Shown here: in pieces, positions 1 through 39,164 of the stretch
Position numbering within the stretch: position 1 is the stretch's first letter
How the letters are laid out: each line of letters opens with the position of its first letter
DNA from: an uncultured Clostridia bacterium
GTDB lineage: Bacteria; Bacillota; Clostridia; Oscillospirales; Ruminococcaceae
NCBI GenBank assembly: GCA_947625155.1
Contig: CANQNG010000020.1
Coordinates: 1-39,164, forward strand
Length of the DNA: 39,164 nucleotides
Direction of reading: 5' to 3'
Notes under the pieces: model-generated
What the model was told of the DNA's origin: nothing
Seen by the model: only the letters and a program-made list of their open reading frames with translations
The model's database searches: none
Program-made: the position numbers and the translations under genes

Positions 1-74
1 GACCATGCTCGTCGCTTAGTCACTTTGCATATTTTTTCTCTTAAAAGTTTGTCTAACTTTTTGGGGGCGGTTCA
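1..74 (-). mobile_element. Terminal end of an IS3-family insertion sequence (partial, runs off the left edge)
   Basis: Read on the minus strand from position 74, the sequence begins TGAACCGCCCCCAAAAAG and continues TTAGACAAAC. This resembles the terminal inverted repeats of IS3-family (IS150-type) elements, which begin TG and carry a CCCCAAAAAGTT-AGACA core. The element would lie to the left, mostly outside the window, with its outer tip at 74. No transposase coding sequence is visible inside the window. The call rests only on recognising the terminal repeat, so it is tentative. Confidence 0.42.
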
Positions 75-91
75 TTTATTAGGTACCATCC

Positions 92-111
92 TTTCCGCCC
101 TTGGGCGGAAA
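92..111. repeat. Short palindromic hairpin repeat, copy 1
   Basis: A perfect inverted repeat, TTTCCGCCC-TT-GGGCGGAAA. Its TCCGCCCTTGGGCGGAAA core occurs again at 1301-1318, just after the xre gene, so two copies flank that gene. No T-tract follows, so it is not a standard intrinsic terminator. Function unknown. Confidence 0.6.
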
Positions 112-225
112 CGCAGCCGCAAAGGTCGGAATACGTTCAAAAACTCTTTGTCTACCCACTCCCACGTTTTTTCCCTATTGACAGGCATTGCAACCGGCAA
201 GTGACAAATTGCCAAGCCTGATCGG

Positions 226-254
226 TAGACAGCAACTGCCTTTTATGCTATACT
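226..254 (+). promoter_or_regulatory. Promoter of the membrane XRE regulator
   Basis: A -35 box TAGACA (226-231), a 17-bp spacer and a -10 box TATACT (249-254) preceded by TGC, giving the extended -10 form TGnTATACT seen at several other promoters in this window. It lies about 48 bp upstream of the chosen start codon. Apart from the repeat at 92-111 and the IS end, nothing else was recognised in 1-225. Confidence 0.7.
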
Positions 255-301
255 AAAATTACAACAAGGCGGCACGCTGCCGTAAGATGGAGGTAATGAT
301 C

Positions 302-1285
302 ATGATACTCGCAGACAAGATCATCGAGCTGAGGAAAAAGGAAGGGCTGTCTCAAGAAGAGCTTGCCGACAAACTGGGCGTGAGCAGACAGTCGGTCTCC
401 AAGTGGGAAATGGCACAGTCCACCCCCGACCTGAACCGTATCCTGAAAATGTCGGAACTCTTCGGCGTTTCCACGGACTATCTGCTGAAAGAGGATGCAG
501 AACTGCCAAAGCCCGCCTCGGCGGAAGATATGCCCTTTGCGGCAGAACAAGCCGAGACCGTTCCGCCCCTTACCCATGTTTCCCTGAAAGAGGCGAACGA
601 CTTCCTGCACAGTAACCGGCGGCACGCATTTCTCGTTGCCCTCGGCACGGCGCTTTGCATCGTTTCCGTGACGCCGCCGCTGTGCCTTGACCTGTTCAGC
701 CCTGCGATCGCCAATTTGAGTACGGTGTTTCTGTTCCTGTTCATCGCTGCTGCGGTGGGGCTGTTTCTCTTTTCGGGCATGTCCATGAAACGATTTGACT
801 ATCTGTCTGAAAATTGCATTGATACAGAATATGGCATCGACGGCATGGTCAAGGAAAAAAAGAAACGCTATCAGCCCCGGCATACCGTGATGCTCATCGT
901 CGGTGTGATGCTGTGCATTCTCTCTGTTGTACCGCCTATTGTCTGTTCCTCGCTGGTAAGCAGCGCATTTACGGACAGACTGGGTGCTGTATTGCTTTTT
1001 GTCCTGATCGCTGCCGGGGTATTTCTGCTTGTGGATACCGGGATCACAATGTCCGGATTTCATATTCTTCTGGAAGAGGAAAATTTCAGCCGTGAAGAAA
1101 AACAGAGCCGTACCCAGATGAGACTCATTTCCGCAGTATACTGGCTGATCATAACAGCCCTGTATCTTGGCTATAGTTTTATCAAGTGGGACTGGGAAAG
1201 AAGCTGGATCATTTGGCCTGTAGCAGGGGTATGCTTCCCCGTGGTCATCCTGATAGCGAAGGCGATACGTAAAAAAGCAGCATAA
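302..1285 (+). CDS. XRE-family HTH regulator with six-helix membrane domain
   Basis: A 327-aa predicted DNA-binding membrane protein. Residues 4-60 form an XRE/Cro helix-turn-helix (GLSQEELADKLGVSRQSVSKWE). An acidic linker follows, then about six hydrophobic segments. The first two pairs of helices look like an internal duplication: the stretch beginning HAFLVALGTALCIVSVTPPL is echoed by HTVMLIVGVMLCILSVVPPI about 90 residues later. I chose the ATG at 302 because GGAGG at 289-293 is well spaced from it, whereas the in-frame ATGs at 287 and 296 sit within or beside that site. Anchored XRE proteins of this kind are common in Firmicutes. The ligand and targets are unknown. It has its own promoter and appears monocistronic. 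Confidence 0.85.
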   Translation: MILADKIIELRKKEGLSQEELADKLGVSRQSVSKWEMAQSTPDLNRILKMSELFGVSTDYLLKEDAELPKPASAEDMPFAAEQAETVPPLTHVSLKEANDFLHSNRRHAFLVALGTALCIVSVTPPLCLDLFSPAIANLSTVFLFLFIAAAVGLFLFSGMSMKRFDYLSENCIDTEYGIDGMVKEKKKRYQPRHTVMLIVGVMLCILSVVPPIVCSSLVSSAFTDRLGAVLLFVLIAAGVFLLVDTGITMSGFHILLEEENFSREEKQSRTQMRLISAVYWLIITALYLGYSFIKWDWERSWIIWPVAGVCFPVVILIAKAIRKKAA

Positions 1286-1300
1286 GCAGCGCCTCGCTGC

Positions 1301-1318
1301 TCCGCCCTTGGGCGGAAA
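1301..1318. repeat. Short palindromic hairpin repeat, copy 2
   Basis: TCCGCCC-TT-GGGCGGA plus AA, the same core as at 92-111, located 15 bp after the xre stop codon. It may act as a weak 3' stem for the xre transcript, but no U-tract follows. Confidence 0.55.
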
Positions 1319-1339
1319 GCATCACGCTGCCGGAAACAC

Positions 1340-1368
1340 TTGACTTTTGCCCCTTTTTATGGTATGCT
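1340..1368 (+). promoter_or_regulatory. Promoter of the hypothetical membrane protein
   Basis: TTGACT (1340-1345), a 17-bp spacer, then TATGCT (1363-1368), preceded by TGG. It lies inside the longest possible reading frame of the next gene, which argues that the true start is the downstream ATG at 1400. Confidence 0.7.
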
Positions 1369-1399
1369 GGAGATAAGAGATACACGAGGGGGGACAGCC

Positions 1400-2029
1400 A
1401 TGCCGGTGCAGACAGAGGAACAGGTCGTTCCGGAGGAGCTGACAGAGGAAGAACTCGAAGCCGAGGACGAACGCAAGGCGCAGCGTTTCGGGCGCTGCTG
1501 TCTGGCGGCTGCCGTTTGTATGGTGCTGCTGGGCGTGGACTTTGTTCTGGCAGAGCAGGCAGGCATCGGCATCGGCTATCTGCTGCCGCCGTACAGCTTG
1601 ACGCTTGGCTGCCTGACAGCAAGCTGCCTGCTGCTGATGGTGACACTGTTTGCGGTGCGAAAAAATACGCTTGCCATGCTGATCATGATCATCAGCGTGT
1701 GGATGGGGATCTTTACATGGGGCATCTGCCGGGTGCAGGAACCTGCGACGGTCGTCACAAAGCTCCCCGGCATGGACAAGACCATGGTATTCACGCTGGT
1801 CTCCACACCCGGTTCGGCAGTCATGCGGATCGACGAGCCTATCCTAGGGGGCGTGCTTTCCAGACATTGGAAGATCCCTGTCCATGCGAAAAACCTGCCC
1901 TTTGATGAGCAGATCTCCCTGATGTGGAACGAGGCAGGACAGGAGGTACAATTGTATTTCAATGATAAGCTGTGGTCGGTCTACAGGGCAGAGACAGGGC
2001 AATGGGCAGCGGTCGTGGTGGATCCATAA
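1400..2029 (+). CDS. Hypothetical membrane protein with C-terminal extracytoplasmic domain
   Basis: A 209-aa protein of no family I recognise. An acidic N-terminus (about residues 1-25, rich in Glu) precedes three or four hydrophobic helices between residues 30 and 112. A soluble domain of about 100 residues follows, predicted to lie outside the cytoplasm and ending in VVVDP. The start at ATG 1400 is supported by GAGGGG a few bases upstream and by the promoter at 1340-1368. It is followed by a bidirectional terminator and appears to be a single-gene unit. Function unknown. Confidence 0.75.
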   Translation: MPVQTEEQVVPEELTEEELEAEDERKAQRFGRCCLAAAVCMVLLGVDFVLAEQAGIGIGYLLPPYSLTLGCLTASCLLLMVTLFAVRKNTLAMLIMIISVWMGIFTWGICRVQEPATVVTKLPGMDKTMVFTLVSTPGSAVMRIDEPILGGVLSRHWKIPVHAKNLPFDEQISLMWNEAGQEVQLYFNDKLWSVYRAETGQWAAVVVDP

Positions 2030-2120
2030 AAAGTTTACAATTTCAGCCCGCAATTTTTCCCTGCTGCACCGTCAAATAGGATAGAAAGTAATACAAGTTC
2101 CCCTCAGGGGGCAAAACAGG

Positions 2121-2150
2121 AGGAGCATCCGGCAGGATGCTCCTTTGTTT
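2121..2150. terminator. Bidirectional terminator between the membrane protein gene and rnfB
   Basis: Stem AGGAGCATCC (2121-2130), loop GGCA, stem GGATGCTCCT (2135-2144), then TTTGTTTT on the plus strand. The A-rich CAAAAC on the other side supplies a T-rich tail for minus-strand transcripts. It separates the convergent units ending at 2029 (+) and 2154 (-). Confidence 0.88.
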
Positions 2151-2153
2151 TCG

Positions 2154-2939
2154 TTATAGGGGATGGACCGCCTTGGTCGGACAGACAGAAGCGCATGTGC
2201 CGCAGCCGGTGCATTTGCTGTAGTCAATGACGGCGTGGAGATCCTGCACGGTGATCGCCCCCTCCGGGCATTTCTTTTCGCAGAGTTTGCAGCCGATACA
2301 GCCCTTGTCACAGGCAGCTTTTGTCGCCTTGCCGCTGTCACGGGACGAGCAGGTGACGGCGATGGTCTTGCTCTTCGGTCGGAGGGAGAGCAGTTTGTTC
2401 GGGCAGACTTTAGCGCATTTGCCGCAGGCGATGCAGCGTTCGGGAATGACCCGTGCCAGCCCATCCTGAATGCAGATGGCATTTTCCTCACAGACCGCCG
2501 CACAGTCGCCAAGCCCCAGACACCCGAAGCTGCACAGCCCCGTGCCGCCGTAGCAAGCCTTTGCCCCTGCACAGGTGGCAATGCCCCCAAAATCAAAGAA
2601 CGCCCTCGAAGACTTACAGTCGCCGCTGCAATGGACGACCATAACTTCCGGTTCGCTGAGGGAAACGGCTTTGCCGAGGATCTCGCCGATCTTTACAGCC
2701 GTATCAGCGCCGCCGGGCTTGCAGAGGTTCGGCTCTGCCCTGCCGGAGGCGATCGCTTCCGCATAGTCCGCACAGCCTGCAAAGCCGCAGCCGCCGCAGT
2801 TCGCACCCGGCAGGACTTCGGCGATCTTCTCTTGTGTCGGGTCAGTCTCGACCCGGAAAAACACGGAAGCCACCGTCAGCAAAATGCCGGCGATCAGTCC
2901 CATGCCCGCAAATAATAAAACAGGTATCAGTATGTTCAT
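2154..2939 (-). CDS. rnfB: Rnf complex subunit B (ferredoxin-type electron-input subunit)
   Basis: A 261-aa iron-sulfur subunit thought to accept electrons from reduced ferredoxin. An N-terminal membrane helix (about residues 5-28) is followed by the Fe-S domain Cys motif NCGGCGFAGC with C48, C51, C56 and later C73. Ferredoxin-like CxxCxxCxxxCP motifs are seen at about C169-C179, C214-C224 and C243-C253. It is the last gene of the rnfCDGEAB operon, 10 bp after rnfA, with a terminator behind it. Recognition is by motifs, length and gene order. Confidence 0.95.
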   Translation of the reverse strand: MNILIPVLLFAGMGLIAGILLTVASVFFRVETDPTQEKIAEVLPGANCGGCGFAGCADYAEAIASGRAEPNLCKPGGADTAVKIGEILGKAVSLSEPEVMVVHCSGDCKSSRAFFDFGGIATCAGAKACYGGTGLCSFGCLGLGDCAAVCEENAICIQDGLARVIPERCIACGKCAKVCPNKLLSLRPKSKTIAVTCSSRDSGKATKAACDKGCIGCKLCEKKCPEGAITVQDLHAVIDYSKCTGCGTCASVCPTKAVHPL

Positions 2940-2949
2940 GCTGCCCTCC

Positions 2950-3531
2950 TTAGATCATGCCGGAAAAGGCAGTAAAGCTGACGGACACCAGTGCCGCAGC
3001 CACCAGCGTTGCCGGAATGCCTTTGAACGTCTCCGGGATGTCGGCAGCCTCGATCTTGCTGCGCACGCCGGAGAAAATGACCAGTGCCACCGTGAAGCCA
3101 ATGCCGACGCAGACCGCATTCCAGACCGCCATGCCATAGCTGTAGCCATCGTCGATGTTGTTGAGCGTGACATTCAGCACGGCGCAGTTTGTCGTGATCA
3201 GCGGCAGATATACACCGAGCGCCTTGTACAGGGGCGGGAGCAGCTTCTTCATGACGATCTCCACAAGCTGCACAAACAGCGCAATGATGAGGATGAAAGC
3301 CACCGTCTGCAAATATTCCAGCCCCAGCATCGCTAACAGCTGATAGACCGGGTAAGTCGCTGCCGCAGCACAGCCCATGACGAAAATGACCGCAGCCCCC
3401 ATGCCCAGACTGGACGAGAGCTTTTTGGACACGCCGAGGAACGGGCAGATACCGATGGAACGGGACAGCACATAGTTGTCCGTCAGCACCGCTGCCAGCA
3501 TGGTCGTGATCAATGACTGAAACAGATTCAT
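2950..3531 (-). CDS. rnfA: Rnf complex subunit A (membrane electron carrier)
   Basis: A 193-aa polytopic membrane protein with six predicted helices. It is homologous to RnfE, with which it forms an antiparallel pair. In the family, one Cys pair from RnfA and one from RnfE ligate an intramembrane [2Fe-2S] cluster; here the likely RnfA ligands are C29 (in GICPFLG) and C116 (in TTNCAVLN). Its ATG overlaps the rnfE stop by four bases (ATGA), which implies translational coupling. Confidence 0.95.
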   Translation of the reverse strand: MNLFQSLITTMLAAVLTDNYVLSRSIGICPFLGVSKKLSSSLGMGAAVIFVMGCAAAATYPVYQLLAMLGLEYLQTVAFILIIALFVQLVEIVMKKLLPPLYKALGVYLPLITTNCAVLNVTLNNIDDGYSYGMAVWNAVCVGIGFTVALVIFSGVRSKIEAADIPETFKGIPATLVAAALVSVSFTAFSGMI

Positions 3532-4229
3532 GCCTGCTCCTCCTTTCTGTCAGCGGAAGTGCAGCCTGCACAGTGTCCTGCCATAGGACAGCCGCCGCAG
3601 GCGATCTCAGCCGGGGGCTTTTTCTTGGTGAGGATACCGGCAAGTGCTACGAGCAGCCCCAGTGTCAGAAAGCCGCCTGCCGTTGAGGTAAAAATACTCA
3701 GCTTCGGGAAGCTTTCCGGGAAAATGATGGCAATGGGTGTCCCTGCCATCCACGAACCTGCGCCGAAAATTTCCCGGATCGTGCCAATGCACAGGAGCGA
3801 CAGCGTAAAGCCGAGCCCCATGCCCAGACCGTCCAGCACGGATGGCAGCGGCTTGTTTTTGGAGGCGAACATTTCCGCACGTCCGAGAATGATGCAGTTG
3901 ACCGTGATGAGCGACAGGAACGTGCCTAAATTCTCATGCAGCTCCGGCACAAAGCCGTGCAGCAGGAAGTCTACGATCGTCACAAAGCCCGCAATGATGA
4001 CGATATAGCACGGCAGTTTGACTGTTGCCGGGATCACCTTGCGCAGGAGCGAGATCATCAGGTTCGAGCCGACCAGTACGAACAGAGTCGCCAGCCCCAT
4101 GCCGAGCGCATTGAATGCCTGTGAGGTGACAGCCAGTGTCGGGCACATACCCAGCAAGCCCACGAGCGTGGGGTTTTCTTTCAGCAGTCCTTTGGTAAAT
4201 TCATGCAGATAGCTGTTGTTCTTTGCCAT
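3528..4229 (-). CDS. rnfE: Rnf complex subunit E with Cys-rich C-terminal tail
   Basis: A 233-aa six-helix membrane subunit, partner of RnfA. The expected cluster ligands are C29 (GMCPTLAV) and C112 (VNCIILG). An unusual soluble tail after the last helix carries CGGCPMAGHCAGC (C211, C214, C220, C223), a possible extra metal or Fe-S site. The ATG at 4229 was chosen because AGGAGG lies just upstream and the start overlaps the rnfG stop as TAATG; the longer frame starting at 4250 would run through the ribosome-binding site. Confidence 0.95.
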   Translation of the reverse strand: MAKNNSYLHEFTKGLLKENPTLVGLLGMCPTLAVTSQAFNALGMGLATLFVLVGSNLMISLLRKVIPATVKLPCYIVIIAGFVTIVDFLLHGFVPELHENLGTFLSLITVNCIILGRAEMFASKNKPLPSVLDGLGMGLGFTLSLLCIGTIREIFGAGSWMAGTPIAIIFPESFPKLSIFTSTAGGFLTLGLLVALAGILTKKKPPAEIACGGCPMAGHCAGCTSADRKEEQA

Positions 4230-4732
4230 TACTGTCCCTCCTTTTCGCATTGCAGGGCAAGGTCAACGGCTTTGCGCAGACCGTTCGAGGAGAAAGTCGC
4301 CCTCGAAATGATGTCCGGATAGCCGCTTTGATCTGTCGCACCGGTAAATTGCGCCAGATAGTCAGCGGCTGTGATCTTCGTGCCGACACCGGCAGTCTCC
4401 CCGCAGGAAACGATGCCCACGCCGGCGACCGCACCGTCCTCACCGATGCCGATGAGGGCACGGATACCGCCCTTGCTGTAGCCGTCGGCGGTGATGTCAT
4501 AGATCGTCAGTCCGCTGGAACTGGAATACACCGCCGTCACGCCCTCGAAAGAAGCCCCCGTTTCGGTATAGGTGCCCTCCCCGAATACGGCGACGAGGCT
4601 TTTCTGTACCTTGTTTGCCTCTGCTTCGGCGATCTTGTCATAGGTCAGTGCATTGACGACTGCAAGCAGTCCGCAGACGACAGCGCATACCAGCGTCAGA
4701 ACGACACCGGGCAGGATGTTTTCTTTTTTCAT
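4229..4732 (-). CDS. rnfG: Rnf complex subunit G (covalent FMN protein)
   Basis: A 167-aa membrane-anchored flavoprotein. One N-terminal helix (about residues 8-30) precedes an extracytoplasmic FMN-binding domain. The flavinylation motif Dxx(S/T)xAT appears as DIISRAT, so T146 is the expected covalent FMN site, with Arg at the position usually held by Gly. The start overlaps the rnfD stop by four bases (ATGA). Flavinylation needs an ApbE transferase, which is not in this window. Confidence 0.93.
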   Translation of the reverse strand: MKKENILPGVVLTLVCAVVCGLLAVVNALTYDKIAEAEANKVQKSLVAVFGEGTYTETGASFEGVTAVYSSSSGLTIYDITADGYSKGGIRALIGIGEDGAVAGVGIVSCGETAGVGTKITAADYLAQFTGATDQSGYPDIISRATFSSNGLRKAVDLALQCEKEGQ

Positions 4733-5679
4733 GCCTTGCTCCCTGCCTTTCTGATGCCGCCAAAGGGCTTTGTCATCGTGAATTTATCAATATAGGGCGT
4801 GAGGATGTTCATGAGCAGGATGGAGAAGCTCACACCCTCCGGATAATTCCCGAAGGCACGGATGAGGAACGTCAGAATGCCGCACCCCACGCCGAAGATC
4901 AGCTTGCCCTGCCACGTGATCGGGGTCGTGACATAGTCGGTCGCCATGAAGAACGCACCGAGCATCAGACCGCCCGCCAGCAGATGATAGAGCATAAAAT
5001 GCACATCCCCGCCCGAATAGATCAGCGTGCAGACCGCCATCGTACCGAGGTAGGCAAAGGGGGTCACGGGTGAGATGATGCCCATGCCGATCAGGAAAAT
5101 GCCCCCGAACAGCAGTGCCGCCGCACAGGTCTCCCCCAGACAGCCGCCCGTGCTGCCCCAGAACAGGTCCATGATATTGGCAGTCCCGGAAACCAGCGGC
5201 GTTGCTGAGGAAACGGCATCATAGGAAAAATCAGAGACTGCCGTGCGGGGCTGGATCCAGCGTGTCATGTCCTCCGTCAGGGAGAGCATGAGGATGATCC
5301 TTGCGGCAATGGCAGGATTGGCGAAATTCTGCCCCAGTCCGCCGAACAGCTGCTTGACGACGACGATCGCAATGAAGCAGCCGAGCGCAGCCTCCCAGAG
5401 GGGCAGCGTGACCGGCAGGTTCATGGCAAGCAGCAAGCCCGTCAGGGCAGCGCTGCCGTCCCGGATCGTCTGTTCCCGTTTCATGACGATGCGGCACAAG
5501 CCCTCGAATGCCACGCTGCAAACCATGCAGAACACCATCATCAGCAAAGCCAGCCATCCGAAATGGATGACTGCCGCAACGGCAGAGGGAACGAGTGCGG
5601 CGATCACGCAGAGCATGATCTTTTGGGTCGTCATATTGTCCCGGATGTGGGGGGACGGATCTACATGCAGTAATTTCAT
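4729..5679 (-). CDS. rnfD: Rnf complex subunit D (covalent FMN membrane subunit)
   Basis: A 316-aa polytopic membrane protein of the NqrB/RnfD family, thought to take part in ion translocation. The FMN attachment motif is DAVSSAT, with T160 as the acceptor. The start is ATG 5679, with GGAGG upstream and an ATGA overlap with the rnfC stop. A longer in-frame extension to 5886 only shadows rnfC. Transcribed between rnfC and rnfG. Confidence 0.95.
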   Translation of the reverse strand: MKLLHVDPSPHIRDNMTTQKIMLCVIAALVPSAVAAVIHFGWLALLMMVFCMVCSVAFEGLCRIVMKREQTIRDGSAALTGLLLAMNLPVTLPLWEAALGCFIAIVVVKQLFGGLGQNFANPAIAARIILMLSLTEDMTRWIQPRTAVSDFSYDAVSSATPLVSGTANIMDLFWGSTGGCLGETCAAALLFGGIFLIGMGIISPVTPFAYLGTMAVCTLIYSGGDVHFMLYHLLAGGLMLGAFFMATDYVTTPITWQGKLIFGVGCGILTFLIRAFGNYPEGVSFSILLMNILTPYIDKFTMTKPFGGIRKAGSKA

Positions 5680-6968
5680 TTTGCCGCCTCCTTCTGCTGC
5701 CGGACAAATGCCTTTGCCAGTCCGTTGGTTTCCGCTAAAGGACGGTTGGCAGGGCATACATAGGAGCAGCACCCACAGAGCATACAGATCTGGAGCTTGA
5801 GTTCCTCCAGCCGTACTGCGTCCCGTTTCTGATACGCCTTTTCCAGTTCCGTCGGCATGAGCCTGTGCGGACACGCCTGGATGCACCGCCCGCAGCGGAT
5901 GCAGGCAGTGGTGCGCCGTTTTTCGGCTTCGGAAAGCGCAAGCACGGCGTTCATGGTCTTAGTCACGGGGTGATGGATCCCGGGCAGACACTGTCCCATC
6001 ATCGGACCGCCGCTGATGAGCCGGTCAAGCTTTTCATAGTCGCATTGTGCATAGTCAAGCACATTCCGGATCGGCGTGCCGATCGGGACTTGCAGACTGC
6101 ACCGCTTGCCGATGCAGTCGCCGTCCACGGTCAGCCCCCGCTCAACAAGCGGCATGCCCGTGGAAAAATATTCCTCCACGAAAGCGATACTGGACACGTT
6201 CATGACGATCACGCCGCAGTCGGCAGGGAGTTTCCCCTCCTCTACCGTGCGCCCGGTGATGTGGTAGATCAGCACCTTTTCCGCACCCTGCGGATAGACA
6301 GGCGGCAGCGGTACGAGGGTGATCGCCGGGTCTTTTGCAGCGGCTTCGCTGATGATCTTCATGGCATCGGGCTTGTTTTCCTCCACACCGATAGCGCATT
6401 CCGGGATGTCCAGTACCTGCATGATGCGGCGGATGCCCTTGAGGATGGTGAGGGGCTTCTCCTGCATAGTGCGGTCGTCTGCGGTGATGTACGGTTCGCA
6501 TTCGGCAGCGTTGATGAGGAGAAAGTCGATCTTCTTCGGGGGATCCAGCTTGATGTGGGTCGGCAGACCTGCGCCGCCCATGCCGACACCGCCGGATCTC
6601 CGGAGCGCCGCCAGGAACTCTTTCCGGTCGGAATAGGTCGGAACGGTCAGCCCGGCAAAGGGGGTCTGCAAGCCGTCCGGCTCGATCTCCACCGCCTTGC
6701 AGACGGTGCCGTTCATTAGCCGGAGATCGGTGACCGCCTGTACCGTCCCCGAAACGCTTGCGTGGATGTCCGCCGAAAAGGGGGCATCGCTCGTGCCGAT
6801 ACACTCCCCGACCGCAACGGTCTGTTTCGGCTTCACTGTGGGGGTGCAGGGCTTTCCCATATGCATGGACATGGGGATAACGACCTTTTCCGGAAGCGGA
6901 AGCGTCTCAAAAGCCATATCCGATGTCTGCTTGTAGTGGGGAAGCCTTACGCCATGTAGTCTTCGCAT
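5676..6968 (-). CDS. rnfC: Rnf complex subunit C (NADH-binding, Fe-S subunit)
   Basis: A 430-aa peripheral subunit where NAD+ is reduced. A Gly-rich nucleotide/FMN-binding segment GGVGMGGAGLPTHIK lies at residues 126-140. Two [4Fe-4S] motifs follow, at C356/C359/C362/C366 and C395/C398/C401/C405. It lacks the long C-terminal repeats of some proteobacterial RnfC proteins. The start is ATG 6968, with AGGAG eight bases upstream. It is the first rnf gene. No strong promoter was found directly in front, only a TATAGT box without a matching -35, so transcription may come from the upstream xre gene. Confidence 0.95.
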   Translation of the reverse strand: MRRLHGVRLPHYKQTSDMAFETLPLPEKVVIPMSMHMGKPCTPTVKPKQTVAVGECIGTSDAPFSADIHASVSGTVQAVTDLRLMNGTVCKAVEIEPDGLQTPFAGLTVPTYSDRKEFLAALRRSGGVGMGGAGLPTHIKLDPPKKIDFLLINAAECEPYITADDRTMQEKPLTILKGIRRIMQVLDIPECAIGVEENKPDAMKIISEAAAKDPAITLVPLPPVYPQGAEKVLIYHITGRTVEEGKLPADCGVIVMNVSSIAFVEEYFSTGMPLVERGLTVDGDCIGKRCSLQVPIGTPIRNVLDYAQCDYEKLDRLISGGPMMGQCLPGIHHPVTKTMNAVLALSEAEKRRTTACIRCGRCIQACPHRLMPTELEKAYQKRDAVRLEELKLQICMLCGCCSYVCPANRPLAETNGLAKAFVRQQKEAAK

Positions 6969-7037
6969 AGAATCGCTCCTTCTACTATATAATTGCATTC
7001 CTTGATCGCCCTGTCTGGCTGCTGCTGTTCAGCCAAA

Positions 7038-7068
7038 TTTCCGGAAAGGGCTTTTCTTTTTCCGGAAA
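7038..7068. repeat. Paired TTTCCGGAAA palindromes between xre and rnfC
   Basis: Two identical perfect palindromes, TTTCCGGAAA, at 7038-7047 and 7059-7068. They are 21 bp apart centre to centre, about two helical turns. In RNA they could also pair with each other as a stem. The spacing suggests a tandem operator, but the binder is unknown. A degenerate version of the same pair lies at the gdhA promoter (32364-32391). Confidence 0.6.
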
Positions 7069-7080
7069 ATGTGGTATACT
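7052..7080 (+). promoter_or_regulatory. Possible rightward promoter antisense to the second xre gene
   Basis: TATACT at 7075-7080 in the extended context TGTGGTATACTATT, like other promoters here, with a weak -35 (TTTTCT, 7052-7057) 17 bp upstream. It fires into the 3' end of the xre gene on the opposite strand; no sense gene lies close downstream. The sequence is about three-quarters identical over 60 bp to the gdhA promoter. Confidence 0.45.
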
Positions 7081-7093
7081 ATTCAATAGCGCC

Positions 7094-7786
7094 TTACGCA
7101 TTGCGCTTCTTGTGGATGCTGTCCTCGCTGATCTTGACAAGATTCAGCAGGGAGGAGGAATATTCCGGGTAAGTCTGGGACAGAATGGCAGTAGTGAGGT
7201 AGAGCACATCCGGGTCCTTCACGCAGTCATTGTCCCCGATAGGGATCCCGCTGGAAGCCGCCTTGATGTTGGCTTCATTCATGCTGACGATGGCGCTGGC
7301 ATCGTCATTGGCGACCACCTTGGGCACAGAAAAGAGTTTCTGGTCGTTACGGGGATTGGCATTGTAGACGATGCGGAACAGTTTGTAAACGTTCAGCATG
7401 AGGTAGGAGGAGATCTCCTTGATGAGGGTGATGCTGTTTGCCTTCTGGGCGAGGGAGAACAGCATGCTGATGGAGTTGTTGATGATCTTTCTGTTAAAGG
7501 CAACGACCTCCGGACTTGGCATACTGTTGTTGCCGTCATCGTCGGGGATATCCTCAATGGAGATCGTGCGTCCCTCCGGTTCGGGTGTCCTGCCGAGCAG
7601 GTAGTCGCAGGAGACTCCATAATAATCCGCTATTTTCACAAGAAAATCCAGACCGCATTCACGGATGCCCTTTTCGTAGTGAGACAGCAGAGCCTGCGAG
7701 ATGCCCAGATCTGCGGCAGCCTGTTTCTGGCTGATCTGGCGTTCTTTGCGCTGGAGGGCGATGATGCGGGGGAAGTCGGAATTCAT
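7094..7786 (-). CDS. XRE-family transcriptional regulator upstream of rnf
   Basis: A 230-aa protein. Residues 7-65 form an XRE helix-turn-helix (QISQKQAAADLGISQALLSHYE, cited by position 17-38, then DYYGVSCDYLLGR). The roughly 165-residue C-terminal region is helical with no family I recognise. The start at ATG 7786 has AGGAG about 11 bases upstream; the longer frame lacks a ribosome-binding site. It is on the same strand as rnfC with a 125-bp gap, so it may be the first gene of an xre-rnf transcript. An inverted repeat just after its own -10 box suggests autoregulation (inference). Confidence 0.85.
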   Translation of the reverse strand: MNSDFPRIIALQRKERQISQKQAAADLGISQALLSHYEKGIRECGLDFLVKIADYYGVSCDYLLGRTPEPEGRTISIEDIPDDDGNNSMPSPEVVAFNRKIINNSISMLFSLAQKANSITLIKEISSYLMLNVYKLFRIVYNANPRNDQKLFSVPKVVANDDASAIVSMNEANIKAASSGIPIGDNDCVKDPDVLYLTTAILSQTYPEYSSSLLNLVKISEDSIHKKRNA

Positions 7787-7815
7787 ATGGTCATCAGCTC
7801 CTTTCTGTGGTCTGT

Positions 7816-7832
7816 ACTGTGCCATGCACAGT
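7816..7832. promoter_or_regulatory. Candidate operator in the xre leader
   Basis: A perfect 7-bp inverted repeat with a 3-bp centre, ACTGTGC-CAT-GCACAGT. It begins about 12 bp downstream of the -10 box of the minus-strand xre promoter. The size and position are typical of an XRE-family operator used for autorepression, but binding is inferred. Confidence 0.5.
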
Positions 7833-7843
7833 CTGCATTTATT

Positions 7844-7872
7844 ATTATAATACAAATTATACAGAAAGTAAA
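7844..7872 (-). promoter_or_regulatory. Promoter of the second xre gene (and possibly rnf)
   Basis: On the minus strand: TTTACT (7872-7867), a 17-bp spacer, TATAAT (7849-7844). It lies about 58 bp upstream of the chosen start codon and is followed by the palindrome at 7816-7832. Confidence 0.75.
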
Positions 7873-7954
7873 GTGTGTGATCCGTGGAATTACGGCGCAA
7901 GATCTTCCGAAAAGTTGTGAAAAAAAACAACAGTGACAAAAAAACGGCAGCGCA

Positions 7955-7984
7955 TTTGTACATTTTTACGGCTTTGATGTATAT
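7955..7984 (+). promoter_or_regulatory. Probable promoter of the histidine phosphatase operon
   Basis: TTGTAC (7955-7960), an 18-bp spacer, TATATT (7979-7984), about 29 bp before the start codon. It is AT-rich, with near-repeats TACATTTTTAC and TATATTTTTAC. A moderate match. Confidence 0.45.
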
Positions 7985-8012
7985 TTTTACAAAAAAATGG
8001 GAGGATAGGTGT

Positions 8013-8636
8013 ATGAAAGGGTATCATCTGAGTGTGTTCCGCCATGGCAGGACGAAAGCAAATGAGGAAGGGATCTACATCGGCAGCACGGATCTTCCGC
8101 TGACAGGGGCAGGCAGTGCGGAACTTGCCGGAAAGGCGGACTGTTACCAGTACCCAAGAGTACAGCGTGTATACAGCAGTCCCCTGACACGCTGCACGGA
8201 AACAGCAGAGATCCTGTTCCCGGATGTGCCGCTGTACCTTGCGGAAGATCTGCGGGAGCTGAATTTTGGTATCTTCGAGGGGAAGTCTGCCATGGAGCTG
8301 GTCGGGCGGGAGGACTACCGGACATGGCTGAAAGGCGGTTCGCCGGAAGTCCGTCCGCCGGAGGGGGAGAGCGCCGAGGAACTGTGCATCCGTACCTACC
8401 GGGCGCTCAAACGCATCCTGCTGGACATGATGGAGAACGACTTTGCGCACTGTGCGGTCATTACGCATGCAGGTGTCATCAGCAATATGCTTGCCTGCTT
8501 CGGGCTGCCGAAGATCCCAGCCAAGGAGCTTCGCTGCGAGCCGGGAGAGGGCTTTGAGCTGCTGTTCACGGCACAGATGTGGCAGCAGGCACAGGCGTTC
8601 GAGATCTTAGGCATGACACCGTATTCACTGGGATAG
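8013..8636 (+). CDS. Histidine phosphatase family protein (phosphoglycerate mutase/CobC-like)
   Basis: A 207-aa cytosolic phosphatase of the phosphoglycerate mutase superfamily. The catalytic motif RHG is at residues 10-12 (H11 is the phosphorylated nucleophile). R60 in SSPLTRC, E82 in LRELNFG and H152 in VITHAG complete the expected active site. The alpha-ribazole phosphatase-like pattern LRELNFGIFEG suggests that branch, but no cobalamin genes are nearby, so the substrate is uncertain. The start ATG 8013 has GGGAGG upstream. Probably co-transcribed with the next gene, 33 bp downstream. Confidence 0.88.
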   Translation: MKGYHLSVFRHGRTKANEEGIYIGSTDLPLTGAGSAELAGKADCYQYPRVQRVYSSPLTRCTETAEILFPDVPLYLAEDLRELNFGIFEGKSAMELVGREDYRTWLKGGSPEVRPPEGESAEELCIRTYRALKRILLDMMENDFAHCAVITHAGVISNMLACFGLPKIPAKELRCEPGEGFELLFTAQMWQQAQAFEILGMTPYSLG

Positions 8637-8669
8637 ATCCTGTACATAACAGAACAGGAGGGACTTGCC

Positions 8670-9458
8670 GTGTATTTCCGGGAGCTGCATACCTTTGCCC
8701 GCACATCTTTGAAAGGCTATTACCGCCCTGCGCTGGGGGCTGCTTTGCTGCCGTCACTGCTGCGGGCGGTGATGCGGCTGTTTCCGGCAGCGCTGGCAGG
8801 GCTGCTGACCGTTTCCGGGAGGATGTCGCCGAAAGCGCTGTTCTTCGGGGAGAACGGACTGTGGGTGCTGTTTGCGCTGCTGTGGAGCTTGGTGAGTTTC
8901 ACGGTACTGCTTCCCGTCACGTGCGGTGCATGGAGCTGGTTTTCCTGCCGGCTGGGACTGGAGAGCCGCAGACGGCGGTTCTTCACGAGCGTGAGAGCCT
9001 ACGGGCGGGGGCTGTATTTCTTCGGCATGGCAGCGCTCCTGAAATGGATCGCCCTGCTCCCGGCAGCGGCAGCAGGGGTATTTGCGGCAATGGCATTTCA
9101 GGCGAGCGCCGGACAGACCGAGGGCGGACTGTGGCTGTTTGCCGGGGTGCAGGGCTTGGCGGCGGCATTCTGGGCGGCAATCGGGTATGTGCGGTTCGCA
9201 GTGAGCCTGACAGCGCTCCCTGTGCTGTATCTGGAAGACCCCGGTGCGCCGGTGCTTGCCTCTGTTCGGACAGCCCGGAGGATGCTGGCGGGGCATTACG
9301 GGACACTGGCAAGGATCATCCTGCACCGGATCCCGGCAATGCTCCCGGTCGTGACCGTTCCGTTCGTGCTGCCGTATCTCTGCACGGAAGTCACGCTGTT
9401 TTTGCAGCTGCGGCTGCGGGAGTATAGGGCAAAGGGAGATCGCGCTCAGATAAGATAA
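8670..9458 (+). CDS. Polytopic membrane protein, DUF975-like (uncertain)
   Basis: A 262-aa protein starting at GTG 8670 with AGGAGG in good position. The N-terminus FARTSLKGYYRPALGAALL precedes about five or six hydrophobic segments. The later stretch with VLASVRTARRMLAGHYGTLA resembles the pattern in DUF975-type membrane proteins, where a soluble motif precedes the last helices. The assignment is weak. It follows the histidine phosphatase on the same strand. Function unknown. Confidence 0.7.
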   Translation: MYFRELHTFARTSLKGYYRPALGAALLPSLLRAVMRLFPAALAGLLTVSGRMSPKALFFGENGLWVLFALLWSLVSFTVLLPVTCGAWSWFSCRLGLESRRRRFFTSVRAYGRGLYFFGMAALLKWIALLPAAAAGVFAAMAFQASAGQTEGGLWLFAGVQGLAAAFWAAIGYVRFAVSLTALPVLYLEDPGAPVLASVRTARRMLAGHYGTLARIILHRIPAMLPVVTVPFVLPYLCTEVTLFLQLRLREYRAKGDRAQIR

Positions 9459-9486
9459 CATAAAAGCGATCTATTACTTTCCTTTT
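9437..9486 (+). terminator. Weak terminator-like stem after the membrane protein gene
   Basis: AGATCGC (9437-9443) can pair with GCGATCT (9466-9472) across a 22-nt loop, followed by a T-rich run. The long loop makes it weak. The 200-bp gap to the next gene otherwise holds only that gene's promoter. Confidence 0.3.
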
Positions 9487-9601
9487 TCTCCTATGCAGAA
9501 AAATAGAAAATGATTCCAGCCCCGCTCCCAAAACTGCGTCCGCAAATTTGTGCATGTCTACATTTTTTTGCGCCTGCTGCCGGAAATCTGTCGGCGGCGG
9601 G

Positions 9602-9630
9602 TTGATTTTTGCCGCCCGGTGTGCTATACT
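9602..9630 (+). promoter_or_regulatory. Promoter of the M23 peptidase gene
   Basis: TTGATT (9602-9607), a 17-bp spacer, TATACT (9625-9630) preceded by TGC (extended -10). It is about 33 bp before the start codon. Confidence 0.8.
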
Positions 9631-9662
9631 ATTAACAGAATGGTTACAAAGGAGGTGCAGAC

Positions 9663-11357
9663 ATGGGTGATCGCACCGACCCCCGCAGGGAAAAGAAGAG
9701 CGCCGGAGAAGCGTTTGTCCGGCTTGGTATGATGACCTTGCACAGTATCTGGGCGCTGCTGCGGATCATCGGCTTTTTTGCGGGCGGTGTACTGCGGATG
9801 CTGTGGTATATGCTGCGGCAGTGCGGCAGGCTGTTCCGGTGGATCGGCAGCGTGCTGCGCTTTTCCTTTGCGGAGCATAACCGCCCGGCACAGGAGATCC
9901 TGCAGGACGTGCGCCATGCCCGCAAGGAGGGCGGCAGGCAGGTCTGGCATCAGTTCCTGCGCCTTTTGGGGAATTATATCTTCGGAGAACACGGCATCCT
10001 GCGGACGGGGTTCAATTATGTCCTGCCGGTCATTTCGGTGGTGTTCCTGATCGGTGTCGTTCATTATGCTTCGGGGCTGGACTATGCCATCAGCGTGGTC
10101 TGCAACGGCGAGGAGATCGGCTTGATCGAGGAGCAGAGCGACTTTGAGGAAGCCGAGGAAGAAGTCCGGCAGCGTGTCGCTATGGCGGGTGAGGAGCTGG
10201 AGATGGATCTCCACCCGGTCTATTCGCTGCGCATCGTTTCGGACAGCGACCGGTATCTTTCTAAGCAAAGCATTGCCGACAAGCTGCTTGCCGGTTCCGA
10301 TGCAGATCTGACAGAAGCTTATGGTGTGTATGTGGACGGCGAATTTCTGGGGGCTGTAGAGGATACAGCAGCCATTTCCGACGGTATGGCTTCGGCGCTG
10401 GATGCCTATGCGACCGGGCTGGATGATCTGGTGGATGAGGTGTATTATACAAAGGAGATCGCCTATCAGGAAGGGATCTATTTGACGAAAAGCCTCTCCG
10501 ACCCGAAAGAGATACTCAAGATCCTCACCGCAGAAACGCAGCAGGAGAGCCGCTACGCCGTGCAGAAGACTGATTCTCCGGAACTGGTGGCAGCCAAATA
10601 TGATATGACGCTGGAAGAACTGACAAAACTCAACCCAGAGATCACAGAGCGCTTTGAGACGGGAATGCTGCTGCGTGTGACGACTGTTTCCCGGTATATC
10701 CCGATCGCTCATACCCGTGACCTGACCATGACGAGCTATATCGGCTACCCGACAGTCCGGGTGGAAACAGCAGCCCTGAATCTGGGGGTGGAGAAAGTGC
10801 TTTCCAAGGGTGTCATAGGGGAGCGTTCCAGTCAGGTGAAAGTGACCTACATCGACGGCGCAGAGAGCAGCCGTGAGGTGCTGCACACAGCCGTCATCCG
10901 TGAGCCGATCCCCGAACAGATCGGTGTGGGTACCTACAGCGCCCAGCCGGCAAGCACCTCGACAGTCCTGACCGGAACGGGGGAATTCGGCTGGCCTGTC
11001 AACGGCGGGTATATCAGCGATACGTTCATCAGCGACCGCAACCACAAAGGGCTTGACATCGCAGCGCCCATGGGAACGGAGATCTACGCCGGCGCAGCCG
11101 GAACGGTCTACACCGCAGGCTGGAATTCCGGGGGCTACGGGAATTATGTCATCATCGACCACCCGGACGGCTACCGGACGTATTATGCGCATTGCAGCCG
11201 GGTCGTCTGCTATGCCGGGCAGGAGGTCGAAAAGGGGCAGCTGATCGCCTATGTGGGTTCAACGGGGGATTCGACCGGACCGCACTGCCATTTTGAGGTG
11301 CGGGTCGATAATATCCCCGTTGACCCGGCAAGTTATCTCCGGGTGAATGCGGGGTAA
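9663..11357 (+). CDS. Membrane-anchored M23 peptidase with LysM and G5 domains
   Basis: A 564-aa predicted cell-wall endopeptidase. It has a basic N-terminal region with hydrophobic patches (residues 20-66), a clear membrane helix at about 119-137, then an acidic helical region. A LysM-like segment lies at 298-340 (YDMTLEELTKLNPEI) and a G5-type domain at about 341-424. The C-terminal LytM/M23 domain spans 441-562. Zinc ligands are H461 and D465 (NHKGLDIAAP) and H543 (GPHCHFEV); H510 and H541 are the likely catalytic histidines, so it looks active. It probably cleaves peptidoglycan cross-links. The start ATG 9663 has AAAGGAGGTG upstream. It has its own promoter. Confidence 0.92.
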   Translation: MGDRTDPRREKKSAGEAFVRLGMMTLHSIWALLRIIGFFAGGVLRMLWYMLRQCGRLFRWIGSVLRFSFAEHNRPAQEILQDVRHARKEGGRQVWHQFLRLLGNYIFGEHGILRTGFNYVLPVISVVFLIGVVHYASGLDYAISVVCNGEEIGLIEEQSDFEEAEEEVRQRVAMAGEELEMDLHPVYSLRIVSDSDRYLSKQSIADKLLAGSDADLTEAYGVYVDGEFLGAVEDTAAISDGMASALDAYATGLDDLVDEVYYTKEIAYQEGIYLTKSLSDPKEILKILTAETQQESRYAVQKTDSPELVAAKYDMTLEELTKLNPEITERFETGMLLRVTTVSRYIPIAHTRDLTMTSYIGYPTVRVETAALNLGVEKVLSKGVIGERSSQVKVTYIDGAESSREVLHTAVIREPIPEQIGVGTYSAQPASTSTVLTGTGEFGWPVNGGYISDTFISDRNHKGLDIAAPMGTEIYAGAAGTVYTAGWNSGGYGNYVIIDHPDGYRTYYAHCSRVVCYAGQEVEKGQLIAYVGSTGDSTGPHCHFEVRVDNIPVDPASYLRVNAG

Positions 11358-11381
11358 GGGTGGATCCCAGCTCGTTCAAAA

Positions 11382-11418
11382 AAAATTTACAATTTTGTTC
11401 CCCGAACCGGTAAATTTT
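11382..11418. repeat. AT-rich inverted repeat upstream of the S10 promoter
   Basis: AAAATTTAC (11382-11390) and GTAAATTTT (11410-11418) form a 9-bp inverted repeat ending two bases before the -35 box. It could be a weak terminator for the M23 gene, or a protein or UP-element-like site for the ribosomal promoter. Confidence 0.45.
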
Positions 11419-11420
11419 GC

Positions 11421-11449
11421 TTGACAGCGGGGAAAAAGTATGGTATACT
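11421..11449 (+). promoter_or_regulatory. Main promoter of the S10-spc-alpha operon
   Basis: A perfect -35 TTGACA (11421-11426), a 17-bp spacer and TATACT (11444-11449) in an extended -10 context (TATGGTATACT). It is the strongest promoter signal in the window. Transcription should begin near 11456. No equally good promoter was seen in the spacers of the following 16 kb. Confidence 0.92.
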
Positions 11450-11455
11450 ATTAAA

Positions 11456-11771
11456 AGTCGGGCTGTGTCCGATAAAACGATATGCGAAGAAGCGAAAGGT
11501 TGCCGGCGGTCTGCCGGGGAATTTTCGTGGAGTATGTCCGATCTCAAACCGGGCGATAAGGAATGCTGACACGGTAGGTGGAACAGCCGGGGCTGCGGTC
11601 TCTCAGGGTATGGGAGGATGCGCCGTCCTGTGGAAGTTCTTGCCGTGCATTATGTCCGGGATCTGCGCTGCATGATCCCGTTTTGTGTCTCTGCGGGTGC
11701 GCAACGCCCGGAGGGGTGTCAGCATTTCTGAACACAAGCCCCCACATTAACACCGAGGAGGCGAAAGAACA
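11456..11771 (+). promoter_or_regulatory. Long structured 5' leader of the S10 operon
   Basis: About 315 nt between the predicted transcript start and rpsJ, with no convincing coding sequence. Visible helices include CCGGC-GGTCT-GCCGG near 11500, the terminator-like stem at 11657-11680, a stem around 11695-11711 (CGGG/CCCG), and a hairpin just before the ribosome-binding site (GTGTCAG with CTGAACAC). In E. coli an S10 leader binds L4 to repress the operon. Whether this leader works that way is unknown. Confidence 0.6.
11657..11685 (+). terminator. Candidate attenuator in the S10 leader
   Basis: CGGGATC (11657-11663) pairs with GATCCCG (11674-11680). The 10-nt interval TGCGCTGCAT can extend the helix with TGC/GCA. 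TTTTGTGT follows. The form is that of an intrinsic terminator placed about 90 nt before rpsJ, suggesting premature termination control. Confidence 0.5.
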
Positions 11772-12086
11772 ATGGCAGTAAGCGAAAAGATCAGGATCAA
11801 GATCAAGGGCTATGAGCATGCAATGGTAGACTCTGCGGCTGCTAAGATCGTAGAGGCAGCAAAGCGCAGCGGCGCAAGCGTTTCCGGTCCGATCCCGTTG
11901 CCGACCGAAAAGGAGATCGTAACGATCCTCCGTGCCGTACACAAGTACAAGGACAGCCGTGAGCAGTTCGAGCAGCGCACCCACAAGCGCCTGATCGATG
12001 TGCTGCGTCCTACCCCTAAGACAATGGAAACGCTCCAGAAGCTGGAACTTCCGGCTGGCGTTGATATTGTGATGGAAACCAAGTAA
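11772..12086 (+). CDS. rpsJ: 30S ribosomal protein S10
   Basis: A 104-aa small-subunit head protein, also known as NusE in antitermination. The family motif [11 protein letters not shown] is at about residues 37-47, and the C-terminus [24 protein letters not shown] is typical (residues 76-99). The start ATG has GAGGAGG upstream. It is first in the operon, followed by an unusually long 98-bp spacer that holds two hairpins. Confidence 0.98.
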
Positions 12087-12113
12087 GTTTCCACAAAACA
12101 CGTCCTCTGCCAT

Positions 12114-12158
12114 GTCGGGCGACCGACCGCTGACGGGGTCATGTCGGAGCGATCCGAC
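12114..12158 (+). promoter_or_regulatory. Twin GCGA-tetraloop hairpins between rpsJ and rplC
   Basis: Hairpin 1 is GTCGG-GCGA-CCGAC (12114-12127). Hairpin 2 is GTCGGA-GCGA-TCCGAC (12143-12158). Both have perfect stems, a GNRA loop and the same flanks (CAT before, CA or CC after), 15 nt apart. They lie in the operon's longest early spacer and are transcribed. A protein- or RNA-binding regulatory element is inferred. Confidence 0.65.
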
Positions 12159-12184
12159 CAATAACCAAGTAAGGAGGAAACAGT

Positions 12185-12814
12185 ATGCAGAAAGGTATTA
12201 TCGCCAAGAAGATCGGCATGACACAGATCTTCGATGAGACAGGCAAGGTGATCCCTGTGACCGTTGTAGAGGCTGGCCCGTGCGTTGTCGTTCAGGTCAA
12301 GACCGTGGAGAATGACGGTTATGCGGCAGTACAGCTTGGCTACGGCGACAAGAAAGCTGCCAGAGTCAACAAGCCCATGAAGGGACATTTTGACAAGGCA
12401 AATGCAGGCTACAAGAGAACGCTCAAGGAATTCCGGCTGGAGAACAGCACGCTCGAGGCAGGTGCGCTCGTAAAGGCAGACACATTCGCAGTGGGCGACA
12501 TCGTGGATGTTTCTGGCACCAGCAAGGGCAAGGGCTTTCAGGGTGCGATCAAGCGCCACAACCAGCACAGACTGAAGGAAACACACGGTACAGGTCCTGT
12601 CCACAGACAGGCAGGCTCTATGGGCGCATGCTCCTCGCCTTCCAGAATTTACAAGGGCAAGGGCATGGCAGGTCATATGGGCGCAGAAAAGGTGACAGTC
12701 CAGAACCTTGAGATCGTCAAGGTAGACGCTGAAAATGATCTCATTGCCATCAAGGGCGCTATTCCGGGTCCTAAAGGCGGCATTGTTACAATTGTTGACA
12801 GTGTGAAAGCGTAA
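12185..12814 (+). CDS. rplC: 50S ribosomal protein L3
   Basis: A 209-aa early-assembly protein whose extension reaches the peptidyl transferase centre. It starts [18 protein letters not shown] and contains the conserved loop [10 protein letters not shown] with the later [11 protein letters not shown] segment. AAGGAGGAAA precedes the ATG. The length and ends match bacterial L3. Confidence 0.98.
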
Positions 12815-12832
12815 GGAAGGAGGAAACCGAAA

Positions 12833-13456
12833 ATGGCAACAGTTAAAGTTTTTGATATGGCTGGCACGGAACTTTCCGAGACAGAGCTTGCTGACAGCGT
12901 GTTTGGCATCGAGCCGAATCAGGCAGTGATGCACATGGCAGTCGTCAACTATCTTGCCAACCAGCGTCAGGGCACACAGTCCACACTGACCCGCACCGAA
13001 GTGAGCGGCGGCGGCAGAAAGCCTTGGAGACAGAAAGGCACAGGTCATGCAAGACAGGGTTCGACCCGTGCGCCCCAGTGGACACACGGCGGCGTTGCGA
13101 TCGGACCGAAGCCGAGAAGCTATCGGTATACACTGAACAAGAAGGTGCGCAGACTGGCTATGAAGTCCGCTCTTTCCGCAAAGGTGCAGGACGGTGATCT
13201 GATCGTACTGGATACCCTGACGGTAGACAGCTACAAGACCAAGACCATCGTAGCGATGCTCAAGGCACTTGGCGTGGAGAAGAAGGCGCTGATCGTGACC
13301 GCAGAAGCAGACCCGAAGGTCTACAGAAGCGCAGCCAATATCCCGGGCGTCAAGACCGCAGCGGTCAATACGCTCAATGTATATGATATTCTCAATGGCG
13401 GCAAGTTCATCGTTGCCAAGAATGCCATTGCCAGGATCGAGGAGGTGTACGCATAA
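12833..13456 (+). CDS. rplD: 50S ribosomal protein L4
   Basis: A 207-aa protein lining the exit tunnel. The extended loop motif [19 protein letters not shown] is present near residues 59-77. In E. coli L4 also represses the S10 operon by binding its leader, which makes it a candidate regulator of the long leader here (inference). The stop overlaps the rplW start as TAATG. Confidence 0.98.
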
Positions 13457-13788
13457 TGAAAGCAGCACAGGACATCATCATCCGCCCGATCATCACGGAG
13501 CAGTCCACGGACAATTTGCCGCTGAACAAGTACACCTTTGTGGTCGCAAAGGATGCGAACAAGATCGAGATCAAGGCTGCTGTCGAGGAGCTGTTCAACG
13601 TGGAGGTCGTAAAGGTCAACACACAGAACTGCCGTGGCAAGCAGAAGAGAATGGGCAGATTCGTCGGCACGACTGCTTCCTATAAGAAAGCCGTTGTGAC
13701 CGTTGACCCGGAGCCTTCCAATGCAAAGGGTACCAAGAAGGCTGACAAGAAGAAGGGCAAGATCGAATTCTTCGAGGGCATGTTCTAA
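13456..13788 (+). CDS. rplW: 50S ribosomal protein L23
   Basis: A 110-aa exit-tunnel rim protein and docking site for trigger factor and SRP. The N-terminal [14 protein letters not shown] and the [21 protein letters not shown] region (about residues 25-45) are typical. It is coupled to rplD by a 1-base overlap. The Lys-rich stretch [12 protein letters not shown] precedes the C-terminus. Confidence 0.98.
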
Positions 13789-13807
13789 GAAAGACCCATT
13801 CAGGTAT

Positions 13808-13822
13808 GGGAGCCATGCTCCC
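13808..13822 (+). promoter_or_regulatory. Perfect hairpin in the rplW-rplB spacer
   Basis: GGGAGC-CAT-GCTCCC, a 6-bp perfect stem about 28 nt before the rplB start codon. There is no U-tract. It may be an mRNA processing or regulatory stem. Confidence 0.4.
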
Positions 13823-13849
13823 GCAAACAGCATGTAAGGAGTGAAAATC

Positions 13850-14683
13850 ATGGCGATCAAAAGCTATAAGCCGACTTCTCCCTCCCGCCGTCAGATGACC
13901 GTGACGGATCATACCGCCCTGAGCAAGGACGGTCCGGAGAAGAGCCTGTTGGAACCGCTGAAGAAGAACAGCGGCAGAAACAGCTACGGCAGGATCACCG
14001 TCCGCCACAGAGGCGGCGGCAACAGAAGAAAGTACCGTATCATCGACTTCAAGCGTGATAAGGAAGGCATGAACGCTACCGTACTCACCCTGGAGTATGA
14101 CCCGAACAGAAGCGCATTCATCGCACTCGTGCAGTATGAGGACGGCGAGAAGCGCTACATCCTCGCACCGCACGGTCTGGATAAGGGCGATGTGGTACGG
14201 GCAGGCGCAGATGCCGACATCAAGCCCGGCAATGCCCTGAAGCTGAACGATATCCCCGTAGGTACGTTCATCCACGCCATTGAGCTGTATCCCGGCAAGG
14301 GCGCACAGCTTGTCAGAAGCGCCGGCAATATGGCACAGCTCATGGGTAAGGAAGGCGCTTATGCGCTCATCCGTCTGCCCAGCGGCGAAATGAGAAAAGT
14401 CCCGATCAACTGCAAGGCTTCCATCGGGCAGGTATCCAACATCGACCACGAGAACGTCAACTACGGCAAAGCCGGCAGGAGACGTCACATGGGCTGGAGA
14501 CCGACCGTTCGTGGTTCTGTCATGAACCCCTGCGATCACCCGCACGGCGGCGGTGAAGGTAAGGCACCTGTCGGCCGTCCCGGACCTGTTACCCCGTGGG
14601 GCAAGCCTGCTCTGGGTTACAAGACCAGAAAGACACATAACCGCACCGATAAGTATATCGTAAAGCGCCGCAACGGCAAGTGA
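13850..14683 (+). CDS. rplB: 50S ribosomal protein L2
   Basis: A 277-aa protein needed for subunit joining and peptidyl transfer. Conserved [20 protein letters not shown] (about residues 43-62) and the C-terminal [19 protein letters not shown], including the universally conserved His, are present. I chose ATG 13850; the in-frame GTG at 13841 lies inside the AAGGAGTG ribosome-binding site. Confidence 0.98.
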
Positions 14684-14705
14684 TCGGAAAGGAGGGACTG
14701 CAATT

Positions 14706-14990
14706 ATGAGCAGAAGCGTAAAAAAAGGACCTTATGTACAAGAGGCGCTCCTGAAAAGAGTCATGGCTATGAACGAAGCAGGAGAGAAGAAGGTGCTCAA
14801 GACATGGAGCCGTTCTTCCACGATCTTCCCGGATTTTGTGGGACACACGTTCGCTGTGCATGACGGCAGGAAACATGTGCCGGTCTATGTCACAGAAGAT
14901 ATGGTAGGTCATAAGCTCGGCGAGTTTGCACCCACGAGAACGTTCAAGGGTCATGCAGGCTCCAAGACGTCCAACAACGGCAAGAAGTAA
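14706..14990 (+). CDS. rpsS: 30S ribosomal protein S19
   Basis: A 94-aa head protein. [11 protein letters not shown] at the N-terminus, [20 protein letters not shown] in the middle and [14 protein letters not shown] near the end are diagnostic. GGAGG precedes the ATG. Confidence 0.98.
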
Positions 14991-15011
14991 TGGCGGAAGG
15001 AGGAAAACACA

Positions 15012-15347
15012 ATGGAAGCAAGAGCGACCCTGCGTAATGTCCGTATTTCGCCCCGCAAGGTACAGATCGTACTGGATCTCATCCGGAACCAGCCTGTGGA
15101 TAAGGCACTTGCCATGCTTCGCCTGACACCGAAGGCAGCAAGCCCGATCGTGGAGAAGCTTGTGAAGTCTGCCGCTGCCAATGCAGACAACAACCACAGT
15201 ATGAACAAGGATGCCCTGTATGTTGCGGAGTGCTATGCCGCACCCGGTCCGATCATGAAGCGTATCATGCCGAGGGCACAGGGCAGAGCATACCGGATCC
15301 TGAAGAGAACATCGCACATTACCGTTGTGCTGAAAGAAAAAGAATAA
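15012..15347 (+). CDS. rplV: 50S ribosomal protein L22
   Basis: A 111-aa protein whose beta hairpin lines the exit tunnel. [20 protein letters not shown] at the N-terminal side and the hairpin region [15 protein letters not shown] are typical. The start has AAGGAGGAAA upstream. Confidence 0.98.
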
Positions 15348-15365
15348 TCCCAGAGGAGGTTTAGT

Positions 15366-16157
15366 ATGGGCCAGAAGGTGAATCCGCGCGGACTGCGTGT
15401 CGGCGTGATCAAGGAATGGGATTCTCGCTGGTATGCCAAAAAGGCTGACTTCGGTGATATGCTCGTGGAGGACTACAAGATCCGTGAGCTGATCCAGAAG
15501 AAGTACAAGGCAGCCGGTGTACCCCGTGTGGAGATCGAGCGTTTTGCTGAGGACAGAGTGAGGATCCACATCCATGTAGCCAAGCCCGGTCTTGTGATCG
15601 GTCAGAAGGGCGCAGAGATCGAGAAGCTGAGAGTTCAGCTCGAAAAGATCATGAAGAAGCAGGTTTCCATCAATATCGTGGAGGTCAAAGTCCCCGATAT
15701 GGATGCACAGCTCGTGGCAGAGAAGATCGCTAAGGATCTGGAGGACAGAGTGTCTTTCCGCCGTGCGATGAAGCAGAGCATCGGCAGAGCCATGCGCCTG
15801 AATGCCAAGGGCATCAAGGTCACAGTCTCCGGCAGACTTGCCGGTGCGGAGATCGCTCGTTCCGAGAGCTATCACGAGGGCACGATCCCGCTCCAGACCA
15901 TCCGTGCCGATATCGACTACGGCTTTGCAGAGGCAGATACGACCTACGGCAAGCTGGGCGTCAAGGTATGGATCTACAAGGGCGAAGTGCTCAAGGGCGA
16001 TGCCGCTAAGGCTATGGCAGCAAGAGAAAGAAACGAGCGCAGACAGCGCAGAGAGGCAAGACCTGACAGAAAGCGCGGCGACCGTCGTGACGGCGGCAAT
16101 AGACGCTCCGGCGGCAATAACCGTTCCGGTGCAAGGAGAGAAGGGGGTAACAAGTAA
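15366..16157 (+). CDS. rpsC: 30S ribosomal protein S3 with Arg/Gly-rich tail
   Basis: A 263-aa mRNA-entry protein. It starts [15 protein letters not shown]; a KH domain is present ([16 protein letters not shown]) and the C-terminal S3 domain is complete. After about residue 215 it carries a roughly 40-residue extension rich in Arg, Gly, Asn and Asp ([19 protein letters not shown]), making it longer than the usual 210-235 aa. The stop overlaps rplP as TAATG. Confidence 0.98.
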
Positions 16158-16582
16158 TGCTGCTTCCGAAGAGAGTAAAGTACCGCAGAGTCCACAGAGG
16201 ACGTCTGACCGGTAAGGCATACAGGGGCAACACAGTGACCTACGGCGATTACGGCTTACAGGCACTGGAGCCCGCATGGATCACTTCCAACCAGATCGAG
16301 GCTGCTCGTATCGCGATGACACGTTACATCAAGAGAGGCGGTCAGGTGTGGATCAAGATCTTCCCGGATAAGCCGATCACAGAAAAGCCGGCAGAAACAC
16401 GAATGGGTTCCGGTAAGGGTTCCCCGGAGTACTGGGTAGCCGTTGTCAAGCCCGGCAGAGTGATGTTTGAGATCAAGGGTGTTTCTGAGGAGACGGCAAG
16501 AGAGGCGATGCGTCTTGCCATGCACAAGCTGCCGATCAAGTGCAGATTTGTGTCGAAAGAGACTGCCGAAGCTGCTGAGTAA
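16157..16582 (+). CDS. rplP: 50S ribosomal protein L16
   Basis: A 141-aa protein near the A-site tRNA elbow. [16 protein letters not shown] at the start, [18 protein letters not shown] and FEIKGVSEE are conserved. It is translationally coupled to rpsC by a 1-base overlap. Confidence 0.98.
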
Positions 16583-16597
16583 AGGAGGGGAGTCGCT

Positions 16598-16801
16598 ATG
16601 AAAGCAACAGAGATCAGAGAGATGACTGTCGAGGAGATGAACGAGAAGCTTGTCAGCCTCAAGGATGAGCTTTTCAGACTCCGCTTCCAGCTTGCTGTCA
16701 ATAAGCTGGAGAACACAGCAAGAGTGAAGGCTGTCAAGAAAGACATTGCACGGGTCAAGACCTGCCTGCGTGAAGCAGAGCTGGCACAGAGTGCAGAGTA
16801 A
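16598..16801 (+). CDS. rpmC: 50S ribosomal protein L29
   Basis: A 67-aa two-helix protein at the exit tunnel. [18 protein letters not shown] and [19 protein letters not shown] are typical, with the alanine/glutamate-rich end. AAAGGAGGGG precedes the ATG. Confidence 0.97.
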
Positions 16802-16818
16802 GATAGGAGGAAAACGCT

Positions 16819-17076
16819 GTGGCTGAAAGAAATCTGAGAAAGACCAGAACTGGCATGGTCGTCAGCGACAAGATGGATAAGACTGTTGTTGTAGCAATTG
16901 CCGACAACGTCAAGCATCCGCTGTATAAGAAGATCATCAAGCGCACCGTTCGCCTCAAGGCTCATGACGAGAAGAATGAGTGCAGAGTAGGTGACCGTGT
17001 GCAGATAATGGAGACCCGCCCGCTTTCCAAGGATAAGAGATGGCGTGTCGTCAGCATCATCGAGAAGGCTAAGTAA
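16819..17076 (+). CDS. rpsQ: 30S ribosomal protein S17 (GTG start)
   Basis: An 85-aa 16S rRNA-binding protein. [20 protein letters not shown] and [20 protein letters not shown] are diagnostic. Translation starts at GTG 16819, nine bases after AGGAGG. Confidence 0.97.
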
Positions 17077-17108
17077 GATAGGAGCCATACTGAGAGGAGG
17101 AAGCATCC

Positions 17109-17477
17109 ATGATCCAGATGCAGACGTATCTGAAGGTCGCAGACAACACCGGCGCAAAGGAACTGATGTGTATCCGTGTGCTCGGCGGTACGCGCAGAAG
17201 ATATGCGAATATCGGTGACGTTGTCGTGGCATCTGTTAAGAAAGCAACACCCGGCGGTGTGGTAAAGAAGGGCGACGTGGTAAAGGCTGTCATCGTCCGC
17301 TCCGCAAAGGGTCTGAGACGAGAGGACGGCACATATATCCGCTTTGACGAGAATGCTGCCGTTATCATCAAGGAAGACAAGAACCCGAGAGGTACCCGTA
17401 TCTTCGGGCCGGTCGCAAGAGAGCTTCGTGAAAAGGACTACATGAAGATCCTCTCCCTTGCACCGGAAGTGCTGTGA
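17109..17477 (+). CDS. rplN: 50S ribosomal protein L14
   Basis: A 122-aa intersubunit-bridge protein. [20 protein letters not shown] and [20 protein letters not shown] mark the two ends. The length is exactly that of the bacterial family. Confidence 0.98.
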
Positions 17478-17489
17478 TGGAGGTGCGTC

Positions 17490-17834
17490 ATGAGTAAGGT
17501 CCATGTAAAAACAGGCGACACCGTTGTTCTGAGAACAGGCAAGTTCGACGATAAGTTCAAGAACAAGGACAAGGATCGCAGGACTGGCAAGGTGCTGGAA
17601 GTCAGCCCCAAGGAGGGCAAGGTCATCGTTGAGGGCATCAACATGATCACCAAGCACCTCAAGCCCACCGCAATGGGTCAGTCCGGCAATATCGTAAGAG
17701 CAGAAGCTCCGGTCTATGCGTGCAAGGTACAGCTCGTATGCCCCCACTGCGGCAAGCCTACCAGAGTAGGTCATACGGTAGAGGGCGACAAGAAGCTGCG
17801 TGTATGCAAGAAGTGCGGCAAGACTTTCGAGTAA
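17490..17834 (+). CDS. rplX: 50S ribosomal protein L24 with C-terminal zinc ribbon
   Basis: A 114-aa assembly initiator. The KOW region GDTVVLRTGKFDD...RRTGKVLEV contains an insertion of about eight residues (around FKNKDKD) compared with the common GKDKGKTGKV. A zinc ribbon is formed by C84, C87, C106 and C109 (CPHCGKPTRVGH, CKKCGK). Confidence 0.97.
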   Translation: MSKVHVKTGDTVVLRTGKFDDKFKNKDKDRRTGKVLEVSPKEGKVIVEGINMITKHLKPTAMGQSGNIVRAEAPVYACKVQLVCPHCGKPTRVGHTVEGDKKLRVCKKCGKTFE

Positions 17835-17846
17835 AGGAGAAACGAA

Positions 17847-18386
17847 ATGGCAAGATTAAAAGAACAGTATGTCAGCACCGTTGCTCCCGCATTGATGCAG
17901 AAATTCGGGTATAAGAGCGTCATGCAGATCCCGAAGCTCGACAAGGTCGTCATCAACGTAGGTGCTGGTGAGGCAAAGGATAATGCAAAGGTCATTGATG
18001 CCATCATGACCGATATCGCTGCGATCACCGGACAGAAGCCGGTCGTGTGCCGTGCCAAGAAGTCCGTTGCGAACTTCAAGCTCCGTGAGGGGATGCCGAT
18101 CGGCGTGAAGGTAACACTTCGTGGCGAGCGGATGTATGATTTCGTGGATAAGCTGTTCAACGTGGCTTTCCCCCGTGTACGTGACTTCCGTGGGATCAAC
18201 GGCAACTCCTTTGACGGCAAGGGCAATTATTCCACCGGTATCCGTGAGCAGCTGATCTTCCCTGAGATCGAGTATGACAAGATCGACAAGGTACGTGGTA
18301 TGGACATCAACTTCATCACCACGGCGCATACCGATGAGGAGGCAAAGGAGCTTCTGAAGCTTCTGGGCGCTCCGTTTGCTGATTAA
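17847..18386 (+). CDS. rplE: 50S ribosomal protein L5
   Basis: A 179-aa 5S rRNA-binding protein that contacts P-site t[23 protein letters not shown], the [11 protein letters not shown] motif and [20 protein letters not shown] are typical. It starts 12 bp after rplX with AAAGGAG. Confidence 0.98.
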
Positions 18387-18398
18387 GGAGGGAAGATC

Positions 18399-18584
18399 AT
18401 GGCAAAGAAGGCAATGATTAACAAGCAGCAGAGGACTCCCAAGTTCTCCACAAGAGCTTACACCAGATGCAAGATCTGCGGCAGACCCCATGCCTATCTG
18501 AGAAAGTACGGTATCTGCCGTATCTGCTTCAGAGAGCTGGCAAATGACGGGCAGATCCCCGGTGTAAAGAAGGCAAGCTGGTAA
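18399..18584 (+). CDS. rpsZ: 30S ribosomal protein S14, zinc (type Z) form
   Basis: A 61-aa short form of S14. The zinc ligands C24, C27, C40 and C43 are all present ([20 protein letters not shown]). Some Firmicutes keep a second, zinc-free copy elsewhere; none is in this window. Confidence 0.97.
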
Positions 18585-18606
18585 AAATAGTAAGGAGGTC
18601 ATTGGC

Positions 18607-19005
18607 ATGCAAATTTCTGATACCATCGCAGATCTGCTGACGAGGATCCGCAATGCAAGTTCTGCGAAGCACGCCACGGTCGACATTCCCGCATCCAACG
18701 TGAAGAAAGCGATCACCCAGATCCTCGCAGACGAGGGCTACATCAAGGACTTCCAGATCGTGGATGACGGTAAGCAGGGCATCATCAGAGTTACTCTGAA
18801 ATATACAGAGAACAGAACTCCGGTCATTTCCGGCTTACGCAGAGTGTCCAAGCCGGGTCTGCGTATCTACTCTAGCTGTGAGGATATGCCGAAAGTCCGC
18901 AAGGGACTGGGCATTGCGATCGTTTCCACATCCAAGGGCATTATGACCGATAAGAAGGCAAGAAGCCTGAATGTCGGCGGTGAAGTGCTCGCATATATCT
19001 GGTAA
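18607..19005 (+). CDS. rpsH: 30S ribosomal protein S8
   Basis: A 132-aa central-domain assembly protein. It begins with [15 protein letters not shown] and ends with [29 protein letters not shown] precedes the end. It is a known autogenous repressor of the spc operon in E. coli; no such site was identified here. Confidence 0.98.
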
Positions 19006-19018
19006 GGAGGGCAAGACA

Positions 19019-19564
19019 ATGTCAAGAATTGGTAGAATGCCGATCGCCGTTCCTGCCGGTGTGGATGTCAAGGTCGCAGACAATCTTGTGACCGTAAAAG
19101 GACCGAAGGGTACACTTTCTCAGCAGTTTTCCAAGGAGCTGGAGATCAAGTGCGAGGACGGTACGATCACAGTGGCACGTCCTTCTGACGACAAGAAGCA
19201 TAGATCGCTCCATGGTCTGACCAGAACGCTCATCCATAACATGGTAGAGGGCGTTGTGAACGGCTACAGCAAGACACTCGAGATCGACGGCGTCGGCTAC
19301 CGTGCTGCCAAGCAGGGCAAAGATCTGGTCATGAACCTCGGTTTCTCTCATCAGGTGATCGTTCCGGAAACGGACGAGATCCAGATCGAGGTACCGCAGC
19401 CGAACCAGATCATCATCAAAGGCATCGATAAGCAGAAGGTAGGTCAGTTTGCCGCTGAGGTGCGTGAAAAGAGACTGCCTGAGCCTTACAAGGGCAAGGG
19501 TATCCATTATCTGGGCGAGCGTATCATCCGCAAGGAAGGCAAGGCCGGTAAGGGTAAGAAGTAA
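19019..19564 (+). CDS. rplF: 50S ribosomal protein L6
   Basis: A 181-aa two-domain protein near the GTPase centre. It starts [17 protein letters not shown]; the C-terminal domain has [15 protein letters not shown] 19019 was chosen (AAGGAGG upstream); a longer frame from 18971 would overlap rpsH. Confidence 0.98.
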
Positions 19565-19582
19565 GGAAGGGAGTAAACGGCT

Positions 19583-19942
19583 ATGATCAAAAAGTTTGAC
19601 AGCAACAAGGCACGTCTCAGACGGCATGCCCGTGTGCGCAGAAAAATCTCCGGAACTCCTGAAGTTCCGAGACTGAATGTGTTCCGCAGCAGCAAGCACA
19701 TCTATGCGCAGATCATCGACGATGTGCAGGGTGTGACCCTTGCAAGCGCTTCCAGCATGGCAAAGGACTTTGCGGGAAGCGGCAGCAATGTCGAGGGCGC
19801 AAAGAAAGTCGGCGAGATGATCGCTAAGGCTGCCGCCGAAAAGGGTATCACCAATGTCGTATTCGACAGAGGCGGCTATCTGTATCACGGCAGAGTACAG
19901 GCACTTGCTGAGGCTGCCCGTGAGAACGGCTTACAGTTCTAA
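19583..19942 (+). CDS. rplR: 50S ribosomal protein L18
   Basis: A 119-aa 5S rRNA-binding protein. [20 protein letters not shown] at the N-terminus and [20 protein letters not shown] near the C-terminus are diagnostic. Confidence 0.98.
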
Positions 19943-19960
19943 GAAGAGGAGGGAACACGA

Positions 19961-20461
19961 TTGGCTAATTTTGAAGCAAAAGAGAATGAGTACCTCGAAA
20001 GGGTCGTACACATCAACAGAGTTTCCAAGACCGTCAAGGGCGGACGTATCATGAAGTTCTCCGCACTGGTCGTTGTCGGCGACGGCAAGGGTCTGGTCGG
20101 CTTCGGTATGGGCAAGTCCGGAGAAGTGCCGGATGCCATCCGCAAGGGCATCGAGGATGCCAAGAAGAACATGGTGAGAGTACCGCTGAAGGGTACGACC
20201 ATCCCTCACGAGATCGTAGGCAAGTTTGGTGCAGGCGAAGTCCTCATGCGTCCGGCTGCGCCCGGTACTGGTGTGATCGCCGGCGGTCCGGTGCGTGCCG
20301 TCATTGAAGTCTCCGGCATCAAGGACATCCGTACCAAGTCCCTGCGCTCCAATAATCCCTGCAACGTGGTAAGAGCTACGATCGCAGGACTGACCGGATG
20401 CACCACTGCTGAGGAAGTTGCTGCAAAGCGTGGCAAGACCGTCAAGGAAATCCTGGGCTAA
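19961..20461 (+). CDS. rpsE: 30S ribosomal protein S5 (TTG start)
   Basis: A 166-aa decoding-fidelity protein. [20 protein letters not shown] and [20 protein letters not shown] are conserved. The start is TTG 19961 with GAGGAGGGAA upstream; the residues following it match the usual N-terminal length. Confidence 0.97.
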
Positions 20462-20471
20462 GGAGGGCACT

Positions 20472-20645
20472 ATGAAAAAAATCACACTCGTAAAAAGCCT
20501 GATCGGCTGCCAGAAGGACCAGATCGCTACGGCACAGTCCCTCGGTCTGCGGAAGATCGGTGATGTGACGACACAGCCCGACAACCCCTGTACCGCTGGC
20601 AAGATCCACAAGATCATCCACCTCATCAAGGTAGAAGAAGCATAA
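20472..20645 (+). CDS. rpmD: 50S ribosomal protein L30
   Basis: A 57-aa protein ([20 protein letters not shown], then [17 protein letters not shown]). ATG 20472 has AAGGAGGGC upstream; the longer frame from 20418 lies within rpsE. Confidence 0.96.
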
Positions 20646-20662
20646 GCAAGGAGGTGTACACG

Positions 20663-21103
20663 ATGCAGATTCATGAACTCGTACCGGCACCGGATTCCAA
20701 CAAGCCCGCCAAGCGTGTGGGCAGAGGTCACGGCTCCGGCAATGGTAAGACCGCAGGCAAGGGACATAAGGGTCAGAAGGCTCGTTCCGGCGGCGGTGTC
20801 AGGATCGGTTTTGAAGGCGGTCAGATGCCGCTGGCAAGAAGGATCCCGAAGAGAGGCTTCCACAACATTTTCGCAGCAGAGTATGCGACTGTCAATGTCG
20901 GTGACCTGAACAAGTTTACCGAGGGCACGGTCGTGGATACCGAGCTGCTCTGCGCAAGCGGGCTGGTCAAGAAGGTCTGCGACGGCGTTAAAATTCTGGG
21001 CGACGGTGAGCTGGATACCAAGCTGACAGTAAAAGCAGCAAAATTCACCAGATCTGCGCTTGAAAAGATCGAAAAGGCAGGCGGGAAAGCTGAGGTGATC
21101 TGA
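20663..21103 (+). CDS. rplO: 50S ribosomal protein L15
   Basis: A 146-aa protein. The Gly/Arg-rich N-terminal half ([20 protein letters not shown]) and the [10 protein letters not shown] motif are typical. ATG 20663 was chosen; the GTG at 20654 overlaps the AAGGAGGTG site. One base separates its stop from the secY start. Confidence 0.98.
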
Positions 21104-21104
21104 C

Positions 21105-22454
21105 TTGTTTCAGACTCTGCGAAACGCTTGGAGCGTGCCGGAGATCCGTAAGAAGTTCCTCTACACGCTCTTAATGATCATCATTTTCCGGCTGGGCAGT
21201 GCGGTAACGGTACCGTTCCTCATCCAGTCGAAGGTGCAGGCATGGGTGTCACAGGCAGCCACGGGCGGTAACTTTCTGGAATACCTCGATGTTATCTCCG
21301 GTGGTAACCTGTCAAAGGCAAGCGTGTTCTCCCTTTCTATCACGCCCTATATCAATGCGTCCATCATCATCCAGCTGCTCACCTATGCGCTCCCACCGCT
21401 GGAACGTTTGCAGGAAGAGGGCGAAGAAGGGCGCAAGGTCATCAACAAGATCATGTACTACGTGGCACTGGGGCTTGCGCTGTTCATGTCCGTTGGCTAC
21501 TACTTCATCATGCGCAGACAGATAAATGCCGTGGAGTACACCGGAAACGATTTTGCAGGCTGGTTTTCAGCCATCGTCATCATTGTCTGCATGACCGCAG
21601 GGGCTTCCTTCGTGGTCTGGATGGGCAACCGCATCAGCGAAAAGGGTATTGGCAACGGTGTTTCCATGATCCTGTTCGCCGGCATCCTTGCCCGTTTCCC
21701 TACCGATGTAGGACACCTCATCACGCTGATATTCAGTGAGGAGGGCGGCAAGGTCTCTGCGAAGTATTTCTGGACATCGCTGGGTGTGCTGGTGCTGTTT
21801 GTGGTCATGATCGGCTTTATCGTATTCATGAACGAGTCCGAACGCCGTATCCCGATCCAGTACGCAAAGCGTGTGGTCGGCAGAAAGCAGTTCGGCGGGC
21901 AGAATACCCACATCCCGATCAAGGTCTGCATGAGCGGTGTTATGCCGATTATTTTTGCCATGGCATTCATGTCACTGCCGTCCACGATCGCGATGTTCGT
22001 GCATCCGGCAGCAACACTGGAACAGGCAGAAGGCTTCTGGGGAAGGTTCTATTTCAGATTCATCCAGTTCTTCTCCACAAGAAGCATCAGCTATGCGATC
22101 CTGTACCTGATCCTGATCGTGGCATTCAACTATTTCTACGTAGCAATGCAGTATAACCCCATTGAGATCGCGAACGGTCTGCGGCAGAACAATGGTGCAA
22201 TCCCGGGCATCCGTCCCGGTAAGCCGACTTCGGACTACATCCAGAAGGTCCTGTCAAAGATCACGCTGGTAGGTGCTGTTTTCCTCGGTATCATCGCTAT
22301 CCTGCCGATCTTCATCTCCAGAATGGATGAGAACCTTTCCTCCCTGTCCATGGGCGGTACTTCCATCCTGATCGTGGTCAGCGTGGCACTGGAAACGGCA
22401 AGAACACTGGAATCCCAGCTGATGATGCGTCATCACAAGGGCTTCCTAGGATAA
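21105..22454 (+). CDS. secY: Protein translocase subunit SecY (TTG start)
   Basis: A 449-aa channel-forming subunit of the SecYEG translocon with ten predicted helices. SLSITPYINASIIIQLLTYA is in the TM2 region, NGVSMILFAGI mid-protein, and the C-terminus ends MMRHHKGFLG. The start is TTG 21105 with GAGGTGATC upstream, immediately after rplO, as usual in Firmicutes. Confidence 0.98.
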   Translation: MFQTLRNAWSVPEIRKKFLYTLLMIIIFRLGSAVTVPFLIQSKVQAWVSQAATGGNFLEYLDVISGGNLSKASVFSLSITPYINASIIIQLLTYALPPLERLQEEGEEGRKVINKIMYYVALGLALFMSVGYYFIMRRQINAVEYTGNDFAGWFSAIVIIVCMTAGASFVVWMGNRISEKGIGNGVSMILFAGILARFPTDVGHLITLIFSEEGGKVSAKYFWTSLGVLVLFVVMIGFIVFMNESERRIPIQYAKRVVGRKQFGGQNTHIPIKVCMSGVMPIIFAMAFMSLPSTIAMFVHPAATLEQAEGFWGRFYFRFIQFFSTRSISYAILYLILIVAFNYFYVAMQYNPIEIANGLRQNNGAIPGIRPGKPTSDYIQKVLSKITLVGAVFLGIIAILPIFISRMDENLSSLSMGGTSILIVVSVALETARTLESQLMMRHHKGFLG

Positions 22455-22466
22455 GGAGGGGCAAGT

Positions 22467-23108
22467 ATGAACCTGATTTTACTCGGTGCGCCCGGCGCAG
22501 GCAAGGGCACACAGGCGGAGGTCATCTCCGAGGCGCTGCACATTCCGCAGATCTCCACCGGCAACATGCTGCGTGAGGCTGTCAAGAACGGCACGGAGTA
22601 CGGACTGAAAGCAAAGGCTGCTATGGAAAGCGGTGCGCTGGTCTCCGATGACATCGTGATCGGTATCCTGAAAGACCGCATCGCAGCAGACGACTGCAAG
22701 AATGGCTTTATCTTGGACGGATTTCCCAGAACTGTACCGCAGGCAGAGGCACTCGATGCCATGGGCGTGCGGATCGACAAGGTGCTGGAGATCTATGTGG
22801 ATGATGAGACCATCAAAGACCGGGTATCCGGCAGACGGGTATGTGAGGGCTGCGGCGCTTCCTACCACGTTCAGTACAAGCCCTCCAAGGTCGAGGGCGT
22901 GTGCGACAAGTGCGGCGGCAAGACGGTGATCCGCAAGGACGACCAGCCTGAGACCGTACTGGAGCGTCTGGCTGTTTACCACAAGCAGACAGCACCGCTC
23001 AAGGACTACTACGAAAAGCAGGGCAAACTCGATACTGTTGTCGGACAGGAAGAGGTTGCTGATACGGTGAAGCTCACACTCAAGGCAGTGGGGGCAGCTA
23101 CCGAATGA
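22467..23108 (+). CDS. adk: Adenylate kinase, zinc-LID type
   Basis: A 213-aa enzyme converting AMP and ATP to two ADP. The P-loop GAPGAGKGT is at residues 7-15 and GFPRT at 85-89. The LID domain carries a Cys4 zinc site, C126, C129, C146 and C149, typical of Gram-positive enzymes. The stop overlaps the map start by four bases (ATGA). Confidence 0.98.
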
Positions 23109-23869
23109 GTATTACGATTAAATCTAAGACAGATCTGCTGAAAATGCGTGAGGCGGGGCGGGTCGCCGCAAGGGCTTTGCAGCTTGCGGGACAGTCCCTC
23201 GAACCGGGCATGACGACGATGGACGTGGATAAGATCGTGCATGACTACATCGTCGGGCAGGGGGCTTACCCGTCTTTCCTCCATTACGGAGGGTTTCCGG
23301 GGAGCGCCTGTGTGTCCGTCAACGAGGAGGTCATCCATGGCATCCCCAGCCGTCACCGCAGGCTGAAGCCGGGTGATATCGTCAGCATTGATGTCGGTGC
23401 GAAGCTGAACGGCTTTCACGGCGATACCTGCGCTACCTTTCCGGTGGGCAGGATCTCCGGGGAGGCACAGGCGCTTCTGGATGTGACACAGGCTGCACTC
23501 TACGAGGGTATTGCGAAGGCAGTCGCCGGCGCAAGACTTCAGGAGGTGTGCGGCGCAGTCGAACGGTACTGCGCTTCCAGAGGCTATGGCATTGTCCGGG
23601 AGTACTGCGGCCACGGCATCGGCAGAGAACTGCACGAATCCCCCGAGGTCCCAAATTATGTACAGCAGGGTGCAAGAGATATGCATCTGAAATTACAGCC
23701 GGGCATGTGTATCTGCATCGAACCAATGATCAACCAGAAGGGTGATGCGATCCGTACCTGCCGGGACGGCTGGACAGTTCGCACCAAGAACGGCTCCCTG
23801 TCGGCGCACTTTGAACATGCCATCGCCATTACACCGGACGGTCCGGTCATTCTGACGGATCCGGACTGA
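23105..23869 (+). CDS. map: Methionine aminopeptidase, type I
   Basis: A 254-aa enzyme that removes N-terminal Met from nascent proteins. Metal ligands D96, D107, H170, E206 and E237 and the substrate-contacting H78 are all recognisable. It is coupled to adk by ATGA and to the next gene by a 1-base TGATG overlap. Confidence 0.98.
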
Positions 23870-24114
23870 TGCAGGTGCAGGTGGGTATGGTGGTCCGTGC
23901 GACCGCCGGAAAGGAACAGGACGGCTTCTATGTCGTCACGAGGCTGGAGGACGGTTTCGTCTGGCTGGCTGACGGGAAGCATAGAACGCTGGAGAAACCA
24001 AAGCGCAAGAATATGCGGCATATCCGTCCGACACGCCATGTGTGGGAACTGGACGGAATGACCGACCGGGCGCTGCGCCGGAAGCTGCGGGATACGCTGC
24101 AAGGAGGTAATTGA
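23869..24114 (+). CDS. KOW-domain RNA-binding protein, L14e-like
   Basis: An 81-aa protein. [20 protein letters not shown] forms a KOW-type beta unit, followed by a basic tail ([16 protein letters not shown]) and a helical C-terminus. Proteins of this kind, related to archaeal/eukaryotic L14e, often sit between map and infA in Clostridia. The role is not established; ribosome association is inferred from context. It overlaps map by one base. Confidence 0.85.
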
Positions 24115-24115
24115 T

Positions 24116-24474
<359 letters not shown>

Positions 24475-24498
24475 GCCCAATGGAGGTGTGAATCATCA

Positions 24499-24867
24499 AT
24501 GGCAAGAATTTCAGGTATTGATCTGCCCAAGGAAAAGAGAGTCGAGATCGGTCTGACCTATATCTACGGCATCGGCAGACCTACTGCCGGCAAGATCCTC
24601 GCTGCTACCGGTGTCGATCCCGATACCAGAGTCAAGGATCTGACGGAGCAGGATGTTGCCAAGCTGCGTGACTATATCGACGCCAATGTGACCGTAGAAG
24701 GCGACCTCCGCCGTGAGGTCTCCCTGAACATCAAGCGTCTGGTCGAGATCGGCTGCTACAGGGGCGTGCGCCACAGAAAGGGACTGCCCGTAAGAGGTCA
24801 GCGTACCAAGACCAATGCAAGGACACGCAAGGGCCCGGCTAAGACCATCGCTAACAAGAAGAAGTAA
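24499..24867 (+). CDS. rpsM: 30S ribosomal protein S13
   Basis: A 122-aa head protein. [20 protein letters not shown] at the start, [20 protein letters not shown] and the basic tail [13 protein letters not shown] are diagnostic. Confidence 0.98.
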
Positions 24868-24882
24868 GGAGGGCGAATTTTT

Positions 24883-25287
24883 TTGGCACAGCAGAAGGGT
24901 AAGAAAGTAACGGCTGTTCGCCGCCGCAGAGAACGCAAGAATATCGAGAGCGGTGCGGTGCGCATCCAGTCCACATTCAATAACACCATCGTGACCATCA
25001 CCGATACCCAGGGCAATGTCATTTCGTGGGCAAGTGCCGGCGAGCTGGGATTCCGTGGTTCGAGAAAGTCTACACCGTTTGCAGCACAGACTGCTGCCGA
25101 GACGGCTGCCAAGGCTGCTATGGAACATGGTCTGAAAACGGTAGAAGTGTATGTCAAGGGTCCCGGAAGCGGCAGAGAAGCTGCCATCCGTGCATTGCAG
25201 ACTGTAGGTCTGACAGTCAGCATGATCAAGGATGTTACACCGATCCCGCACAATGGTTGCCGTCCGCCTAAGAGACGTCGTGTCTGA
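24883..25287 (+). CDS. rpsK: 30S ribosomal protein S11 (TTG start)
   Basis: A 134-aa platform protein. [20 protein letters not shown] and the end [18 protein letters not shown] are conserved. The start is TTG 24883 behind AAGGAGGGCG. Confidence 0.97.
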
Positions 25288-25305
25288 TTTGGAGGTACAT
25301 GTAGA

Positions 25306-25992
25306 ATGGCAGTAAATAAAGAACCGATCCTGAAGAAGTGCCGTGCATTGGGCATCAGCCCTGCCGTAATGGGTGTCAACCCCAGAGTTCCGGACAATTT
25401 CAAGGAAAAGATGAAGGAAGACCGTGAGAAAGGCAAGAGGTTCGACTCCCGCAAGGAAGGCATCACGGACAGAGTGGAATTCAGAGACCCGACTGACGGC
25501 AGACGCAAGAAGGTATCTGAATACGGGACACAGCTCAAGGAAAAGCAGAAGCTCAAGTTCATCTACGGCATGATGGAGAAGCCTTTCCGCCACTATTTTG
25601 AGCTGGCTGAAAAGATGGAGGGCAAGGCTGGTGATAACCTCATCACTTTGCTGGAGTCCAGACTGGACAATGTAGCTTACCGCATGGGCATGGCACTGAC
25701 CAGACGTGAGGCAAGACAGCTGGTAGGTCACGGACATTTTACCGTCAACGGCAAGAGAGTGGATATTCCTTCCTACCGTGTACACGTAGGAGATGTCATT
25801 GCTGTCAGCGAGAAGAGCCGTGCAAGCGAGAAGTTCAAGGGCATGGCAGAGCAGACCAACGGCAGAGTCGTTCCGCTGTGGCTGGAGGCAAACAAGGAGA
25901 CTTTCTCTGCAAAGGTGACACGTCTGCCGAACCCGACTGATATTGATTACGAAGCAGAAACACATCTGATCGTCGAGCTGTACTCCAAGTAA
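25306..25992 (+). CDS. rpsD: 30S ribosomal protein S4
   Basis: A 228-aa assembly initiator, a little longer than the usual 200-210 aa. The S4 RNA-binding domain lies around residues 118-180 (LESRLDNVAYRMGMALTRRE, then GHFTVNGKRVDIPSYRV). It is inside the alpha operon, unlike B. subtilis where rpsD stands alone. The N-terminus lacks the CxxC-type zinc knuckle found in some S4 proteins. Confidence 0.97.
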   Translation: MAVNKEPILKKCRALGISPAVMGVNPRVPDNFKEKMKEDREKGKRFDSRKEGITDRVEFRDPTDGRRKKVSEYGTQLKEKQKLKFIYGMMEKPFRHYFELAEKMEGKAGDNLITLLESRLDNVAYRMGMALTRREARQLVGHGHFTVNGKRVDIPSYRVHVGDVIAVSEKSRASEKFKGMAEQTNGRVVPLWLEANKETFSAKVTRLPNPTDIDYEAETHLIVELYSK

Positions 25993-25994
25993 GG

Positions 25995-26037
25995 CGTAAT
26001 TGCTCACTGTACGCACACACGAACATTAGTAATTACG
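25995..26037 (+). promoter_or_regulatory. Inverted repeat in the rpsD-rpoA spacer
   Basis: CGTAATT (25995-26001) and AATTACG (26031-26037) are separated by 29 nt. It is AT-rich and of modest stability, in a 61-bp spacer much longer than most in this operon. A regulatory role is speculative. Confidence 0.3.
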
Positions 26038-26053
26038 AAATAGGAGGGTTTAT

Positions 26054-27010
26054 ATGCTTGAGAAAATTGAGAAGCCGGAGATCGTTCCCGAAGACCTGAG
26101 ACCCGACGGCAAGTATGGCAAATTCGTCCTTTCCCCGTTGGAACGGGGCTACGGTACGACCATCGGCAATAGTCTCAGACGGGTACTTCTCTCCTCCATT
26201 CCGGGTGTGGCAGTCAATTTCGTCAAGATCGACGGGATACACCATGAGCTGTCCACGATCCCGGGCGTAAAGGAAGATGTGACAGAGATCATTCTGAGTC
26301 TGAAAGGGCTGACCGCAAAGCTCTACGGTGACGGTCCGAAAACACTTGCGATCAATGCCGAGGGCGAGTGCGAGGTGACTGCCGGTGATATTGAGGCAGA
26401 CTCTGAAGTTACTATTCTGAATCCGGGGATGCACATTGCAACTCTGGGCAAGGACGCCAAGCTTCACATGGAGATTACTATTGACCGGGGCAGAGGCTAT
26501 GTATCTGCCGAGCGCAACAAGCAGCAGTTCAGTGATATGCCGATCGATGTGATCGCCGTGGACAGCATTTATACTCCTGTTTTGAAGGTGAACTATACCG
26601 TAGAGAACACACGTCTCGGACAGGTCACCGACTATGACAAGCTTACCATGGAAGTATGGACAGACGGAACCATTTCCGCAAAGGAGGCTCTGTCGCAGGC
26701 AGCCAATCTCCTCAACGAGCACCTGAAGCTGTTCGTCGATCTTTCTGACGAAGCATGCATTCCCGAGGTCCTGGTCGAAAAGGATGATAAGGGCAAGGAA
26801 AAGATCCTTGAGATGACCATTGAGGAACTTGACTTATCGGTTCGCTCTTTCAATTGCCTGAAGCGTGCCGGTATCAATACCGTGGATGATCTGATCAACA
26901 AGTCCGAGGAAGAAATGATGAAGGTGCGCAACCTCGGCAAGAAGTCCTTTGATGAGGTCAAGGAGAAGCTCCAGTCACTGGGCTTTGACCTCTCCTCGGA
27001 GGAGGACTGA
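26054..27010 (+). CDS. rpoA: RNA polymerase alpha subunit
   Basis: A 318-aa subunit. The N-terminal dimerisation domain (about 1-230) includes [20 protein letters not shown], and the C-terminal domain (about 255-312) has [20 protein letters not shown] and the helix-hairpin-helix region that binds UP elements. AGGAGGG precedes the ATG. Confidence 0.98.
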
Positions 27011-27011
27011 G

Positions 27012-27058
27012 GGACTGCACCCGACCCTACCCCCGGCGGAAAGCACATGGCAGTCCGC
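27012..27058 (+). promoter_or_regulatory. Mutually exclusive stems in the rpoA-rplQ spacer
   Basis: GGACTGC (27012-27018) can pair with GCAGTCC (27050-27056). Alternatively GCGGA (27036-27040) can pair with TCCGC (27054-27058). The two pairings share bases, so only one can form. Regulation of rplQ is possible but unproven. Confidence 0.35.
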
Positions 27059-27087
27059 TTTGGTTTGAAGAAAAGGAGTGAAATATA

Positions 27088-27432
27088 ATGCCGGGTACAA
27101 GAAAGCTGGGCAGGACCTCTGCCCACAGAACCGCTATGCTCCGGGCAATGGTAACGTATCTGCTGGAAAACGGGCAGATCGAGACGACTGTCACCAGAGC
27201 TAAGGAGGTTCGCAGCGTAGCTGAAAAGATGATCACGCTGGGCAAGAATACCGATCTGCACAGCAAGCGTCAGGTATTCTCCTATATCACAAAGGAAGGC
27301 GTAGCGAAGAAGCTGTTTGACGAGATCGCGCCGAAGTATGCCGACCGCAAGGGCGGTTACACACAGATCATCAAGATCGGTCCCCGCCGCGGTGATGCCG
27401 CTGAAATGGCGGTCATCAAGCTGGTAGACTAA
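27088..27432 (+). CDS. rplQ: 50S ribosomal protein L17
   Basis: A 114-aa protein. [20 protein letters not shown] and the central [19 protein letters not shown] are typical; it ends with [26 protein letters not shown] precedes the ATG. It is the last gene before the operon terminator. Confidence 0.98.
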
Positions 27433-27443
27433 TAGATGAAAAT

Positions 27444-27472
27444 AGACCCCTGGCTTTGTGCCGGGGGTCTTG
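27444..27472 (+). terminator. Terminator of the ribosomal operon
   Basis: AGACCCCTGGC (27444-27454) pairs with GCCGGGGGTCT (27460-27470) with one G-U pair and a 5-nt loop. The T-tract is short. The 150-bp stretch that follows (27473-27640) holds nothing recognisable. Confidence 0.75.
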
Positions 27473-27649
27473 CTGTATGGATGAAAAAAGAGTGGATAAA
27501 CAGGGGGCGGTCGGTGATCCATTCGGGCAAAGAGCAGTTCGCTTGTGGCTGACCGGCTTTGCCGCCGTGAAAAACTGCCGCAGATCTGCAATGATCGAAC
27601 CATGAATTAAAATTTTTTGTAAATTTTTGATCTATTATTCAAAAAAGAC

Positions 27650-27677
27650 TTGACAAATTTCTAAAATGTTGTATAAT
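27650..27677 (+). promoter_or_regulatory. Promoter of the zinc-ribbon protein gene
   Basis: TTGACA (27650-27655), a 16-bp spacer, TATAAT (27672-27677). It gives a leader of about 85 nt with only weak short stems. Confidence 0.85.
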
Positions 27678-27768
27678 TTATAATAGGTACGTAAGCGCCC
27701 GGCAGGATCGCTGCAGCCGTGCGTCTGTCCTGTATCATTCAGTATAATTTACATAGGAGATGAGAAGT

Positions 27769-28200
27769 ATGGGATTCATGGACACTTTGAGCGGTGCCGG
27801 CAGAGGCGTCAGCGAGAAAGCGAAGAATGTTTCCGAGGTCAACAACCTGAAGCGCAAGATTCTGTACGAGGAGGAGCGTATCGTTGAGGTGTTCGCCGAC
27901 ATCGGCAAAAAATATTACAAGAACCCTGACGAAGATCCTGCCGTGCTCAAGGCGCTGTGCGAGGACATTGATACACGCCGCCGCCGTATCAAGAAGATGC
28001 GTTTTGAACTGAACAGCATCCGGGGCTACAAGATCTGCCCGAAATGTGATGCCGAGGTCAACGAGAAGTTCCAGTTCTGCGGTGTCTGCGGCGCAAGACT
28101 GCCCGATGCGGACGATGAAGATCTCAACTCTCTGGAGTCGAACGACTACTACACCGAGAGCGACAGCTTCTTTAATGCCGATACCATTAAGAGTTATTGA
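27769..28200 (+). CDS. Zinc-ribbon domain protein with coiled-coil N-terminus
   Basis: A 143-aa protein. Residues 20-85 are charged and helical, likely a coiled coil (LKRKILYEEERIVEVFADIG). A zinc ribbon follows with C90, C93, C104 and C107 (CPKC, CGVCG). The C-terminus is acidic and Ser/Asp-rich. ATG 27769 was chosen because AGGAGA lies nine bases upstream. Proteins with this layout are common in Clostridia but have no firm function. It is a single-gene unit. Confidence 0.82.
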   Translation: MGFMDTLSGAGRGVSEKAKNVSEVNNLKRKILYEEERIVEVFADIGKKYYKNPDEDPAVLKALCEDIDTRRRRIKKMRFELNSIRGYKICPKCDAEVNEKFQFCGVCGARLPDADDEDLNSLESNDYYTESDSFFNADTIKSY

Positions 28201-28210
28201 GCAGGCTGCT

Positions 28211-28231
28211 CCGTCAGGCTGTTTCTGACGG
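28211..28231 (+). repeat. Extra hairpin before the terminator
   Basis: CCGTCAG (28211-28217), a 7-nt loop, CTGACGG (28225-28231). Perfect stem, no T-tract. It lies between the zinc-ribbon stop codon and its terminator and may stabilise the 3' end. Confidence 0.4.
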
Positions 28232-28255
28232 AAAGCCCGTCAGCATACGATCACA

Positions 28256-28295
28256 AAGCACTCCCTTAGTGTGTTTCTAAGGGAGTGCTTTTTTG
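28256..28295. terminator. Strong terminator between convergent genes
   Basis: AAGCACTCCCTTA (28256-28268) pairs perfectly with TAAGGGAGTGCTT (28278-28290), followed by TTTTG on the plus strand. It ends the zinc-ribbon transcript and faces the end of the GH9 gene at 28300, for which it may also work in part. Confidence 0.92.
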
Positions 28296-28299
28296 TCTG

Positions 28300-30765
28300 T
28301 TATACAGGCAGTTCGCTGATCAGATCGATCACAAAGCTCAAAATATTGAGCGCATCCATCGGGGTGAGCGTTTCATCCACGTCTACGTCGCCATTCTTTG
28401 CCTGCTGATCCTCCAGATCCGTGAGATTCAGCAGGAACTTGTTCAGCTCGACCACATCCGAAAGCGTTACCTTGCCGTCCAATGTCACATCACCGTATAC
28501 GGTCTTCCCAGAGGGCGCTGTTGTCTCCGTCACATCGGGCTCAGTTGCCGGCTGCGTGGGCTTGACGACGGTCTCAGAGGGCGTGATCGGTTCCGTAGAG
28601 GGCACAGAACCGTCCGGTTCGATACCGCCGACCAGTACGCCGTCATCATACACGCAGATGTAGTCCGTCCGCACTTCATTGTTGTCCGCAAACATATCCG
28701 TATCGCTCAGCACAGGCAGCCCGTCATAGCTGTAGTCATTGGTAGGATCCCAGTTGTCGCCGTAGTACATACCCATGGAGAACTGATACTTCTTGCCGGA
28801 ATTGGCGATCTTATAGCCGTCCCACGAGACCTCGACATAGTAGATATTGTCCGCCTTGTCGTACTTAAACGGTCCGGAACAGATACCGTCTGCGCCCTCG
28901 TCCGCCGCTTCGGCATTGGACTGGTCGTACAGTTCCTTACATTCCACAGAGCTGATATTGGAGATCTCATCCGCATTGAAGTAGTACCGGACTGAAATTT
29001 TATCGGAAGGCTTGTTGGAATCCGTGCGCACCATGAAGGAAATTTTTGTCACGCCTGCACCGTCATCATGCAGATCGTCCACCGCAAATGCTTCTACCCA
29101 GTAGCCGTTGCCGCCGCCTTCGTTACCGGAACTTTCCTCCACGGGCGGGAAATCCGCATCGATCTTGTCCGTAGGTTTGCCGTAGAAATGATACAGCCCC
29201 GCTGCCGCACCGACAAACGCCGCATTATAGTCAATGGTGACTTCATTATAGATGTAGTCGGCAGTGGTGTCCTTGTGGGAATCATCCCCATCCGGACCGC
29301 CGACCAGTGCGCCGTAGAGGACATGCCGCTGCGGAGAGGGATCCTCGCACTTCGTCAGACCGGAAGCTGCACGGTGATGCGGGAACTTGGCAGAATTTTC
29401 CTTATAGCCGACCACATAGCAGCGGCTGCCCGTTTCACCGGATTCGAGGAATTTCGTCTCGTTGTCGCCAAGCAGGTATTCCATCTGTCCCTTTGCCCAG
29501 TCGCCGTATGCGGAGGGCTTGTCATCGTTCTTGTACTTGTCATAGATCAGCGTGATAAACTGCATGGCAGTATCGTAACGTGCCGAACCCCATGTACTCA
29601 TGAATGCATAGCCCTGCGGGGTGGAATAATTCGTCTGCCATGTATGGATCGCCTTTTCGATCTGTAACCAGAAGTCTGCATCGTCGTACTGGTTCTTGCC
29701 CTGTGCATCCCGGTACATATTCTGCACATCCAGTTCCGGGTGCTGCAGATCGATGATACCCAGCAGCGTGTTTGCGCCGCTCCACATATCGTTCCAGCAG
29801 TAAGCCCATCCGGGCGGTGCATAGTAATCGACATAGGGCATGGCATTTTCGAGATATGACACATCTTCCGTGCAAATGTACATCCATGCGGAAGCCCACA
29901 CATAGTCATCCTCCCACTTAGAGGACACATAGTACTGCTTCGGACCGTCCGCATTGTCGGAAAGTTCTTTCGGGTTGTCCTCCGCAAACTGGTAGAGGGC
30001 TTTCGCATAGGTCAGGGACTGTTCCGCATAGTCGGGGTCTGTGTCCTTGAAATTCAGGTAATTGATCGCCAAAGAAGCAGCAGCGGAGACGACATAATCC
30101 GTCTGCGGCTTTTCCGCCGTGAGGAAGAATGCCGGACGTGCCATCGCATCGACTTCCGGGGACTGCCAGTAGGCATGGTCAATATCACCGTCACCGACCT
30201 GATAGCAGTGGGCAACGACCTTGCCGCTGTCATCCAAGAACGTGCAGCGCATCAGGTAGTCATTGAAATACCGCAGTATCGTTTCGATATGACCGTCCAG
30301 TCCGTTCGTGGTGTAGGCATCCCGGAATTCATAGTACCCCCAGCCCAGTGTAGCAGCCGTGTAATTTTCGGGCATGCCAAATTCCACATGGTCGCCCGCA
30401 TCGTGAAAGCCGCCGGACACATCCACGCAGCCGTCCCCGTCCGGGTCAAGCACATCCTTGTTGGCATCAATGAACGCCTGTGACAGGTTGGTGCCGTTGC
30501 CCTTTTCGTCCATAGGCTGAAGCGGTACCTGTGCATCGTAGGTGTGACAGTCGCCGCGCCACGAAAGCAGGGAATTTTCATCCACGCCCGTGCCGCACAT
30601 ATTGGCATCGTAAAATGTCATGGAGTGCTGCAAAAGCCTTGCAAAATTCTCCTCCTCTTCTGCTGCCGTGACAGGCACAGATGCAGAAAAGCTCGGCAGC
30701 ATACCGGCAAGCATTGCCGCACTGACAGCCAGCGCCCGTATCCTGCCGCTGATCGAATGTTTCAT
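28300..30765 (-). CDS. Secreted cellulosomal GH9 glucanase (GH9-CBM3-dockerin)
   Basis: An 821-aa predicted endoglucanase for cellulose breakdown. Residues 1-34 form a signal peptide (cleavage near VTA-AEEE). The GH9 catalytic domain spans about 36-540, with GGFHDAGDHVEFGMP holding the catalytic Asp pair (D122, D125), HHRAASG, and NEVTIDYNAAF with the acid Glu. A CBM3c-like module lies at about 554-713 (NIYYVEVSW, WDPTNDYSYDGL), then a Thr/Pro/Glu linker, then a type I dockerin at 757-821 with two Ca-binding repeats (GDVTLDGKVTLSD; GDVDVDETLTPMD). The dockerin implies attachment to a scaffoldin. The start is ATG 30765 (AGGAGG seven bases upstream); the ATG at 30771 is too close to that site. 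Confidence 0.96.
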   Translation of the reverse strand: MKHSISGRIRALAVSAAMLAGMLPSFSASVPVTAAEEEENFARLLQHSMTFYDANMCGTGVDENSLLSWRGDCHTYDAQVPLQPMDEKGNGTNLSQAFIDANKDVLDPDGDGCVDVSGGFHDAGDHVEFGMPENYTAATLGWGYYEFRDAYTTNGLDGHIETILRYFNDYLMRCTFLDDSGKVVAHCYQVGDGDIDHAYWQSPEVDAMARPAFFLTAEKPQTDYVVSAAASLAINYLNFKDTDPDYAEQSLTYAKALYQFAEDNPKELSDNADGPKQYYVSSKWEDDYVWASAWMYICTEDVSYLENAMPYVDYYAPPGWAYCWNDMWSGANTLLGIIDLQHPELDVQNMYRDAQGKNQYDDADFWLQIEKAIHTWQTNYSTPQGYAFMSTWGSARYDTAMQFITLIYDKYKNDDKPSAYGDWAKGQMEYLLGDNETKFLESGETGSRCYVVGYKENSAKFPHHRAASGLTKCEDPSPQRHVLYGALVGGPDGDDSHKDTTADYIYNEVTIDYNAAFVGAAAGLYHFYGKPTDKIDADFPPVEESSGNEGGGNGYWVEAFAVDDLHDDGAGVTKISFMVRTDSNKPSDKISVRYYFNADEISNISSVECKELYDQSNAEAADEGADGICSGPFKYDKADNIYYVEVSWDGYKIANSGKKYQFSMGMYYGDNWDPTNDYSYDGLPVLSDTDMFADNNEVRTDYICVYDDGVLVGGIEPDGSVPSTEPITPSETVVKPTQPATEPDVTETTAPSGKTVYGDVTLDGKVTLSDVVELNKFLLNLTDLEDQQAKNGDVDVDETLTPMDALNILSFVIDLISELPV

Positions 30766-30813
30766 ATGCATTCCTCCTTGTTAAGATCCATGATCCGCAC
30801 ATATCTTTCTTCT

Positions 30814-30842
30814 ATTATAGCGGATTTTTTACGCATTGTCAA
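30814..30842 (-). promoter_or_regulatory. Promoter of the GH9 gene
   Basis: Minus strand: TTGACA (30842-30837), a 17-bp spacer, TATAAT (30819-30814). Perfect consensus boxes about 48 bp before the start codon. No operator or catabolite-repression site was recognised. Confidence 0.9.
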
Positions 30843-30881
30843 TAGTTTTTTCACGATATTGCCAAATCACACGGTACAGGC

Positions 30882-30912
30882 AAAAAAACAGCCGGGTCGT
30901 TACACCCGGCTG
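30882..30912 (-). terminator. Terminator of gdhA
   Basis: Minus strand: CAGCCGGGT (30912-30904), a 6-nt loop, ACCCGGCTG (30897-30889), then seven T. Perfect 9-bp stem with a strong tail. Confidence 0.93.
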
Positions 30913-30934
30913 CGTATTGGTAAAAAAGGATAAC

Positions 30935-32347
<1,413 letters not shown>

Positions 32348-32351
32348 TCAT

Positions 32352-32391
32352 AGTATAGCATACTTTTCCGAAAAAAGCAAGCCTTTCCGGA
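32352..32391 (-). promoter_or_regulatory. gdhA promoter with TTTCCGGA-type elements
   Basis: Minus strand: TTGCTT (32380-32375), a 17-bp spacer, TATACT (32357-32352) preceded by TGC. A TTTTCCGAAAA-like element sits in the spacer (32364-32374) and TTTCCGGA just upstream of the -35 (32384-32391), about 20 bp apart. This matches the arrangement at 7038-7080. Confidence 0.7.
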
Positions 32392-32456
32392 GATATTTTT
32401 TTATTTTTTTAAGTAATGTCATCTGTTGTCCGTTTTTGTCAGGGACAGCACAGGGC

Positions 32457-32485
32457 TTGACAAATCCGGGAAAATCATGTATACT
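32457..32485 (+). promoter_or_regulatory. Promoter of rnpB
   Basis: A perfect TTGACA (32457-32462), a 17-bp spacer, TATACT (32480-32485). Transcription should begin near 32492, the start of RNase P RNA. Confidence 0.9.
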
Positions 32486-32492
32486 ATACATA

Positions 32493-32842
32493 GTGAGCAG
32501 ACTATGCGGCAGCGGGAACGTTTTCAGGTCCACGAGGAAAGTCCGGGCATCACAGAGCAGGATAGCTGCTAACGGCAGCCGAGGGCGACCTTAGGGCAAG
32601 TGCAACAGAAAATAGACTTCCGCCCCTCTGCGGCGGTAAAGGTGGAATGGTGAGGCAAGAGCTCACCGGAGTGCAGGAGACTGCACTGCCGTGTAAACCC
32701 TATCCGATGCAACGCCTATTGGTGCTGACCGTCTTAACGCTGGCTCGGCGGACGGTACAGCAAGGGCGGCTCAAGCGATACGGCGACGTACCGCTTAGAT
32801 AAATTGCCGCACACGACAGGACCCGGCTTATCGGTCTGGTCA
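32493..32842 (+). ncRNA. rnpB: RNase P RNA, bacterial class A
   Basis: The catalytic RNA that trims tRNA 5' leaders. Conserved blocks are GAGGAAAGTCCGGGC near the 5' end, CGACCTTAGGGCAAGTGCAA followed by CAGAAA, GGTAAAGGTGGAATGGTGAG, GTGTAAACCC, and the 3' block GACAGGACCCGGCTTA. CAGAC near 32500 pairs with GTCTG near 32835 to close P1. The A-type layout is inferred from these blocks and the length. Ends are approximate by a few bases. It has its own promoter and terminator. Confidence 0.96.
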
Positions 32843-32843
32843 C

Positions 32844-32873
32844 GGCTGGCAGCGGAAGCTGTCAGCCTTTTTT
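32844..32873 (+). terminator. rnpB terminator
   Basis: GGCTGGCAGC-GGAA-GCTGTCAGCC (32844-32867), with one G-T mismatch position in the stem, followed by six T. The ribosome-binding site of the next gene begins only about three bases after the T-tract. Confidence 0.9.
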
Positions 32874-32887
32874 CACAGGAGGCATAT

Positions 32888-33427
32888 ATGAAAGCATTAC
32901 GGCTGTGCTGCCTTGCGGCAGCGGCAGTTTTCTGCCTGACAGGGTGCAGCGGCACACAGACACCTTCCGAAAATACACAGGAGACCCTTGTTGTGCATCA
33001 GGCGCTTCCCCTGCCGGATCTGTCTGTCAAGATCCCTGACACATTTGAAACGACATCCTCGGAGCACTATGAGGAATATTATATCTGTGACGATGCTAGT
33101 ATCATCATCACGGAGGACACATCTGGAGCGCCCTACAATTCTGCCTATGACTATGCGGTCTCGGCTTTGGTACAGTACGAGGATATGGCACATTCTGTCA
33201 CGGATGTCAAGGAGGATGTGGTCTATTCGGGCAAGTATGCGGTACAGACGCTGGAATTTACCTATACCCTCGACCAGAATGACGAATATCCGCTGCATTC
33301 GATCATCGGCTACATGACAGACAGCGCTTCCATGTACATCATCACCTGCAAGTCCTCGGCGGATACCTTTGAGAGCCACCGGGAAGAATTTCTTTCCGTG
33401 CTCCAGTCCGCCTACATCGTCAAATAA
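32888..33427 (+). CDS. Putative lipoprotein
   Basis: A 179-aa protein with a lipoprotein signal peptide. The lipobox LTGC gives lipid-modified C20, followed by a Ser/Thr/Glu-rich spacer and a domain of about 140 residues I do not recognise (rich in Tyr, Asp and Ser). ATG 32888 follows AGGAGG closely; the longer frame from 32804 would cross rnpB. The stop overlaps the next gene as TAATG. With the rnpB terminator directly upstream, expression must depend on read-through or a cryptic promoter. Confidence 0.85.
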   Translation: MKALRLCCLAAAAVFCLTGCSGTQTPSENTQETLVVHQALPLPDLSVKIPDTFETTSSEHYEEYYICDDASIIITEDTSGAPYNSAYDYAVSALVQYEDMAHSVTDVKEDVVYSGKYAVQTLEFTYTLDQNDEYPLHSIIGYMTDSASMYIITCKSSADTFESHREEFLSVLQSAYIVK

Positions 33428-34164
33428 TGGACAGGCAGACAAAGACACGCTGTGCGCTGCTGGACTGTCTGCGGGGCGTGACGGTCATCAGCATGGTGCT
33501 CTATCATGCGGCATGGGACTTGGTCTACCTGTTCGGGATGCGCTGGAGCTGGTATTTCGGGACGGGGGCGGAGATCTGGCAGAAAAGCATCTGCTGCACG
33601 TTCATTCTGCTGTCCGGTTTCTGTGCCGGTTTCGGGAAACACACATGGCAGCGTGGGCTCCTTGTGTTCGGGCTGGGAGCTGGTATCACGCTTGTGACGG
33701 CAGTCTGTATGCCCGATTCTCTGGTGCTGTTCGGGGTGCTGACGCTGCTCGGTTCGTGTATGCTGCTGGTCGGGCTGACGAAACGTTGGCTGGAAAAAGT
33801 CCCGGCACTTCTCGGCATTCCCGGAAGCCTTGCGCTGTTTTTTGTGACGTATTCCCTACCGGGCGGGACACTGTGCGGCATTCCCCTGCCGGACAGCCTC
33901 TACCGCAATTTGGTGACAGCGTATTTCGGTTTTCCGGCAGCAGGATTTTACTCGACGGACTATTTTCCGCTGCTGCCGTGGCTGTTCCTGTTCCTGTGCG
34001 GTTTTTATGTTTATCATCTCTGCGGGGAGCGCATCCTGCGAAACACATGGAAAGGTGTTGCCCCCCTGAACTTTGTCGGCAGGCAGGCACTGCTGATCTA
34101 TGTGCTGCACCAGCCTGTGATCTACGGGGTGCTGACGGGGCTGCGGCTGCTGCAAATTATCTGA
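33427..34164 (+). CDS. DUF1624 / HGSNAT-like membrane protein
   Basis: A 245-aa polytopic membrane protein with about seven helices. The N-terminal LLDCLRGVTVISMVLYHAAWDL (residues 10-31) and the C-terminal FVGRQALLIYVLHQPVIYG are typical of DUF1624, related to the heparan-alpha-glucosaminide acetyltransferase membrane domain. A transacylation role is only inferred from the family. It lacks its own ribosome-binding site and is coupled to the lipoprotein gene by a 1-base overlap. Confidence 0.85.
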   Translation: MDRQTKTRCALLDCLRGVTVISMVLYHAAWDLVYLFGMRWSWYFGTGAEIWQKSICCTFILLSGFCAGFGKHTWQRGLLVFGLGAGITLVTAVCMPDSLVLFGVLTLLGSCMLLVGLTKRWLEKVPALLGIPGSLALFFVTYSLPGGTLCGIPLPDSLYRNLVTAYFGFPAAGFYSTDYFPLLPWLFLFLCGFYVYHLCGERILRNTWKGVAPLNFVGRQALLIYVLHQPVIYGVLTGLRLLQII

Positions 34165-34179
34165 AAGGAAGTGACCGGC

Positions 34180-34842
34180 TTGCACGGTAAGATCATCATC
34201 ATCGAGGGGCTGGACGGCTGCGGCAAGAGTACACAACTGGAACTGCTGCGAACACAGTTTCCGGCGTGCCGTTTCCTGACATTCCCAAATTACGATTCCC
34301 ATGCCGGGGAGATCATCAGCGAATATCTTGCTGGGCGCATACCGGACACCGACCCGGTGCATAGTGCCTATTCCGCAAGCACTTTCTATGCGGCGGACAG
34401 GTATATCAGTTTCCGGAAAGACTGGTTTGTGGACTATGCGGCAGGACGGAACATTCTTTCTGCCCGCTACACCACCTCGAATGCGGTCTATCAGATGACA
34501 AAGCTCCCCCGTACAGAATGGGAGAGCTATTGCAAATGGCTGTATGATCTGGAATACGGGAAACTCGGCATTCCAAAGCCGGATGCGGTGCTGTTCTTGG
34601 ACGTGCCGGTGGAAGTCTCCCAGAAGCTCCTGAACGCCCGCTACGGCGGCGATGCACGAAAAAAAGACATCCACGAGGCAGACCCGGCTTACCTGAAATG
34701 CTGCCGGGAAGCTGCCCTCTTTGCCGCTGAGACAGATCCTGTTCCGTGGACGTTCCTGCCCTGCTGTGAAAACGGCAGCCTGCTGCCCGTGGATGTCATT
34801 CAGGCAATGCTGACAGAAAAGATCAGTCAGCTCCTTGGATGA
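34180..34842 (+). CDS. Thymidylate kinase-like P-loop nucleoside monophosphate kinase (TTG start)
   Basis: A 220-aa protein. The P-loop GLDGCGKST is at residues 10-18; ADRYISF and FLDVPVEVSQKLL match the dTMP kinase DRx and LDxP patterns. dTMP phosphorylation is the likely reaction. It may be an additional paralog, as the usual tmk neighbours (holB-type genes) are absent. TTG 34180 is favoured because AAGGAAG is well spaced; GTG 34171 is too close to it. Its 3' end overlaps convergent hflX by 20 bp. Confidence 0.82.
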   Translation: MHGKIIIIEGLDGCGKSTQLELLRTQFPACRFLTFPNYDSHAGEIISEYLAGRIPDTDPVHSAYSASTFYAADRYISFRKDWFVDYAAGRNILSARYTTSNAVYQMTKLPRTEWESYCKWLYDLEYGKLGIPKPDAVLFLDVPVEVSQKLLNARYGGDARKKDIHEADPAYLKCCREAALFAAETDPVPWTFLPCCENGSLLPVDVIQAMLTEKISQLLG

Positions 34843-36067
34843 GAAACTGCTCCGCATATTTCTGGCGGCGTACATCTACCATGATGTCCACAAGCACGCC
34901 CCCGGCAGTGAACTCCTCGGAGAAGCACTTGCCCTCGTCCCGCAATGTCTGCAAGAAGCTGCCCTCACGGTAGGGGATGCAGAGCTGCATCCGCTTTGCG
35001 GTCTGCGGCAGCAGGCGGCTGATCGCCTGTAACAAGGCATCCAGCCCATCTCCGGTGCGGGCAGAGATCCAGACGGTGTCGGCGGTATCCTGTTTCGGGA
35101 GCATCACCAGATCTGCCTTGTTGAGTACCCGGAGCTGCGGTATTTCTGCGCAGCCGAGGTCGGCAAGGAGGCTCTGCGTGATCTCCATGCGCTCCCGCAC
35201 ATCCGGCTCGGAGGCATCCAGCACGTGCAAGATCAGGTCTGCCTGTGCAGTCTCCTCAAGCGTGGAGCGAAAGGCTTCCACAAGATGATGCGGCAGGCGG
35301 CGGATCAGTCCGACGGTATCGGACAGCAGCACACTGCGCCCGTCCGGCAATGCCAGCGCCCTTGCGGTGACATCGAGGGTGGCAAACAGCTTATCCTCAG
35401 CAAGTACACCGGCTCGGGTGAGCGCATTGAATAAGGTCGATTTTCCGGCATTCGTATAGCCGACAATGGCGGCTGTCAGGATGCCGTCTTTTTTGCGCCT
35501 GCCGGTGAGAAATTTCCGGTGCTTTTCTATGCCCCGGAGCTCCTCCCGGAGGGCTGCGATACGGCTGCGGATGTGGCGGCGATCGGTCTCCAGCTTGCTC
35601 TCGCCCGGTCCTCTTGTGCCGATGCCGCCGCCCAGCCGGGACAGGGCACTGCCCATCCCCGTCAGGCGGCTCAGGCGGTAGCGGTACTGGGCAAGTTCCA
35701 CCTGTACCTTGCCCTCTGCCGTCCTTGCCCGCTGTGCAAAAATGTCCATGATCAGCATCGTCCGGTCAATGACTTTGCAGTCCGCCGCTTCTGCGATATT
35801 GCGCATCTGCATCCCGGTCAGCTCCGTGTCAAAGATCAGCAGCTCCGCATCCAGATCTCGCATTTGTTCCCGTATTTCGGCAAGCTTCCCTGTGCCGATA
35901 CAGGTAGCTGCTTCGGGGGCAGGGCGGCTTTGCAGAACGGTGAGGACTGTTTCACAGCCGGCAGTTTCTGCCAGTTCCCGCAGTTCCTCCATAGAACGTT
36001 CTGCATCATATTCTCCCGTGTCAAGCCCGGCTAAAACAGCTCTGGTCAGGTTTTTCGGTTCGTTCAT
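34823..36067 (-). CDS. hflX: Ribosome-associated GTPase HflX
   Basis: A 414-aa GTPase that splits stalled 70S ribosomes, especially after stress. The N-terminal HflX domain contains GTGKLAEI, DTELTGMQMRNIAE and GMGSALSRLGGGIGTRGPGE. The G domain has G1 GYTNAGKST, G3 DTVGLIRRLPHHLVEAFRST and G4 NKAD. ATG 36067 is preceded by AGAGGAA. It is the last gene of the rtcB operon, and its start lies inside the upstream small gene. Confidence 0.95.
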   Translation of the reverse strand: MNEPKNLTRAVLAGLDTGEYDAERSMEELRELAETAGCETVLTVLQSRPAPEAATCIGTGKLAEIREQMRDLDAELLIFDTELTGMQMRNIAEAADCKVIDRTMLIMDIFAQRARTAEGKVQVELAQYRYRLSRLTGMGSALSRLGGGIGTRGPGESKLETDRRHIRSRIAALREELRGIEKHRKFLTGRRKKDGILTAAIVGYTNAGKSTLFNALTRAGVLAEDKLFATLDVTARALALPDGRSVLLSDTVGLIRRLPHHLVEAFRSTLEETAQADLILHVLDASEPDVRERMEITQSLLADLGCAEIPQLRVLNKADLVMLPKQDTADTVWISARTGDGLDALLQAISRLLPQTAKRMQLCIPYREGSFLQTLRDEGKCFSEEFTAGGVLVDIMVDVRRQKYAEQFLIQGAD

Positions 36068-36248
36068 GTCGTTCCTCTCGATCGGCAGCGCTCCATGCTG
36101 CCCTGTGCTTGGGGTGACGTTTGTAGGCTTTCTTGTTTTCTGCCTGCCGGGTAGCGGGGTCAATACTGCCCCATGTGCTGCGCTTCTGCAAGTCAAGTAC
36201 ACGGCGGGCTTTTTTGCTCATTTTTTCATAGGGGACGAATTTTTCCAT
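36021..36248 (-). CDS. Small conserved Clostridia-type protein of unknown function
   Basis: A 75-aa very basic protein beginning MEKFVPYEKMSKKARRVLD, with TWGSIDPATRQAENKKAYKR. From memory, short proteins of this form (KFVPYEKxSKK, TWGxxNPVTR, KAYxR) are common in Clostridia and end soon after the AYxR segment. Here the frame continues about 30 residues and overlaps the hflX start by 47 bp. ATG 36248 has GAGGTG just upstream and lies 10 bp after rnz. Confidence 0.7.
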   Translation of the reverse strand: MEKFVPYEKMSKKARRVLDLQKRSTWGSIDPATRQAENKKAYKRHPKHRAAWSAADREERHERTEKPDQSCFSRA

Positions 36249-36258
36249 ACGGGACACC

Positions 36259-37176
36259 TCATTTCAGTTCGGTGTGTTCTCCGTCACGTGAGATCGTCAC
36301 GTCCCGAAAAATGTCGGTCAATACGTCCCGGTACTGCTCCGGGCAATGCTCTGCCGGGCTGTAATGCGTCAGCCAAAGGCGCTTTGCCTTGGCTTCGGCA
36401 GCCAGACGGCAGGCATCCTGCATCAGCATATGGCGCTTGCCATTCATGCTCTGCTTTTTGTCCGGGTCGCCGTACATACCCTCACAGACAAAGAGATCTG
36501 CCTCCGCTGCAAATCCCGCAATGTCTGCAAACGGCAGCGTATCTGTCGTGCAGACGATACGCACGGGCGGACGGTCTCTGCCCGTTACCTGTGTTGGCTG
36601 AATGACACGTCCGTCCGGCAGCGTGACAGTTTCGCCGCTGTGCAGGGGTTTCCAGAACTGTACCGGAATGTCCAGCGCCTTTGCCTGTTCCGGCTGAAAT
36701 TCAGGCTTCTTGCGGAATTCGAGCCGATAGCCCAGACACGGCATGGAGTGCTTCAAAGGCAGCGTGGCGATCTGCAGCATCGGGTCGATCTGCACTGCCG
36801 GGAACGTGATACTTTCCCGTTCGGGCAGCGGACGGAGCTCCACCGGATAGGGAAGATGTCCGCAGACCTGCATCAGCCCCCGCAGCACCCCTTCCGCCGA
36901 GGAAGGCGCACAGATCGTCAACGGCTCACGGCGTTCCGTATTCCCCAACGACAGCAACAATCCCGGCAGTCCGGTCACATGGTCGGCATGGCAGTGCGTG
37001 ATCAGCAGCAGCTCCAGACGGCTCAAGTGTGCCCCGTACTTCGCAAAGGCGACCTGTGTGCCCTCGCCGCAGTCGATGAGCACTGCCTTTCCGTTGTGCT
37101 CCACATACAGACTGGTCAGAAATCGGTTTTTCAGCGGCAGCATGCCGCCTGTGCCGAGCAAAGTGATCTCAGGCAT
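36259..37176 (-). CDS. rnz: Ribonuclease Z
   Basis: A 305-aa metallo-beta-lactamase-fold endonuclease that processes tRNA 3' ends. The metal motif HCHADH gives H61, H63, D65 and H66; H144 (PLKHSMPCLGYR), the Asp in CTTDT and the His in LTHYSP complete the two-zinc site. The flexible arm region is of normal size. AAAGGAGG precedes the ATG. It lies 18 bp downstream of rtcB. Confidence 0.95.
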   Translation of the reverse strand: MPEITLLGTGGMLPLKNRFLTSLYVEHNGKAVLIDCGEGTQVAFAKYGAHLSRLELLLITHCHADHVTGLPGLLLSLGNTERREPLTICAPSSAEGVLRGLMQVCGHLPYPVELRPLPERESITFPAVQIDPMLQIATLPLKHSMPCLGYRLEFRKKPEFQPEQAKALDIPVQFWKPLHSGETVTLPDGRVIQPTQVTGRDRPPVRIVCTTDTLPFADIAGFAAEADLFVCEGMYGDPDKKQSMNGKRHMLMQDACRLAAEAKAKRLWLTHYSPAEHCPEQYRDVLTDIFRDVTISRDGEHTELK

Positions 37177-37194
37177 GTGCTTTCCTCCTTTGGA

Positions 37195-38421
37195 TCATTT
37201 CTTTCTCCACGGGGCTTCTTCCGAACCCGCCTTGAAGTTGTAGATCGGCTTGATCACGTCCAGAACTTCCGCTGTGGGCTGGATGTTTCCGGTAATATCT
37301 TCCATGCGCTTGTATGCCATGGGGCATTCATCAATGGTATCCATTCCGACCGAAGTCGTATAGATGCCCTGCATCTGCTTGCGGTATTCCGCAATGCTGC
37401 ACGAGGATCTTGCCTCCGAACGGGACATCAGCCGTCCTGCCCCATGGGGTGCGGAGAAATTCCAGTCCGGATCTCCCTTGCCCCGGCAAAGCAGACTGCC
37501 GTCCCGCATATTGACGGGTATCAGCAGGATCTCGTCTTTCTGTGCGGAAACAGCGCCTTTACGGAGAATGCGCTGCTCCATGTCGATATAATTGTGAATG
37601 GTCGTGAACTGTCGGCGCACTTTCCAGTGCATCCCCCGCACAATGACATCCGTCATCGCCTGTCGGTTCTGGACGGCGAATCGCTGTACGATCGCCATGT
37701 CGTGCAGGTAGTGTGCAAACAGCTCTCCCTCGCAGTAGGCAAGGTGCTGGGGAATGTTGGTGCGCTTGACAGCTTTCAGCTTTTTCAGTTCGTCTTGGAT
37801 GTGCTTCTGCTTTCCCTGTGCTTTCAGCTCGGCGATCAGCTTCTGTTGGGCAGCGGCATCCGAGCCGTTCAGGCGGGCATAGGCTTCCCGCTGATACCAT
37901 TCAGCGACCTCACGCCCCAGATGCCTTGAGCCGGAGTGGATCACCAGATACAGTGTCCCGTCGCTTCCCTTGTCCACTTCGATGAAGTGGTTGCCGCCGC
38001 CCAATGTGCCGATACTCAGCTCCGCACGCAGGGCGTGGATGTGCGGAAAGCAATACAGCTCCGTGAGGTCGATGCGCTCGGCATAGCGGTGTGCGGTCTT
38101 GCGCACGTTAAAGCCGGACGGGATCTCCGCACGGATGAGCTTGTCAAGTTTCTGCGGTTCGATGAAGGTATCTTTCAAAATGGTGGTCTCCATGCCGCAG
38201 CCGATGTCCACGCCCACAAGGTTGGGGACGAGTTTGTCGGTGATGGTCATGGTCGTGCCGATCGTACAGCCTGCACCGGCGTGTACATCCGGCATGATGC
38301 GGATCTGTGAGCCCTTGGCAAAGGGCTGGCTGCACAGTTCGGTGATCTGTGCAATAGATTTTTTGTCTGCAGCGTCTGTAAAGACCTTGGCAGTGGCGAA
38401 AGCGCCTTGGATCTCAAACAT
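37195..38421 (-). CDS. rtcB: RtcB RNA ligase
   Basis: A 408-aa GTP- and Mn-dependent ligase joining 2',3'-cyclic phosphate or 3'-phosphate to 5'-OH ends, used in RNA repair. Likely metal ligands are D72 and C75 (VGVDIGCGME), H145 (GGGNHFIEV), H162 (IHSGSRHLG) and H276; H326 in APHGAGRLMSR is the guanylated nucleophile. It looks complete and active. AGGAGG precedes the ATG. No rtcA or rtcR is nearby. It is the first gene of rtcB-rnz-orf75-hflX and sits behind a terminator-bearing leader. Confidence 0.96.
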   Translation of the reverse strand: MFEIQGAFATAKVFTDAADKKSIAQITELCSQPFAKGSQIRIMPDVHAGAGCTIGTTMTITDKLVPNLVGVDIGCGMETTILKDTFIEPQKLDKLIRAEIPSGFNVRKTAHRYAERIDLTELYCFPHIHALRAELSIGTLGGGNHFIEVDKGSDGTLYLVIHSGSRHLGREVAEWYQREAYARLNGSDAAAQQKLIAELKAQGKQKHIQDELKKLKAVKRTNIPQHLAYCEGELFAHYLHDMAIVQRFAVQNRQAMTDVIVRGMHWKVRRQFTTIHNYIDMEQRILRKGAVSAQKDEILLIPVNMRDGSLLCRGKGDPDWNFSAPHGAGRLMSRSEARSSCSIAEYRKQMQGIYTTSVGMDTIDECPMAYKRMEDITGNIQPTAEVLDVIKPIYNFKAGSEEAPWRKK

Positions 38422-38451
38422 AGTGCCTCCTGACTGCCGTGTTCCGGGAGC

Positions 38452-38483
38452 AAAAAAGGCGTTTCTGTATGCACAGAAACGCC
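38452..38483 (-). terminator. Terminator/attenuator in the rtcB leader
   Basis: Minus strand: GGCGTTTCTGT (38483-38473), loop GCAT, ACAGAAACGCC (38468-38458), then six T. A perfect 11-bp stem. It lies 30 bp before the rtcB start codon, with no promoter-like sequence in between. Confidence 0.93.
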
Positions 38484-38499
38484 ACTGTTACCATCAGGT

Positions 38500-38522
38500 C
38501 TGCACGGGGACTACCCCCGCAG
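38500..38522 (-). promoter_or_regulatory. Stem-loop enclosing the micro-ORF stop codon
   Basis: Minus strand: CTGC, then GGGG, loop containing TAG, then CCCC and GCAG (with small internal mismatches). The stop codon of the 28-codon micro-ORF sits in the loop, so translation would open this hairpin. Confidence 0.55.
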
Positions 38523-38597
38523 CTCTCCCGGAGAAAAAACGGCGATCCGTGTGATAGTTCGGTTGTCGGTCAGATAGAAATGTACGTGTTGGAACAT
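38511..38597 (-). CDS. 28-codon micro-ORF in the rtcB leader
   Basis: Encodes a 28-aa peptide, MFQHVHFYLTDNRTITRI then AVFSPGELRG. AGAAAGGAGGG is spaced seven to eight bases before the ATG, as good a ribosome-binding site as any in the window. It has its own promoter and is followed by the stem-loop at 38500-38522 and the terminator at 38458-38483. It could be a leader peptide controlling rtcB, or a small protein gene in its own right. I recognise no family. Confidence 0.55.
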   Translation of the reverse strand: MFQHVHFYLTDNRTITRIAVFSPGELRG

Positions 38598-38656
38598 GCC
38601 GTTCCCTCCTTTCTGAAAATACTGTTCTGCCGTATGTACTAGCAAAGAACAAGTTT

Positions 38657-38685
38657 ATTATAGCACACTTTGCAGCGATCGTCAA
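38657..38685 (-). promoter_or_regulatory. Promoter of the rtcB leader and operon
   Basis: Minus strand: TTGACG (38685-38680), a 17-bp spacer, TATAAT (38662-38657) preceded by TGC. Transcription should start near 38650, giving a leader of about 230 nt before rtcB. Confidence 0.88.
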
Positions 38686-38707
38686 GGGGTTTTTTGAGAA
38701 AATTTTC

Positions 38708-39164
38708 CTACCGTATCGCCATAAATGCTCCGGAGAATTTTTTGTGGTTCTCCGCAATGCCGGCATCGGGATCATACCGCTCCCCCGCAAGCGCTTGCAG
38801 GCGGGCAAGATAGTCTTCCCGTTCCAAGGAGCATGGGCGTTGGAGCGTGATCTGCCTGAGCAGCGGAACAGGGCTTTCTCCCATGCGGTGTACGTACATC
38901 AGCCCGGAAACGACACGATTTCTGCCGCTGTGCGCCATCCAGTACAGAGGGCGTTTATGGAAACGCCGGCAATGGTCGGCATAAAAGCCAGACTGATAAT
39001 ATTTCTCCAGATCGCCGAGTTGTGCGGTCAGCCATTGCAGATCTTCCGCAAGATGCGCTTTGCCATAGACCGTACACAGAAGCTCCCGCATCCGTTCGGA
39101 AAAGTGTTCCGGTGTGAGAAAATTTTCCGCAAGCACCGGAATGCCCTCCAGCCGATACCGCCCG
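38708..39164 (-). CDS. C-terminal part of a probable DNA adenine methyltransferase (PglX/type IIG-like), 5' end outside window
   Basis: The reading frame stays open to the window edge (GRYRLEGIPVLAENF at the edge), so the gene begins beyond 39164. The visible 151 residues include GFYADHCRRFHKRPLYWMAH and LMYVHRM, resembling the HxxxFxxRPxxWxxxxG and LxYxHR pattern near the C-terminus of BREX PglX and related type IIG methyltransferases, then a YDPDAGIAENHKKF end. No catalytic motif is in view, so the call rests on the tail alone. It stops 22 bp before the rtcB promoter. Confidence 0.5.
   Translation of the reverse strand, partial: GRYRLEGIPVLAENFLTPEHFSERMRELLCTVYGKAHLAEDLQWLTAQLGDLEKYYQSGFYADHCRRFHKRPLYWMAHSGRNRVVSGLMYVHRMGESPVPLLRQITLQRPCSLEREDYLARLQALAGERYDPDAGIAENHKKFSGAFMAIR

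Follow-up and report, generated by a model that had tools for sequence, protein, structure and literature searches.

A Candidate Ribosome-Controlled Transcription Attenuator Upstream of rtcB in Ruminococcus-Type Firmicutes

The RNA ligase gene rtcB of this uncultured Clostridia bacterium is preceded by a leader that is probably a ribosome-controlled transcription attenuator of the anti-antiterminator/antiterminator/terminator kind. We analyzed this leader in the window (the whole stretch of 39,164 nucleotides) and in relatives. An earlier note on this DNA had proposed transcription attenuation built around a short upstream open reading frame (uORF), and this proposal is well supported by comparative sequence. 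Comparison of the leaders demonstrates the P1, antiterminator (AT), terminator and P4 pairings, together with a conserved uORF.

The rtcB leader and its distribution

The layout set out in the earlier note (a near-consensus promoter, a 28-codon ORF with a strong Shine-Dalgarno (SD) sequence, a perfect 11-bp stem with six T, and a promoterless gap of 30 bp before the rtcB ATG) was borne out in each part, as were its assignments of rtcB, rnz and hflX, all of which match protein profiles (Table 1). The promoter is the best of five promoter-like matches in 33000-39164 (shuffled sequences average 2.6), and the terminator has the longest stem among 12 terminator-like matches (shuffles average 5.6). 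A putative uORF with its own SD sequence lies between the two, the arrangement of an attenuator. The gap from the T run to the rtcB ATG is 30 bases (38451-38422), in which the promoter scan listed no promoter and of which 38451-38436 is used by pairings. The leader (38650-38422) folds with -78.6 kcal/mol, compared with -64.3 (sd 4.6) for shuffled sequences, and 0/200 of the shuffles were as good. P1 contains a 2-U bulge in the window; P4, formed by element D and 38543-38525, encloses P2 and P3, and hairpins resembling P2 were seen by eye in the alignment in many relatives.

Table 1. Positions of the leader elements and operon genes in the window
Feature	Position	Strand	Remarks
Promoter TTGACG-17-TATAAT, TG before -10	38657..38685	-	11/12 consensus matches
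uORF Shine-Dalgarno region AGAAAGGAGG	38605..38614	-	From sequence; same place in relatives
P1 5' strand, region 1, GGAGGGAACGGC	38598..38609	-	SD to base before uORF start codon
uORF, 28 codons + TAG, MFQHVHFYLTDNRTITRIAVFSPGELRG	38511..38597	-	Proposed ribosome-sensing element; peptide not conserved
AT 5' strand CACGGATCGCC = CACGGA-U-CGCC	38541..38551	-	uORF codons 16-19; overlaps X
P1 3' strand, element X, region 2, GCCGTTTTTTCTCC	38530..38543	-	Inside uORF
P2 hairpin CTGCGGGGGTAGTCCCCGTGCAG	38500..38522	-	Spans uORF stop codon; from leader fold
Region 3, terminator 5' arm + one loop base	38472..38483	-	Partner of AT strand
Intrinsic terminator P3 + six T	P3 38483-38458, T 38457-38452	-	Exact 11-bp stem, 4-nt loop
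Element D, GCTCCCGG...ACGGC, beyond terminator	38436..38451	-	Pairs with 38543-38525 (GCCGT and CCGGGAG)
rtcB Shine-Dalgarno AGGAGG	38426..38431	-	From sequence
rtcB, RNA ligase	37195..38421	-	PF01139 E=2.8e-56; ATG at 38421
rnz, ribonuclease Z	36259..37176	-	NF000801 304.8 bits, cut-off 252
orf75, small basic protein, FVPYEKxSKK signature	36021..36248	-	Near rtcB in relatives
hflX, ribosome-splitting GTPase	34823..36067	-	TIGR03156 E=9e-136; start codon picked by eye

At gathering score, Rfam identified RNase P RNA and an S10 leader in the window, both away from the rtcB leader, and ARAGORN detected no tRNA in it. The RNase P RNA lies at 32494-32846, about 2 kb beyond hflX, and in three relatives (L013, L025 and L030) RNase P RNA is found at most 1.5 kb upstream of rtcB, so that genes for tRNA processing and repair are close together. 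Upstream of the leader, a gene cut by the window end (38708-39163) matches the C-terminal part of a PglX-type (BREX) methyltransferase, and its stop is 22 bp before the rtcB promoter; in the sibling L002, the sequence upstream of the leader differs from this PglX-like gene.

Conservation of the terminator and the ORF among relatives had been set beforehand as a check on the proposal, and it was found in 28/30 rtcB loci of the genus and in 42/100 further loci. The genus carries rtcB in 33/38 genomes, from which 30 loci were taken (the matches in G003, G023 and G027 gave no locus). In the 28 loci with uORF and terminator, these stand in the same order, and the promoter pattern TTGAC..TAT[AC]AT precedes them in 27 (not in L003). 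The leader of L020 is incomplete at a contig end, so that the uORF is present in 28/29 complete genus leaders. The exception, L014, has kept the promoter and the terminator without the uORF, and may be a natural variant in which the switch is locked.

The 100 further rtcB loci comprise 80 named records and 20 family loci, and they overlap the genus set, because the uORFs of L031-L039 are identical to those of genus loci. A mechanical scan flagged 46 of them, 42 directly upstream of rtcB. Two scan hits (L057 and L076) lie far upstream and have no promoter, and were not counted. In the remaining two (L069 and L087), the leader is located about 1 kb upstream of rtcB, before a protein-kinase-like gene that precedes rtcB (in L069, PF00069 E=3e-5, under the curated cut-off), and from its position the leader appears to move with the operon. 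The carriers include the Ruminococcus flavefaciens strains ATCC 19208 (L050), SAb67 (L048) and YRD2003 (L060); the scan flagged no locus among the 10 titled Lachnospiraceae. Two rtcB copies in one genome bin (G189; L045 and L049) each have a leader, and this bin is possibly mixed. L004 has an L10 leader (RF00557, 978-1111) on the other strand, directly upstream of its rtcB leader.

A known Rfam leader or riboswitch, T-box included, was considered and rejected, as no covariance model matched at gathering score. No family covered the leader at that score in the window and 11 loci, and in 15 genus loci the leader gave only sub-threshold hits, such as PyrR and Spot_42 over the leader of L016 and BSR0709 partly over that of L024. 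We also searched with a start-to-X pattern, which overlooks most of the known leaders, so that copies at other genes may exist. It gave 10 matches in 9/38 genus genomes (a reversed control pattern gave 4), of which three are at rtcB leaders by position (G000, G024 and G036) and seven are elsewhere. In R. flavefaciens-type genomes, all 8 matches (in 7/9 genomes) are at rtcB by position.

The gene orf75 (75 codons), which has no Pfam, NCBIfam or PADLOC match, is represented by 46 distinct sequences in rtcB loci with the signature KFVPYEKxSKK...KHR. Among L031-L130, tblastn matched it in 35/44 leader-bearing loci, compared with 2/56 others (L055 and L078). Archease is the usual partner of RtcB, and it had no match in the 38 genus genomes; its absence there suggests that the orf75 protein could be an RtcB accessory factor.

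Overlapping pairings in the leader

When the leaders were set side by side, the SD sequence and start codon of the uORF were found to be complementary to a segment in the 3' part of the uORF (P1). This segment, element X, can also base-pair with sequence past the terminator (P4), and a stretch that lies 5' of X and overlaps it is complementary to the terminator 5' arm (AT). We examined these pairings in 60 leaders by an alignment-free swap test, in which the own-species duplex energy is compared with species-swapped energies over 5000 permutations; the permutations ignore relatedness, and given shared ancestry their counts overstate independence. Outside this set are L014 (no uORF), L020 (contig end), L031-L039 (uORFs identical to those of the genus), L073, L069 and L087. 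All three pairings were stronger within species: P1 gave -19.18 against -15.12 for swapped partners (sd 0.39), AT gave -13.49 against -12.14 (sd 0.33), and P4 gave -20.39 against -15.74 (sd 0.44), each with a count of 0/5000. Three control pairings showed no excess (uORF with T3, 4787/5000; start region with T5, 2119/5000; start region with D, 2898/5000). Over the 60-leader set as a whole, the antiterminator and the terminator share one arm and are mutually exclusive. The earlier note had put forward a different antiterminator, CAGAAA in the ribosome-binding region, which is not supported: the uORF start against the terminator 5' arm gave -8.88 for own and -8.84 for permuted pairs. The 5-mer CAGAA itself occurs 24 times in uORF bodies against 6.9 expected, and in many species it is part of the AT strand.

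The individual groups gave a more uneven picture. Within the genus, where the terminator arms served as a positive control, P1 was supported, and P4 was supported in groups A and B, unsupported in group C (L007, L010, L011, L012 and L015; 3664/5000) and weak in L005 and L021. For AT, the count was 0/5000 with all 28 genus leaders, 5/5000 in groups A and B together, and 984/5000 in group C. In groups D, E and F, the counts out of 5000 were 6, 5 and 256 for P1, 1832, 1200 and 344 for AT, and 0, 314 and 3571 for P4; inside groups C, D and E alone, the AT test was thus not significant. In group F, which has five members, the control pairing of the uORF with T3 also stood out (74/5000).

The pairing partners of P1 change together. 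In a fixed 13-bp register, set by the motif and not by complementarity, 77% of cells are paired, compared with 34-47% when the register is slid; this count covers 56/60 leaders, as L070, L086, L104 and L128 are without the X motif. Part of the genus pairs GGUGAACGGC with GCCGUAUGCC, R. flavefaciens pairs GGUGAACACCAUG with CAUGGAGUUUGCC, and other lineages pair GGUGAGUUUCAUG with CAUGAAAUUUGCC. Pairs covary across lineages, position -2 being G-C in 24 leaders, C-G in 17 and U-A in 5, and in L100 a GUG start of the uORF is matched by CAC opposite. In an alignment of 17/20 group D leaders (A4), P1 is 93% paired, 4/13 pairs have changed on both sides, and the covariation score was reached in 0/500 shuffles. 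In an alignment of 18/28 genus leaders (A5), P1 is 83% paired compared with 30-60% when slid, with modest covariation (26/500 shuffles). In fixed genus columns AT showed no covariation (266/500 shuffles), though it was 73% paired compared with 35-50% when slid.

Ribosome position, the uORF and alternative explanations

We folded 56 leaders up to the terminator 5' arm with a ribosome at different places, using equilibrium energies and not co-transcriptional folding. The AT probability per base was 0.18 in the free leader and 0.54 when a ribosome occupied the uORF start, compared with 0.14 for one at codon 8, 0.01 at region 2 and 0.13 at the stop, so that of the five positions modelled the uORF start alone favours AT. 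Masking the start raised AT in 41/56 leaders, lowered it in 2 and left it about unchanged in 13; the gain was at most 0.05 in 15/56. With its own downstream part, the start-masked AT was 0.542, compared with 0.231 for swapped tails (sd 0.031, 12 shufflings). The P1 fraction was at least 0.5 before region 3 was made in 50/56 leaders. Region 2 and the uORF stop are a median of 20 nt apart (range 11-53; at least 18 in 38/56), so a ribosome at the stop would leave region 2 free in many species. As a ribosome at codon 8 gives no AT gain, sensing would be confined to a narrow window if ribosomes do not queue. In this model, the leader of the window is itself a weak example of the switch: AT is 0.82 already without a ribosome, and P1 drops from 0.66 before region 3 to 0.0 after it, its place at the start codon taken by a local hairpin. 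We also considered P4 as a block on the rtcB ribosome-binding site and rejected it, because in every modelled state the unpaired fraction of the rtcB SD is near one half (0.49, 0.43 and 0.47).

The switching logic predicted from these folds is as follows. Region 1 would be the uORF initiation site (SD and start codon), region 2 a segment of roughly codons 16-24 within the uORF, and regions 3 and 4 the terminator arms. The apparent anti-antiterminator, P1, includes the uORF start, and a ribosome placed there is predicted to disrupt it. With no ribosome at the start, either because translation of the uORF has not begun or because the ribosome has already left, regions 1 and 2 would pair, the terminator would form, and transcription would stop before rtcB. 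A ribosome dwelling at the start or the first few codons would cover region 1, regions 2 and 3 would pair, and transcription would continue into the operon. Anything that slows initiation or the first steps of elongation would then induce RNA repair, candidate causes being ribosome or tRNA damage and initiation-arresting antibiotics. The physiological signal, we infer, is a ribosome that lingers; ribosome stalling, which the earlier note had raised, fits the modelled structure. In the readthrough mRNA, region 2 could pair with bases directly preceding the rtcB ribosome-binding site (P4), and we infer that this would block the re-forming of P1 or tune rtcB translation.

The uORFs are 23-42 codons long, and no conserved peptide motif or arrest peptide such as RLR was seen among the leaders compared. 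In 18 overlapping close uORF pairs, we counted 25 synonymous and 179 non-synonymous codon changes, with 27/185 and 60/166 in the control frames of the same pairs; the most closely related pair (the window and the sibling L002) has 4 synonymous changes to 1 non-synonymous. The other frames of the uORF bodies contain 5-10% stops, a comparison in which the further loci had been picked for having a uORF. We read these patterns as suggesting that translation of the uORF is conserved, and not its peptide. For codon tests, L002, L015 and L027 were dropped as near-duplicates, after which 49/53 bodies were kept. In these 49 nonredundant bodies, Tyr (z 4.5), Gln (3.1) and Phe (2.8) exceeded shuffled open frames, and Leu, Arg and Ile fell below them; 25 genus bodies gave z 4.4 for Tyr and 4.9 for Gln. 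Outside the genus there was no frame preference (A-middle codons, 142 in frame 0 and 147 in frame 2; Tyr, 33 and 32). No run of control codons was seen at a fixed place in the uORFs; there is only a bias. An unstructured uORF body acting as nuclease bait through ACA sites was also rejected, as ACA occurs 121 times against 114 expected.

These results bear on several other explanations of the leader. The earlier note had suggested tRNA damage as a signal, and in a codon-specific form of this idea the codons of tRNAs cut by anticodon nucleases would stall the ribosome, so that tRNA damage triggers its own repair. The Tyr, Gln and Phe excess would suit such a sensor, and damaged tRNA induces the rtc operon of Salmonella. 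The bias (Tyr, Gln and His enrichment) is weak, however, and for A-middle and Tyr codons it shows no frame preference outside the genus; moreover, close uORFs do not keep their amino acids, and a ribosome at codon 8 does not favour AT in folding; we rejected this sensor as a candidate and consider it very unlikely. Dwelling of the ribosome at the uORF start is probably the signal, rather than a codon-specific tRNA signal. We regard as unlikely an antibiotic sensor of the Listeria hflXr/erm type, in which a drug would arrest translation of the uORF at a defined peptide motif, and the hflX-containing operon would serve in resistance. The window operon does contain hflX, and hflX genes elsewhere have uORF attenuators, but the peptide is not conserved and non-synonymous changes prevail in the uORFs. 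Moreover, over a stretch of up to 6 kb downstream of rtcB, and often less, hflX was found in 7/9 genus-like loci (L031-L039) and in only 2/71 of the loci L040-L110 (L046 and L099), of which L046 alone has the leader.

It is also quite unlikely that the leader binds a ligand or protein at P1 or at the P4-P2-P3 junction, for instance in autoregulation by RtcB or orf75, with the uORF incidental. This explanation draws on the support for P4 over the whole set, which makes a junction at the rtcB ribosome-binding site, and on the presence of orf75, a basic protein, near rtcB in many loci; against it stand the near-constant presence of the uORF in complete genus leaders, the stops in the other frames, and the lack of an Rfam match at gathering score in the loci scanned. 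An unregulated partial terminator, which would set a low constant level of expression while the uORF merely shields the terminator, is highly improbable. It would account for the window fold, which leans to AT without a ribosome, and for L014, which has a terminator and no uORF, but overlapping alternative pairings kept by compensatory change are hard to explain without switching.

Relation to known systems and significance

In leader-peptide attenuators of the trp/his type, regions pair as 1:2, 2:3 and 3:4. The rtcB leader would follow the same scheme, with the ribosome-binding site of the uORF as region 1 in place of control codons. The closest precedent by analogy appears to be the vmlR leader of Bacillus subtilis, in which initiation arrest on a short uORF keeps an anti-antiterminator from forming, so that an antiterminator overrides an intrinsic terminator; variants of the uORF sequence are tolerated, and there is extra structure at the SD of the gene (PMC9226507). 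Both leaders have a uORF in the anti-antiterminator, an intrinsic terminator, and a peptide whose sequence appears unimportant, and a start-codon logic is predicted for rtcB too. The vmlR uORF encodes a tripeptide, its SD is single-stranded ahead of SL-1, and the gene encodes an ABCF resistance factor (PMC9226507), whereas the rtcB leader has a uORF of 23-42 codons, an SD and start codon within a helix, and RNA repair genes downstream.

Other systems share parts of this design. The E. coli toiL/topAI uORF is a general sensor of translation stress in which stalling at the start codon changes RNA pairing; toiL hides the ribosome-binding site of the gene and acts through Rho-dependent termination inside it (PMC12121999), whereas the rtcB leader has an intrinsic terminator. 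Listeria hflXr (rli80) combines a uORF, alternative structures and a terminator with an hflX-type gene (PMC6310831), and in Bacillales the uORFC-6-1 motif precedes hflX (PMC8632094), a gene type that also occurs in the window operon. The uORFs of hflXr and uORFC-6-1 are marked by RLR (PMC6310831, PMC8632094); in those of rtcB no such motif is conserved, and the first gene is rtcB. The rsr-yrlBA-rtcBA operon of Salmonella is likewise an inducible RNA repair operon with rtcB, in which RtcR senses tRNA fragments with cyclic phosphate ends (PMC7790460). In contrast, RtcR had no match in any of the 38 genus genomes, of which 12 have a completeness of 90% or more (the E. coli control was positive); the site of control is apparently the leader RNA. 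No attenuator of rtcB occurs among the best-ranked matches listed from the freely accessible full-text literature, in agreement with the earlier note, which knew of none in Firmicutes; a motif catalogue may contain one as an unnamed entry.

More tentatively, the leader could be a regulator-free, drug-independent damage sensor that replaces RtcR in Ruminococcus-type Firmicutes, such that RNA repair (RtcB and, in the window, RNase Z, orf75 and HflX) would be switched on directly by whatever lesion delays ribosomes at the uORF start. P4 would be a second switch that takes region 2 in the finished mRNA, one element thus being used three times, as anti-antiterminator, as antiterminator, and as a post-termination helix at the rtcB start. 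We consider this extended version possible, though doubtful as a whole.

Bacterial RNA repair is induced by broken tRNA through RtcR in Salmonella, and for bacteria that lack RtcR the leader offers a testable answer. It would tie rtcB to the behaviour of the ribosome at a decoy start site, and would extend start-arrest attenuation from antibiotic resistance genes and a toxin-antitoxin transcript to RNA repair. If so, a stall in translation could induce RNA repair in these Ruminococcus-type gut bacteria with no need for a protein regulator.
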